Source: an uncultured Sphingomonadaceae bacterium
GTDB taxonomy: Bacteria; Pseudomonadota; Alphaproteobacteria; Sphingomonadales; Sphingomonadaceae
Length of the DNA stretch: 64,000 nt
NCBI GenBank assembly: GCA_937995515.1
Contig: CALKJZ010000014.1
Location: 1-64,000, forward strand
Direction: 5' to 3'
Below the pieces are notes generated by a model. It was not told the DNA's origin. It was given only the letters and a program-made list of their open reading frames with translations, and made no database searches. The position numbers and the translations under genes are program-made. This document shows positions 1 through 64,000 of this stretch, piece by piece; the stretch's first letter is position 1, and each line of letters begins with the position of its first letter.

Positions 1-256
1 TCGCCGCCCTTCGGGTCAACGCGGCCTGATCCAGCATCGCATCGGCCAGAAGCCGCTTGAGCCTGGCGTTCTCGCTCTCAAGCTCTCGCAGGCGCCGGGC
101 CTCGGATACCTCCAGGCCTCCATACTTGGCCTTCCAGTTGCAGATCGTCGCTTCAGACACACCGTGCCGCCGGGCAAGATCAGCGGTCTTCGCGCCCGCT
201 TCTGCCTCCTCCAGCACCCCAATGATCTGCTCTTCTGAAAACCTTGCACGCCTCAT
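1..256 (-). CDS. IS3-family transposase OrfA (partial, runs off the window's left edge)
   Basis: Minus-strand translation from ATG at 256: MRRARFSEEQIIGVLEEAEAGAKTADLARRHGVSEATICNWKAKYGGLEVSEARRLRELESENARLKRLLADAMLDQAAL..., a typical IS3 OrfA HTH plus leucine-zipper. The listed ORF 16..249 is a different, spurious frame. Confidence 0.9.
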   Translation of the reverse strand, partial: MRRARFSEEQIIGVLEEAEAGAKTADLARRHGVSEATICNWKAKYGGLEVSEARRLRELESENARLKRLLADAMLDQAALTRRAA

Positions 257-318
257 CGTCTGTCCTTTCTTAAGGCCAGACCCTAATCGTTCGTGGAGGA
301 AAATCAGGGGGTCAGGTC
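1..318 (-). mobile_element. IS3-family insertion sequence #1 (partial), terminus near position 318
   Basis: OrfA preceded by a terminus reading (minus strand from 318) TGACCTGACCCCCTGATTTTCCTCC; the adjacent coding frame is disrupted exactly there. Confidence 0.75.
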
Positions 319-536
319 AAGATGACCGGCCCCTGCCGCTCCTCGGGTGCGTAAGGTCCTAGCAGGTAGAGCTGCGGCAGCGCCTTCATCAGCGCCGGGA
401 GGAGCGGCTTCCAGTGCCCGTCGGCGTCGGTCCACAGCAGCGCTGCCGGCGGCGCCACGCCGTCCGGCGCGCGCAGGCTCGCCGCGAAAGATGCCCTCAG
501 CGCATCGAGCAGGGTTTCGGGCGAGGAACCGGTCAT
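312..536 (-). pseudogene. PglZ-like protein, N-terminal fragment truncated by the IS end
   Basis: MTGSSPETLLDALRASFAASLRAPDGVAPPAALLWTDADGHWKPLLPALMKALPQLYLLGPYAPEERQGPVI|LT*. It resembles the N-terminus of PglZ-domain proteins (…AAxLWxDxxxxWxPLLPxLxxxLPxLxxLGxYxPExRxGPAIWL…). The last two codons and the stop come from the IS terminus. The family call is from memory. Confidence 0.5.
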
Positions 537-1645
537 GGCCGTCTCCCTGGTTTCCGAACCGGTCGGGATCTTGGTGCCGGCAGATGCGATTCCTTTGCAA
601 ACCGTTCAATGAGCCCCGCGGTCTTGGCGATCAGTTCGAGAGAGACCCCCGGCGGAATGGACTCGCCGACGAGGTGAACGGAGACGTAGGACGGGCTCGA
701 TCCGCTGAGGCCGAAGCGTTGGCCGACGATATAAGCGACGGCCTCGGCCTCGACCTCCATCGCGTGATGGCTCAGGTTGGCCCGCGCGGGCCACCAGTTG
801 TCGAAATCGGACCCGAGGTGTCCCAGCAGGATGTGGGCCAATTCGTGCGCGAGGACACCGAAGCGACTGGCATTATCGAGCTCGTCATGCACGACAATCC
901 GCATCTTGCAATCCCCGCTGGCTCGCGCATGGGTGGCGAAGCCCGCGTGGGTGGAAGACAATTCCTTGAAGGTGACGCCGATCTTGTATTTGGCTGCGTT
1001 CGCCACACTGTGCTTGAGCCAGTCTTGCCGGAAGTCACCTGTAAACTTTGCAAACTGCAAGAGATGGTCCGGTACGGGCTCACCAGCCGTCTGATCAAGA
1101 TCGTAGACGAGCATGACCGGATGCATGGGCGCCAGGATCAGCATCGGCCGCGCATCTTCGATAAGATGCCGGTTGAAGCGAGCCCTCCAATCCCGCTCTG
1201 TTGCGTAGAAGCCGCAACTGGGATTCTGCAGTTTGACGAGCATGTTGTTGTACGGCGCGTAATCCCGGAAGCGGCCCATGAACGTGACCATTTCCTGGAA
1301 TGCGGTCGAGGAACGATAGGCCCTGCCTTGTGCGATCAAGGCGTCGATGGTTGACGTGATATCCGGTGGTTCGTTTTCCGTGCCGCGCAAGGCATTGATG
1401 ACCTCGCCGCTTTCGGCGAGAGACCGGCAATAGTCGCGGTCGGCGGTCCGCACGTCGCCACCGCGCGTAAGGAAGGCGAGTGCGGAAGGCAGCTGCCACG
1501 ACGCCTCAGCTCCGATGGCGGCGCGCGCCATGCGCACGAGCTCGAATGGTCCAGGGCGGTGCGCGGTTCGAAAAAGATCGCACAGGAACTGAACGGCCGT
1601 GTCGCTCGCGCTTGTCACGCCGTCGTGCCTAGCGGTTGGGGTCAC
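533..1645 (-). CDS. ImmA/IrrE or ArdC-like zinc metallopeptidase domain protein
   Basis: Contains FGVLAHELAHILLGHLG (HExxH) and a downstream EVEAEAVAYIVGQRFGL helix typical of M78/ArdC-like peptidases. Probable GTG start at 1645 overlaps the TGA of the preceding ORF; its own stop overlaps the next ATG (ATGA at 533-536). Confidence 0.75.
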   Translation of the reverse strand: MTPTARHDGVTSASDTAVQFLCDLFRTAHRPGPFELVRMARAAIGAEASWQLPSALAFLTRGGDVRTADRDYCRSLAESGEVINALRGTENEPPDITSTIDALIAQGRAYRSSTAFQEMVTFMGRFRDYAPYNNMLVKLQNPSCGFYATERDWRARFNRHLIEDARPMLILAPMHPVMLVYDLDQTAGEPVPDHLLQFAKFTGDFRQDWLKHSVANAAKYKIGVTFKELSSTHAGFATHARASGDCKMRIVVHDELDNASRFGVLAHELAHILLGHLGSDFDNWWPARANLSHHAMEVEAEAVAYIVGQRFGLSGSSPSYVSVHLVGESIPPGVSLELIAKTAGLIERFAKESHLPAPRSRPVRKPGRRP

Positions 1646-1744
1646 GGCCTGCCTCCCGTGTCGGCGGCGTGGCGGTCGCGCGCCGCCTGCTTGAAGGTGC
1701 GGGTGTCGTGCAGGTCGTTCCATCGATTGCCGTCGAACTCCCGG
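1642..1744 (-). pseudogene. C-terminal remnant of an unidentified gene upstream of the peptidase, cut at an IS-like end
   Basis: In-frame REFDGNRWNDLHDTRTFKQAARDRHAADTGGRP* ends at a TGA overlapping the peptidase GTG (GTGA). The reading frame enters IS-like terminal sequence at about 1745. Confidence 0.45.
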
Positions 1745-1802
1745 TGACCTGACCACCTGATTTCATCCAGCGGGGATAAGAGCCGGGCGGTTTGTTGCAC
1801 TG

Positions 1803-2703
1803 CTACCCAACCTTGGACCACTTGGGTCTGGAGTTTTCCGCCTTGCTCAGATCCGGTGGGCTGCTTTCACCGGCTGAGTTTGCCAGCATGATCGGGGGGA
1901 TATTCCCGATCGCGCTGTGCGGTCGCTCTTCGTTCTAGTGTCTACGCCACGCCTCCAGCTTTTCGCAAGCATCTTGCATCGACAGGAACCAGTGAGCGTT
2001 CAGGCATTCGCTGCGCAGCTTGCTGTTGAACGCTTCGATAAACGCATTGTCTGTGGGCTTGCCAGGGCGGGAGAAGACCAGGATCACACCGCGCTGGTAA
2101 GCCCACAGATCCATGTCCCGAGAGATGAACTCGCTGCCATTGTCCACCCTGATCGTCTTCGGATAGCCGATCTCCCTGCATGCCCGATCCAGAGCCGCGA
2201 CCACGTCCGCGCCGCGATAGCTGAACCGGGGATCGACCTCTGGCGATAGCCGGGAGTAGGTATCGACCACGGTCAGGATGCGCAGCTTGCGGCCCGTCGC
2301 CAGCTGATCGTGAACAAAGTCCATCGCCCAGACATCGTTCGGTCGGATTGCAAGAGCACGGTCTTCGCGCAGCTTCGTCTTGACCCGCCGCCTAGGCGTC
2401 TTGTTGCGCAGCTGCAGGCCCAGCTCCCTGTAAAGCCGATAGACCTTCGTCATGTTCACGGACCAGCCATCGCGGCGCAGGATGCAATACACCTGCCGGT
2501 AGCCATAGCGGACGGGCGTCTCGCAAATCTCCTTGATGCGCTTGTTCAGGAAGGCCGGATCGATGCGGCGGGACTGGTAATGATAGGTCGAACGATCGAA
2601 GTGCAGTGCGGCACACGCCCTGCGGATCGTAACCTGCCAGTCCTGCCGAACCGCGTCGATAATCTCGCGCTTGCGATCCCGCCTCAGAGCCTTCGTTTGA
2701 CAA
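1803..2703 (-). pseudogene. IS3-family transposase OrfB (DDE integrase core) with in-frame nonsense codon at 1935-1937
   Basis: Frame reads ...QTKALRRDRKREIIDAVRQDWQVTIRRACAALHFDRSTYHYQ...VWAMDFVHDQLATG...IRVDNGSEFISRDM...AFIEAFNSKLRSECL...AWRRH*NEERPHSAIGNIPPIMLANSAGESSPPDLSKAENSRPKWSKVG*. DDE residues are intact; a TAG interrupts the conserved YNEERPHSAIG motif. Confidence 0.85.
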
Positions 2704-3011
2704 CATACTGCAGCATCTCGCGATCCAGCGTCAGGTCCGCAACGATCCTTTTCAGGCGGCTGTTCTCGTCTTCCAGTTCACGCAGCCGCCGCATCTCAGA
2801 TGGCAGCAGCCCCGCACATTTCTTCTTCCAGTTGAAGAAGGTCGCCTGGCTGATCCCTGCCTTGCGGCAGACTTGAGCGACGGGCGTGCCTTCCTCGCCC
2901 TGCCTGATGACGAACGCCTTCTGCGCGTCCGTGAACCTCGATGCCTGCACGCCAAACCTCCTTGGCTAGCCAAGGAAACCCACGGCCGAAAACTCTACCC
3001 ACAAATGGTCA
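1814..3011 (-). mobile_element. IS3-family insertion sequence #2
   Basis: OrfA plus OrfB in a -1 frame arrangement. Imperfect terminal inverted repeats: TGGACCACTTGGGTCTGGAGTTTTCCGCC (plus strand from 1814) and TGACCATTTGTGGGTAGAGTTTTCGGCC (minus strand from 3011). Confidence 0.75.
2684..2950 (-). CDS. IS3-family transposase OrfA
   Basis: MQASRFTDAQKAFVIRQGEEGTPVAQVCRKAGISQATFFNWKKKCAGLLPSEMRRLRELEDENSRLKRIVADLTLDREMLQYVVKRRL. Confidence 0.93.
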   Translation of the reverse strand: MQASRFTDAQKAFVIRQGEEGTPVAQVCRKAGISQATFFNWKKKCAGLLPSEMRRLRELEDENSRLKRIVADLTLDREMLQYVVKRRL

Positions 3012-3334
3012 AGTTTTCAGGAGGCAGAGCAAGCCACGGTCGACGCCGGTTCCGAAGCCGCTGCACCTCAACCTGCGCCAATGCCGCGAGGGCGAAAAGC
3101 GTGAACAGGCGAAGGTCGAGCCAGGCAGGTCCGGCTCCCAACACAAGCGCGATACCACCGAACAGGATAAGGAGCAGCAAACCCCAAAAGATCAGGCGGG
3201 GCCAGGTCGCCCGCCACGCGCGTGCGCTGGCATAATGCACCCGCGCTCGCTGGGTCGCGTCCCAACTACCAGCATTCTCCGTCCCCAGCGAACGCCAGAA
3301 GGCCAGGTGCAGTGGAAGTCCGGGCGGCGGCATG
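2995..3334 (-). pseudogene. Small two-TM membrane protein, C-terminus truncated/chimeric with the IS#2 end
   Basis: ...LIFWGLLLLILFGGIALVLGAGPAWLDLRLFTLFALAALAQVEVQRLRNRRRPWLALPPENLTICG*; the last residues and stop are encoded by the IS terminus. Confidence 0.5.
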
Positions 3335-3522
3335 CCTTCTAGAATAGTGCCAGATGGCACGCAACCGAAGGGCCGGATTGGCCGCGATTCGACCGCCTTG
3401 CCTCACCCCGACAGGCCTAGAGGACATCGCATCACGAGCCAAACGGTGCCGCAAGCCTGCACTTACATTTCACTTAAGGCGCCGATCGTCCCGGACCACA
3501 ACTTGCTAAGTCGTTGAAAAGA

Positions 3523-3599
3523 TGGCGCACCCGACACGATTCGAACGTGTGACCTTTGCCTTCGGAGGGCAACGCTCTATCCAGCTGAGCTACGGGTGC
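3523..3599 (-). tRNA. tRNA-Arg (anticodon CCG), CCA encoded
   Basis: Minus strand GCACCCGTAGCTCAGCTGGATAGAGCGTTGCCCTCCGAAGGCAAAGGTCACACGTTCGAATCGTGTCGGGTGCGCCA: acceptor stem GCACCCG/CGGGTGC, anticodon loop CTCCGAA, T-arm GTTCGAATC. Confidence 0.95.
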
Positions 3600-3703
3600 G
3601 TGGCTGCGGCACCTGCGAACCGGTGCCGCAAATGTCAAGGGCGGCCTCGACCGGGCCTCGCTCCTCCGACGGGAGAGGCGCAGGCGCGAGGACCCGCCGG
3701 GGC

Positions 3704-4795
3704 TCAGAGAAGATGGCCCTGCCGGTCGCGCTTGGTGGCGAGATAATGGGCGTTGTGGGGATTGGCGCCGAGCGCGTGCGGCACGCGCTCCACCACCGCG
3801 ATGCCTGCCTCCTCGAGCGCGGCGAGCTTGGCGGGATTGTTGGTCAGCAGGCGAACGCGCGCGACGCCGAGCGCCTTCAGCATGGCGGCGGCGAGCTCGA
3901 GATCGCGCTCGTCCTCCTCGAAGCCGAGGCGCAGGTTGGCCTCGAGCGTATCGAACCCCTGGTCCTGCAGCGCATAGGCCCGCAGCTTGTTCATGAGGCC
4001 GATGCCCCGCCCTTCCTGCTGGAGATAGAGGAGGATTCCGCCCTCGGCGGCGAGGCGGCGGACGGCGCCGCGCAGCTGCGGCCCGCAATCGCACTTGAGA
4101 CTGCCCAGGACGTCGCCTGTCAGACAGGCGCTGTGCAGGCGCACCAGCGGCACGTCTCCTGGCCGCCCGATGCGCAGCGCAAGGTGCTCGGGGCCGCCGT
4201 CGGTCGGGCGGAACGCGACGACGGCCGTCTCCTCGGCGCCCTCCAGCGGCAGCGCCGCGCGGGCGACGATTGCAAGCCGGGGCGCGCGCCTCCAGCGGAG
4301 GATCGCCTCGGCTTCGGCGGCAAGCCGCCCTGGTGCGCCCGCGCCGGCCGGCGCTGCAAAGAGCGCGGGCAGGAGCCCCGCGCGCTTGGCCAGCCGGATG
4401 CCGGCCTCGGCGGCGCGAAGCTCGGCCCCCGGCTGACGGGTGGGGAAGGGCCCCCTCAGCGGTGCGGCAAGGTCGGTTGCTGGATCGGCTGCGGCCATGC
4501 TTGCCACGAGATCGAGCCAGTCCGCCCGGGTGACAAAGACCACGCGCGCGCCGGCCGCTGCGCGCTGGTTCACGATCCTGAGGGTCGCTGCCCGCTCGGG
4601 TGTGAGCAGCAGGTCCGCCCGGCCGGAGGTTTCCAGCGCGGCAAGGCTCGGAGCGGTTGCAAGTTCGGCGGCCAGCACGTCGAGCGCCTCGCCGCCGTCG
4701 CGGATGGTGACGATCTCGCCCCGGCGCAGGTCGTCGGCCGCGCGGGCGAGCGCAAGGTCGGATGCGATGTCGGGGGCCGGGGCGCGAGGGGGCAT
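3704..4795 (-). CDS. ribA: GTP cyclohydrolase II with N-terminal extension
   Basis: [27 protein letters not shown]...[36 protein letters not shown] motifs. Confidence 0.93.
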
Positions 4796-4799
4796 CGGC

Positions 4800-5603
4800 T
4801 CAGAAGCGGAAGGTGGCAAGGATCGGCACATGGTCGGACGGGCGCTGCCAGCCGCGCGCGGCGCGCAGCGTCTCGACCGCGCAGGCCTGGGCGGCGATTG
4901 CCGGCGAGGCCCAGACATGGTCGAGCCGTCGCCCGCGGTCGGAGGCCGCCCAGTCGAGCGCGCGGTAGCTCCACCATGTGTAGAGCGGCTCGGGCGCCGG
5001 CACGAAGCGGCGGCCGAGGTCCACCCAGCCGTGGCTGGCCTGCAGCGCGCCGAGCGTTTCCACCTCGACCGGCGTGTGGCTGACGACATCGAGCAGCGCC
5101 TTGTGGTTCCACACATCCTCGGGCAGGGGCGCGATGTTGAGATCGCCCACAAGGATGGCGGGCTCGGCAAGGGCAGCCGACCATTCGGTCATGCGGGCAA
5201 GGAAATCGAGCTTCTGGCCGAACTTCGGATTGGCCGCGCGATCGGGAATGTCGCCGCCCGCGGGCACATAGACATTGTGCAGCAGCACGCCGTTGGGCAG
5301 GCGCGCTGCGAGGTGCCGGGCCTCGCCATTGGCCTGCCAGTCCATCACCGGCTCGGCAGCCAGCGGCAGGCGGGACGCAATCGCCACGCCGTGGTGCATG
5401 GGCTGGCCATTGAGCAGGATGTGGCCGAAGCCGGCCGCCTCGAGGACCGCCCGGGGAAAGGCGCCGTTGGCGCACTTGGTCTCCTGCAGGCAGAGGATGT
5501 CGACCGCGCGCGCGGCGAGCAGCTCGGCGACGAGATGGGGGCGGGCCCGGATGGAGTTGATGTTCCAGCTGGCGATGGTGAGGTGGCTGTCGGGCGCGCG
5601 CAT
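4800..5603 (-). CDS. xthA: Exodeoxyribonuclease III
   Basis: [13 protein letters not shown]..., [38 protein letters not shown] motifs. Confidence 0.95.
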
Positions 5604-5916
5604 GGCGTGCATCTGAGCGGCAGCACCCGGGGATGCAAGCCGCGTGCTGGCCGGGCGAGGTGCACGGGTGCAGGGCGTGGCGCGGTGGGTTCGTGGCGCG
5701 GCGGGAGGGCAGGCGGGTTTGCCGCCCGGAAGGATTTGGCCCCCGCTCCGGGGGCAAGGAGCGGGGGCCGGGGTCATGCGTTCGTCACGCAATCCGGCAG
5801 GAAGGGTCGGGCAACAGGGGGCAAAATCCCGACGGCTTCGCTGCCGATGAAAGCCTATTACGCGCTGGGAGATTGCACAAGCATGAACGGAGGCCCGACA
5901 TCCGGGCCCGGTTCCG

Positions 5917-6573
5917 TCATCGCCCACGGCCGGCCGGGCCGGGCCGCCGGCGCGGATCGTCGAAGCCGAACCGGGTTTTCGACACATCGACGTTCCACTG
6001 CACATTCTCGAGCCGGACCCGGGTGAGGTTGTTCTGGGCATCGACGACCTCCCAGCCGGCGAGCATCAGCCCGCCCGGCGCGCCGGCACGTCGCTCGAGG
6101 AGGAAGGTGATTCGCCCGAACTCGGGCCGCGCCGGGTCCTCTGCCCGGACTGCGATGCGGCCCGGCACCGGCGATTCGGCCTCTGGCAGCACCCGCGCGA
6201 TGCGCGACAGGTCGGCTGCCGGATCGAGCAGCACCCCGAGCGGCGTCGACCGGATCGGCCATTGCGAGACCTGCCGCACGCGGTAGTCGACAAAGCTGAG
6301 CGTGCGGCCATCGGCGACAACGAGGATGGGCGATTGCGGCCCATAGTCGAACCGCGCCTGCCCGGGTCTCCGGATCACCATGCGGCCGGTTGCGGCCTGG
6401 CCGTTTCCGGCCACCTGGGTGAAATCGGCGGTCATGGTGCGGGTTGCGGCAAGCGCGGCCCCGACCTCGGCGAGGGTTGCGCTCCGCGCGGCGGCGGGGG
6501 CCGAGACGGCGACGGCCGTGGCAAGTGCAAGCGCGACAGCGCGGCTGGTTGTGGATGGCATGGCCGCGCTCAT
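5917..6573 (-). CDS. lolA: Outer-membrane lipoprotein carrier protein LolA family
   Basis: Signal peptide; TMTADFTQVAGNGQAATGRMVIRRPGQARFDY...VADGRTLSFVDYRVRQVSQWPI. Confidence 0.85.
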   Translation of the reverse strand: MSAAMPSTTSRAVALALATAVAVSAPAAARSATLAEVGAALAATRTMTADFTQVAGNGQAATGRMVIRRPGQARFDYGPQSPILVVADGRTLSFVDYRVRQVSQWPIRSTPLGVLLDPAADLSRIARVLPEAESPVPGRIAVRAEDPARPEFGRITFLLERRAGAPGGLMLAGWEVVDAQNNLTRVRLENVQWNVDVSKTRFGFDDPRRRPGPAGRGR

Positions 6574-7259
6574 CGGGCCGGGGCGTTGAACCGCCGTTGA
6601 ACCTGCGCGAGGGCCGCCTCGAACTGGTGGAAGCCGTCGATCACGGCATCGGCGCCAAGCGAGTCAACCGGCACCGTCGAATAGCCGTGGCGCACCAGGA
6701 TGAGCGGGATGCCGGCGGCGTCTGCAGTCCTTGCATCGGTGAGGGAATCGCCCGTGAAGACCGACGCCCCGGGGCGGCCGCCGGCGCGTGCGATCGTCTG
6801 CAGGAGGTGCAGGGGATCGGGCTTGCGCACGGGAAGCGTGTCCGCGCCGAGCAGGGCCTGAAACCGCTGTTGCCAGCCGAATGCGGCAAGGAGCGTGCGG
6901 GCCAGGGCTTCGGGCTTGTTGGTGCAGATGGCAAGCCGGCCGCCGGCCAGGGCCAGACGCTCGAGGAGAGCCTCCGCATGGGGAAAGGGCCGGCTGTGGA
7001 CGGCAATGTTGGCGGCATAGAAGGCGAGGAACGGCCCGACCCCGGCTTCGACCAGCGCCTCGTCGGCCGGCCCGCTGGCGCCGAGGCCCCGGCGCAGCAG
7101 CGCGCGCGCCCCTTCGCCCACCATGGCGCGCACCGACTCCGCCGGCACCGGCGGGCGGTCGAGCACGCCGAGCGCGTGGTTGAGCGCAGCGGCAAGGTCG
7201 GCTGCGGTGTCGACCAGTGTGCCATCGAGATCGAACACGAAGGTGATGCCGGCGGCCAT
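6570..7259 (-). CDS. gph: Phosphoglycolate phosphatase (HAD)
   Basis: FVFDLDGTLVDTAADL..., ICTNKP, KPDPLHLL, VFTGDSLTDARTADAAGIPLILVRHGY. Confidence 0.9.
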   Translation of the reverse strand: MAAGITFVFDLDGTLVDTAADLAAALNHALGVLDRPPVPAESVRAMVGEGARALLRRGLGASGPADEALVEAGVGPFLAFYAANIAVHSRPFPHAEALLERLALAGGRLAICTNKPEALARTLLAAFGWQQRFQALLGADTLPVRKPDPLHLLQTIARAGGRPGASVFTGDSLTDARTADAAGIPLILVRHGYSTVPVDSLGADAVIDGFHQFEAALAQVQRRFNAPAR

Positions 7260-7340
7260 GGCAGGCCTGTGGCCGCTTCGGCACGGGCAGGGCAAGGGGC
7301 TCCTTTTCTCGCGCTGCCGGCTGTGGCAGGGCGCGGGTGG

Positions 7341-8693
7341 ATGACCGACCGCCCGCTTGCCGTGATCTGCCTCGCCGCCGGCCGCGGCACGCGAATGCAA
7401 TCGTCGCTGCACAAGGTGCTGCACCCGATCGGCGGCCAGCCCATGCTGTTCCACCTGCTCGACAGCGTCGCGCGGCTTGCGCCGGCGCGCGCGATCGTGG
7501 TGGTCGGCGACCGCGGCGAGCAGGTGGAGGAGGCCTTGCGCGGGCGCGGGGTGGAGACGGTGCGGCAGGAGCCGCAGCTCGGCACCGGCCATGCGGTGCA
7601 GCAGGCCGGTCCGGCGCTCGCCGACTTTGCCGGCGACATCCTGATCCTGTTCGGCGACGCGCCATTCGTCCGCACCGAAACCATGGCCGCGATGCGCGAG
7701 GCGCTCGCCCGGGGCGCCGATCTCGTCGTGCTCGGCTTCCGGCCCGCCGAGCCGGGCGCCTATGGGCGGATTGTCGCCGACGCCGGGGGCGGGATCCTGC
7801 GCATGGTCGAGGCACGGGATGCGACGCCCGAGGAACTGGCCATCCCGCTGTGCAACGCCGGGCCGATGGCGGTCCGCTCGGAGCGGCTGTGGGCGCTGCT
7901 CGGCCGGGTGGGCAACCGCAACGTTGCGGGCGAATATTATCTTCCCGACATCGTGGGCCTCGGCCGCGCCGAGGGCCTCAGCGTGCAGGTGGTGGAGGCC
8001 GAAGAGGCCGAGCTTTTGGGCGTGAACAGCCGCGCCGAGCTCGCGGCCGCCGAGGCGGCCTTCCAGGCCCGCGCGCGCGCGGCGGCGATGGCGGCCGGCG
8101 TGACCCTCGTTGCGCCCGAGACCGTGATATTCGCCCACGATACGGTGCTGGAGCCGGACGTGACGGTCGAGCCGTTCGTGGTGTTCGCACCGGGCGTTGT
8201 GGTGGAGACCGGCTCGAAGGTGCGCAGCCATTCGCATCTCGAGGGCGCGCGCGTGGGCCCGGGCTGCGAGGTGGGGCCGTTTGCGCGGCTGCGGCCGGGG
8301 ACGGTGCTGGAGGCGGAGGCAAAGGTGGGCAATTTCGTCGAGACCAAGAACGCGCGCCTCGGCGCGGGCGCCAAGGCCAACCACCTCAGCTATCTGGGCG
8401 ATGCGACCATCGGCGCGCGCGCGAACATTGGGGCTGGCACCATCACCTGCAACTACGACGGCTTTGCCAAGCACCAGACGCGGATCGGGGCCGGCGCGTT
8501 CATCGGCTCCAACAGCGCGCTGGTGGCGCCCGTCTCGATCGGGGCGGGGGCGATCGTTGGCGCGGGCAGCGTGATCGTGCGCGACGTGGCCGACGACGCG
8601 CTCGCTGTCGCGCGGGGAGCGCAGGAGGAGCGGGCCGGCCTTGCGGCGCGGTTCCGCGCGGCGCGTGCGGCCGCCAGCGGCAAGACGCGCTGA
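7341..8693 (+). CDS. glmU: Bifunctional UDP-GlcNAc pyrophosphorylase / GlcN-1-P acetyltransferase
   Basis: LAAGRGTRMQSSLHKVLHPIGGQPM, left-handed beta-helix hexapeptides, NCDYDG-like TCNYDGFAKHQTRIG. Confidence 0.96.
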   Translation: MTDRPLAVICLAAGRGTRMQSSLHKVLHPIGGQPMLFHLLDSVARLAPARAIVVVGDRGEQVEEALRGRGVETVRQEPQLGTGHAVQQAGPALADFAGDILILFGDAPFVRTETMAAMREALARGADLVVLGFRPAEPGAYGRIVADAGGGILRMVEARDATPEELAIPLCNAGPMAVRSERLWALLGRVGNRNVAGEYYLPDIVGLGRAEGLSVQVVEAEEAELLGVNSRAELAAAEAAFQARARAAAMAAGVTLVAPETVIFAHDTVLEPDVTVEPFVVFAPGVVVETGSKVRSHSHLEGARVGPGCEVGPFARLRPGTVLEAEAKVGNFVETKNARLGAGAKANHLSYLGDATIGARANIGAGTITCNYDGFAKHQTRIGAGAFIGSNSALVAPVSIGAGAIVGAGSVIVRDVADDALAVARGAQEERAGLAARFRAARAAASGKTR

Positions 8694-10516
8694 TGTGTGG
8701 CATCATTGGCATTCTCGGCGCGGGGCCCGTCGCCGGCCGCCTTCTCGAAGGGCTGCGGCGGCTCGAATATCGCGGCTATGATTCCGCCGGCATCTGCACC
8801 ATCGTGGACGGGCGCTTCGAGCGCCGCCGGGCGGAAGGCAAGCTCGACCAGCTCGCCCGCCGGCTCGCCGAGGACCCGCTGGACGGCGCGGCCGGGATCG
8901 CCCACACGCGCTGGGCGACCCACGGCGCCCCCACGGAAGACAATGCGCACCCGCACATCGTGGGCGACGTGGCGGTGGTGCACAATGGCATCATCGAGAA
9001 TTTCAAGCCGCTGCGCGACATGCTCGTGGCCGAGGGGCGGCGCTTTTCCAGCGAGACCGATACCGAGGTGGTGGGCCATCTCCTCGCCCGCGCGCTCGAA
9101 GCCGGCCTCTCGCCCGAGGCGGCGGTTGCCGACACCCTCCCGCGCCTGCAGGGCGCCTTCGCGCTGGCGCTCCTGTTCCGGGCGGAGCCCGACCTGCTGA
9201 TCGGTGCCCGGCTTGGGGCGCCGCTCACCATCGGCCATGGCGCGGGCGAGGCCTATCTCGGCTCCGATGCGCTGGCGCTTGCCGGCCTCACGCAGAAGGT
9301 GTCGCATCTCGAGGATGGCGACTGGGTGGTGCTGCGGCGCGCTTCGGTTGCGATCTTCGACAGCGCCAACCGGCCGGTCGAGCGCCCGGTTGAGACCTCG
9401 GGTGTTTCCGCCGCGCAGATCGAGAAGGGCAGCTACCGCCACTTCATGCGGAAGGAGATCCACGAACAGCCCGTCGTGGTGGCCCAGACGCTGCAATCCT
9501 ATCTGAAGCCGCTGGCCGGCCAGGTGTCGCTGCCCGTGCCTGCGTTCGACCTCGGGGCGGTGGAGCGGGTGGCGATTGTCGCCTGCGGCACCTCGGCCTA
9601 TGTGGCGATGATCGGCAAATACTGGATCGAGCGCCACGCGCGGCTTCCCGTCGAGGTCGATGTGGCCTCCGAGTTCCGCTACCGCGATCCCGTGCTCCTG
9701 CCCCGCACGCTCGGCGTCGTCATCTCCCAGTCCGGCGAGACGGCCGACACACTGGCCGCCCTGCGGCACATGAAGGCCCATGGCGTGGTGACGGCAGGAA
9801 TCATCAACGTGCCCACCTCCACCATGGCGCGCGAGGTCTCGCTGCTCCTGCCCACCCACGCCGGGCCCGAGATCGGCGTTGCCTCCACCAAGGCCTTCAC
9901 CTGCCAGCTTGCCGTGATGTCGGCGCTGGCTGCCAACCTCGCGCGGGCACGCGGCACGCTGTCGCCCGAGGCCGAGCGCGAGGTGGTGGCGCATCTTGCC
10001 GAGGTGCCGGCGGCCCTCAACGCCGCGCTTGAGACCGAGCCGCAGATCGAGGCGATCGCAGGCGAGGTCGCCAGGGCGCGCGACGTGCTCTACCTCGGGC
10101 GCGGGGTCGATTATCCGCTCGCGCTCGAAGGCGCGCTCAAGCTCAAGGAAATCAGCTACATCCATGCCGAGGGCTATGCGGCTGGCGAAATGAAGCACGG
10201 GCCCATCGCGCTCATCGACGCGCGCGTGCCGCTGATCGTGATCGCCCCCTCGGGCCCGCTGTTCGACAAGACAGTCTCGAACATGCACGAGGCGATGGCG
10301 CGCGGCGCGCGCGTGGTGCTCATCTCGGACGAAGCCGGCGTTGCGGCTGCCGGCGAGGGTGCGGTTGCCACCATCACCATGCCGACCGTCCATCCGCAGA
10401 TCGCCCCGCTGGTCTATGCGGTGCCGGTGCAGCTCCTCGCCTATCATGTGGCAGTCGCCAAGGGCACGGATGTCGACCAGCCGCGCAACCTCGCCAAGTC
10501 CGTGACGGTTGAGTGA
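8693..10516 (+). CDS. glmS: Glutamine-fructose-6-phosphate aminotransferase (isomerizing)
   Basis: MCGIIGILG..., RLEYRGYDSAGI, SIS domains, LAKSVTVE C-terminus; ATGA overlap with glmU. Confidence 0.97.
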   Translation: MCGIIGILGAGPVAGRLLEGLRRLEYRGYDSAGICTIVDGRFERRRAEGKLDQLARRLAEDPLDGAAGIAHTRWATHGAPTEDNAHPHIVGDVAVVHNGIIENFKPLRDMLVAEGRRFSSETDTEVVGHLLARALEAGLSPEAAVADTLPRLQGAFALALLFRAEPDLLIGARLGAPLTIGHGAGEAYLGSDALALAGLTQKVSHLEDGDWVVLRRASVAIFDSANRPVERPVETSGVSAAQIEKGSYRHFMRKEIHEQPVVVAQTLQSYLKPLAGQVSLPVPAFDLGAVERVAIVACGTSAYVAMIGKYWIERHARLPVEVDVASEFRYRDPVLLPRTLGVVISQSGETADTLAALRHMKAHGVVTAGIINVPTSTMAREVSLLLPTHAGPEIGVASTKAFTCQLAVMSALAANLARARGTLSPEAEREVVAHLAEVPAALNAALETEPQIEAIAGEVARARDVLYLGRGVDYPLALEGALKLKEISYIHAEGYAAGEMKHGPIALIDARVPLIVIAPSGPLFDKTVSNMHEAMARGARVVLISDEAGVAAAGEGAVATITMPTVHPQIAPLVYAVPVQLLAYHVAVAKGTDVDQPRNLAKSVTVE

Positions 10517-11208
10517 TTCGCGCCCATCACGAGGCGCACCGCGTGGAGCGGATCGGCTGGCTGCGCGCAGCGGTCCTTGGCGCAAACGATGGCATCGTCT
10601 CCAGCGCAAGCCTGATCGTCGGCGTGGCAGGGGCCTCAGCCGGGCGCGCGGAGGTGCTGCTGGCGGGCATCGCCGGGCTGGTGGCGGGCGCCATGTCGAT
10701 GGCGGCCGGGGAATATGTCTCGGTCAGTTCGCAGTCGGATGCCGAGGCGGCCGATCTCGCGCTGGAGCAGCGCGAGCTGGCCCGCAACCCGGAGGGCGAG
10801 CTTGCCGAGCTCACCGACATCTGGATCGCGCGCGGCCTGCCGCCGGCGCTGGCCGGCGAGGTGGCGCGCACGCTCTCCGCCCACGATGCGCTGGCCGCCC
10901 ATGCCCGCGACGAGATCGGGCTTGCCCCGCACATGGAGGCACGGCCGGTCGAGGCCGCCTTCACCTCGGCGGGGACCTTCGCCGTGGGTGCGGCGCTCCC
11001 GCTCCTTGCCGCCGTCGCCGCGCCTGCGGAGCTCCTGCAACCGGCGGTGGTGGCCGTCTCGCTTGCCGCGCTTGCGCTTCTTGGCGCGGTCGGCGCGCGG
11101 GCCGGCGGCGCGCCCCTGCCGCGGGCGATCTTGCGGGTCACCTTCTGGGGCGCGGCCGCCATGGCTGCAACCGCCTTTGCCGGGCGCCTGTTCGGCGCGC
11201 TTGTCTGA
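10513..11208 (+). CDS. VIT1/CCC1 family (iron/manganese) transporter
   Basis: GWLRAAVLGANDGIVSSASLIVGVAGA...GLVAGAMSMAAGEYVSVSSQSDAEAAD. Confidence 0.92.
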   Translation: MIRAHHEAHRVERIGWLRAAVLGANDGIVSSASLIVGVAGASAGRAEVLLAGIAGLVAGAMSMAAGEYVSVSSQSDAEAADLALEQRELARNPEGELAELTDIWIARGLPPALAGEVARTLSAHDALAAHARDEIGLAPHMEARPVEAAFTSAGTFAVGAALPLLAAVAAPAELLQPAVVAVSLAALALLGAVGARAGGAPLPRAILRVTFWGAAAMAATAFAGRLFGALV

Positions 11209-11218
11209 AGGGCAGGAC

Positions 11219-12559
11219 ATGGCCGACGATTTCGACTTCTTCGTGATCGGCGCCGGTTCCGGAGGCGTGCGCGCGGCCCGGGTGGCGGCCGGCCATGGCG
11301 CGCGCGTGGCGGTTGCCGAGGAACACAGGGTCGGCGGCACGTGCGTGATCCGCGGCTGCGTGCCCAAGAAGCTGCTGGTGGTCGGCGCCCACTTTGCTGA
11401 GGATCTCGCCGATGCGGCCCGGTTCGGCTGGCAGGTCGGGGACCGCCGCTTCGACTGGCCGACCCTTAGGGACCATGTGCTCGCCGAGGTGGCGCGGCTC
11501 TCGGGCATCTACCAGGCGACGCTCGACAGCCACGGGGTGAGCACCTTCCATGCCAGGGCCGAGATCGCAGGGCCCAACCGCGTGCGCGTGGGCGGGCAGG
11601 AGGTGCGGGCGCGGCACGTGCTCGTCGCCACAGGCGCGCGGCCGATGGTGCCCGACATCCCGGGCGCCGGGCTCGGCATCACCTCCAACGAGATCTTCCA
11701 CCTCGAGCGCCTGCCGGCACGCGCCATCATCTGCGGCGGCGGCTATATTGCCAACGAGTTCGCCGGCATCCTCCACGAGCTCGGCGTGGAGGTCATCCAG
11801 CTGGTCCGATCCGGCCAGCTGCTGCGCGGCTGGGAGCCGGCGCTTGCCGAGCGGCTGATGGCCATCTCGATCGCCAAGGGCATTGCGATCCGCCTCAATA
11901 CTGTGCCCGTGCGGGTCGAGCAGGGCGGGTGCGGCACGCTGGTGGTGCACGACCAGCACGGCCACCGGATGGAAGCCGACCTCCTGCTCTGGGCCGTCGG
12001 CCGGCTGCCCAACAGCGCGGGCCTTGGGCTGGAGACGGTCGGCCTCGCCCTCGGGCCGGATGGCGCGATCCCGGTCGACCGGCAGGGGCATACGGCCCTT
12101 CCCTGGCTGCACGCGGTGGGCGATGTCACCAACCGCATCCAGCTCACGCCGGTGGCCATCCGCGAGGGGCACGCGCTCGCCGACACGCTGTTCGGCACCA
12201 CGCCCTGGAGCGTCGACCATGACTGCGTGCCGAGCGCGGTGTTCAGCCACCCGCCGCTTGCAAGCGTGGGGCTGACCGAGGGCGAGGCGCGCAACCGGTA
12301 CGGCCCGGTGCGCGTGTTCACCTCCGATTTCCGGCCGCTCAAGAATGTGCTGGCCGGGCGCGAGGAGCGCGCGCTCTACAAGCTGGTGGTGGATGCCGCG
12401 AGCGACCGGGTGGTGGGCGCGCACATGATCGGGCCCGATGCGCCCGAAATCCTGCAGGCGGTGGCCATTGCGGTCAAAGCCGGGCTCACAAAGGCCGATT
12501 TCGACCGCACGGCGGCGCTTCACCCGACCATGGCCGAGGAACTGGTGCTGATGCGCTAG
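11219..12559 (+). CDS. gor: Glutathione-disulfide reductase
   Basis: FFVIGAGSGGVRAARVAAGHGARVAVAEEHRVGGTCVIRGCVPKKLLV; C-terminal LHPTMAEELV. Confidence 0.95.
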   Translation: MADDFDFFVIGAGSGGVRAARVAAGHGARVAVAEEHRVGGTCVIRGCVPKKLLVVGAHFAEDLADAARFGWQVGDRRFDWPTLRDHVLAEVARLSGIYQATLDSHGVSTFHARAEIAGPNRVRVGGQEVRARHVLVATGARPMVPDIPGAGLGITSNEIFHLERLPARAIICGGGYIANEFAGILHELGVEVIQLVRSGQLLRGWEPALAERLMAISIAKGIAIRLNTVPVRVEQGGCGTLVVHDQHGHRMEADLLLWAVGRLPNSAGLGLETVGLALGPDGAIPVDRQGHTALPWLHAVGDVTNRIQLTPVAIREGHALADTLFGTTPWSVDHDCVPSAVFSHPPLASVGLTEGEARNRYGPVRVFTSDFRPLKNVLAGREERALYKLVVDAASDRVVGAHMIGPDAPEILQAVAIAVKAGLTKADFDRTAALHPTMAEELVLMR

Positions 12560-12632
12560 GCTGCCCGAAGCCGGCCGACCGTGCTATGGAGGGCCGGGCC
12601 GAGGGAGAGCGCGGGAGCGCGGGAGGGCGCAC

Positions 12633-14066
12633 ATGGCATCCGTGATCGAAAGGGGGTTCCGCGCCCTGGCGGGGGCAGGTGCTGCCGGGCTGGCGGCCTT
12701 CAACCGCAGCCGCATGGCACCCGCTGCCAACCCCTATCTCGAGGGCATCCATCGGCCGGTGGCGCGCGAACTGACGATCGAGACGCTTGCGGTCGAGGGC
12801 CGGATCCCGCCCGGGCTCGATGGCCTCTATGTCCGCAACGGCCCCAACCCGCTCGGCAAGGTGCATGCGCCCAGCCATCACTGGTTCCTGGGCGATGCCA
12901 TGGTGCACGGGCTCCGCATCGCCGGCGGCAGGCCGCTCTGGTATCGCAACCGCTGGGTGCGCTCGCGCCGGGTGTCCCTGTGGCTTGGCGAGCCGCCGGC
13001 TCCGGGGCGCCGCCACCCGCGGGCCGACACGGCCAACACCAATGTGGTTGCCATCGGCGGGCGGATCTTCGCGATCGTCGAGGCCGGCGGCCACCCCGTC
13101 GAGCTCTCGCCGGAGCTTGCCACCATCGCCCACAACCCGTTCGACGGCACGCTGACGAGGCCCTTCTCCGCCCACCCGCACCGCGACCCTGACACCGGGC
13201 ATTTCCACGCCATCGCCTACGAGGGTGCACCGCAGGGCCAGGCCTTCCACATCGTGGTTGATGCCGGCGCGCGGGTGATCCGCGAGGAGCCGGTTGCGGT
13301 GGCCGACGGGCCTTCCATCCACGATTGCGCGATCACCCGGCGGCACATCCTGGTGTTCGACCTGCCGGTTACCTTTTCGATGGGCCGCGCGATCGCAGGC
13401 TTCCGGTTTCCCTATGGCTGGCACCCCGGGCATGGCAGCCGGGTCGGCGTCCTCGGGTTCGATGCGCCGGGCGACAGCATCCGCTGGTGCACGCTTGCGC
13501 AGCCGGCCTATGTGTTCCACACCGTCAACGCGTTCGAGGCGGATGACGGGCGGATCATCGCCGATGTGGTTGCCCACGAGAGCATGTTCGAGCGCTCGAC
13601 CATGGGCCCGGACAGCCGGCGAATCGCGCTCGAGCGCTGGACGGTCGACCCGGCGCGCGGCACGGTCGCACGCACGCGGCTGTCGGACCTGCCGCAGGAG
13701 TTCCCGCGCATCGACGATCGGCGGACCGGCCGGCCGGCCCGCTACTGCTGGACGGCAGCGGTCGATCTCGGAGGCGCGGGTCTCGGCGAGGCGGGCGACA
13801 GCCGGCTCCTGCGCCACGACCTCGAGACGGGTGAGGTGGTTGTCCACGATTTCGGCCCGGGCCGGGTCGTTGGCGAGTTCGTGCACGTGCCCAGCGGGCC
13901 CGGCGAGCTCGATGCGTGGCTGATGGGCTATGTGCTCGACCGCGAGGCCGGAACAAGCGCGTTTGCGATCCTCGATGCGCAGGACTTCGCCGGGCCGCCG
14001 GTTGCAACCATTGCCATCCCGGCGCGCGTGCCGCCCGGCTTCCATGGCAACTGGATTGCAGCCTGA
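12633..14066 (+). CDS. Carotenoid oxygenase (RPE65/CCD) family protein
   Basis: [12 protein letters not shown]..., [43 protein letters not shown]. Confidence 0.93.
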
Positions 14067-14118
14067 TTCGGCGCCGCGCCGGGGGGGGTGGCGCTTGCGC
14101 TGCGCTGCAGCGCGCGGC

Positions 14119-15510
14119 ATGCAGGGCGGCATGAGAAGCGCATTGCCCCGCTGGACCCCTGAGAGCTGGCGCGAGGCCGAGGTGCGGCAAATGCCGACCT
14201 GGCCCGATGCTGCCCATGCCGCGCGGGTGGAGGCCGAGCTGAGGACCTTCCCGCCGCTGGTGTTTGCCGGCGAGGCGCGCGATCTCAAGGGCCGGCTCGC
14301 CGAGGCGGCGGCCGGGCGCGCCTTCCTGCTCCAGGGTGGAGACTGTGCGGAGAGCTTCGCCGAGTTTCACCCCAACACCATCCGCGACACGTTCCGCGTG
14401 CTGCTCCAGATGGCCGTGGTGCTCACCTTCGCCAGCCACATGCCGGTGATCAAGGTGGGCCGAATGGCCGGCCAGTTCGCCAAGCCGCGCAGCGCCGACA
14501 CCGAGGAGCAGGCGGGTGTGAGCCTGCCCTCCTACCGCGGCGACATCATCAACGACATCGCCTTTGCCGCCGAGGGCCGCCGGCCCGATCCGGAGCGGCA
14601 GAAGCGGGCCTACATGCAGGCGGCCAGCACGCTCAACCTGCTGCGCGCGCTCGCCCAGGGGGGCTATGCCAATCTCCACCAGGTCCACCGCTGGACGCTC
14701 GACTTCATGGGCCGCTCGCCGTGGGCGCAGCGCTATGCCGAGGTGGCGGACCGGATCGGCGAGGCGCTTGCCTTCATGGAGGCCTGTGGCGTCTCGCCGG
14801 AGACCGTGCCACAGCTGAAGGGGGTGGAGTTCTACACCAGCCACGAGGCGCTGCTTCTCGGCTATGAAAGCGCCATGACCCGGCAGGATTCGCTCACCGG
14901 GGAGTGGGTCGACACCTCGGCCCACATGCTGTGGATCGGCGACCGGACCCGGTTCGAGGGATCGGCCCATGTCGAGTTCCTGCGCGGCGTGCTCAACCCC
15001 ATCGGGATCAAGTGCGGCCCCTCGACCGAGGCCGACGAGCTGCTGCGGATCCTCGATGCGCTCGATCCCGGGAGGGAGCCCGGCCGGATCACGCTCATTA
15101 CCCGCTTTGGCGCAGGCCGGGCGGAGGCGCACCTGCCCGCGCTTGTGCGCGCGCTGGCGCGCGAGGGCCGCGTGCCGCTGTGGTCGTGCGACCCGATGCA
15201 CGGCAACACGGTCAAATCCGGCTCCGGCTTCAAGACGCGGCCGTTCGACCGGATCCTTGCCGAGGTGCGCGAGGTGTTCGCCATCCACCGCGCCGAGGGC
15301 AGCCATCTCGGCGGCATCCACATCGAGATGACCGGCCAGAATGTGACCGAATGCACCGGCGGCGCCATGGCGCTGACGGAAGAGCAGCTGGCCGACCGCT
15401 ATCACACCCATTGCGATCCGCGGCTGAACGCCAGCCAGTCGCTCGAGCTTGCGTTCCTGATGGCCGAGGAGCTGGCGGCCGAGCGCAAGCGGCTCGACAA
15501 GGCAGCCTGA
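14119..15510 (+). CDS. Class II (plant-type) 3-deoxy-7-phosphoheptulonate synthase
   Basis: [56 protein letters not shown] motifs. Confidence 0.95.
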
Positions 15511-15559
15511 GCGGCAGGGCAGGCGCGCGGGCGCGGGCCGCCCCAAATGGGCGCAGCCC

Positions 15560-15580
15560 CCCGGCCCGCCCGGGGCCGGG
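15560..15580. terminator. GC-rich hairpin between convergent DAHP synthase and cca genes (candidate bidirectional terminator)
   Basis: CCCGGCCC-gcccg-GGGCCGGG, 8-bp perfect stem, no T-tract. Confidence 0.4.
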
Positions 15581-15590
15581 CGTGCGCCTG

Positions 15591-16814
15591 CTAGGCAAGG
15601 CCGAGCGTGGCCCGGGCGAGCGCGAGCGCCTCGGCCCGGTCGGCGGGAAAGCCGGCCTCCACCCAGCGCTGCTCCACGTCGCGCAGCAGCCGCGAGACGT
15701 CGGGCCCGGGGGCTACGCCCATGGCGATCAGGTCCTTGCCCGAGACGGGCATGCGCGGCGCGCGCCAGCTGGCGAGCACGCCGGCCCATTGCGCCGCGCG
15801 CGGGTCTGCGGCAAGCAGCATCCGGTCGAGCGCGGCCTCGCCGCCCACCGCATGGGCGAGCGCGCGCGGATCGCCCGGCACCGGCGCCTGCCATCCAAGC
15901 GCCGCCCCGAGGCGCCGGCTGGCCGCCCGCGACAGCCGCAGCCGGGCGCCGATGTCGGCCGCCAGCTGCGGCCTCGGTGGCAGCAGCGCGGCCAGCCGGC
16001 GCAGCCCATCGGGCGCAACGCCCGCGGCTGCCTCGGCCGCAGCAAGGCCGGCAAGCCGCGCACCCGCCTCGGGCCCCACCTCGGGGAGGATGGGGCGGAA
16101 CAGGCCGTGGGCGATCATTGCCTCCACCACCGGCGTGGCCCTCGGGGCGGCGAGCAGCTTCAGCAGCTCGTCGCGGATGCGCTCGCGCGAGAGCGCCATC
16201 AGGTCGTTGGCGCGTGCGGCGCAGGCGGCAAGGCCCTGCGGCTCGAGCGTGGCGGCAAAGCGCGCCGAGAAGCGGAAGAAGCGCAGGATCCGCAGGTGGT
16301 CCTCGGCGATCCTGACATAGGGGTCGCCGATGAAGCGCACGGTGCCCGAGGCGAGGTCGGCGGCGCCGCCGAACCAGTCCCACACCTCGCCGGTTGCCGG
16401 GTTGGCGTAAAGGGCGTTGATGGTGAAATCGCGCCGCGCGGCATCGGCCTGCCAGTCGTCGGTGAAGGCAACGATGGCGTGGCGGCCGTCGGTGGCGACA
16501 TCGGCGCGCAGCGTCGTGATCTCGTAGGGCGCATCGTGGAGGATGGCGGTGACTGTGCCGTGCCGGAGCCCGGTTGGCACCGCGCGGATGCCGGCGGCCG
16601 CCAGCCGGGCGAGCACCTCGTCTGGCTTCAGGCGGGTGGCAAAGTCGATGTCGGAGACCGGAAGGCCGGCAAGCGCGTCGCGCACCGCGCCGCCCACCAC
16701 CCGGCTTTCGTCGGCCTGCGTGCCGAGGATCCGGGCGAGGCGGCGGAAGCCGGGCCGGTCGTCGAACCGGCCGGGCGGCAGCGCGGGTGCGGGCTCAGCC
16801 AAGCCGGCCCGCAA
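15591..16814 (-). CDS. cca: CCA tRNA nucleotidyltransferase
   Basis: VVGGAVRDALAGLPVSDIDFAT..., RRDFTINALYANPATGEVWDWFGG, EDHLRILRFFRF. Confidence 0.93.
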   Translation of the reverse strand: MRAGLAEPAPALPPGRFDDRPGFRRLARILGTQADESRVVGGAVRDALAGLPVSDIDFATRLKPDEVLARLAAAGIRAVPTGLRHGTVTAILHDAPYEITTLRADVATDGRHAIVAFTDDWQADAARRDFTINALYANPATGEVWDWFGGAADLASGTVRFIGDPYVRIAEDHLRILRFFRFSARFAATLEPQGLAACAARANDLMALSRERIRDELLKLLAAPRATPVVEAMIAHGLFRPILPEVGPEAGARLAGLAAAEAAAGVAPDGLRRLAALLPPRPQLAADIGARLRLSRAASRRLGAALGWQAPVPGDPRALAHAVGGEAALDRMLLAADPRAAQWAGVLASWRAPRMPVSGKDLIAMGVAPGPDVSRLLRDVEQRWVEAGFPADRAEALALARATLGLA

Positions 16815-17406
16815 GGTTCACGAGCATGCCCGCGGTTGCGCCCCAGATCGCGCGGCCCTGCCATTCGATCACGTAGAAGCGGCGCCGCGCCCCCCGCCAT
16901 TCCGCCTCGCGCAGCTGGTGCTGGCGCGGGTCGAGCACATGGGCGAGCGGCACCTCGAACAGGTCGGCGACCTCGCGGGCATCGGGGGTGAGCGGCAGGT
17001 CGGCGGGCACGATGCCGACCACGGGCTCCACGCGATAGCCGGTGGTGGTGCACCATGGGTCGGCAATCCCCAGCACGTCGACGAGCGGCGGGGGCAGGGC
17101 AATCTCCTCGTGCGCCTCGCGCAGCGCGGCGGCCACCGGGCCGTCGTCGCCCGGGTCGATGCGCCCGCCGGGAAAGGCGATCTGCCCGGCGTGGGTGCGC
17201 AGCGTGTCGGTGCGGCGGGTGAGGAGGAGGCCCGGCTCTGCCCGGTCGGTCACCGCCATCAGCACGGCGGCGGGCACCAGCTGGCCGGCCGGGGCCGCGG
17301 CCTGCCCGGGCGCTGCCGCACCGGCGCTCACATCGAAGTCGCCGCCGTGGCGCGGAGGCTTCGGGCGCGCGAGCGCCGCGCGGATCGAATCAGCAAGGGA
17401 AGGCAA
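16795..17406 (-). CDS. NUDIX hydrolase (CoA pyrophosphatase-like)
   Basis: GQIAFPGGRIDPGDDGPVAAALREAHEEIAL Nudix box; likely TTG start at 17406 overlapping the preceding gene. Confidence 0.9.
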   Translation of the reverse strand: MPSLADSIRAALARPKPPRHGGDFDVSAGAAAPGQAAAPAGQLVPAAVLMAVTDRAEPGLLLTRRTDTLRTHAGQIAFPGGRIDPGDDGPVAAALREAHEEIALPPPLVDVLGIADPWCTTTGYRVEPVVGIVPADLPLTPDAREVADLFEVPLAHVLDPRQHQLREAEWRGARRRFYVIEWQGRAIWGATAGMLVNLAGRLG

Positions 17407-18007
17407 AGAAGGCGCCCCCGCTCCACAGGCCCGGCTGGCTGTCGGGATGCGCGCGCTCGGCAAGAGCCTGCTCTGCCAGCTCGTAGAAGACCGTGCGCGT
17501 GAGCCGGGCCTCCAGCCCGGCCTCCGGTGTGCCGCGCACGTGGAGATAGGGCCGGGGCGTGCCATCCGGCCCGGCCCGGAACCGCAGCGGATGCTCGGGT
17601 CCGGCCAGTACCAGCACGTCGGTGTTGAGCCGGAAGGCAAGGGTTCGCTGCTGCCCCTTGCCTTCGCTCGTGGCCTCGACTGCGAGAAAGGCCGCATCCT
17701 CCACGTCGATGTCGAGCTTTTCGACCGGCGTGACCAGCACGTGCCGGCCATCCGGCTCGCGGCGGAGCACGCCTGCGAACAGGCGGACGAGCGCCGGCCG
17801 GCCGATCGGCGAGCCCTCGTGATACCAGGTTCCGTCTGCTGCGATGCGCATGCCCGAGTGGCCGCAGTGGGGCGGGTTCCACTGCTCGACGGGGGGGAGC
17901 TTCTGCTCCGCGGCAAGCCGGGCGATCTCCGCCAGCGACAGGCCGGCAAGAGCCGGCAGCCCGGCGCGGATGGGCTCGCCTTTCGGTTCCTTCGTCTCGG
18001 CTGCCAT
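17390..18007 (-). CDS. DUF1285 domain protein
   Basis: MRIAADGTWYHEGSPIGRPALVRLFAGVLRREPDGRHVLVTPVEKLDIDVEDAAF. Confidence 0.85.
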   Translation of the reverse strand: MAAETKEPKGEPIRAGLPALAGLSLAEIARLAAEQKLPPVEQWNPPHCGHSGMRIAADGTWYHEGSPIGRPALVRLFAGVLRREPDGRHVLVTPVEKLDIDVEDAAFLAVEATSEGKGQQRTLAFRLNTDVLVLAGPEHPLRFRAGPDGTPRPYLHVRGTPEAGLEARLTRTVFYELAEQALAERAHPDSQPGLWSGGAFFAFPC

Positions 18008-18017
18008 GCGCCTTGCG

Positions 18018-18542
18018 TTAGGCGGGTGGCAGGGCTGGCTCAAGCCGGCGCGCGTGGGCCGGCACGCACGCGGGCCTGTTCCACGTCTGTTCGCGGCGGG
18101 CGCGCAGCAGCAGCCGGTCCGGCTCCACCGGCCCGGGCAGGCGCCATTGGCCGGTGGCCGCCGGCGAAAAGCCCCAGCGCCCGTAATAGGGCTGGTCGCC
18201 GATCAGCATCGCGGGGAGGGCGCGTGCATCGAGCGCCTCTGCCACGGCCGTCATCAGCTGCACCCCGATACCCCGCCCGCGCAGCGCCGGCTCCACCGCA
18301 AGCGGCCCGAGCAGCACGAGGCGGCGCGCCGGCCCGGTCTCGGGCACCCACAGGAGTGGCCAGCACTGGACTGCGCCGAGCACGCAGCCGGCCTCCTCGG
18401 CGGTGAAGGAGAGGCCGCGGAGGCGGCGGCGCCCGGCGCGCAGGCGCGCTGCGGTGCGCAGGTGGCGCCCGGGTCCGAAACAGCGGTCGAGCAGGGGCTC
18501 GACGGCCTCGACATCCTGGTCCTCAAATGGTCTGAGGTGCAT
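18018..18542 (-). CDS. GNAT family N-acetyltransferase
   Basis: LGPLAVEPALRGRGIGVQLMTAVAEALDARALPAMLIGDQPYYGRWGF. Confidence 0.88.
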   Translation of the reverse strand: MHLRPFEDQDVEAVEPLLDRCFGPGRHLRTAARLRAGRRRLRGLSFTAEEAGCVLGAVQCWPLLWVPETGPARRLVLLGPLAVEPALRGRGIGVQLMTAVAEALDARALPAMLIGDQPYYGRWGFSPAATGQWRLPGPVEPDRLLLRARREQTWNRPACVPAHARRLEPALPPA

Positions 18543-18780
18543 GGGCTGCCTCTTCCCCGTCGGTGTTGCAGGCGGTGCCGGGGGCCGCGCGCACGGCGGC
18601 CGGCCCATCAGGCCGGGCGTCGGAGGCGGGGCGCCTTGCGCAAGAGGCAGGGGTGCGCGTGCATGGGTGGCGCGCTACATCGGCGGCCGGCCCGGCGCAA
18701 GGGCGGGCCGCGGGACCACGGGGCACGCCGGGCAAGGACGGGGCAGGCCGGGAAACGACGGAAAGACGCGGGAGGAGAGA

Positions 18781-19413
18781 ATGAAGCTCTACCACATGCC
18801 AGCGGCACCGAACCCGCGCCGGGTGCGCTTCTTCCTTGCCGAGAAGGGGCTCCAGGTGCCCATGGAGGAGGTCGACATTCCCTCCGGCGCCAATCTCGCG
18901 CCCGCCTTTCTTGCCATCAATCCGCGCGGCGTCCTGCCCACCCTTCAGCTCGACGACGGCACGGTGATCGACGAATCGGTAGCCATCTGCCGCTACATCG
19001 AAGGCCTGCACCCCGAGCCCAACCTGATGGGCCGGGATCCGCTCGAATGTGCCACCATCGAGATGTGGCAGCGGCGCATGGAGTTCGACGGGATGCTGGG
19101 CATTGCGGCGGCCTTCCGCAACTCGGCGCCGGCCTTTGCCGAGCGCGCGAACCCCGGCACGGCGCCCCGCGCCGCGCAGATCCCCGAGCTGGCCGCGCGC
19201 GGGCTCGAGCAGGCGCGGCACTGGATGGCGCAGCTCGACCGGCGGCTGCAGGAGAGCCCCTATGTGGCGGGCGCGCGCTTCACCATTGCCGACATCACCG
19301 CGTTCGTGTGCGTGGAGTTTGCCAAGTGGGTGCGCGTGCGCGCGACAGAGGAGCAGCGGGCGCTGGCCGGCTGGCATGCGCGGATCGCCTCGAGGCCGGC
19401 CGCCTCGGCCTAG
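18781..19413 (+). CDS. Glutathione S-transferase family protein
   Basis: MKLYHMPAAPNPRRVRFFLAEKG..., NPRGVLPTLQLDDGTVIDESVAICRYIE. Confidence 0.93.
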   Translation: MKLYHMPAAPNPRRVRFFLAEKGLQVPMEEVDIPSGANLAPAFLAINPRGVLPTLQLDDGTVIDESVAICRYIEGLHPEPNLMGRDPLECATIEMWQRRMEFDGMLGIAAAFRNSAPAFAERANPGTAPRAAQIPELAARGLEQARHWMAQLDRRLQESPYVAGARFTIADITAFVCVEFAKWVRVRATEEQRALAGWHARIASRPAASA

Positions 19414-19434
19414 CGCAGCGCCTGCGGCTGCGGC

Positions 19435-20070
19435 TCAGGCCGGGGTGGGCGGGGCATCCTCCGGCTGGGGCGGGCGGCCGACCCAGCGCGCGCCATGCGC
19501 CTCGGCAATCGCGGCGGCTTCCTCGGCATCGGACAGGCGCTCGAACACCAGCGCATCGGGCCCCTCGTCGCGGAACCGCCAGTCCAGCCACAGGGCCGGG
19601 GTTTCGAACCGCAGCTCGCCGGGGCGCACCTGCATTTCGGCCCCGAACAGCAGCGCCTCGCCGACAATCCGGTCGCGCACCCACACCAGCGCACGGCGGT
19701 TGGTCAGCATGTAGCGGGCGCGCCCCCGCGCGCTCGACCGCATCCAGATCGGAAGCGCGATGATGAGGATCATCCCGAGCAGCATCAAGAGGATGAGCGG
19801 CAGGGCGGTGGCATCGGGGTTGCCGGCAAGGCGCGAGCCCGAAACATGCGGCATCACCAGCGCGACCGCGATCCAGGAGAGCAGGCCGAGCAGCCCGAGC
19901 ACGGCGACCAGCTCGAGGAACCGGCCGCCGCCGATGGCCGGGCGGCCCTGCCAGAGGATCGTCTCGCCCTGCCCGGGGGCAACAGGCCTTGTCGTTGTCC
20001 GGCTGAGCCCCCTGCCGGTGAGCGCAGCCTCGCCGGCCGTTCCCATCTTGTCGCCCTGCCAGTCCCCCAT
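19435..20070 (-). CDS. Two-TM membrane protein, PH-domain-like (bPH) fold suspected
   Basis: ETILWQGRP...two TM segments...[12 protein letters not shown]. Confidence 0.55.
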
Positions 20071-20085
20071 CCGGCCCCCTTCCGT

Positions 20086-21258
<1,173 letters not shown>

Positions 21259-21305
21259 GGTGCCCGGATTCCTTTCAAGCCCGCTGTTGGCCCGCTCTTG
21301 CGCAC

Positions 21306-22391
21306 TTAGGCGTTCGCAAGCGCCAAGGCCAGAGCCTCGACCAGCCGACCCCGCCGGCTGCCGACGATCATGCCCACATGGCCGCCCTCGAGCGTGACGG
21401 AGGCAAGGCCGGGCCATCCGGCTGGGCGTGCGGCCGGCGGCACCAGCCGGTCGCGCGTGGCGCCGATCTCGAGGATCGGCAGGCCGAGCGTCTCGGGCCG
21501 CACGGGGCGGCCGCGCACCCGCCAGCGCCCGCGCGCGAACATGTCGTGGCCAAGCCCGCGCAGCAGGATGTCGCGCAGCGCGGGCGGCGCGATCGCCGGG
21601 CCATTGCTGGCCCAGTCCTCGACGGCGGCAAAGAGGGCGAGGTCTGCCGGCGGGGGCGCCTTTCGGCCGAGGGCTGCGAACTTGGCAACGACGCCGGCCT
21701 CGTCGAGCGACCAGAAGAGCGGGTTGAGGGCGCTGAGCGGTGCGGCGCCGAGCGACTGCGCAAGCGGCCGCAGGAGGCGCCAGGCGCCCGCCGCCCGGCT
21801 GCGCATCGCCTCGCCATAGCCGGCAAACCGCCAGGGCGTGGCAATCAGGATGAGCTGGCCGAGCGCGGTCTCAAGATGCGCTGCCGCGCCGAGCGCGAGG
21901 GTTCCGCCGAGGCAGTAGCCGGCCAGTGCGAACGGCGCGGGCACAGAGCCCGCGAGCGGGACGAGGCGGGTGGAGACGAGGCCGGCGAGCCCGAGCCGGC
22001 GCTCGCCGCGATCGAGCCCGCCCCAGTCGATGCGCCACACCCGGATGCCGCGCGCCGCCAGCGCCTCCACAAGCGAGTTGCCCGGCAGCAGGTCGAGCAC
22101 CTCGCCGCCGTTGATGATCGAGGGCACGAGCAGCACCCGCGGCCCCTGCGCGGGGCCACCGCAGCGCAGCAGGCGGACGGTGCCGATCCGCGCGACTGTC
22201 TCGCCCTCCGGCCGCGGCGGCCGGTGTGGGGCCTGCTGGTAGCGCGCGAGGCCGGCAAGAAACGCCGGGAGGCCTCCCGGCACGCCTGTGGCCTCGCGCA
22301 TCGCAAGCGCGAGCAGCAGCGGCAGCGGGTGCGGCCCGCGGGCGCGCGGCATCGCTAGCGCAGGCCCCGGATTTGCTGCGCCATGCTGCAC
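21306..22391 (-). CDS. PHA synthase (PhaC)-like alpha/beta hydrolase lacking the long N-terminal domain
   Basis: [41 protein letters not shown]; Cys nucleophile box [21 protein letters not shown] (Asp); GGHVGMIVG (His). Confidence 0.8.
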
Positions 22392-22418
22392 ATGCTAGGA
22401 ACGGTTTGCGAAGACGTG

Positions 22419-22429
22419 CTGCGCGGCAG
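22419..22429. promoter_or_regulatory. Candidate PhaR operator CTGC-N3-GCAG
   Basis: CTGCGCGGCAG, 49 bp upstream of the phaR ATG in a TGC-rich divergent intergenic region. Confidence 0.5.
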
Positions 22430-22477
22430 CATCCACCCGATCAGCCTGCCGGGCGGCAGGCAGGAGCCATCATCGCC

Positions 22478-23080
22478 ATGGGGTCGAGTTCGAAGAGCGG
22501 CACACCGGATACGGTGATCGTCAAGAAATATGCCAACCGGCGGCTCTACAACACCGAGACGTCGTCCTACATCACGCTCGAGCATCTGTCGGCCATGACC
22601 CGCGAGGGGCGGGACTTCAAGGTGGTGGACGCGCGAACCGGCGACGACATCACCCACAGCGTGCTCACCCAGATCATCATGGAGGAGGAGACGCGCGGCA
22701 CCACCATGCTGCCGGTCAACTTCCTGCGCCAGCTGATCGCGCTCTACGGCGACCAGATGCAGGCGATGGTGCCCTTCTACCTCGAGGCCTCGATGGAGGC
22801 GTTCCGCCGCAACCAGGAACAATTCCGCTCGGCCTTGAGCAACATGATGGGCGGCGGAATGATGGGTGGCGGGGCCAACCCGTTCGAGGCGATGACTCGG
22901 CAGAACATGGCGATGATGGAGGCGGCCTCGCGCATGTGGCGGGGCGCCAGCCCGCTGATGCCCCCGGCCGCGCCGGAGCCGGCCCCCGAGCGTGGGGAGC
23001 TCCAGGCGCTCAAGGCCCAGGTGGCCGAGCTGCAGGCACGGCTGGACCGCCTCGCCGAGAAGGGCGCGAAGCCCGACTGA
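22478..23080 (+). CDS. phaR: Polyhydroxyalkanoate synthesis repressor PhaR
   Basis: VIVKKYANRRLYNTETSSYITLEHLSAMTREGRDFKVVDARTGDDITHSVLTQIIMEEE. Confidence 0.95.
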   Translation: MGSSSKSGTPDTVIVKKYANRRLYNTETSSYITLEHLSAMTREGRDFKVVDARTGDDITHSVLTQIIMEEETRGTTMLPVNFLRQLIALYGDQMQAMVPFYLEASMEAFRRNQEQFRSALSNMMGGGMMGGGANPFEAMTRQNMAMMEAASRMWRGASPLMPPAAPEPAPERGELQALKAQVAELQARLDRLAEKGAKPD

Positions 23081-24561
23081 TGGCCCGCGCCGCTGCGGCC
23101 GAGCCCGGATGGCGGGCCGCGCTTGCCGCGGCGCTGCCGCCTGCGGCCCTGCCGGACGACCCGGGCCTTCTCGCCGCGCACCTGACCGACTGGCGCGGCC
23201 AGAAGACAGGCCATGCCGATGCGCTGGTGCGGCCCGGATCGGCGGCAGAGGTGCAGGCGGTGGTGCGCCTTGCCGCAGCGCATGGCCTTGCGCTGGTGCC
23301 GCAGGGCGGCAACACGGGCCTCGTGGGCGGCAGCGTGCCCGAGCCGGGGCCCGTGCCGGGCGCGCGGCCGGTGCTCCTCGTCTCGATGCAGCGCATGGCC
23401 GCCGTGCGCGGGATCGACCCCATCGGGCTTTCGATGACGGTCGAAGCGGGCGCCGTGCTTGAGACGGTGCACACGGCGGCCGCGCTGCACGGCTGCGCCT
23501 TTCCGCTGTCGCTCGGCGCCAAGGGCTCGGCAACCATCGGCGGCCTTGTCTCCACCAATGCCGGCGGCACGCAGGTGCTGCGCCACGGGCCGATGCGGGC
23601 GCTGGTGCTGGGGCTCGAGGCGGTTCTGCCCGATGGCGGGCTGCTCGACCAGCTGGCGCCGCTGCGCAAGGACAATACGGGCTACGACCTGAAGCAGCTG
23701 TTGATCGGCGCCGAGGGCACGCTTGGCATCGTGACGGCCGCGTCGCTGCGGCTGGTCCCGGCGCCGGCCGCGCGGGCAACCGCCTGGGTGGGGCTTTCGG
23801 GCTTCGATGCCGCGCTCGCCCTTCTTGCGCGGCTGCGCAGAGCGCTCGGCGAGACGGTCGAGAGCTTCGAATGCATGGGACGCGAGGGCCTGGAGCTTGT
23901 GGCGGCGCTGCTCGGCCACCGCGCCCCTGTCGGGCTGGAGCATCCCCTGCACGTGCTGATCGAGCTGGCCTCTGCCGAGGCGGGCGCGGCGCTCGATGCG
24001 CGCCTTGTCGACCTTCTTGCCGAAGCCGCCGGCGCGGGCATTGTCGGCAATGCGGTGCTGGCGCAGACCGAGGCGCAGCGCGGCCAGTTCTGGCGCCTGC
24101 GCGAGGAGCTTCCCGAGGCCGAGCGCCGCGAGGGGCCGGCGCTCAAGAACGATGTCTCCGTGCCGGTGGCATGTGTGCCGCAGCTCCACGCGCAGGGGAT
24201 TGCGGCCCTGGCTGCCGCCTTCCCCGGCGCCCGGCCGCTAGTGTTCGGCCATCTTGGCGACGGCAATCTCCACTTCAACCTTCGCCCGCCAGCGGGCGAG
24301 GGGGCCCGGTGGCTGGCCGCGCACGGCGAGGCGGCGCGCCGCATGCTGCACGATCTCGTCATCTCGCTCGGCGGGTCGATCAGCGCCGAGCATGGCATCG
24401 GCACGCTGAAGCGCGCCGAGCTTGCGCGGCTTGGCAATCCCGCAAGGCTTGCCGCCATGCGCGCGATCAAGGCCGCGCTCGACCCGCAGGGCCTCATGAA
24501 CCCGGAAAAGCTCGTGCCGCCCGCTCCGGCGGCGCTTGCCCGGGGCGCCGGCGCCAGCTAA
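23080..24561 (+). CDS. FAD-binding oxidoreductase (D-lactate / D-2-hydroxyglutarate dehydrogenase-like)
   Basis: VPQGGNTGLVGGSVPEPG..., LKQLLIGAEGTLGIVTAASLRL, GHLGDGNLHFN, SAEHGIGTLKR. Confidence 0.9.
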   Translation: MARAAAAEPGWRAALAAALPPAALPDDPGLLAAHLTDWRGQKTGHADALVRPGSAAEVQAVVRLAAAHGLALVPQGGNTGLVGGSVPEPGPVPGARPVLLVSMQRMAAVRGIDPIGLSMTVEAGAVLETVHTAAALHGCAFPLSLGAKGSATIGGLVSTNAGGTQVLRHGPMRALVLGLEAVLPDGGLLDQLAPLRKDNTGYDLKQLLIGAEGTLGIVTAASLRLVPAPAARATAWVGLSGFDAALALLARLRRALGETVESFECMGREGLELVAALLGHRAPVGLEHPLHVLIELASAEAGAALDARLVDLLAEAAGAGIVGNAVLAQTEAQRGQFWRLREELPEAERREGPALKNDVSVPVACVPQLHAQGIAALAAAFPGARPLVFGHLGDGNLHFNLRPPAGEGARWLAAHGEAARRMLHDLVISLGGSISAEHGIGTLKRAELARLGNPARLAAMRAIKAALDPQGLMNPEKLVPPAPAALARGAGAS

Positions 24562-24631
24562 GGCCCCGGCATCCCGCGGTCGGGTCCTTCCGGCCGACAC
24601 CACGGGCAGATTCACGTTCACGGGAAGACGC

Positions 24632-25399
24632 ATGGCAACCCAACCGGCGCAGCAGGCGCAGCTTCCGATTTTCTACCGCAACCTCGTGCCGCTGTCGTCC
24701 GAGCTGCACGGCGACCATGGCCTTGCCGAGCGCACCGACCTTGCCTTTGCGCGCGAGACCCACGCCGTTCCGATCACGGTCGACGAGTTCGCCATTGCCC
24801 AGCGCCACTATCCCATCGTCTTCGGCACCGGGGAAGGCTCGGTGCCGCTTGCGCTCGTCGGCCTCTACGAGGGCCGCAACCTGTTCGTGGACGAGGCCGG
24901 GAGGTGGCGCGAGGGCGCCTACATCCCGGCCTATCTGCGCCGCCACCCCTTCATGCTCGCCCGCCTGCAGCCCGAGGCGCAGGTGCTGAGCCTCGTCTTC
25001 GACGACAGCTGGGGCCTTGTCACCCCGGATTCCGACCGCAAGCTGTTCGACGGCACCGAGCCGTCGGAGCTGACGAAAGGCATCCTGCAGTTCTGCGAGC
25101 AGTTCGAGCAGGCGATCGCGCGCACCAAGAGCTTCATGGACGAGGTGGAAAAGCTCGGGCTGTTCATGGACGGCCAGGCCCAGATCCAGAACCCGGGCAT
25201 GGCGCAGCCGGCGACCTTTTCGGGATTCCGCATGATCAATGAGCAGAAGCTGCAGAACATCCGCGGCGACCAGGCGCGCAAGATGGTGCAGAACGGCATG
25301 ATGGGCCTGCTCTATGCCCATCTCTTCTCGCTATCGCTCATGCGCGATCTCTACGCCATGGCCAACCCGCAGCCGCAGCCGACTGTCTCCTTCGCCTGA
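24632..25399 (+). CDS. SapC family protein
   Basis: FYRNLVPLSSELHGDHGL...YLRRHPFMLA..., DRKLFDGTEPS. Confidence 0.9.
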   Translation: MATQPAQQAQLPIFYRNLVPLSSELHGDHGLAERTDLAFARETHAVPITVDEFAIAQRHYPIVFGTGEGSVPLALVGLYEGRNLFVDEAGRWREGAYIPAYLRRHPFMLARLQPEAQVLSLVFDDSWGLVTPDSDRKLFDGTEPSELTKGILQFCEQFEQAIARTKSFMDEVEKLGLFMDGQAQIQNPGMAQPATFSGFRMINEQKLQNIRGDQARKMVQNGMMGLLYAHLFSLSLMRDLYAMANPQPQPTVSFA

Positions 25400-25480
25400 C
25401 GGGCCGCAGACCCCTCTTCCCTTGCTTGCCCGGCTGCCCCCGGTCGCCTATTTGGGCGGGGCACAACCGAAGGAGGACGG

Positions 25481-26095
25481 ATGCAACGCCTGCTCGCTGC
25501 AACCGCGGCCGCGGTCGCGCTGGTCGTCTCGGCCCCGCTTCTCGCCCAGGCCGCCCCCGTCAATGCGCCGGCCGGGGTCTACGAGCTGGACCGCACGCAC
25601 GCCAGCATCACGTGGCGGGTCTCGCATCTCGGCCTTTCGCAATATACCGCGCGGTTCGCGTCGTTCGACAGCGAGATCATGCTCGACCCGAAAGACCCGA
25701 CCCGCTCGACCGTGTCGGTGACGATCGACCCGCGGTCGGTCAGGACCGACTTTCCCTTCCCCGAACGGGAGGATTTCGACAGGGTCGTGGCCGAACGCTT
25801 CCTGAAGGCCGGCGAGCATCCCGAGATCCGCTTCCAGTCCACCCGGCTTGTTGCAACCGGCCCGACGACCGGACGGCTGACCGGCAATCTCACCTTCCTC
25901 GGACAGACCCGCCCCGTCACGCTTGAGGTCACGCTCAACGGCGCGATGGAGCATCCGTTCCGCAAGGTCCCGGTGCTCGGCTTTTCGGCCACCACCACCA
26001 TCAAGCGCTCGGAGTTCGGCTCCACCGACCTGCTTGGCCCGATCGGCGACGAGGTAACGCTGCTCATCGAGGCCGAATATGCCAAGAAAAGCTGA
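25481..26095 (+). CDS. YceI family protein
   Basis: Signal peptide; YELDRTHASITWRVSHLGLSQYTARFASFDSEI; NLTFLGQTRPVTLEVTLNG. Confidence 0.93.
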   Translation: MQRLLAATAAAVALVVSAPLLAQAAPVNAPAGVYELDRTHASITWRVSHLGLSQYTARFASFDSEIMLDPKDPTRSTVSVTIDPRSVRTDFPFPEREDFDRVVAERFLKAGEHPEIRFQSTRLVATGPTTGRLTGNLTFLGQTRPVTLEVTLNGAMEHPFRKVPVLGFSATTTIKRSEFGSTDLLGPIGDEVTLLIEAEYAKKS

Positions 26096-26688
26096 TGGCA
26101 AGCGCCGTTCCCGCCACACGCAGCCCCTACAGCCGCGCCGCCATCGTGCTGCACTGGGCCATGGCGGTGATGATCCTCGGCAACCTCGCCGGAGGGTTCC
26201 TCATGGAGCGGCTGTTCGAAGCCGAGGATCCCGCCACGCGCGATCTCGGTTTCCGGGTGGTGCAGCTGCACAAGTCGATGGGGCTGACCGTGCTGCTGCT
26301 GGCGTTCGCGCGGCTGGCGCTGCGCCTGCGCGAGGGGTTTCCGCCGCTGCCTGACCACATGACGGCAACCGAGCGCCGCCTGGCCCGCTTCACCCACTGG
26401 GGCTTCTATGCCCTGATGATCGGCCTGCCGCTTTCCGGCTGGGCGATGGTCTCGATGTCGCCGCTCGGGTTTCCCACGCTCTGGTTCGGCCTGTTCGAAT
26501 GGCCGCACCTGCCGCTTGGCACCTCGAGGCAGGGCTCGGAAGCCGCAGGCGGCGTGCACGAGGCGCTGGCCTTCGGCGCGATCGCGCTCCTTGCCCTCCA
26601 CGTGGCAGGCGCGCTCAAGCATCATTTTCTCGACCGCGATGACGTCCTCGCCCGCATGATTCCGGCGCTGAGGCCGCGCCAGCCGTGA
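26095..26688 (+). CDS. Cytochrome b / b561 family protein
   Basis: YSRAAIVLHWAMAVMILGN..., LHKSMGLTVLLLAFARLALRLREG, ALLALHVAGALKHHFLDRDDVLARM. Confidence 0.93.
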   Translation: MASAVPATRSPYSRAAIVLHWAMAVMILGNLAGGFLMERLFEAEDPATRDLGFRVVQLHKSMGLTVLLLAFARLALRLREGFPPLPDHMTATERRLARFTHWGFYALMIGLPLSGWAMVSMSPLGFPTLWFGLFEWPHLPLGTSRQGSEAAGGVHEALAFGAIALLALHVAGALKHHFLDRDDVLARMIPALRPRQP

Positions 26689-27242
26689 TCCGGGCCGGGC
26701 TTGCGGCGCTCGGCGTGGCGCTTGCGGCTGCGCCGCTTCCGGCCTCGCCGTGGCAGGTGGTGCCCGCGCAGAGCCGGCTCGGCTTTGCCTCGGAATGGAA
26801 CGGCCGCGCGATCGAGGGGCGCTTCGACCGCTTCCAGGCGCGGATCAACTTCGATCCGGAGCGGCTGCAGGAGGCGGTGGCGGACGTGACGATCGATCTT
26901 GCAAGTGCCACCACCGGCGACCGGACGGTGGACAGCGCGCTTCCCGGCGAGGACTGGTTTGCAACCCGCGCCTCGCCCACGGCGCGATTTGTCACCAGCA
27001 GCATCACCCGCACCGGGCCCGACCAGTATCTTGCACGGGGGACCCTGACGCTGCGCGGGCGCAGCGTGCCGGTGGAGCTGCCCTTCCGGCTCTCCATCAG
27101 CGGCAACACCGCCGTGATGCAGGGGCAGACCCGGCTGGACCGGCGCGCGTTCGGAATCGGCATGGAATCCGATGCGCCGGGCCGCTGGGTCGCCTTTCCG
27201 GTGCCGGTCTCGGTGCGGCTGACGGCCCGCCGCGCCGGCTAG
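26685..27242 (+). CDS. YceI family protein (second copy)
   Basis: WQVVPAQSRLGFASEWNGRAIEGRFDRFQARINFDPERL...RGTLTLRGRSVPVELPF. Confidence 0.88.
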   Translation: MIRAGLAALGVALAAAPLPASPWQVVPAQSRLGFASEWNGRAIEGRFDRFQARINFDPERLQEAVADVTIDLASATTGDRTVDSALPGEDWFATRASPTARFVTSSITRTGPDQYLARGTLTLRGRSVPVELPFRLSISGNTAVMQGQTRLDRRAFGIGMESDAPGRWVAFPVPVSVRLTARRAG

Positions 27243-27269
27243 CGGCGGGCACGCCTGCGCGGGCCCCCG

Positions 27270-28346
27270 TCAGCCGCCGCGGCGCACCACGATATCCACC
27301 CGGCGCGCATTCTCGAGCGTCGTTGTCGTGTCGGTCGTCTCGGGCGGCTTTTCGAGCTCGACATTGCCGGCGGGCACGCCCATGGCGGCGAGAGCGGCTG
27401 CCACATTCTGCGCCCGGTTCTTCGACAGTTCCTCGTTGAAGGCCCGGTCTCCGCGCGGGTCGTTGAAGCCTGAGACCACCAGCCTGTCGGCCGGGTTGGC
27501 ATCGATCCACGCCTTCACCGGCGCCGCCTCGGCGGCAAACTCGGGCGCAACCTCGGCGCTTGCCGTCTCGAAATAGACCGAGACCTTCGGCTGCCCGTTG
27601 ACGGTCGATGCAACCACGCCCGCGCCCTGCGGCACGGGCGGCCCGAACTGGGGCGGCGAGACGGCCGGCGGCGCATCGGTGCCGCGGCTGCCGGCGAGCG
27701 AGCCCACCGTGGCGGCGATGAGGATTGCAACCGCCATCACCCCGACCACACCGAGCCCCACGCTGACAATGCCGCCATCGTCGGGCGCCCGTTCGCGCGC
27801 GCGCGGGTGCCCGGCGCTGGCCATGCCCGCACCATGCAGCGGCATCGCAGCCGCGGCCGCAAGGGGCGCTGCGGCCGCTGCCACAGCCGGCGCTGCAACC
27901 GGCGCCGCCGGCGTCGCGGCGGGCGGCGGAGGCGGCGGAGGCGGCGCGGCTGCGTGCAGGAGATCGGGCTCCGGCCCCGGCTCCGGATCGGGTCCGGCGG
28001 AGGTCGCGGCCGCAGCCGCAGAGCCCGCCACGAACAGGCCGAGCTTTCCGAACCGCTCGGCCAAGAGGTAATAGACCGTCACACGGTTCTTGGTCCGGTC
28101 GGCCTGCATGCGCTCGCCCACCTCGGCGATGGCGGCGTCGAGCTCTGCGTCGTCGAGCGCCAGCCCCAGCTTCTTCCTGAGAAAGCTTTCGCGCACCCGC
28201 TCCGTTTCGGCCGGATCGGTGAACGAGACGAGCGACGCGTCGCGGGATCTAAGCGCGATCCCGCAGTGGCGCACGATGCCGGCAATCGCCGCCTCGTCGG
28301 CATCGGGCACATATTTGCGGACATCGGCTGCCCAGTCCTCGGCCAT
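27270..28346 (-). CDS. DUF2853-like N-terminal domain + TM + C-terminal OmpA-like domain
   Basis: N-term WAADVRKYVPDADEAAIAGIVRHCGIALRSRDASLVSFTDPAETERVRESFLRKKLGL; Ala/Pro linker; TM; C-term VYFETASAEVAPEF...VVSGFNDPRGDRAFNEELSKNRAQNVAAAL. Confidence 0.75.
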   Translation of the reverse strand: MAEDWAADVRKYVPDADEAAIAGIVRHCGIALRSRDASLVSFTDPAETERVRESFLRKKLGLALDDAELDAAIAEVGERMQADRTKNRVTVYYLLAERFGKLGLFVAGSAAAAATSAGPDPEPGPEPDLLHAAAPPPPPPPPAATPAAPVAAPAVAAAAAPLAAAAAMPLHGAGMASAGHPRARERAPDDGGIVSVGLGVVGVMAVAILIAATVGSLAGSRGTDAPPAVSPPQFGPPVPQGAGVVASTVNGQPKVSVYFETASAEVAPEFAAEAAPVKAWIDANPADRLVVSGFNDPRGDRAFNEELSKNRAQNVAAALAAMGVPAGNVELEKPPETTDTTTTLENARRVDIVVRRGG

Positions 28347-28540
28347 GGCTGTTCCCCTCCAGACCTGCCGATCCTCCTGGCTGGCCCACGGGGCTGTGCC
28401 GCGGCAGGCTGCCGCAACCTAGCCGCACCTTGTGGAGCGGTAAAGCGGTACGCCCGCAGCCACAGCGCCTTTGCCCGCGCCCGCCTGCCCGCGCCCGCGT
28501 GCCGATGCGCCCTTGCCCTTGCACCCTGGCCCGCGCAGCG

Positions 28541-29317
28541 TCAGCCCGCCGCGCGGCGGACGGGGAGCAGAAGCGGCGCGCCATCGGGTGCGGTGCCGCG
28601 CCAGACCGGAATGTCATAGGCAGCCTCCAGCACGTCCGGGCGGAGGACCGCATCGGCCGGCCCGCCGGCAAGAAGGCGGCCCGCACGAAGAAGGAGCACC
28701 CGGTCGGCCACCCGCGCGGCATGGGTGAGATCGTGCAGCACCAGCGCCACCCCGGTGCCCGCTGCCGCCACCGCTTTCAGCCGGGCCAGCATGTCGGCCT
28801 GGTGGGCGGGATCGAGACTTGCAAGCGGCTCGTCGGCCAGCAGCCAGCGCGGCTCCCCGGCGAGCACGCGCGCGAGCAGCACCCGCGCCTGTTCGCCGCC
28901 GGAAAGCCGCAGCACCGGGCGTGCGGCAAGCTGTGCCGTGCCGGTCATCTCCATGGCCGCGTCGATGGCCGCCTCGTCGGCCGCCGCCGGGCCGAAGCGG
29001 CCGCGGTGCGGTGCGCGGCCGAGGCCGACGAGGGTGCGCGCGTCGATATCCCAGTGGATTTCGGCGCGCTGCGGCAGCAGGCCGATGGCCTGCGCGCGGG
29101 TGCGCGCGGGCATGCCGGCCACGTCCGTGCCGTCGAGCAGCACCCGGCCGGCATCCGGCCGGCGCAGGCCGGCAAGGCACGACAGCAGCATCGACTTGCC
29201 CGCGCCATTCGGGCCGAGGATGACGGTGATGGCGCCCGAGGGCAGTTCGCCCGAGATGCCCGCGAGGATCGGGCGGCCCTGGAGCGCCAGCGACACCGCC
29301 TCGGCAGCGAGCGCCAT
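28541..29317 (-). CDS. btuD: ABC transporter ATP-binding protein (vitamin B12/siderophore type)
   Basis: LGPNGAGKSMLLSCLAGL, LRLSGGEQARVLLARVLA, LLADEPLASLDP; operon context with riboswitch. Confidence 0.85.
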   Translation of the reverse strand: MALAAEAVSLALQGRPILAGISGELPSGAITVILGPNGAGKSMLLSCLAGLRRPDAGRVLLDGTDVAGMPARTRAQAIGLLPQRAEIHWDIDARTLVGLGRAPHRGRFGPAAADEAAIDAAMEMTGTAQLAARPVLRLSGGEQARVLLARVLAGEPRWLLADEPLASLDPAHQADMLARLKAVAAAGTGVALVLHDLTHAARVADRVLLLRAGRLLAGGPADAVLRPDVLEAAYDIPVWRGTAPDGAPLLLPVRRAAG

Positions 29318-30288
29318 CAGGCAAGCTCCCGGCGCATGCGCAGGAGGAGCATGAGGAAGAAGGGCGCGCCGACGAGCGACATGACAACGCCAAGCCGCAG
29401 CTCGGAGACGGTGGGCAGGCTGCGCACCAGCGTGTCGGCAACGAGCACGAGGAGCGCGCCAGCCAGCGCCGCGGGAAGCAGCACCGCCGAAGGGCGGCTG
29501 CCGACGAGGGGGCGCACGAGGTGCGGCACGATGAGCCCGACGAAGCCGATGATCCCGGCAACCGCCACCGAGGCGCCCACCAGCAGGCCGACGCCCAGGA
29601 TCATCCGCCATTGCAGGCGGCGCATGTCGATGCCGAGCGAGCGCGCGGCCGTCTCGCCGAGCGTCAGCGCATCGAGCGCGGGCACCGTGCCCGCAAGCGC
29701 GAGCGCGCCGGCGAGCATCAGCGGCAGCGCGACCGCCACGTCGCGCCAGCTGCGGTCCACCAGCGCGCCGATCAGCCAGTTGACGATTTCCGCCGTTGCA
29801 AAGGGCGTGGGCGCGATGCTGATGAGGAGCGTGGTCAACGCGCCCGTGAGGCTCGAGAGCAGGAGGCCCGCGAGCGTGAAGAGGATGATGCTGGCTGACC
29901 GGCCGACCACCAGCGCCAGCGCGGCCATGCCGGCGGCCGCACCGGCCAGCGCGAAGCCCGGCAGCACCAGCGCCGAGACGTCGGCGCCGAAATAGAGCGA
30001 GGCGACCGCGCCGAGCGCAGCCGACGACGAGACGCCAAAGAGGCCCGGGTCGGCGAGCGGATTGCGCAGATAGCCCTGCATCGCCGCGCCGGCGAGGCCG
30101 AGCGCAGCGCCGATGGTCACGCAGAGCACCAGTCGCGGCAGGCGCAACTCGATGATGATGAGCTGGCCGAGACCGCCGCCCAGCCACTCCGAGGGGCTGA
30201 CCGGCACCTTGCCGGCCATGAGCGAGACGGGCGCTGCCACCAGCAGCGCGGCGGCAAGGCCGAGGCTGAGCCGGGTGCTAGCGGGCAT
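29317..30288 (-). CDS. btuC: FecCD/BtuC-type ABC permease
   Basis: LRLPRLVLCVTIGAALGLAGAAMQGYLRNPLADPGLFGVSSSAALGAV..., GFVGLIVPHLVRPLVG; ATGA overlap with btuD. Confidence 0.9.
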   Translation of the reverse strand: MPASTRLSLGLAAALLVAAPVSLMAGKVPVSPSEWLGGGLGQLIIIELRLPRLVLCVTIGAALGLAGAAMQGYLRNPLADPGLFGVSSSAALGAVASLYFGADVSALVLPGFALAGAAAGMAALALVVGRSASIILFTLAGLLLSSLTGALTTLLISIAPTPFATAEIVNWLIGALVDRSWRDVAVALPLMLAGALALAGTVPALDALTLGETAARSLGIDMRRLQWRMILGVGLLVGASVAVAGIIGFVGLIVPHLVRPLVGSRPSAVLLPAALAGALLVLVADTLVRSLPTVSELRLGVVMSLVGAPFFLMLLLRMRRELA

Positions 30289-31111
30289 GGGCAGCGGCGC
30301 GGCCGGCTGCGAAATGGTCGAGCGCGGCAATGATGGTCGGCCCGGCGCAGAACATCAGCCGGGCCGGTGTGGGGACGACGGCGATCCGCGCGCCCAGCTC
30401 TGCCACCACCGGATGATCGAGCAGCCGGTCGCCCTCGCCCCGCCGGTCGCCGGCATAGAGGATGGCGGGCGGTGCCGCGACCAGCCGCTCGAGCCCGAGG
30501 ACGCCCCAGGCCCCGAGCCCATGGTCGGCGGCGCTGTTGGCATGCCCGCTTGCGGCAAGGAGCTCGTCGATGAGCGTGCCGGGCCCGGGCACCAGCCCGC
30601 CCCCCTGCCAGACCAGGGCGGAGGCGGGCGGCGGCGCCGCCTGTGCGCGCGCGCGCGCCTCGGCCTTGCGGATGCGCGCGGCCAGCGCCGCCGCGCGCGC
30701 CTCCTGGCCGAGGATCCGGCCAAGCCCCACAATCTGCGCCTCGCTCTCGGCGATGCTGGCCGGCACCGGAAGGGTGACGAGCGGGATGCCGAGCCGCCGC
30801 AGCGCGGCAAGTGTCGAGGGCGCGACATGCGGGCCTGCGATCACGAGATCGGGCCGCGCGGCCAGCACCTCCTCCGCCGTGCCGGTGGTGGCGGGAAAGC
30901 GCGCCGCCCAGCCCGCGGGAACAGAGCTTGCGCGCGGGTCCTTCGAATAATGGCTGATGGCGCGGATCTGCCGGTCGTCGGCAATCTCGCGCAGCAGGGC
31001 ATCGGCGCACGGGTTGATAGAGACGACGCGTTGCGGCCGCTCGGGAAAGGGCGCCGGATCCGGCAGCGCGCCGCCGCAGGCGGCCAGGAGCAGGGCCGGC
31101 ACGAGGGCCAC
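30278..31111 (-). CDS. btuF: ABC substrate-binding protein (BtuF-like); start uncertain
   Basis: Lipobox LLLAACGG; RVVSINPCADALLREIADDRQIRAISHYSKDP..., VLAARPDLVIAG. Confidence 0.8.
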   Translation of the reverse strand: MALVPALLLAACGGALPDPAPFPERPQRVVSINPCADALLREIADDRQIRAISHYSKDPRASSVPAGWAARFPATTGTAEEVLAARPDLVIAGPHVAPSTLAALRRLGIPLVTLPVPASIAESEAQIVGLGRILGQEARAAALAARIRKAEARARAQAAPPPASALVWQGGGLVPGPGTLIDELLAASGHANSAADHGLGAWGVLGLERLVAAPPAILYAGDRRGEGDRLLDHPVVAELGARIAVVPTPARLMFCAGPTIIAALDHFAAGRAAAHAR

Positions 31112-31170
31112 TGCGGCCCGGGCCCAGGGCCCGCGCCCGCAGCGGCGCCCGCGCGCCCGTGCCGCCCCTG

Positions 31171-33060
31171 TCAGCCGAGCCTCCAGCGCAGGCCGCCGAA
31201 GGCGGCCCGCCCGGGTGTGCCATAGAGGCGCACCGTCTCGTAGCGCTCGTCGAACAGGTTCTCGATGCGCCCGAACAGCTCGAAGCCGCGGCCAATGGCA
31301 TAGGCCGCGCGCAGGTCGAGAAGCGTGTAGCCCGCAAGCCGGTTGCGGTTGGCGGCATCGTCGAAGCTGTCGCCCGTCACGCTCACAGTGGCGCCGAGCG
31401 ACAGGCCGGGGGGGGTCGCCCAGTCGATGGTGGCAAAGAGGCTCTCCTTCGGGCGGCGTGCGAGGCGCCGGCCGCTCGTGCGGTCCGCTGCATCGACATG
31501 GGCATAGCCGGCGCGCACCGCGAGGCCCTCCATCGGCGCGAGCCCGAGCGTCACCTCGAGGCCGTCGGCGCGTGTTCGGGCCACATTGTCGTAGGTGCCA
31601 AAGGGCCGGCCGGTGCAGATGGGCGAAGGGTTTCCAAAGCAGGAGACGAAGACGATCTGGTCGCGGACGTCGCGGCGGAACAGGGTGGCGGAGACCTCCG
31701 CCCTGCCATCCAGCAGGCGCTGTGCCAGGCCTGCGTCGATGCTCCGCGCGCGCTCGGGCTGCAGTCGGGTGTTGCCGAAATCGCTGAACAGCTGGAACAG
31801 CGAGGGCACCTTGAACCCCTCGCCATAGCTTGCGCGCACGATCGTGGCCCCTGCGTTGGGGGTGAAGCTGCCGCTTGCCGCAAGGACGGTCGTGCCGCCG
31901 AAACTGTCGCTGTCGTCGTGGCGCAGGCCAGCGGCCACGAACAGGCCCGCGACCGGCCGCAGCTCCAGCTGGCTGTAGATGCTGTCGAGCCGCGCGCGTG
32001 CGCGCGAGACGGGCCCGCCGAAGCTCTGCGCGCGGTAGCGGCTCGTTTCGCGCTCGAGCCCGAAGGTGGCGCTGAGCCACGGCGCGATCGCGGCGATCCC
32101 CTGATATTCCAGCCGCTCGTTGCGGCCGAGCGAGTCGAAGGTGATGCGAGGGGTTGCATCCGGGTTTTCATTCTCGCGCGCGATGCTCGTGAGGGCAAAG
32201 GCGAACCGGTTGCGCAGCCGGCCCCCGAACAGGCCGAGGTCGAGGCCGGAATAGCCCACGAACTGCCGCGTGCGGCTGACCTCCAGCGTGTCGGCAAAGC
32301 GGAAGGCGGGCGGCGGGAAGCCGTCGATGTCGGTCCTGCCATCGGACCAGAAGCCGCGCAGGTCGGCCGAAAGATTCTCGGCAATGTCCACCCGCAGCCG
32401 GCCGTTGACGGCGAGGTTCCGGAACCCGTCGCGCTCGATGCCGCCGCGGCGCTCGCTGAAGGCGGAGATGCCGTCGGTTGCATACCAGCCGGCCCCGAGG
32501 CTGGCCGCCACCGGCCCGACCCGCCCCGAGACATTGCCGACCACCTCGCCGGTGTTGCGGAAGCCCGCCTCGGCGCGCGCGCTGGCCGCGAGCGTATCTG
32601 TCGGCTCGGCGGTGATCATGTTCACAACGCCGCCAATCGCCTGGCTGCCCCACAAGACCGACTGCGCGCCGCGCACCACCTCGATCCGGCTGATGTTGCC
32701 CACCAGCAGCGGGCCGAAGTTGAACCCGCCGCCGGGCGCGGCCGGGTCGTTGACCTTCACGCCATCGATGAGCGCAACCGTCTGGTCGGAATCCGCGCCG
32801 CGGATGTTGACCGAGGTGACAGTGCCCGGGCCGCCGTTGCGCGCAACCGTGATGCCGGGCACCAGCCGCAGCGCATCGGCGATGCTGACCTGCTGCAGCC
32901 GCCGCAGGTCGGCCGTGTCGATGACGCTGACCGACTGGCCGACGGCTGCGAGCGGCGCCGGAGCCCGGGTGGCGGTCACCACCAGCTGCTCGCCTGCCTG
33001 CTCGGCGGCCGCAGCCGGTGCCGGCAGGAGGAGGGCGGAGAAGAGATACCAAGAGCGCAT
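31171..33060 (-). CDS. btuB: TonB-dependent cobalamin receptor BtuB-like
   Basis: Plug motifs ISRIEVVRGAQSVLWGSQAIGGVVNMIT; downstream of cobalamin riboswitch. Confidence 0.88.
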   Translation of the reverse strand: MRSWYLFSALLLPAPAAAAEQAGEQLVVTATRAPAPLAAVGQSVSVIDTADLRRLQQVSIADALRLVPGITVARNGGPGTVTSVNIRGADSDQTVALIDGVKVNDPAAPGGGFNFGPLLVGNISRIEVVRGAQSVLWGSQAIGGVVNMITAEPTDTLAASARAEAGFRNTGEVVGNVSGRVGPVAASLGAGWYATDGISAFSERRGGIERDGFRNLAVNGRLRVDIAENLSADLRGFWSDGRTDIDGFPPPAFRFADTLEVSRTRQFVGYSGLDLGLFGGRLRNRFAFALTSIARENENPDATPRITFDSLGRNERLEYQGIAAIAPWLSATFGLERETSRYRAQSFGGPVSRARARLDSIYSQLELRPVAGLFVAAGLRHDDSDSFGGTTVLAASGSFTPNAGATIVRASYGEGFKVPSLFQLFSDFGNTRLQPERARSIDAGLAQRLLDGRAEVSATLFRRDVRDQIVFVSCFGNPSPICTGRPFGTYDNVARTRADGLEVTLGLAPMEGLAVRAGYAHVDAADRTSGRRLARRPKESLFATIDWATPPGLSLGATVSVTGDSFDDAANRNRLAGYTLLDLRAAYAIGRGFELFGRIENLFDERYETVRLYGTPGRAAFGGLRWRLG

Positions 33061-33231
33061 GTTCAGTCCCCATCTGGCACATCACCAAAGGGGCCGGGCG
33101 GATGCGGTTCCCGCGCGCACATGTTCGCGTGCCGAGGGCAATCCCCCGCGCGCACGACCCCCAACTGTGTCGCCTCGCGAGGAAATCCCCGATCACGCGG
33201 CACACCCTGTCCGCGCGACTGAGCGACCGCA

Positions 33232-33420
33232 GCAGGCAGGTCTCCTGGCTCTCGGGTCAGTGCCGCCCGTCCCGCCTTCCCGGAGGAGCTCCAGTGGCAT
33301 GTGGGGCGGGGGCTCGCCGATCACAGTTGCAGGGGCAGCCCCGGCCTGCGGGCCGGCCGGGGTCCTCGCCGGCCGTTCCGCTCCCGGGTTCCCTTTTCAT
33401 CCCATCGCTGGGAACCTGCT
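33232..33420 (-). ncRNA. Cobalamin riboswitch
   Basis: Minus strand: GGTTCCC...AAAAGGGAACCCGGG...GGGGCTGCCCCTGCAACTGTGATCGGCGAG...ATGCCACTGGA...CGGGAAGGCGGG...CTGACCCGAGAGCCAGGAGACCTGCCTGC, the canonical B12-box elements. Confidence 0.95.
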
Positions 33421-33493
33421 GCACCCCGCCCCCTAGGCGGTCAGTCCGGCGCTGGCAAGGTGTTCTTCCGGTGCCAGGGCAGCCCGGGCCCGC

Positions 33494-36223
33494 TCAGTAG
33501 GTAAAGCGCAGGCCGCCGACATAACGGCGTCCGAAGGTTTCGAACTCGTAGGTGTAGATGGTCTTGCCCTGGAAGCGCCGGCCCGGGCTGTCGAGCAGGT
33601 TCGACGCATCGAAATAGGCCTCGAGCCTCGGTGTTACGGCGTAGCGGATGGAGAAGTCCAGCCGGTCCTGCGACGACCAGTAGAGATCGTAGGCGCCCTC
33701 GAGACCGGGGATGTCGGTGCCGGGCCCGCTGCCGATGAGATCGAGCCACTTGGTGCGGAACTGGTAGGAGAGCTTGGCCGAGATCCCATATTGCTCGAAA
33801 TAGGGCCCCACATTGAGCACCCAGCGCGACGTGCCCGGAAGCGGCACGCGCCGCCCGTCGGGCGTGGTCGCGCGGCTCAGGTTGTAGGTCGCGTTGGTCT
33901 GGATCCCGAAGCCGTCGATGAACCGCTCCTGCCCGGTGAGCCCGCCCAGCTGCACCTGCAGTGCAGCCTCGAAGCCCATGAGATAGCCGCTTCCGCCGTT
34001 GATGGTGGACAGCAGCTGGAAGTCGGCAAACTCGGGCCCGAGGAGATCCGGCCCGGCGCGCTGCGCGCCGTCGAAGAGCACGTCGGTTGCCTTCTTGTAG
34101 TAGGCCCCGAGCGAGACGAACCCGCGCGGGCGCAGATACCATTCGAAATAGGCATCCACGCCCCACACCTTTTCCGGCTCCAGCAGCGGGTTGCCGCCGG
34201 AGATGGTCTGCGCCGAGGTGTCGACGACAAAGTTCGGCCGGAACAGCGGGTAGTCGGCGCGCGCGGCGCCGGTCGAGAGTGTGAAGCGCAGCTTGGTGTC
34301 CGCGGTCGGCTCGAAGTTGAAGTGGACCGAGGGGAAGACGAGCGTCGAGTCGGACTGAACGGTCAGCGGTACGAAGCCGGAGCCAACGCTCCGGTTGCCG
34401 GTGGAGCGGTTCTTCACATGCTCGACCCGGGCGCCGTAGAGGATGCTGCCCCAGTCGAACTTCGACAGGCCCATGAGATAGGCTGCGAACACCTGCTCGC
34501 GCACCTCGTAGAAGTTCGTCTCGTTGAACACGAAGGTGCCGCCGGCAGCGGCAGCAGACTGGGTGATGCCGATCGTCTTGGCCGGGTCATAGTTGGTGAA
34601 GGTGAAGCCGGGCTTCAGCGTGCCGCGGAACGGATCGGTGCCGGCGATGAAGCCAAGGTCGCGCGGGATGCCGGCGGCGACGATGTTGGCGGCGCGGAAA
34701 TCGAGGAGCCGCTCGTCGCGGCTCTTGGTGCGCTGGTCGAAGCGGAGCCCGAACGACAGCCGCGTGTCGCCGCCGAGAAGCGCGTTGTTCCAGCCGAGGT
34801 CGATCTTGGCGGTGTAGGCGTCGGTCGGCTCGCTGAGCCGCCTGTCCCGCGCCCGGTTGAGGCTGAGCGGGAAATCCTCGATCCGGGTGACCGGCGCGCC
34901 GCGCGCGAAGAGGTTGCCCGGGTTGACGACGGTGCGGAACAGCGCAACCGGGAAGAAGTCCGGGTTCGCGGTGTCATAGTCCACCGTCGTCCGGTTGGCC
35001 GCACCGCTCGGCGCCGTATATTCCAGCGCCGAGGGCCGGTTGCCCTTGTCGAGCGAGCGGGTGTAGTTCAGCCGCCAGCTTACGTCCCAGTCGCCGAGAT
35101 CGTGGTCGCCGGAAAGCGTGTTGGTGAAGATCGACTGGCGCGGCCGGTCGTCGCGCGTGTCGTGCAGGATGGCGAGGCCGTAGACGGTGCCCGAAAACGG
35201 TGTGTTGCCGGTGCAGATGTCGGCGTAGCCGGTGGTTCCGGCCGGCGGCTGCGGGTTGACCGACGGGCAGGGCAGCGGGCTGTTCGGGATCTGGCTGCGG
35301 CCCGTGTCATAGTTGAACCGCCAGGCCGAGCGCGCCTCGTCGTCGGTGAAGATGGTGTAGATCGACGAGACGCCGAGCCGGTGCTCGGGGCTGGGGCGCC
35401 ATTCGAGGCGGCCCGAGAGCGACCAGTTGGTGCGGGTGAGGCGGTAGAACTTGTACTGCGTCCGCCGCGGCCACACCCGCTCGAGGCTGCCCGGCCGCCG
35501 GTCGCGCGGCTCGTAGATCCAGTCCGTCTCGAAATTGTCGGTGATCATGTCGCGCTCGAAGTAGGTGCCCGACAGCACCAGCCCCAGCTCGCCATCGCCC
35601 AGCGCAAAGCGGTTGGCATAGACCGCCGAGCCCTCATACTCCCAGCGGTTGCCCTTGTCGGAGATGCCGCCGCCTGCCTTCAAGGCGATCCGCATGTCCG
35701 GATAGTCGAACGCCGAGCGGGTAATGATGTCGACGTTGCCGGCAATCGTTTCGCCCGGCATGGCGGGGGTTACCGCCTTGTTGACGATGATCTGCGAGGC
35801 GATCGCGGCCGGAACCGAGTCGTAGCGTGTCACCCGGCCCTCGGGGCTCACCACATTGAGGCCGTCGAAGGCAAGGGTTGACCAGCGGTTGGGCGCGCCG
35901 CGGATGCTGATGTAGCGGCCCTGCCCCTGGTCGTTCTCGATCGCAATGCCCGGCAGGCGGGCGATCGCCTGGCCCACATTCTGGTCGGGAAGCCGGCCAA
36001 TCCCGTCGGCCGCCACAACCGAGACCAGCGACGGGGATTCGCGCTGCACGCGAAGCGCAGCTTCCTCGGATTCGCGGATCGGGCGGCTGCCCACCACCAC
36101 GATCTCCTCGGCCTCGACCGAGTCCACGGCCTGCGCGAGGGCCGGCCCGGCAGCAAGCGCCGCCCCGAGAGCGGGGAGGCAGGCGCCAAAGAGAAGCGGA
36201 TGGATGAGCAACCGGACTGGCAT
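33494..36223 (-). CDS. TonB-dependent receptor, likely phytate/organophosphate-associated by context
   Basis: Signal peptide; GRLPDQNVGQAIARLPGIAIENDQGQGRYISIRGAPNRWSTLAFDGLNV; C-terminal RRYVGGLRFTY beta-signal. Confidence 0.92.
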   Translation of the reverse strand: MPVRLLIHPLLFGACLPALGAALAAGPALAQAVDSVEAEEIVVVGSRPIRESEEAALRVQRESPSLVSVVAADGIGRLPDQNVGQAIARLPGIAIENDQGQGRYISIRGAPNRWSTLAFDGLNVVSPEGRVTRYDSVPAAIASQIIVNKAVTPAMPGETIAGNVDIITRSAFDYPDMRIALKAGGGISDKGNRWEYEGSAVYANRFALGDGELGLVLSGTYFERDMITDNFETDWIYEPRDRRPGSLERVWPRRTQYKFYRLTRTNWSLSGRLEWRPSPEHRLGVSSIYTIFTDDEARSAWRFNYDTGRSQIPNSPLPCPSVNPQPPAGTTGYADICTGNTPFSGTVYGLAILHDTRDDRPRQSIFTNTLSGDHDLGDWDVSWRLNYTRSLDKGNRPSALEYTAPSGAANRTTVDYDTANPDFFPVALFRTVVNPGNLFARGAPVTRIEDFPLSLNRARDRRLSEPTDAYTAKIDLGWNNALLGGDTRLSFGLRFDQRTKSRDERLLDFRAANIVAAGIPRDLGFIAGTDPFRGTLKPGFTFTNYDPAKTIGITQSAAAAGGTFVFNETNFYEVREQVFAAYLMGLSKFDWGSILYGARVEHVKNRSTGNRSVGSGFVPLTVQSDSTLVFPSVHFNFEPTADTKLRFTLSTGAARADYPLFRPNFVVDTSAQTISGGNPLLEPEKVWGVDAYFEWYLRPRGFVSLGAYYKKATDVLFDGAQRAGPDLLGPEFADFQLLSTINGGSGYLMGFEAALQVQLGGLTGQERFIDGFGIQTNATYNLSRATTPDGRRVPLPGTSRWVLNVGPYFEQYGISAKLSYQFRTKWLDLIGSGPGTDIPGLEGAYDLYWSSQDRLDFSIRYAVTPRLEAYFDASNLLDSPGRRFQGKTIYTYEFETFGRRYVGGLRFTY

Positions 36224-36281
36224 CGGTCCCCCTGACCTCTTGTCGTTTGTCCGGACCTAGATCCTGCTGCACTGCAGCGGC

Positions 36282-36310
36282 GTGACAGGGCGGTGAAGTT
36301 TCCGTGACAG
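36282..36310 (-). promoter_or_regulatory. Pho-box-like array (3 x 7-mer, 11-bp period)
   Basis: Minus strand: CTGTCAC-GGAA-ACTTCAC-CGCC-CTGTCAC; units at 36304-36310, 36293-36299 and 36282-36288. Confidence 0.75.
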
Positions 36311-36425
36311 GGCGCGGCACGGGTGCAAATGTGTCTTGCGCGCAACAGGCATAAGGCTATGGCCGGTGACGTGTGCAACGGGCGCGCCAATGGCCGCGCC
36401 GCGGGGAGGACGAACGGGGGCGCGC

Positions 36426-37940
36426 ATGCGGTTTTCCGGCTCCGGTCTTGCGTCCCATGCCCGGGGGCGTTCGCTGTGGAGGCTTGCAACATGGGGCCTT
36501 GCGGCCCTGGCGCTTGCGGCGGCACCACAGGCGGCGGCACCACAGGCGGCGGCAGCGCAGGCGGTGGTCGATGCGCGGGGGCCGCAGCCGGCGCCACATG
36601 CCCCCGGCCGGCCCTATGCCGCGCGGGGCCTGCCCGACCGGATCGTGCTGGTCGCCGGCGCGGACCCGGCGCGCGAGATGGCCGTTTCGTGGCGGACCGA
36701 CGTGAACCAGCCCAAGGCCGAGCTCGACCTTGTGGAAATGGCGAACGCGCCCAACTTCGGCCTGCGCGTCCGCCGGGTCGGGGGCACCTCCACGCGCGTC
36801 CTCAGCGAGAATGGCGAGGCGATCCATCACCGGGCGCGCCTTTCGGGGCTCAAGCCCGCCACCACCTATGGCTACCGGGTGAAGGGGGCCGACGGCTGGA
36901 GCGAGTGGCACCAGTTCCGCACCGCGGCCGCAAGCCGGGCCCCGTTCCGCTTCCTCTATTTCGGCGACACGCAGAACAGCATCCTCTCGATCGGCGCGCT
37001 TGCGTGGCGGCGGGCGCTGCTGCAGGCGGGCGACCCGGCATTCATCGTCCACGCCGGCGATCTGGTTGCCTCGCGGGAGGAACTGGTCCACGACGACGAG
37101 TGGGGCGAATGGGCGGCGGCCGGCGGCTGGGCGCTGGCGGCGCTGCCGCAGATCGCGGCTGCCGGGAACCACGAATATGTCGATGTCACCCTGCCCGACG
37201 GCCGGGAATCCCGCCGGCTCGGTGCGCACTGGGCGCTCACCCTGCCGTTTCCCGGCAATGGCGCACCGGGCGTGGAGACGACCACCGGCGTGATCGACTG
37301 GCAGGGCGTGCGCTTTATCATCCTCGATGGCACCTCGGCCATCGACCTCGGCACGCTCGAGGTGCAGACCCGCTGGCTGGAGGCCGAGCTCAGCCGGCCC
37401 GGAGCCGACTGGACGGTGGTCGTGATGCATCAGCCGGTCTTCACCTGCGCCCGGCCGGATGACACACCCCGAATCGGCGAGGCGTGGCGGCCGCTGTTCG
37501 AGCGCTACCGCGTCGATCTCGTGCTCCAGGGGCACGACCATTGCTACCACCGTCTCACCGACCCGCGCGGGCGTGCGGCCGGGTCCAAGGCGCGGGCGCA
37601 GGGCGGCGCGCAGGGCCCGGTCTACCTGATCTCGGTCACGGGATCGAAGATGTACGGACTGAGCCAGCGGGCGCTGGCCCAGGCAGACCGGGTGGCGGAG
37701 GATACACGGCTGTTCCAGATCGTCGATGTCTCGCCCGGACGGATGGCCGTGCGCGCGCACCTTGCGACAGGCGAGCTCTACGACGCCTTCGACCTCGTGC
37801 GCGGCCGCGACGGGCGCAACCGGCTCGTGGAGCCGGTGCGGGATCTTCCGGCCATGCGGCGCTGCACCGGCGCCACGCACGATCTCAATGCGGACTCGCT
37901 CAATGCGGACTCGCTGCCCTGCACCGTGAGGAGACGCTGA
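36426..37940 (+). CDS. Secreted purple acid phosphatase-like metallophosphoesterase
   Basis: Fn3-like N-term DRIVLVAGADPAREMAVSWRTD...; FLYFGDTQN, VHAGDLV, AAGNHEY, VMHQPVF, LQGHDHCYHR motifs. Confidence 0.9.
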   Translation: MRFSGSGLASHARGRSLWRLATWGLAALALAAAPQAAAPQAAAAQAVVDARGPQPAPHAPGRPYAARGLPDRIVLVAGADPAREMAVSWRTDVNQPKAELDLVEMANAPNFGLRVRRVGGTSTRVLSENGEAIHHRARLSGLKPATTYGYRVKGADGWSEWHQFRTAAASRAPFRFLYFGDTQNSILSIGALAWRRALLQAGDPAFIVHAGDLVASREELVHDDEWGEWAAAGGWALAALPQIAAAGNHEYVDVTLPDGRESRRLGAHWALTLPFPGNGAPGVETTTGVIDWQGVRFIILDGTSAIDLGTLEVQTRWLEAELSRPGADWTVVVMHQPVFTCARPDDTPRIGEAWRPLFERYRVDLVLQGHDHCYHRLTDPRGRAAGSKARAQGGAQGPVYLISVTGSKMYGLSQRALAQADRVAEDTRLFQIVDVSPGRMAVRAHLATGELYDAFDLVRGRDGRNRLVEPVRDLPAMRRCTGATHDLNADSLNADSLPCTVRRR

Positions 37941-39031
37941 TGCGACACGGCGGCCTCGGCCCGGCGCTGCTTCTGCTGGCAGCCTGCCAGCAGGCGGCCG
38001 CACCCGAGACCGGCGAGCGCGTGGTGTCCGCAGAGGCCGTGGCGGTGCCCGCTGCGCTGGAGACCGAGGTCCCGCGCGACCGTTTTCTCGATGCCGACGA
38101 TCCGGCGCTGTGGGCCGACCCGCGCGACCCCTCGCGCGCGCTCATCTTCGTCACCGACAAGAGCGAGGGCCTTTATGTGCACGGGATCGACGGCCGACGG
38201 CGGCAGTTCCTTGCCGACGGGCCGATCAACAATGTGGACGTCCGCGACGGCTTTGCCGTCGGCGGGCGCGGGATGGTGCTGGTGGTCGGTGGCGAGCGCC
38301 GGCGCTTCGGCCTCATGACCTGGCTCCTCGACCCGGACAGCCTCGAGGTCCGCCCCTATGGATTCATCCCCACGCCCGGGTCCTTCGGCGAGCCCTACGG
38401 CTCCTGCCTCGGACGGGTGGACGGGCGGATGCTTGCCGCGGTCAACAACAAGGATGGTGCAATCCAGGTCTGGGAGATTGCCGACCGCGGCGGGCAGCCG
38501 CAGGCGGCGCTGCTCCACGAGATGAAGCTGGGCTCGCAGACCGAGGGCTGCGTGATCGACGACGCGCGCGGGCTGCTCTATGTCGGCGAGGAGGATGTGG
38601 CCATCTGGCGCTTCGACCTCGCGCGCCCGACCGACCCGCCGGTGCGGGTGGCCCCGGTCGATGGCCGGATCCTCGTTGCCGATGTGGAGGGACTCACCAT
38701 CATGCGCGATGGCGACCGGCGCTTCCTCATCGCCTCGAGCCAGGGCGACAGCAGCTTTCCCGTGTGGCGGATCGATGGCGCCACCTATGTGTTCGAGGGC
38801 CGGTTCCGCGTGGCCGGCGGGGCTGTCGACCCGGTCTCGCAGACCGACGGGCTCGACGCCTGGTCGGGTCCGATTGGCCCCTTTTCCGAGGGTGCCATTG
38901 CCGTCCACGACCATTGCGACGGCGAGGGCGACACAAATCCAGTCCCGGAGGTGTGTGCCAGCGACGACCGGCAGCAGAACGTGAAGCTGGTGGACTGGCG
39001 CGCGGTCAAGCGGGCGCTCGGGATCGACTGA
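37940..39031 (+). CDS. Beta-propeller phytase (3-phytase), lipoprotein
   Basis: Lipobox LLLAACQQ; DADDPALWADPRDPSRALIFVTDKSEGLYVHGIDG...PINNVDVRDGF...; VYVGEEDV-like LLYVGEEDVAIWRF; SSQGDSSFPVW. Confidence 0.92.
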   Translation: MRHGGLGPALLLLAACQQAAAPETGERVVSAEAVAVPAALETEVPRDRFLDADDPALWADPRDPSRALIFVTDKSEGLYVHGIDGRRRQFLADGPINNVDVRDGFAVGGRGMVLVVGGERRRFGLMTWLLDPDSLEVRPYGFIPTPGSFGEPYGSCLGRVDGRMLAAVNNKDGAIQVWEIADRGGQPQAALLHEMKLGSQTEGCVIDDARGLLYVGEEDVAIWRFDLARPTDPPVRVAPVDGRILVADVEGLTIMRDGDRRFLIASSQGDSSFPVWRIDGATYVFEGRFRVAGGAVDPVSQTDGLDAWSGPIGPFSEGAIAVHDHCDGEGDTNPVPEVCASDDRQQNVKLVDWRAVKRALGID

Positions 39032-39057
39032 GCCCCCGCCCGGCGGCCCCGCGATCC

Positions 39058-39396
39058 TCAGCTTCCCTTGCCGGGCTCCGGAGTGAAAAAGGCGTCGAAC
39101 TTGCCCGGCTTGCCCTTGAAATCGTCGGCATCCGGCGGGGTTGCACCCTTCACCGTGATGTTCGGCCACTGCGCCGAATAGGTGGCATTGAGCTCCATCC
39201 ACTTCTCAAGGCCCGGCTCGGTATCGGGCACGATCGCCTCGGCCGGGCACTCCGGCTCACACACCCCGCAGTCGATGCACTCATTGGGGTTGATGACGAG
39301 CATCACCTCGCCCTCGTAGAAACAGTCCACGGGGCAGACCTCCACACAGTCCATGTATTTGCACTTGATGCAGGCTTCGGTGACGACATACGTCAT
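39058..39396 (-). CDS. fdxA: 7Fe-8S ferredoxin FdxA
   Basis: [29 protein letters not shown]...[16 protein letters not shown]. Confidence 0.97.
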
Positions 39397-39533
39397 GGGC
39401 GATATCCTACCAGTTCGGTCCGATATCGGCGCTCCTAACGCGGCGCCGACGGCGGGTCAATGGAGTGGAGCTACGCAGTTGTGAAGCCCCGATTTCGCGC
39501 GCCGCACCTCTCGCCGCGCGCGGTATCCCCCGG

Positions 39534-39827
39534 TCAGGCGGTCTCGTGCCGCTCCGGCCCGGGCATCAGCGGGGTGTAGGCGAGGCGCGCCTCGGCATGG
39601 GGGCCGCGGCCGCTGGGCAATGCCTCGACCCGGACCGCCACGACCTTGTCGTCCTGCGGAAAGGCGATCACGTTGCCGGGGCGCACCCTGGCGCAGCTGC
39701 GGTCGATGACGCGCCCGTCGACCCGCAGCCGCCGGCTCTCGCACAGAGCCTGGGCGGCGCTTCGGCTGCGGGCGAGGCGGGCATACCAGAGCCATTTGTC
39801 GAGGCGGAGCGCGGGGCCGTGGACCAA
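39534..39827 (-). CDS. S4-domain RNA-binding protein (Hsp15-like)
   Basis: LRLDKWLWYARLARSRSAAQALCESRRLRVDGRVIDRSCARVRPGNVI. Confidence 0.9.
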   Translation of the reverse strand: MVHGPALRLDKWLWYARLARSRSAAQALCESRRLRVDGRVIDRSCARVRPGNVIAFPQDDKVVAVRVEALPSGRGPHAEARLAYTPLMPGPERHETA

Positions 39828-39830
39828 GTG

Positions 39831-42497
39831 TCAGTCTCCCAACAGGTGCGAAAGGGTGGCGAAGGGGCTGGCAGGCAGGCGCCCGGCCGGCTGGCGGCGC
39901 TGCGGCTGCTGACGGGCCCGCGTGCCCGAATAGGCAAAGCCGCGGCCGTCTGCAGTGGCGGCGGCCCGGAACCCGAGCGCGCGCATGAGCGCCGAAAACT
40001 CGCGCGGGCCGAGGCCGAGCGAGCTTGCGAGCGCCGGATCGGGTGCGATGGGCGCGTTGCCGGCGCGCTCGGCCAGCCGCTGCGCGTGCACCGCGCGCGC
40101 CACCCGGTCGACCATGTCGACCCGGACGGCAATCCCGGCCACCGCCCAGAACCCTGCCACGGCGTGAAACCCGGGCGGCGCGTCGGCCTCTGGGCGGATC
40201 GAGACGAGGCCCGCGCGCGGCGGCGGCGGCATGCCCTCGATGCGGTTGAAGACGCCCCAGAGCGCCAGCCGCCAGCGTGTCGCCTCGGGCTTGAGCGCGG
40301 GCGCCACGAACACATGCACAACGCCCAGCCGCACGCCGGCCCTGGCAAGCGCGCGCCGGTCGTCGCGGGTGAGGCTGGCAAGCAGCGGATCGACTGCCGC
40401 CCGGGGCAGGGCGCCCATGGTTTCGACCAGCTGCACGACGAGCCCGCGTGCTGCCGGCGAGAGCGTGGGCGCGAGCGCGGCCACGCGGTCGAGGGCTGCC
40501 AGATGCCGGCGCCGGCTCGCCGAAAGCCAGGCGTGCAGCCGGGCCTCGACGGCTGCGCGGGCCTCCGGTGTCAGAGGGTGGAGGCTGCGGTCGAGCTCGA
40601 TGCGCGGGTTGAGCGCATCCCGCCCCCGGCGCAGCTGGGCGACCCGCGCACCGCGCCAGAGGATCCGCGGCGGCATCGCGCCATCGAAGCCGAGGGCGAA
40701 GACCTCGTCCGGGTCTGCGGCGAGTGCCCGCGCCCGCCGGGCGAGTTCGCGCGCCAGCCGCCGTTCGGCGGCCGCAAGCAGCAGCTTCTTCTCGCCCGCG
40801 CGCGCGGCCGGATCGGGCGTGAAGGCAAAGCCCGCAAGCGTGCCGATGATGATGCCGTCGACCACCACCGCGCCATCCGGGTCCACCTCCACGGCAAGAT
40901 CGGGATCCTTGAGGCGAAGCTCCCGCAGCAGCACCGAGGTCCGCCGGTCGACGAACTTCTGCATGAGCCGCTGGTGCAGCGCATCCGAAAGCTTGTCCTC
41001 CACCTGCCGCGCACGTTCGGCCCAGCCATGCGGATCGGCCAGCCAGTCGGGCCGGTGGGCGACATAGGTCCACGTGCGCGCCGCTGCGATCCGGTCGGAG
41101 ATCGTTGCGATGTCGCCTGCCACATTGTCGAGCACGGCAAGCTCGGAGCGGATCCATTCGTCGGGCAGGCGCAGATTGCCTTCCGAGAGGTGGCGGAACA
41201 CCCGCCCGACCAGCCGCGCGTGCGCCGGCGCGCCGGTGCGCCGATAATCGGGCAGGCCGCACGCAGCCCACAGGCGCTGGCACGCCTCGCGCCCCTGCGC
41301 GCGCTCCATCACCCACGGCTCGCCGGCAAGAAGCTTCAGCACGGCGACATCGATACTGTCGTCGCCGCGGATCAGCTCGGGCGCGCAGGGCCGCGCATCG
41401 AGGCTCATCACCAGCCGGTGGAGCGAGCTGAAGTCGAGCCTGGCGTTGCGCCACATGAGGCCGGTGAGCGGCGGAAACTCGTGCGCCTCGATGGCCGCCA
41501 CCTGCTCGGGCAGAAGCTCCGGCGTATGCCCCTCGGCGTGCACGAGGGTGGAGAAGGTGCCGTCGCGCTGGTGACGGCCGGCCCGGCCGGCAATCTGCGC
41601 GAGCTCGGCCGAGGCAAGCTTGCGGTGGCGGCGGCCGTCAAACTTGGCAAGGGCAGCGAACGCCACATGGTCGAGCGACATGTTGAGGCCCATGCCGATG
41701 GCGTCCGTGGCGACGAGATAGTCGACCTCGCCCGACTGGTACATGGCCACCTGGGCGTTGCGGGTGCGCGGCGAGAGCCCGCCCATCACCACGGCCGCAC
41801 CGCCCTTGTGCCGGCGCAGCATCTCGGCAAGCGCGTAGACATCGGCGGCGGTGAAGGCAACGACGGCGGTGCGCGGCGGCAGGCGGGAGAGCTTGCGCGG
41901 CTCGACAAAGGACAGGCGCGAGAAGCGCGGGCGCGAGATGATGGCCGCATCCGGAAGCAGGCGGCGGATGATCGGCCGCAGCGTCTCGGCGCCGAGGATC
42001 ATCGTCTCGGCCGTGCCGCGCATGTGGAGGAGGGCATTGGTGAACACATGGCCCCGGTCGGGGTCGGCGCCCATCTGCGCCTCGTCGATGGCGAGGAAGG
42101 GAAAGGCGCGGTCGGTCGGAAGGCTTTCGGCGGTGCACAGGAAATAGCGCGCCCCCGGCGGCACGATCCGCTCCTCGCCGGTGACCAGCGCAACCTGCCC
42201 CTGGCCCTTCAGGGCCACAACCCGGTCGTAGACCTCGCGCGCCAGAAGGCGCAGCGGAAAGCCGATCGCGCCGCCCGCGTGCGCGCACATGCGCTCGACA
42301 GCAAGATGGGTCTTGCCCGTGTTGGTCGGGCCGAGAACGGCGGTGAGCTGCGCGCGGAGCGCTGTCACCGCGGGGGCCGCCTTCCGCCGCCGCAGGACCC
42401 GCACCGCACGCCGGCGGCCAAGAGAGGGGCGGGCGCGGATGCGCCGGAGAGGGCAGATCGGGCCGCCTTCATTCCCATCTCCCACATCTAGTGGCAT
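39831..42497 (-). CDS. Suv3/MgpS-like superfamily II helicase
   Basis: VLGPTNTGKTHLAVERM, PLRLLAREVYDR, AIDEAQM, ILGAETLRP, VATDAIGMGLNM, QIAGRAGR. Confidence 0.9.
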   Translation of the reverse strand: MPLDVGDGNEGGPICPLRRIRARPSLGRRRAVRVLRRRKAAPAVTALRAQLTAVLGPTNTGKTHLAVERMCAHAGGAIGFPLRLLAREVYDRVVALKGQGQVALVTGEERIVPPGARYFLCTAESLPTDRAFPFLAIDEAQMGADPDRGHVFTNALLHMRGTAETMILGAETLRPIIRRLLPDAAIISRPRFSRLSFVEPRKLSRLPPRTAVVAFTAADVYALAEMLRRHKGGAAVVMGGLSPRTRNAQVAMYQSGEVDYLVATDAIGMGLNMSLDHVAFAALAKFDGRRHRKLASAELAQIAGRAGRHQRDGTFSTLVHAEGHTPELLPEQVAAIEAHEFPPLTGLMWRNARLDFSSLHRLVMSLDARPCAPELIRGDDSIDVAVLKLLAGEPWVMERAQGREACQRLWAACGLPDYRRTGAPAHARLVGRVFRHLSEGNLRLPDEWIRSELAVLDNVAGDIATISDRIAAARTWTYVAHRPDWLADPHGWAERARQVEDKLSDALHQRLMQKFVDRRTSVLLRELRLKDPDLAVEVDPDGAVVVDGIIIGTLAGFAFTPDPAARAGEKKLLLAAAERRLARELARRARALAADPDEVFALGFDGAMPPRILWRGARVAQLRRGRDALNPRIELDRSLHPLTPEARAAVEARLHAWLSASRRRHLAALDRVAALAPTLSPAARGLVVQLVETMGALPRAAVDPLLASLTRDDRRALARAGVRLGVVHVFVAPALKPEATRWRLALWGVFNRIEGMPPPPRAGLVSIRPEADAPPGFHAVAGFWAVAGIAVRVDMVDRVARAVHAQRLAERAGNAPIAPDPALASSLGLGPREFSALMRALGFRAAATADGRGFAYSGTRARQQPQRRQPAGRLPASPFATLSHLLGD

Positions 42498-42738
42498 GGC
42501 CCAAAGCCGCACGCAAGCCATGGTTTTATGACAGGGCGGGGCGAGCTTCGGACCGCGGCCGCGCCCAACCATGCACAGGCGCACGCTTCATCGCGCCGGC
42601 CCCACGGCTCGCCGCATGCGCACCAGAGTTGGCACGACATTTCTGTTGACGCCTGCAACTGACTGATTGATTTGGCCTCTTCACCAGCGGCTGGGGAGCG
42701 GTTCGCGCATGCAACTGGCTTGGGACGGGCGGTTCGCG

Positions 42739-42770
42739 CGGAATGCCGGCTGCAGGTGGCCGGCATTCCG
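42739..42770. repeat. Perfect 12-bp inverted repeat (8-nt loop) in the region upstream of the M23 peptidase gene
   Basis: CGGAATGCCGGC-tgcaggtg-GCCGGCATTCCG. Confidence 0.7.
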
Positions 42771-42854
42771 GCCGTCTCCCTGCATGATGATCGGCGCGAA
42801 ACCCTTGTCTGCGGCGGCCGCTTGTGCCGCGCGGCCGGCCATGGCGCGCGGCTG

Positions 42855-44435
42855 ATGGCCTCCCTTGCCCCGGGTCTTGCGCCGGGCGCCGCCCCGGCCC
42901 CCTGGAGCCCCGGGAGGAGCCCCGGGAGCCGCGGCCGCGGGCTCGATGCGGGGCCTGTGGCCCGCGCGAACAGGGCCGCAGCCGCGCGCATCCAGCGGAT
43001 GGCCGACCGGCTCGCCGGCGGCGACATCGCCGTCGATCTCGGCGACCGGATCGGCTCGGGGCACTGGTGGCGCGGGCTTCTCACGCTCGGCGTGCTCCTG
43101 GGTGCGGCGCTTTCGCTCAGCACCCGGGTGCCGGTGCTGCCCGGGATGGCGGCCCCGCCCTCGCCTGAGGTGTTCGACGAGCGCGCGATCGACGCCATTG
43201 CCCCGCTCGCGCTCGCCAGCGGAACCGGGCGGCGCGTCGCTCCCACCCGCATGGTCACCCGGCTTGCCGAGCCGCCCGAGCGGCCGCGGATCGAACTGTC
43301 CGCGCGCACCGGCGCCGACGGGCTTGCAGGCGCGCTGCGGCGTGCCGGTCTCGCGCGCGAGGATCTCGAGACCGTGCTGGCCCTCGTGCGCCCGCACGCG
43401 AACCCGGCCGCCCTTCGCAGCGGCACCGAGCTCAACCTCGTGCTGGGCCGGCGCGAGACCCGCACCGTGCCACGGCCGCTCGAGGAGCTGGCATTCCGCG
43501 CGGCCTTCGACCTGAAGCTCGAGGTGGTGCGCGGGGCGGATGGCGCGCTGCGCGTGAACCCGATCCCGATCGCGGTCGACGACACCCCGCTGCGCATCAC
43601 AGGCGAGGTGGGCCGGTCGCTCCACCGCTCGCTTCGGGCGGCCGGCGTGCCGGGCCCGGTGCTTGCAGACTATCTGCGCCAGATCGGCCATGTCGTCGAC
43701 ATCCAGCGCGAGGTCGGTGCGCGCGACCGCTTCGATCTCATCATCGCCCATCGCCGCGCCGAGACCGGCGAGACGGAAACCGGCCAGCTGCTCTTCGCCG
43801 GGCTGCGCAATGGCCGGCGCGACATCCGGCTGATGCGCTGGGGCCCGAGGGGCGAGTTCTTCCGCGAGAGCGGCGAGGCCGCGCGCCAGGGTCTCATGCG
43901 CACGCCGGTCGACGGGGCCCGGCTGTCGTCCGGCTTCGGCATGCGCCTGCACCCGATCCTCGGCTTTTCGCGGCTGCACCGCGGGGTCGATTTCGCCGCC
44001 CCCACGGGCACCCCCGTGCTCGCCTCTGCCGCGGGCCGCGTGGTGCGGGCCGGCTGGGGCGGCGGCTATGGCAACATGATCGACGTGGACCACGGGCGCG
44101 GGATCGTGACCCGCTATGCGCATCTGTCGCGCATGGATGTGAAGGTGGGCCAGACGGTCAGCCAGGGCCAGCGCATCGGCGCGGTGGGCTCGACCGGCAT
44201 GTCGACCGGGCCGCACCTCCACTATGAGGTGATCCGCAACGGCGAGCCGATCGACCCGCGCTCGAACCGGCTGCTGGTGCAGGGCCCGCTGCTCGTCGGC
44301 CAGGATCTCGCCCGGTTCCGGAGCGAGATGGAGCGGCTGCTTGCCACAAGGGTTGCCAACGGGGCCACAGCCGACGGCCCGGAAGAGGCTGAAGGCCCGC
44401 CGCCCGCGCGCCGGGAAACCCGCCGCCGGGTCTGA
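42855..44435 (+). CDS. M23 family metallopeptidase, membrane anchored
   Basis: TM near N-terminus; GFGMRLHPILGFSRLHRGVDFAAPTGTPV...GNMIDVDHGRGIVTRYAHLS...GPHLHYEVIRNG. Confidence 0.92.
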   Translation: MASLAPGLAPGAAPAPWSPGRSPGSRGRGLDAGPVARANRAAAARIQRMADRLAGGDIAVDLGDRIGSGHWWRGLLTLGVLLGAALSLSTRVPVLPGMAAPPSPEVFDERAIDAIAPLALASGTGRRVAPTRMVTRLAEPPERPRIELSARTGADGLAGALRRAGLAREDLETVLALVRPHANPAALRSGTELNLVLGRRETRTVPRPLEELAFRAAFDLKLEVVRGADGALRVNPIPIAVDDTPLRITGEVGRSLHRSLRAAGVPGPVLADYLRQIGHVVDIQREVGARDRFDLIIAHRRAETGETETGQLLFAGLRNGRRDIRLMRWGPRGEFFRESGEAARQGLMRTPVDGARLSSGFGMRLHPILGFSRLHRGVDFAAPTGTPVLASAAGRVVRAGWGGGYGNMIDVDHGRGIVTRYAHLSRMDVKVGQTVSQGQRIGAVGSTGMSTGPHLHYEVIRNGEPIDPRSNRLLVQGPLLVGQDLARFRSEMERLLATRVANGATADGPEEAEGPPPARRETRRRV

Positions 44436-44561
44436 GCCGGGCGGAGGCGGGCGCCCGCGCGCCCCGGCCGCGCGCTCGCCCCTGCCGCAAAACTGGTCAG
44501 CCTGCCGGTCTTTTGGGCAGCCGCGGCGGCCAGTCCGTGCTGAGCCTCCCCGTGGCAGCGG

Positions 44562-44578
44562 TTGGCACGCAGTTTGCT
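44562..44578 (+). promoter_or_regulatory. Sigma-54 (RpoN) promoter upstream of glnB-glnA
   Basis: TTGGCACGCAGTTTGCT matches YTGGCACG-N4-TTGCW, with GG at -24 and GC at -12. Confidence 0.85.
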
Positions 44579-44690
44579 CGTGGAAGCGGTGGCGAGGAAA
44601 CGGCAGGCTTCTCCGCGGCCCGGCCCCTGTGGCCCTGGCACTCCGGCCCGCCCGTCAGGGCCACGGGGCTTGCGGGGCGCATGCGGGTGA

Positions 44691-45101
<411 letters not shown>

Positions 45102-45135
45102 CCCAAAGAACCCCCAAGCAACGGAAGGCCAGACC

Positions 45136-46548
45136 ATGCCCAACACCCCGGACGACATTCTCGCGATGATGAAGGAGAAGGAGATCGAGTGGGTTGATCT
45201 CCGCTTCACCGACCCGCGCGGCAAGTGGCAGCACCTGACGATGGCGGCGCGCGCCATCAGCCCCGACAATCTGGTCGAGGGCTTCATGTTCGACGGATCG
45301 TCGATCGCCGGCTGGAAGGTGATCAACGAGAGCGACATGATCCTGAAGCCCGATCTCGATGCCGTCTATGTCGACCCCTTCTCGGCGACCCCGATGCTCA
45401 TCCTGTTCTGCGATATCCTCGAGCCGGCAACCGGCGAGGGCTATGGCCGCGATCCGCGCTCGACCGCCAAGCGCGCCGAGGCCTATCTGAAGTCCACCGG
45501 CATCGGCGACACCGTCTATGTCGGCCCGGAGGCGGAGTTCTTCGTGTTCGACGACGTGCGCTTCGGGGTGGGCTATGCAGGCGGCTTCTACCACCTCGAC
45601 GATGTCGAACTGCCCACCAACTCGGGCAAGAGCTATGAGGAGGGCAACCTCGGCCACCGCCCGCGCGCCAAGGGCGGCTACTTCCCCGTGCCCCCGGTCG
45701 ACAGCGCGATGGACATCCGCGGAGAGATGATCTCGACCATGCTCGAGATGGGCCTGCCGTGCGACAAGCACCACCACGAGGTGGCCGCCGCCCAGCACGA
45801 ACTCGGCCTCGAGTTCGGAACGCTGGTGACGACCGCCGACCGGATGCAGATCTACAAATATGTCGTCCAGATGGTGGCGCAGGCCTATGGCAAGACCGCG
45901 ACCTTCATGCCCAAGCCGATCAAGGAGGACAATGGCTCGGGCATGCACACCCACATGTCGGTCTGGAGCCAGGGCAAGCCGCTGTTCGCAGGCGAAGGCT
46001 ATGCCGGGCTTTCGGAGACCGCGCTGTTCTTCATCGGCGGCATCATCAAGCACGCCAAGGCCGTCAACGCCTTCACCAACCCCACCACCAACAGCTACAA
46101 GCGCCTCGTGCCGGGCTTCGAGGCGCCGGTGCTGCTCGCCTATTCGAGCCGGAACCGCTCGGCCTCCTGCCGTATCCCCTATGGCACCGGCGCCAAGTCC
46201 AAGCGGGTGGAGGTGCGCTTCCCGGATGCCACGGCCAACCCCTATCTTGCCTACACGGCGCTGCTGATGGCCGGGCTCGACGGAATCGAGAACCGCATCC
46301 ACCCCGGCCAGCCGATGGACAAGAACCTCTACGACCTGCCGCCGCGCGAGCTGAAGAAGGTGCCGACGGTCGCCGGCTCGCTGCGCGAGGCGCTTTCCGC
46401 GCTCGACAAGGGCCGGGCGGTCTTCACCCGCGGTGGCGTGTTCTCCGACGACCAGATCGATGCCTACATCGAGCTGAAGATGGAGGAAGTGCTGCGCTGG
46501 GAGATGACCCCGGCGCCGGTCGAGTTCGACATGTATTACAGCGTCTGA
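45136..46548 (+). CDS. glnA: Glutamine synthetase type I
   Basis: [19 protein letters not shown]..., [16 protein letters not shown], Tyr-adenylylation-type C-terminus NLYDLPPRE. Confidence 0.98.
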
Positions 46549-46574
46549 CAGCTGCCGGCCGGGCGGCTGTAAAG
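46549..46574 (+). terminator. Hairpin immediately after glnA
   Basis: ACAGCTGCC-ggccg-GGCGGCTGT, 9-bp stem (one G-U), directly after the glnA stop. Confidence 0.5.
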
Positions 46575-47000
46575 CCCGCGCGGGCCAGACGGCCGGCGTC
46601 GGCGGCGAAGGGGCCGATCCGCGGGGAGGCAGAGGCAGGCCCATCCATCGCTTGATGGACCTGCCGCTCCTTACGGCCCCGCGGGCGGGTGGAGGAAGGC
46701 CCTGCGCCCGCCCGCTGGCCCTGTCGTCCGCGCCGTCTGCGCCCGGTTGCCGGCCCACCGGCGCCGGCCCATCGGACCATCGTGTCCCCGTCCGTTGGAC
46801 AAAGACGACAGAAATGATGCGCGATGGGTCCGAACCGGAGGCGCGCGGTTGCCGTGCGCTGCGGGCTCGCCTATCCGTGGCAAGGCGGCGTGCAAGTTCC
46901 GGGCCAAGAGCACCCTTGCGGCCTCGTGGATCCGGGACGGGCTTGCGCCTGTGGCATGAGGCCGCCCGGCGCCGGGCGGCGAGGCGAGGGGAGGCGTTGC

Positions 47001-47798
47001 GTGGATCGGGTGGCGGAGCTGGAAAAGCCGGTGGCGGCGGCTCCGCCTGGCCGGGCTGCGGCCGCCGATGCCGGCGCCCGCGGGCTTGCCGCCGTCTCGA
47101 TTGGCAAGGCCTATGGCCCAAAGGTGGTCCTTCGCGATGTCTCGCTCTCGGTCAACCGCGGCGAGGTGGTGGGCCTGCTTGGCCCCAATGGCGCTGGCAA
47201 GACCACCTGCTTCTACGCGGTGATGGGCCTCATTCCGGTCGACCAGGGGCGGATCCTGCTTGACGGGATCGACATCACCCGGCTCCCGATGTTCCGCCGG
47301 GCCGCGCTCGGGCTCGGCTATCTGCCGCAGGAGGCCTCGATCTTCCGCGGCCTCACGGTGGCAGAGAACATCCGCGCCGTGCTCGAGGTTTCCGAGCCCG
47401 ATCCCGGGCGGCGGGCCGAGCGCCTCGAGACGCTTCTTTCCGAGTTCCACATCACGCGGCTGCGCGATGCGCCGGCGATGGCGCTCTCGGGCGGGGAGCG
47501 GCGGCGCTGCGAGATCGCCCGCGCGCTTGCGGCCGACCCTTCGATCATGCTGCTCGACGAGCCCTTTGCCGGCATCGACCCGATCTCGATTGCCGACATC
47601 CGCACCCTTGTCTCGCACCTGCGCGACCGCGACATCGGGGTTCTTATCACCGATCACAATGTGCGCGAGACGCTGGAGATCGTGGACCGTGCCTGCATCA
47701 TCTACGACGGCCGCGTGCTGTTCGAGGGAACGCCCGAGGCCCTGGTGAGCGACGAGACCGTTCGCCGGGTCTATCTCGGCGAGGATTTCGCGCTCTGA
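47001..47798 (+). CDS. lptB: LPS export ABC transporter ATP-binding protein
   Basis: LLGPNGAGKTTCFYAVMGLI, LGYLPQEASIFRGLTVAENI, LSGGERRRCEIARALA, GVLITDHNVRETL; GTG start assumed. Confidence 0.93.
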   Translation: MDRVAELEKPVAAAPPGRAAAADAGARGLAAVSIGKAYGPKVVLRDVSLSVNRGEVVGLLGPNGAGKTTCFYAVMGLIPVDQGRILLDGIDITRLPMFRRAALGLGYLPQEASIFRGLTVAENIRAVLEVSEPDPGRRAERLETLLSEFHITRLRDAPAMALSGGERRRCEIARALAADPSIMLLDEPFAGIDPISIADIRTLVSHLRDRDIGVLITDHNVRETLEIVDRACIIYDGRVLFEGTPEALVSDETVRRVYLGEDFAL

Positions 47799-47809
47799 GC
47801 GGCAGCGCC

Positions 47810-49291
47810 ATGGGGGTGGGGCCGCGCCTCGACCTGAGAACGACGACCTCGCTCGTCGTCTCGCAGCAGCTGCAGACCGCGATCCGGCTGCTCACGCTCA
47901 CCAATCTCGAGCTCGAGGCCGAGATCCACGCCGAGCTGGAGCGCAACCCGCTGCTCGAGCTGGCCGACGAGGAAGGCGCCGGCGCGCCCACGCCAGAGGC
48001 GGCGGCATCCGCGCAGTCCGACGATGCCCTGCACACGCTGGACCGGGACCTTGGGCCCGACGGGGCAGCGCTCGGCGCGGGCGACGAGGATGTGGACTAT
48101 CTCGAGGAGCGGTTCCACCACGACAGCGCGGCCGACACCGGGCGCCCGGGCGAGACCGGCGAGGCGCCCGCGATCGAGGCGCTGGGCAGCGAGGCCCCCG
48201 GGCTTGTCGAGGTGCTCGAGGCGCAGGCCGGAGCCGCGCTTTCCGGCACGGATCTTGCCATCGCCCGCCACCTCATCGGCCTGCTCGACGAGGCGGGCTA
48301 TCTGACCGAGCCGCTCGAGGAGGTGGCCGCCCGGCTCGGCATCGCCCTCGAGCACGCCGAACGGGTGCTCGGCGTGATCCAGACCTTCGAGCCGACCGGG
48401 GTGGGGGCGCGCAGCCTTGCCGAATGCCTGGCCATCCAGGCGCGCGAGGCCGACCGCTACGACCCGTGCATGCAGGCCCTCATTGCGAACCTCGATCTCG
48501 TCGCGCGGGGCGATCTCGCGCGCCTGCGGCGGGTCTGCGAGGTCGACGAGGAGGACCTGCGCGACATGCTGGCGGAGCTGCGGGGCTACAATCCCAAGCC
48601 CGGCCTCGTCCATGGCAGCGGCCGGGTGCAGCCGGTGGTGCCCGACGTGCTGGTGCGCCGCGGCCGGCACGGCCTCGTGGTGGAGCTCAACACCGCCACC
48701 CTGCCGCGGCTCATCGTCAACCGCCGCTACCAGGCCGAGCTTTCGGCCCACGCCGGCCGCGGCAACGGGCGGCAGCGGAGCGAGCGGCAGTTCCTCGACC
48801 GGTGTGTCAGCCAGGCGCAGTGGCTGGTGAGGGCGCTCGACCAGCGCGCCAGCACCATCCTCAAGGTTGCAACCGAAATCGTGCGCGAGCAGGAAGGCTT
48901 CTTCGAGCATGGCGTCAGCCACCTGAGGCCGCTCACCATGCGCGCCATCGCCGAATCGGTCCAGATGCACGAATCGACCGTGAGCCGGGTGGTGGCGAAC
49001 AAGTCTCTCGCCTGCGACCGCGGGATCTTCGACATGCGGACCTTCTTCACCCACGCCATCCACGCAAGCCATGGCGGCGAGGATGCCTCGGCGGTCACCG
49101 TGCGGGCGCGGGTGAAGGCGCTGATCGATGCCGAGGATCCGCTCAAGCCCCTGTCGGATGACCAGCTGGTGCAGCTGCTGCAGGCCGAGGGGCACGACAT
49201 CGCCCGCCGCACGGTCGCCAAATATCGCGAGATTCTCAACATCCCCTCGAGCTTCGACCGGCGCCGGCGGGCGCGCGTGCACGCGGCCTGA
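47810..49291 (+). CDS. rpoN: RNA polymerase sigma-54 factor
   Basis: N-term LRTTTSLVVSQQLQTAIRLLTLTNLELE; RpoN box ARRTVAKYREILNIPSS. Confidence 0.97.
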   Translation: MGVGPRLDLRTTTSLVVSQQLQTAIRLLTLTNLELEAEIHAELERNPLLELADEEGAGAPTPEAAASAQSDDALHTLDRDLGPDGAALGAGDEDVDYLEERFHHDSAADTGRPGETGEAPAIEALGSEAPGLVEVLEAQAGAALSGTDLAIARHLIGLLDEAGYLTEPLEEVAARLGIALEHAERVLGVIQTFEPTGVGARSLAECLAIQAREADRYDPCMQALIANLDLVARGDLARLRRVCEVDEEDLRDMLAELRGYNPKPGLVHGSGRVQPVVPDVLVRRGRHGLVVELNTATLPRLIVNRRYQAELSAHAGRGNGRQRSERQFLDRCVSQAQWLVRALDQRASTILKVATEIVREQEGFFEHGVSHLRPLTMRAIAESVQMHESTVSRVVANKSLACDRGIFDMRTFFTHAIHASHGGEDASAVTVRARVKALIDAEDPLKPLSDDQLVQLLQAEGHDIARRTVAKYREILNIPSSFDRRRRARVHAA

Positions 49292-49362
49292 GGCCCGGGC
49301 GCCTTCCCGCGGGCGGCCTTCCCCCTCTCGCCTTTGCCGCACGAGCCGGCTAACCGGCGGCG

Positions 49363-52158
49363 ATGGCCCGCACGCCGCACCTCACGCTTGTCGACGGCTC
49401 CGGCTTCATCTTCCGCGCCTACCACCGCCTCCCGCCGCTGACCGACCCGCAGGGCACCCCCGTGGGCGCGGTGTTCGGCTTCACTGCGATGCTCTGGAAC
49501 CTGATCGAGGCTGCCCGGAACTCGCCCGAGGCGGACTATCTCGCCGTTGTTCTCGATGCGGGCAAGGAGAGTTTCCGCAACGCCCTCTATCCGGCCTACA
49601 AGGCCAACCGGCCCGACCCGCCGGAGGATCTGGTGCCGCAGTTTCCGCTCATCCGCGACGCGGTCGCCGCCTTCGAGGTCACCGCGATCGAGCGCGAGAT
49701 GTTTGAGGCCGATGACCTGATTGCGTCCTATGCCGAGGCGGCGCTGGCGCGCGGCTGGACGGTGACCATTGTCTCCTCCGACAAGGACCTGATGCAGCTG
49801 GTGCGGCCCGGCCTCACCCTTCTCGACACGATGCAGAACCGGCGGTTCGACGAGCGGGAGGTCGAAGCGAAGTGGGGCGTGCCGCCGGCGCGGCTCGCCG
49901 AGGTCTTGGCGCTGATGGGCGACAGTGTCGACAATGTGCCGGGCGTGCCGGGCGTGGGCCCCAAGACGGCGGCAAGGCTGGTCCTCGCGCATGGCGACGT
50001 GGAAGGCGTGCTGGCTGCGGCACCACAGGTAAAGCAGCCGAAACTGCGCGAGAACCTCCTTGCCCATGCCGATGCCGTGCGGCTTTCGCGAAAGCTTGTG
50101 GAGCTCCGGCGCGACGTGCCCCTCGACCCGCCGCTCGAGGCGCTGAAGCTCGACGAGGCCCATGTGCCGGCGAGCCTGCCGCCCTTTCTCGCGCGGCACG
50201 GGTTCCGCTCGCTCCTGGGGCGGCTGGGCGAGGCGGGCCGTGCGGCTGCTGCCACCATCCGCAAGCCGCCGGAGGCTGCGGCCGCGCCCGACGACCCGCC
50301 GATCGACCCTTCGGCCTACGAGACGGTGACGACACTCGAGCGGCTGGAATGGTGGCTGGCCGAGGCGGTGCGGCTGGGGGTGGTTGCCTTCGACACCGAG
50401 ACGACGAGCCTCGATGCGATGCAGGCCGGGCTCGTCGGCTTCAGCCTCGCCATCGCCCCGGGGCGGGCCTGCTATGTGCCGCTCGGCCACCAGCGCGGCG
50501 AAGGGCTCCTCGCCCAGCGGGTCGAGCAGCTTGCCCCCGGGGTCGTGCTGCCGCGGCTGCGGGCGCTGCTCGAGCATCCGGCGACCCTCAAGGTGGGGCA
50601 GAACCTCAAATATGATCTTGTCGTCATGCGCCGCCACGGCATCGACATCCGCCCGTTCGACGACACGATGCTCCTGTCCTACGCGCTCGGCGGCGGGCTG
50701 CACGGCCACGGCATGGACGAGCTTTCGCAGCGCCATCTGAACCACCGGCCGATCGGCTATTCCGAGGTGGCCGGCAGGGGGCGCCAGCAGGTTTCGTTTG
50801 CCGAGGTGCCGCTGGACCGCGCGACCGCCTATGCGGCCGAGGATGCCGATGTGACGCTGCGCCTTCATGCCCGGCTGAGGCCGAGGCTGTGGCGCGAGCG
50901 GGTGACGCGGCCCTATGAATGGTGCGACCGGCCGCTGGTGCCGGTGCTGGCCGCGATGGAAATGGCCGGCGTGAAGGTCGACAGGGCGACGCTTTCGGCC
51001 CTCTCGGCGGAGTTTGGCGACGAGATGGCCCGCCTCGAGGCCGAGATCCACGCGCTGGCCGGGCGGCCGTTCAGCATCGGCAGCCCGAAGCAGCTGGGCG
51101 AGATCCTGTTTGAGGAGCTGAGCCTGCCCACGGGGAAGCGGGGCAAGTCCGGCCAGTATTCCACCGACGTGGCCGAGCTCGAACGGCTGGCAGCGCTCGA
51201 GGCAGGGCCCGGCCCGAAGATTGCCGCCCGGGTGCTCGAGTGGCGGGAGGTTTCGAAGCTGCGCTCCACCTACACCGAGGCACTGCAGGCGCAGATCAAC
51301 CCCGAGACGGGCCGGGTCCACACCAGCTTCTCGATGGCGGTCGCCTCCACCGGCCGGCTGGCCTCCACCGACCCCAACCTGCAGAACATTCCGATCCGCA
51401 CGGCCATCGGGCGGCGGATCCGCGACGCCTTCGTCGCCGAGCCGGGCCATGTGCTGCTGGCGGCCGACTACAACCAGATCGAGCTGCGGCTCCTGGCACA
51501 CATGGCCGACGTGCCCGAGCTGAAGCAGGCCTATGCCGCAAACGCCGACATTCACGCGCTCACCGCGCGCCAGCTGTTCGGGCTCGGCCCCGAGGATCCG
51601 GTGAGCCGCGAGCAGCGCGGGCAGGCCAAGACGGTCAACTTCTCGATCATCTACGGGGTCTCGGCCTTCGGCCTCGCGCAGCGGCTGGGCATTTCGCGCG
51701 CCGAGGCGCAGCGCTTCATCGACCTTTATTTCGAGCGCTTCCACGGCATCCGGGCCTATATGGCGCAGACGGTCGAGGCGGTGCGGCGCGACGGGTTCGT
51801 CACCACCCTTTTCGGCCGCCGCGTGCATGTGCCGGCCATTGCATCGAGGAACCAGTCCGAGCGCCAGGGTGCCGAGCGGCAGGCCATCAACGCCCCCATC
51901 CAGGGGACGGCGGCCGACATCATCAAGCGGGCGATGGTCCGGATGCCGGGCGCGCTCGCTGAAGCGGGCCTTGCGGGCACGCGGATGCTCCTGCAGGTGC
52001 ACGACGAGCTGGTGTTCGAGGCGCCCGAGGCCGAGGCCGAGGCTGCAGTTGCGATCATCACCGGCGTGATGGAAGGTGCCGCGGCGCCGGCGCTTGCGCT
52101 GTCCGTGCCGCTCGGCGTGGACGTGGGCGTGGGCCCGAACTGGGGCATGGCGCATTGA
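49363..52158 (+). CDS. polA: DNA polymerase I
   Basis: 5'-3' exo, FDTETTSLDAM 3'-5' exo motif, polymerase motifs ADYNQIELRLLAHM, KTVNFSIIYGVSAFGLAQ, LLQVHDELVFE. Confidence 0.97.
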   Translation: MARTPHLTLVDGSGFIFRAYHRLPPLTDPQGTPVGAVFGFTAMLWNLIEAARNSPEADYLAVVLDAGKESFRNALYPAYKANRPDPPEDLVPQFPLIRDAVAAFEVTAIEREMFEADDLIASYAEAALARGWTVTIVSSDKDLMQLVRPGLTLLDTMQNRRFDEREVEAKWGVPPARLAEVLALMGDSVDNVPGVPGVGPKTAARLVLAHGDVEGVLAAAPQVKQPKLRENLLAHADAVRLSRKLVELRRDVPLDPPLEALKLDEAHVPASLPPFLARHGFRSLLGRLGEAGRAAAATIRKPPEAAAAPDDPPIDPSAYETVTTLERLEWWLAEAVRLGVVAFDTETTSLDAMQAGLVGFSLAIAPGRACYVPLGHQRGEGLLAQRVEQLAPGVVLPRLRALLEHPATLKVGQNLKYDLVVMRRHGIDIRPFDDTMLLSYALGGGLHGHGMDELSQRHLNHRPIGYSEVAGRGRQQVSFAEVPLDRATAYAAEDADVTLRLHARLRPRLWRERVTRPYEWCDRPLVPVLAAMEMAGVKVDRATLSALSAEFGDEMARLEAEIHALAGRPFSIGSPKQLGEILFEELSLPTGKRGKSGQYSTDVAELERLAALEAGPGPKIAARVLEWREVSKLRSTYTEALQAQINPETGRVHTSFSMAVASTGRLASTDPNLQNIPIRTAIGRRIRDAFVAEPGHVLLAADYNQIELRLLAHMADVPELKQAYAANADIHALTARQLFGLGPEDPVSREQRGQAKTVNFSIIYGVSAFGLAQRLGISRAEAQRFIDLYFERFHGIRAYMAQTVEAVRRDGFVTTLFGRRVHVPAIASRNQSERQGAERQAINAPIQGTAADIIKRAMVRMPGALAEAGLAGTRMLLQVHDELVFEAPEAEAEAAVAIITGVMEGAAAPALALSVPLGVDVGVGPNWGMAH

Positions 52159-52207
52159 GCATGACGAGGAGGCGGTCCATGGCGGCGCGCCGGAAGGGGG
52201 GACAGGA

Positions 52208-52924
52208 ATGGACGAGATGACGCGCCGGGCCCTTGGCCTTGCAGCTGCGGCCCTTCTCGCGGGCTGCGCCACACCGGCCCCACCGGAGCCGCCCGCCCGC
52301 GTGCCGGACCTGCGCAGCGAGGTGGTGGTCGACCGGCCGGACCGCAGCTTCATCTGCCCCTCCGGCGCGCTTGCCGAGGTGCGGATCAATGCGGTCGCCG
52401 GCATGGCGGCCGTCACCTACATGGGCGAGACCACGACCATGGCCCAGCAGATCGGCCGGGGCTTTCCCACCTATGTTGCGGGCGAATCGACGCTGGTGCT
52501 CGAGCCGACGCGCGCGGTGCTCCGGCGCGGCCGCAGCCGGGTCCTTGCCTGCCCGGCGCGGCCGGAGGCGCCCGAGCATGGCGTACTGTGGGGCACGCTG
52601 TCGAAGCTCGACCGCTCGGCGCTGGTGCCGGGAAGCCGGGCGCGGGTGCTCATCGTCGATGTGTCGCGCGCGGATGCGCCCGCCATCGAGGTGGCCCGCA
52701 CGCAGATCGTCACCGAGGGCAACCAGGTGCCGTTGCACGTCCTCATCCGCTACGACCCATCGCGCATCCTGCCGGGCATGCGCTACGGGCTTTCGGCGCG
52801 CATCGAGGATCCGCGCGGCCAGCTCCGCTACATCACCGACACCTTCGTCCCGCTGTTCGAGACGGCCGGTGCTCCGCAGCCGCCGGTTGACCTGATGCTG
52901 GTGAACGCGCCCGCGAGCCCGTGA
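52208..52924 (+). CDS. Lipoprotein with MliC-like N-terminal and YbaY-like C-terminal regions
   Basis: Lipobox ALLAGCATP; MliC-like FICPSGALAEVRIN..., YbaY-like GTLSKLDRSALVPGSRARVLIVDVSRADAPAIEVARTQI...IRYDPSRILPGMRYGLSARI. Confidence 0.6.
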   Translation: MDEMTRRALGLAAAALLAGCATPAPPEPPARVPDLRSEVVVDRPDRSFICPSGALAEVRINAVAGMAAVTYMGETTTMAQQIGRGFPTYVAGESTLVLEPTRAVLRRGRSRVLACPARPEAPEHGVLWGTLSKLDRSALVPGSRARVLIVDVSRADAPAIEVARTQIVTEGNQVPLHVLIRYDPSRILPGMRYGLSARIEDPRGQLRYITDTFVPLFETAGAPQPPVDLMLVNAPASP

Positions 52925-53814
52925 CGGGCCTGCACGGCTGGATGGTGATCGACAAGGCCGAGGGCCCGACCTCGGCTGCCGTGGTCGGCCGGCTGCGGCA
53001 TGCCCTGCGCGCAGCGGGCCACGGGCGCGTGAAGATCGGCCATGGTGGAACGCTCGATCCGCTTGCCACCGGCGTGCTGCCGGTGGCGCTGGGCGAGGCG
53101 ACCAAGCTTGCAGGCCTGCTGCTGAACGGCTCCAAGGCCTATCGGGTGGTGGTGGCCTTCGGCGCTGCGACCGCAACCGACGATGCCGAGGGGCCGGTGG
53201 TGGCGCAAAGCGACGTGCGGCCGGGGGAGGATGCCATCCGCGCCGTGCTGCCCCGCTTTGCCGGCCGCATCCGCCAGCGGCCGCCAGCCTATTCGGCGCT
53301 GAAGGTGGACGGCCGGCGCGCACATGCGCGGGCACGCGCCGGCGAGCAGCTGGAGCTGGCCGAGCGGGAGGTGACCATCCACGCGCTGGAGCTTGTTGCC
53401 TGCGACGCCGAAACGGCAACGCTCTCGGTGCGCTGCTCGAAGGGCACCTATGTGCGCAGCCTCGCCCGCGACCTCGCGCTGGCGCTGGGCACGGTGGGCC
53501 ATGTGCGCGCGCTGCGGCGCACCGCCGCCGGGCCCTTTTCGCTCGCCGATGCCCGGCCACTGGACAAATGGCTCGAACTCGTGCACAGGCGCGCTGCTGA
53601 ACAGGCCCTGTTGCCGCTGACGGCGGGACTGGACGACATCCCGGTCCTCTCCGTCGATACCCGGCAGGCCCTGGCCCTGAGACGGGGCCAGAGCCTCAAG
53701 GGGCTCCGTTTGGACTCCGGACTGTATTTCGCGACGCTCGGGCCTGTTCCGGTCGCGCTGGTCCGGGTTGCCGCCGGTGAGGCGGTTGTCCTTCGGGGTT
53801 TCAATCTGGATTGA
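52921..53814 (+). CDS. truB: tRNA pseudouridine(55) synthase
   Basis: [17 protein letters not shown]..., [41 protein letters not shown]. Confidence 0.96.
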
Positions 53815-53824
53815 GGAGATGACG

Positions 53825-54094
53825 ATGTCGATCACCGCCGAGCGCAAGACCGCGCTCATCAGCGAGCATGCCCGTGATCCGAAGGACACCGGGAGCCCCG
53901 AGGTGCAGGTCGCGATCCTGACCGAACGCATCAACAACCTGACCGAGCATTTCAAGATCCACGCCAAGGACAACCATTCCCGGCGCGGGCTCATCATGCT
54001 CGTCAACAAGCGCCGCGCGCTGCTCGATTATCTGAAGTCCCGCGACGAGGCGCGCTACCAGGCCCTCATCGCCAAGCTCGGCCTGCGCAAATAG
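53825..54094 (+). CDS. rpsO: 30S ribosomal protein S15
   Basis: [56 protein letters not shown]. Confidence 0.98.
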
Positions 54095-54105
54095 GCCCAC
54101 TCGCG

Positions 54106-54128
54106 AACGGCCCCGTTTCGGGGCCGTT
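54106..54128 (+). terminator. rpsO-pnp intergenic hairpin
   Basis: AACGGCCCC-gtttc-GGGGCCGTT, 9-bp perfect stem; no long U-tract. Confidence 0.65.
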
Positions 54129-54222
54129 CCGTCATCTGCCGCCGAGCAGCGTTGGCGCCGGCGGCCCTGCAAACCGCCTCTGGCATGTCGGTCAGGGGCA
54201 TGGACATGAAAGCCACTGACAC

Positions 54223-56475
<2,253 letters not shown>

Positions 56476-56518
56476 CAGCCGCCCGCGCGCCCGGGCTGGC
56501 GTTCAGCCGGCTGCAGGA

Positions 56519-56893
56519 ATGGCCGCGGCCAGATGGGTTGCATGGCGCAGACGGGCAGCGCATCCGGGGCGGGTGGTGGTCTTCAAGGTCTTTCGCGCGG
56601 CCGAGTGGGCGGCGTTTGCGGCAAGCGGCGTCTTTGCCGGCTCTGCTGACGACCGGCGCGACGGCTTCATCCATCTGTCGACCCGCGAGCAGCTCGCTGG
56701 CACGCTCGCGCGCCACTTCTCCGGCGAGACGGGGCTGGTGGTTGCCGAGCTTCGCATCGAGGCGGACCCGGCGCTGCGGTGGGAGGTCTCGCGCGGTGGG
56801 GCGCGCTTTCCGCACCTCTACCGGGCGCTCGCCATCTCCGACATCGCGCGGATCGTGCCGCTTTCGGGAAGTGCCGACACGCCGGCCAGCTGA
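56519..56893 (+). CDS. DUF952 family protein
   Basis: VFKVFRAAEWAAFAASGVFAGSADDRRDGFIHLSTREQLAGTLARHF...RFPHLYRAL. Confidence 0.85.
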   Translation: MAAARWVAWRRRAAHPGRVVVFKVFRAAEWAAFAASGVFAGSADDRRDGFIHLSTREQLAGTLARHFSGETGLVVAELRIEADPALRWEVSRGGARFPHLYRALAISDIARIVPLSGSADTPAS

Positions 56894-58128
56894 GCCGGCC
56901 CCGGCCGCCCGGGCGCGGGCGCGGTCCGCTGCGCGACATCGGCGGGCCCAAGGCCGGCCCAGCCCGCGGCGTGGCGCACCAGCGGCGCGGGCGTCGCGCT
57001 TGCCAGCTCCTCCGGCCGGGCCGGGCGGCCGAGCGCCACGATCGCCTTCAGCTCGTTGCCGGCGAGCCGCACGCCAGGCAGCGGATTGAGCTGGACGATC
57101 GGCGTTGCCGCGTGGCGGGAGAGCGTATCCCCGCCGGCATAGCCGACGAAGCGGAAGCCGGTGATGACGACATGACCCCCCGACATCAGGTGAAAGCCCT
57201 GCCGCCCGGTGCCGAGCCGCAGGTCGGCCGGCCGCGCGAGCGGCCAGGCGATGGCGACGCGCTTTCGGCCGGAAATGGCGAAGGTGCCCGGCCGGTCGAC
57301 CAGCGCCGGAAGGTTGACAATCGCGACCCGGTTCTCACCGTCGAACGGGGCAAAACCCCAGTGCAGCCAGCGGTGCGGGGAGAAGCGGATCCCGTCTGGC
57401 GCGAGGGTGACAGGGCCCGAGTAGCCGATCTGGCCCGGGCGCACGTGCATGGCGAGCACCGGCTCGGCACCCCCGGGCGCCTGCGCAACCTCGGGCGGCA
57501 GCGCAACCGGCACATGGCCCGAACGCAGCGCCGCGCCGGCTGACGCCGCAACGGCGAGAAAGCCCTCCGGCCGGTGGGCAAGGGCGAGGGATGGCGGGGC
57601 CGGCCACTGCGCCGGCACGAGCGCCGTTTCGCCGTCGAAGATCCAGTCCGTCCAGCGCGCGCCCTCGGGCAGCCGGGCGCGGACGAGGTGGCGCCAGTGC
57701 GGGCTGCCGAGGCAGTCGCGCTGCGATCGGCAGGGGCGGACATCCGCAAGCGGATCTGCGCCCTCGAACCGGGCCGGCTCAGGGCCCCAGCTGCTGCCAT
57801 CGAAGACGATCGGCGCAGCCTCCGTGCCGCGCGCGCGACTGATGATGGTGCCGCGATAGGCAACGCCGCCGCGGAAGAGCACCCGGTCTCCCGGCCCCAG
57901 CCGGGTGGCCGCCGGCACTCCGGAGGCTCGCGTGTCGCCGGGCGCGCGCTTCCACGCGTCCTCGGGAGACAGGCCCGAGGCGCGGTCCGATCCGCGTTCC
58001 CAGTCGACATAGTAGGTCGTGCCCACGGCAGGAGCGGCATGGGCCGTGGGCGCGGCCGCAGGCGCGGAACCCGCACTCGCCGGAATTCCGGCCAGGAGAA
58101 GAAGCCATGCACTCGCCGACTGTCGCAT
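56818..58128 (-). CDS. Secreted parallel beta-helix-like protein, apparently C-terminally truncated
   Basis: Signal peptide; TYYVDWERGSDRASGLSPEDAWKR...LGPGDRVLFRGGVAYRGTIISRARGTEAAPIVFDG; tail becomes low complexity and overlaps the DUF952 gene. Confidence 0.65.
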   Translation of the reverse strand: MRQSASAWLLLLAGIPASAGSAPAAAPTAHAAPAVGTTYYVDWERGSDRASGLSPEDAWKRAPGDTRASGVPAATRLGPGDRVLFRGGVAYRGTIISRARGTEAAPIVFDGSSWGPEPARFEGADPLADVRPCRSQRDCLGSPHWRHLVRARLPEGARWTDWIFDGETALVPAQWPAPPSLALAHRPEGFLAVAASAGAALRSGHVPVALPPEVAQAPGGAEPVLAMHVRPGQIGYSGPVTLAPDGIRFSPHRWLHWGFAPFDGENRVAIVNLPALVDRPGTFAISGRKRVAIAWPLARPADLRLGTGRQGFHLMSGGHVVITGFRFVGYAGGDTLSRHAATPIVQLNPLPGVRLAGNELKAIVALGRPARPEELASATPAPLVRHAAGWAGLGPADVAQRTAPAPGRPGPAQLAGVSALPESGTIRAMSEMASAR

Positions 58129-58179
58129 CCGCTGCTCCCGCTTGCCCCCACCCCTGTCACGGCGGAGGCAGGCGCGGGT

Positions 58180-58839
58180 TCAGCCGGGAAGATGGTTGGC
58201 CGGCGGTAGGGTGGCATCCGCCTGCTGGGCCGCCTTCGCGCGGGAGAAGGCCGGCCGGTCCTGGCAGCGGCCCCACCACGCCCGGATGGCCGGGCTCACC
58301 GCCTCGAGCAGGCCGAGGTGGCCGGCCAGCAGAAAGGCATAGCCGACCGCGATGTCGGCGGCGGTGAACCGCCCTGCCACCAGCCACGCCCGGCCGTCTG
58401 CCAGCGTGCGGTCCACCCACAGCGTGCGGGCGAGAAACCATTTCGCATAATCGTCGGCCACCTTGGGCTGGCGTTTCGCCTCGGGCTCCAGCACCCGGTA
58501 GCGCAGCACGATCGTCTGCGGGAAGGTGAGCGTGGCGTCGGCCTGGTGGAGGAAGTTGAGGAAGGCGGCATGGTCCGCCTCGCCGGGCCCGACGGCAAGG
58601 TCGGTCGGGCCCTTGGCGGTGGCAAGATAGTGGACGATGGCCACGCTCTCGGTCAGCTCTGCCGTGCCATCGCGGAAGAAGGGGATGGTGCCGAGCGGGT
58701 TCACCTTGAGATATTCGGGCGCCTTCCAGCGCGGCGGGAAGGGGAGCAGGTGCAGCCGGTAGGGCAGGCCCATCTCTTCCAGCATCCAGAGCGCGCGGAA
58801 CGAGCGGGCATCCGCGCAGTGCCACAGCTCCATCGTCAT
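58180..58839 (-). CDS. Glutathione S-transferase family protein
   Basis: MELWHCADARSFRALWMLEEMGLPY..., NPLGTIPFFRDGTAELTESVAIVHYLA. Confidence 0.93.
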   Translation of the reverse strand: MTMELWHCADARSFRALWMLEEMGLPYRLHLLPFPPRWKAPEYLKVNPLGTIPFFRDGTAELTESVAIVHYLATAKGPTDLAVGPGEADHAAFLNFLHQADATLTFPQTIVLRYRVLEPEAKRQPKVADDYAKWFLARTLWVDRTLADGRAWLVAGRFTAADIAVGYAFLLAGHLGLLEAVSPAIRAWWGRCQDRPAFSRAKAAQQADATLPPANHLPG

Positions 58840-58904
58840 GAACGGCCTCCTTTCCGGCTCTGCCCCTTGCCTAGCGGCGCCCGAGCCGCCAATCACCCTG
58901 CCGC

Positions 58905-60188
58905 ATGGACCAGATACGGATCCGGGGCGGCAGGCCGCTGTCCGGCACGATACCCATTTCCGGCGCCAAGAACGCCGCGCTCGCGCTGATGCCGGCTGCG
59001 CTCCTGACCGACGAGCCGCTCACCCTCAGGAACCTGCCGCGGCTTGCCGATATTGATACCTTCGGCCATCTGCTGAACCAGCACGGTGCGAGCACCCACA
59101 CCCAGGGCTCGCGGCCAGAGGATTTCGGCCGGGTGATGACGGTGCGCGCCGGGCGCATCACCTCGACGACCGCGCCCTACGACATCGTGCGCAAGATGCG
59201 CGCGAGCATCCTCGTGCTGGGGCCGCTTCTTGCCCGCGAGGGTCGGGCAACGGTCTCGCAGCCGGGCGGCTGCGCCATCGGCAACCGGCCGATCGACCTG
59301 CACCTGCGCGGCCTGCAGGCGCTGGGAGCGGAAGTGGAGCTTGCCAGCGGCTATGTGCGCGCCACCGCGCCCCGGGGCGGGCTGGTCGGCGGGCGGGTGG
59401 TCTTCCCGCAGGTCTCGGTGGGGGCAACCGAGAATGTGCTGATGGCCGCCGTGCTCGCGCGCGGCGAGACGCTGATCGAAAATGCCGCGCGCGAGCCGGA
59501 AATCGTCGATCTGGCACGCTGCCTCGTGGCGATGGGCGCTCAGATCGAGGGCATCGGCACCGAGCGGCTGCTGGTCTCGGGACAGGAGCGGCTGCACGGC
59601 GCGACCTACGCGGTGATGCCCGACCGGATCGAGGCCGGCTCCTATGCCTGTGCGGTGGGAATCGCTGGCGGCGAGGTGCTGCTCGCCGGGGCGCGGCGCG
59701 ACATCATGGAGGCGACAATCGCAGCCCTCGAGGCAGCCAATGTGTCGGTCCTCGAGGAACGGGGGGGGCTGCGCGTCCGCCGCCGCAACGGCCTTGCCGC
59801 AACCGACGCAACGACGGCGCCCTATCCCGGCTTTCCGACCGACATGCAGGCGCAGCTGATGGCGCTGATGTGCGTTGCCGAGGGCGCAAGCGTCCTGACC
59901 GAGACCATCTTCGAGAACCGCTACATGCATGTGCCGGAGCTCGCGCGCATGGGGGCCGACATCACCGTCTCGGGGCGCTCGGCGCTGGTGCGCGGTGTTC
60001 CGGAACTGACGGCCGCGCCCGTGATGGCAACCGATCTGCGGGCCTCGATGAGCCTTGTGATCGCAGGGCTTGCAGCCCGCGGCGAGACGGTGGTGCGCCG
60101 CGTCTACCATCTCGATCGCGGCTATGAGCGGCTGGAGGAGAAGCTGCAGGCCGTGGGGGCCGATATCGAGCGGGTGGCCGATGACTGA
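58905..60188 (+). CDS. murA: UDP-N-acetylglucosamine 1-carboxyvinyltransferase
   Basis: [17 protein letters not shown]..., catalytic-Cys loop [15 protein letters not shown]. Confidence 0.96.
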
Positions 60189-60606
60189 GGCCCGGTTCCT
60201 GAACCTGCGCGCCGAGAGCGCAGAGGATGTGCCGCCGCTTTCCGCCCTCGTGCAGGACATGGCGCTGATGGCCGGTGATGTCGGCTATGACCGCAGGGCG
60301 CGCCGGCTCATCCTGCTTGGCAACCGCTTCCGCTGGGAAGCGCCGGATCCGCCCACACGCGTGCGCGCGATGCTGCGCTTCGAGTTCGTCGACCGCGCGC
60401 AGCGCCGCGACTGGCCGGCGCTCGGCGAGGAGGTGTTCTCGCTCCTTGCAATCGAGGCAGGGGAAGGCGCAGGCGGGCGCGCCACCTTCACGCTTTTCTT
60501 CTCTGGCGGGCCCACGCTCCGGCTGGAGGCGGAGGTGGTCGACGTGACGCTTGTCGATCTCGCCGGGCCATGGGCCGCCGCCGCCACCCCGCGCCACGAG
60601 GGCTGA
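60181..60606 (+). CDS. DUF2948 family protein
   Basis: [51 protein letters not shown]; overlaps the murA end. Confidence 0.88.
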
Positions 60607-60609
60607 GCC

Positions 60610-61016
60610 TCAGGCGCCGGCCATTTCGAGGATGCTTGCCCATTCCTCGGGCCTGACCGGCACGACCGAAAGCCGGCCCTGGCGGATGAGCTGGAAGCCC
60701 GCGAGCTTCGGCTCGGCCTTCATGGCAGCAAGCGTGACAGGGCGCGGAAGAGGTCTCGCCGGCGCGACCGAGACGGCAACCCACTTCCCCTCATCGTCGG
60801 TCGGGTCGACGGTGGCCGGCCGGGTGACCCGGCAGATGCCGACCACCTCCCGGCCGATGTTGGAATGGTAGAAGAGCGCCTCGTCGCCCACCGCCATGGC
60901 CTTCAGGTTACGTGCCGCCTGGGCGTTGCGCACGCCGTCCCAGACTGTCTCGCCATCGCGGACGAGGTCGTCCCAGGAATAGACGTCCGGCTCGGACTTC
61001 AGGAGCCAGAAGGCCA

Positions 61017-61020
<4 letters not shown>
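60610..61020 (-). CDS. EVE domain protein
   Basis: AFWLLKSEPDVYSWDDLVRDGETVWDGVRNAQAARNLKAMAVGDEALFYHSNIGREVVGICRV. Confidence 0.95.
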
Positions 61021-63304
<2,284 letters not shown>

Positions 63305-63308
<4 letters not shown>

Positions 63309-64000
63309 CGCTGCCTGTCCTCCGCCAGAATGGCCTCCAGACCACACTTATAGTCGGGATGGCGCAGCCGGTAGCCTGTCACTCGGCCGAGTTTCCGGCC
63401 TGCGACCACACGCCTCTCGGTCCAGAAGCCGCGCGCCATGGGCGAAAGCGCGGCATCGTCGAGCGGCTTGAGCGGCGGAAAGGGCACGCCAAGCAGCCGG
63501 CAGGCGTGCTCGGTCACGTGGCGCGGCTCGGCGGGCAGGCTGTCGACGATGTTGAAGATCCCGGCGGCGCCCGCCTCCATCAGCGCGAGGGCGGCGCCTG
63601 CGATGTCGTCCACATGGATGCGGCTGAAGCGGTGACCCGGCCGGTCGATGCGCCGGGCTGTCCCGGCCCGCACCTCATCGAGCGCCGAGCGGCCCGGTCC
63701 GTAGATCCCGGGCAGGCGCAGGATGGTGGCGCCGACCGCCTGCCAGCCGAGGTCGGCACGTGTGCGGGCGCTGCGCCGGCCGCCGCCGATGGGTGCGGAT
63801 TCATCCACCCAGGCGCCGCCCGTGTCGCCATAGACCCCGGTGGAGGAGAGATAGAAGAGCCGCGCGCGGCTTCCGGCGAGCGTTGCGCCAAGGCGGGCAA
63901 GCACCGGATCCTCGCCCGTTTCGCGCGCCGGGGGGACGGAGGACAGGATGTGCGTTGCAGCTGCGATCCGCGCCTCGAGCGCGGGGTCGTCGAAGCCGAT
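63305..64000 (-). CDS. NAD-dependent epimerase/SDR-like protein (5' end outside window)
   Basis: LFYLSSTGVYGDTGGAWVDESAPI...ATILRLPGIYGPGRSALDEVR...HVDDIAGAALALME. Confidence 0.85.

Follow-up and report, generated by a model that had tools for sequence, protein, structure and literature searches.

The locus studied here raises the question of how a TonB-dependent receptor and the enzymes encoded next to it are controlled, and whether a single repeat array lying between them serves one side or both. In the window, i.e., the whole stretch of 64,000 nucleotides that was analysed, a beta-propeller phytase gene is found beside a TonB-dependent receptor gene (PF02333 and TIGR01782, above cut-off). 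The receptor gene, which is the predicted target, occupies positions 33494-36223 of the minus strand. On the plus strand, the divergent operon begins with a gene encoding a secreted purple-acid-phosphatase-like metallophosphoesterase (36426-37940; Pfam PF16656 and PF00149), whose start codon at 36426 is a choice among starts, and continues with the phytase gene (37940-39031), recognised by its profile match and displaying the lipoprotein-type signal LLLLAAC. Since the phytase frame overlaps the phosphatase stop codon (37940), both genes probably form one operon. Judging from these neighbour genes only, the ligand of the receptor is likely to be phytate or inositol phosphates. The closest named relative sharing this arrangement is Thermaurantiacus tibetensis, and the window comes from its genus or from very close to it within Sphingomonadales.

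The window also carries a BtuB-like TonB receptor gene (31171-33060), preceded by a cobalamin riboswitch (94 bits; 33218-33434, minus strand). The riboswitch also lies upstream of a cluster of B12-type ABC-transporter genes that reaches down to about 28541. Because of the riboswitch upstream, this other receptor is probably controlled by B12 and not by phosphate.

The array lies at 36282-36310 within the 202-bp region that separates the receptor and phosphatase genes, and reads CTGTCACGGAAACTTCACCGCCCTGTCAC on the minus strand. It comprises the units CTGTCAC (36304-36310), ACTTCAC (36293-36299) and CTGTCAC (36282-36288), separated by ggaa and cgcc, with a period of exactly 11 bp, and the receptor ATG (36223) is found 59 bp downstream. 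The earlier note on this DNA had given this sequence, strand, position, period and distance, all of which proved exact on re-reading. Both outer units are perfect CTGTCAC while the middle one is weak, differing from it at 3 of 7 positions. A candidate degenerate fourth unit, CTGCAGT, lies in register at 36271-36277 (minus strand); it matches at 4 of 7 positions and is suggested by direct reading and by the spacing to the -10-like element described below.

With a simple three-unit CTGTCAY score, whose maximum is 21, the array reaches 18.5 and is the sole site scoring at least 16 within the 64 kb. None of 60 second-order Markov surrogates contains a site scoring 18 or more, and their maximum is 17.0. 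The other periods tried (8-10 and 12-15) give best scores of 15.0-17.0. The exact array sequence has one match in the whole genome. Genome-wide, patterns were counted with the reversed pattern as control: five three-unit arrays with at most three mismatches occur in the whole genome, against none for the control. The same search in five genomes of the genus gives 20 against 1, and two-unit boxes with at most two mismatches number 44 genome-wide against 10.

Conservation of this array was surveyed in Sphingomonadales and Caulobacterales, where 80 named loci encode orthologues of the receptor, 78 of them with sufficient upstream sequence. A beta-propeller phytase is encoded within 5 kb in 62 of these 78 loci. 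It had been stated beforehand that absence of the motif upstream of orthologous receptors would speak against the prediction; the motif is present there, as 52 of the 78 loci have their top array, among about 25,000 positions per locus, on the receptor strand of the 350-bp promoter region (about 1 expected). Mean scores of the orthologues are 15.5 on the receptor strand, compared with 13.3 on the other strand and 13.9 with the control. For about one third of the orthologues, the best array lies outside the promoter region, and several are clearly devoid of an array. In a comparison of 56 phytase neighbourhoods of the family and the window, promoter regions outscore the reversed control (Wilcoxon P = 1.4e-8), related loci being treated here and below as independent, so that P values are indicative only. 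Furthermore, among 28 held-out phytase loci with non-orthologous receptors, the array ranks first in 21 and the receptor strand is favoured in 24. In T. tibetensis, an array is kept at the same place. As the phosphatase gene is found in only one other genome of the genus, footprinting within the genus amounts to two sequences only.

The relatives also suggest where transcription could begin. Within 45 bp past the array, 23 of 51 relatives have a CTAG or CTAA core, compared with 3 of 51 in an upstream stretch of that length, and 22 of the 23 cores start 9, 20, 31 or 42 nt past the array, i.e., 9 mod 11. This core had been picked after viewing 30 loci. Because it was first seen in these data, it was tested again on held-out loci with unrelated receptors, where 11 of 13 cores follow the same phase. 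It agrees with GCTANAWC, the -10 consensus of Caulobacter RpoD (PMC8144410). In the window, the -10-like element CTAGGTC (36254-36260, minus strand) contains the only CTAG between 35900 and 36600 and departs from CTANAWC at one position. Its CTAG (36257-36260) starts 21 nt past the array instead of 20, which departs by one base from the phase seen in relatives, and CTAGGTC is thus likely but not certain to be the exact -10 here. E. coli PhoB promoters have the same spacing between array and -10 as the relatives. On the receptor side of T. tibetensis, no CTAG or CTAA core was found at the expected phase, and a scan for E. coli-type sigma-70 promoters found none on either strand, the E. coli consensus being a poor guide in this group. 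CTAG is strongly avoided in the window (20 occurrences in 64 kb where about 170 are expected), so that its recurrence as a -10 core stands out readily. Altogether, we consider it very probable, from the sequence and its comparison with relatives, that PhoB acts through the array to activate the receptor promoter.

Does the same array also serve the phosphatase and phytase genes? The earlier note had predicted induction by phosphate starvation for the receptor and, possibly, for the divergent operon. The first part holds as a prediction, the conserved array, the phased -10 of the relatives and the presence of PhoRB-Pst in the genome all pointing to it, whereas the second is not supported. PhoB boxes have a direction, and that of the array is towards the receptor; a second array, sought on the plus strand of the window, reaches at best 13.5, a background score. 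In the 13 divergent relatives, the phytase-facing strand has a mean score of 14.9, against 13.0 in 49 codirectional loci (P = 7e-5), and in T. tibetensis this strand bears the pair CTGCCAC-aagt-CTGACAT, then CTAG 9 nt further on. Divergent relatives, as a group, thus seem to have a box of their own for the phytase side. It is therefore unlikely that PhoB bound at 36282-36310 would also activate the phosphatase-phytase operon, even though the array is located within the 202 bp that separate both genes and the products of both sides act on organic phosphate.

A weak candidate for a housekeeping-type promoter of the operon can be read directly at 36337-36365 on the plus strand (TTGCGC ... GCTATGGC), and no phased Pho box accompanies it. 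We tentatively propose, as a possible reading that is somewhat less likely than not, that receptor and enzymes are regulated separately, each divergent direction normally having its own phased Pho promoter and the phosphatase-phytase box having been lost here. If this is true, the receptor would be induced by starvation and the periplasmic enzymes would run from a housekeeping promoter.

Concerning the regulator, one cluster of the genome, intact as phoR-pstSCAB-phoU-phoB, encodes a PhoR-like kinase, a PstS-family protein, PstC, PstA, PstB, PhoU and PhoB. PhoB scores above the curated cut-off, and the best match of the kinase, TIGR02966, is below its own (296.8 vs 334.2). Pho-box pairs or arrays are also found upstream of the genes of PhoD, a CHAD/CYTH protein and a second TonB receptor in the same genome, and upstream of those of PhoX and a phytase-like protein in T. 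tibetensis. The pstS gene of this genome has a weak box upstream (15.0), which does not establish the local PhoB consensus independently. Besides PhoB, the genome encodes several regulators of the OmpR family, which recognise direct repeats with a comparable period. Another member of this family, for example of the ChvI type, could thus bind the repeats instead. We regard this as very improbable, as the units fit the PhoB consensus, the same motif lies upstream of PhoD and PhoX genes in the genus, and a phytase is the conserved neighbour. That the array is a mere chance repeat of a GC-rich intergenic region, as its weak middle unit might suggest, is hardly credible and is rejected as far as sequence statistics allow, since surrogates never reach its score (17.0 at most vs 18.5) and its position and strand are conserved in relatives.

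Some other arrays of the genome can be mentioned here. The three-unit array of the CHAD/CYTH gene (polyphosphate-binding type; L002:1490-1518, genome C18:39292-39320) abuts the called start, and the true start probably lies downstream of it. A strong three-unit array (score 19) is located between mutM and dnaA (L098:3805-3833, minus strand; genome C21:104804-104832), with no called gene immediately downstream. Another strong array, TTGTCAT-TTGTCAA-CTGTCAT (L012:1501-1529, minus strand; genome C2:7659-7687), has no called gene near downstream on its strand.

If the array is the PhoB-activated promoter of the receptor gene, low phosphate would lead PhoR to phosphorylate PhoB. Dimers of PhoB~P would then occupy the 11-bp repeats at 36282-36310 in head-to-tail order, and perhaps also the weak fourth unit at 36271-36277. 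The bound repeats would substitute for a -35 element and bring the housekeeping RNA polymerase to the -10 CTAGGTC at 36254-36260, so that transcription would start near 36247 and the leader would measure about 25 nt. Phytate-like esters could enter the periplasm through the receptor, and the phosphatase and phytase lipoprotein of the divergent operon would free phosphate from them there. What the analysis shows is the sequence, the rarity and conservation of the array, the phased -10 of the relatives and the presence of PhoRB-Pst; that PhoB binds, that the receptor is induced, where transcription starts and what the ligand is are predictions.

As in E. coli PhoB box promoters, 7-bp CTGTCAY units with an 11-bp period would here replace the -35 element; in E. 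coli, the -10 lies about 10 nt past a unit. Unlike in E. coli, the -10 of the relatives, and the likely one of the window, has the CTAG/CTAA core of alphaproteobacteria, arrays differ in their number of units, the array may stop at least one unit short of the -10, and one unit of the window array is weak. The occurrence of a phytase gene beside a TonB receptor gene in Proteobacteria was reportedly described earlier by Lim et al. 2007. Compared with such beta-propeller phytase/TonB-receptor loci, the window has, in addition, a purple-acid-phosphatase-like gene and a predicted Pho-box promoter that is mapped and conserved. In Caulobacter crescentus, the PhoB regulon under phosphate starvation includes TonB-dependent receptors and a phytase, as shown by transcriptomes and ChIP (PMC11208175). 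In the window, which comes from another order, this control is predicted from sequence and the receptor is divergent from a phosphatase-phytase operon. Thus, it was already known that PhoB controls TonB receptors and a phytase in Caulobacter, and that phytase and TonB-receptor genes can be adjacent. What seems new is the conserved, apparently phase-locked promoter architecture across Sphingomonadales and, in the window, the apparently separate control of receptor and enzymes; a search of a limited literature collection found no paper on sphingomonad Pho boxes at phytase loci.

These results would tie a widespread sphingomonad phytase/TonB-receptor locus to phosphate starvation through a recognisable predicted promoter. 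They also offer a rule for finding PhoB targets (CTGTCAY units followed by a CTAG/CTAA core that starts 9 mod 11 nt away), which may be useful in an order with few mapped PhoB targets, and the receptor becomes a candidate phytate importer.
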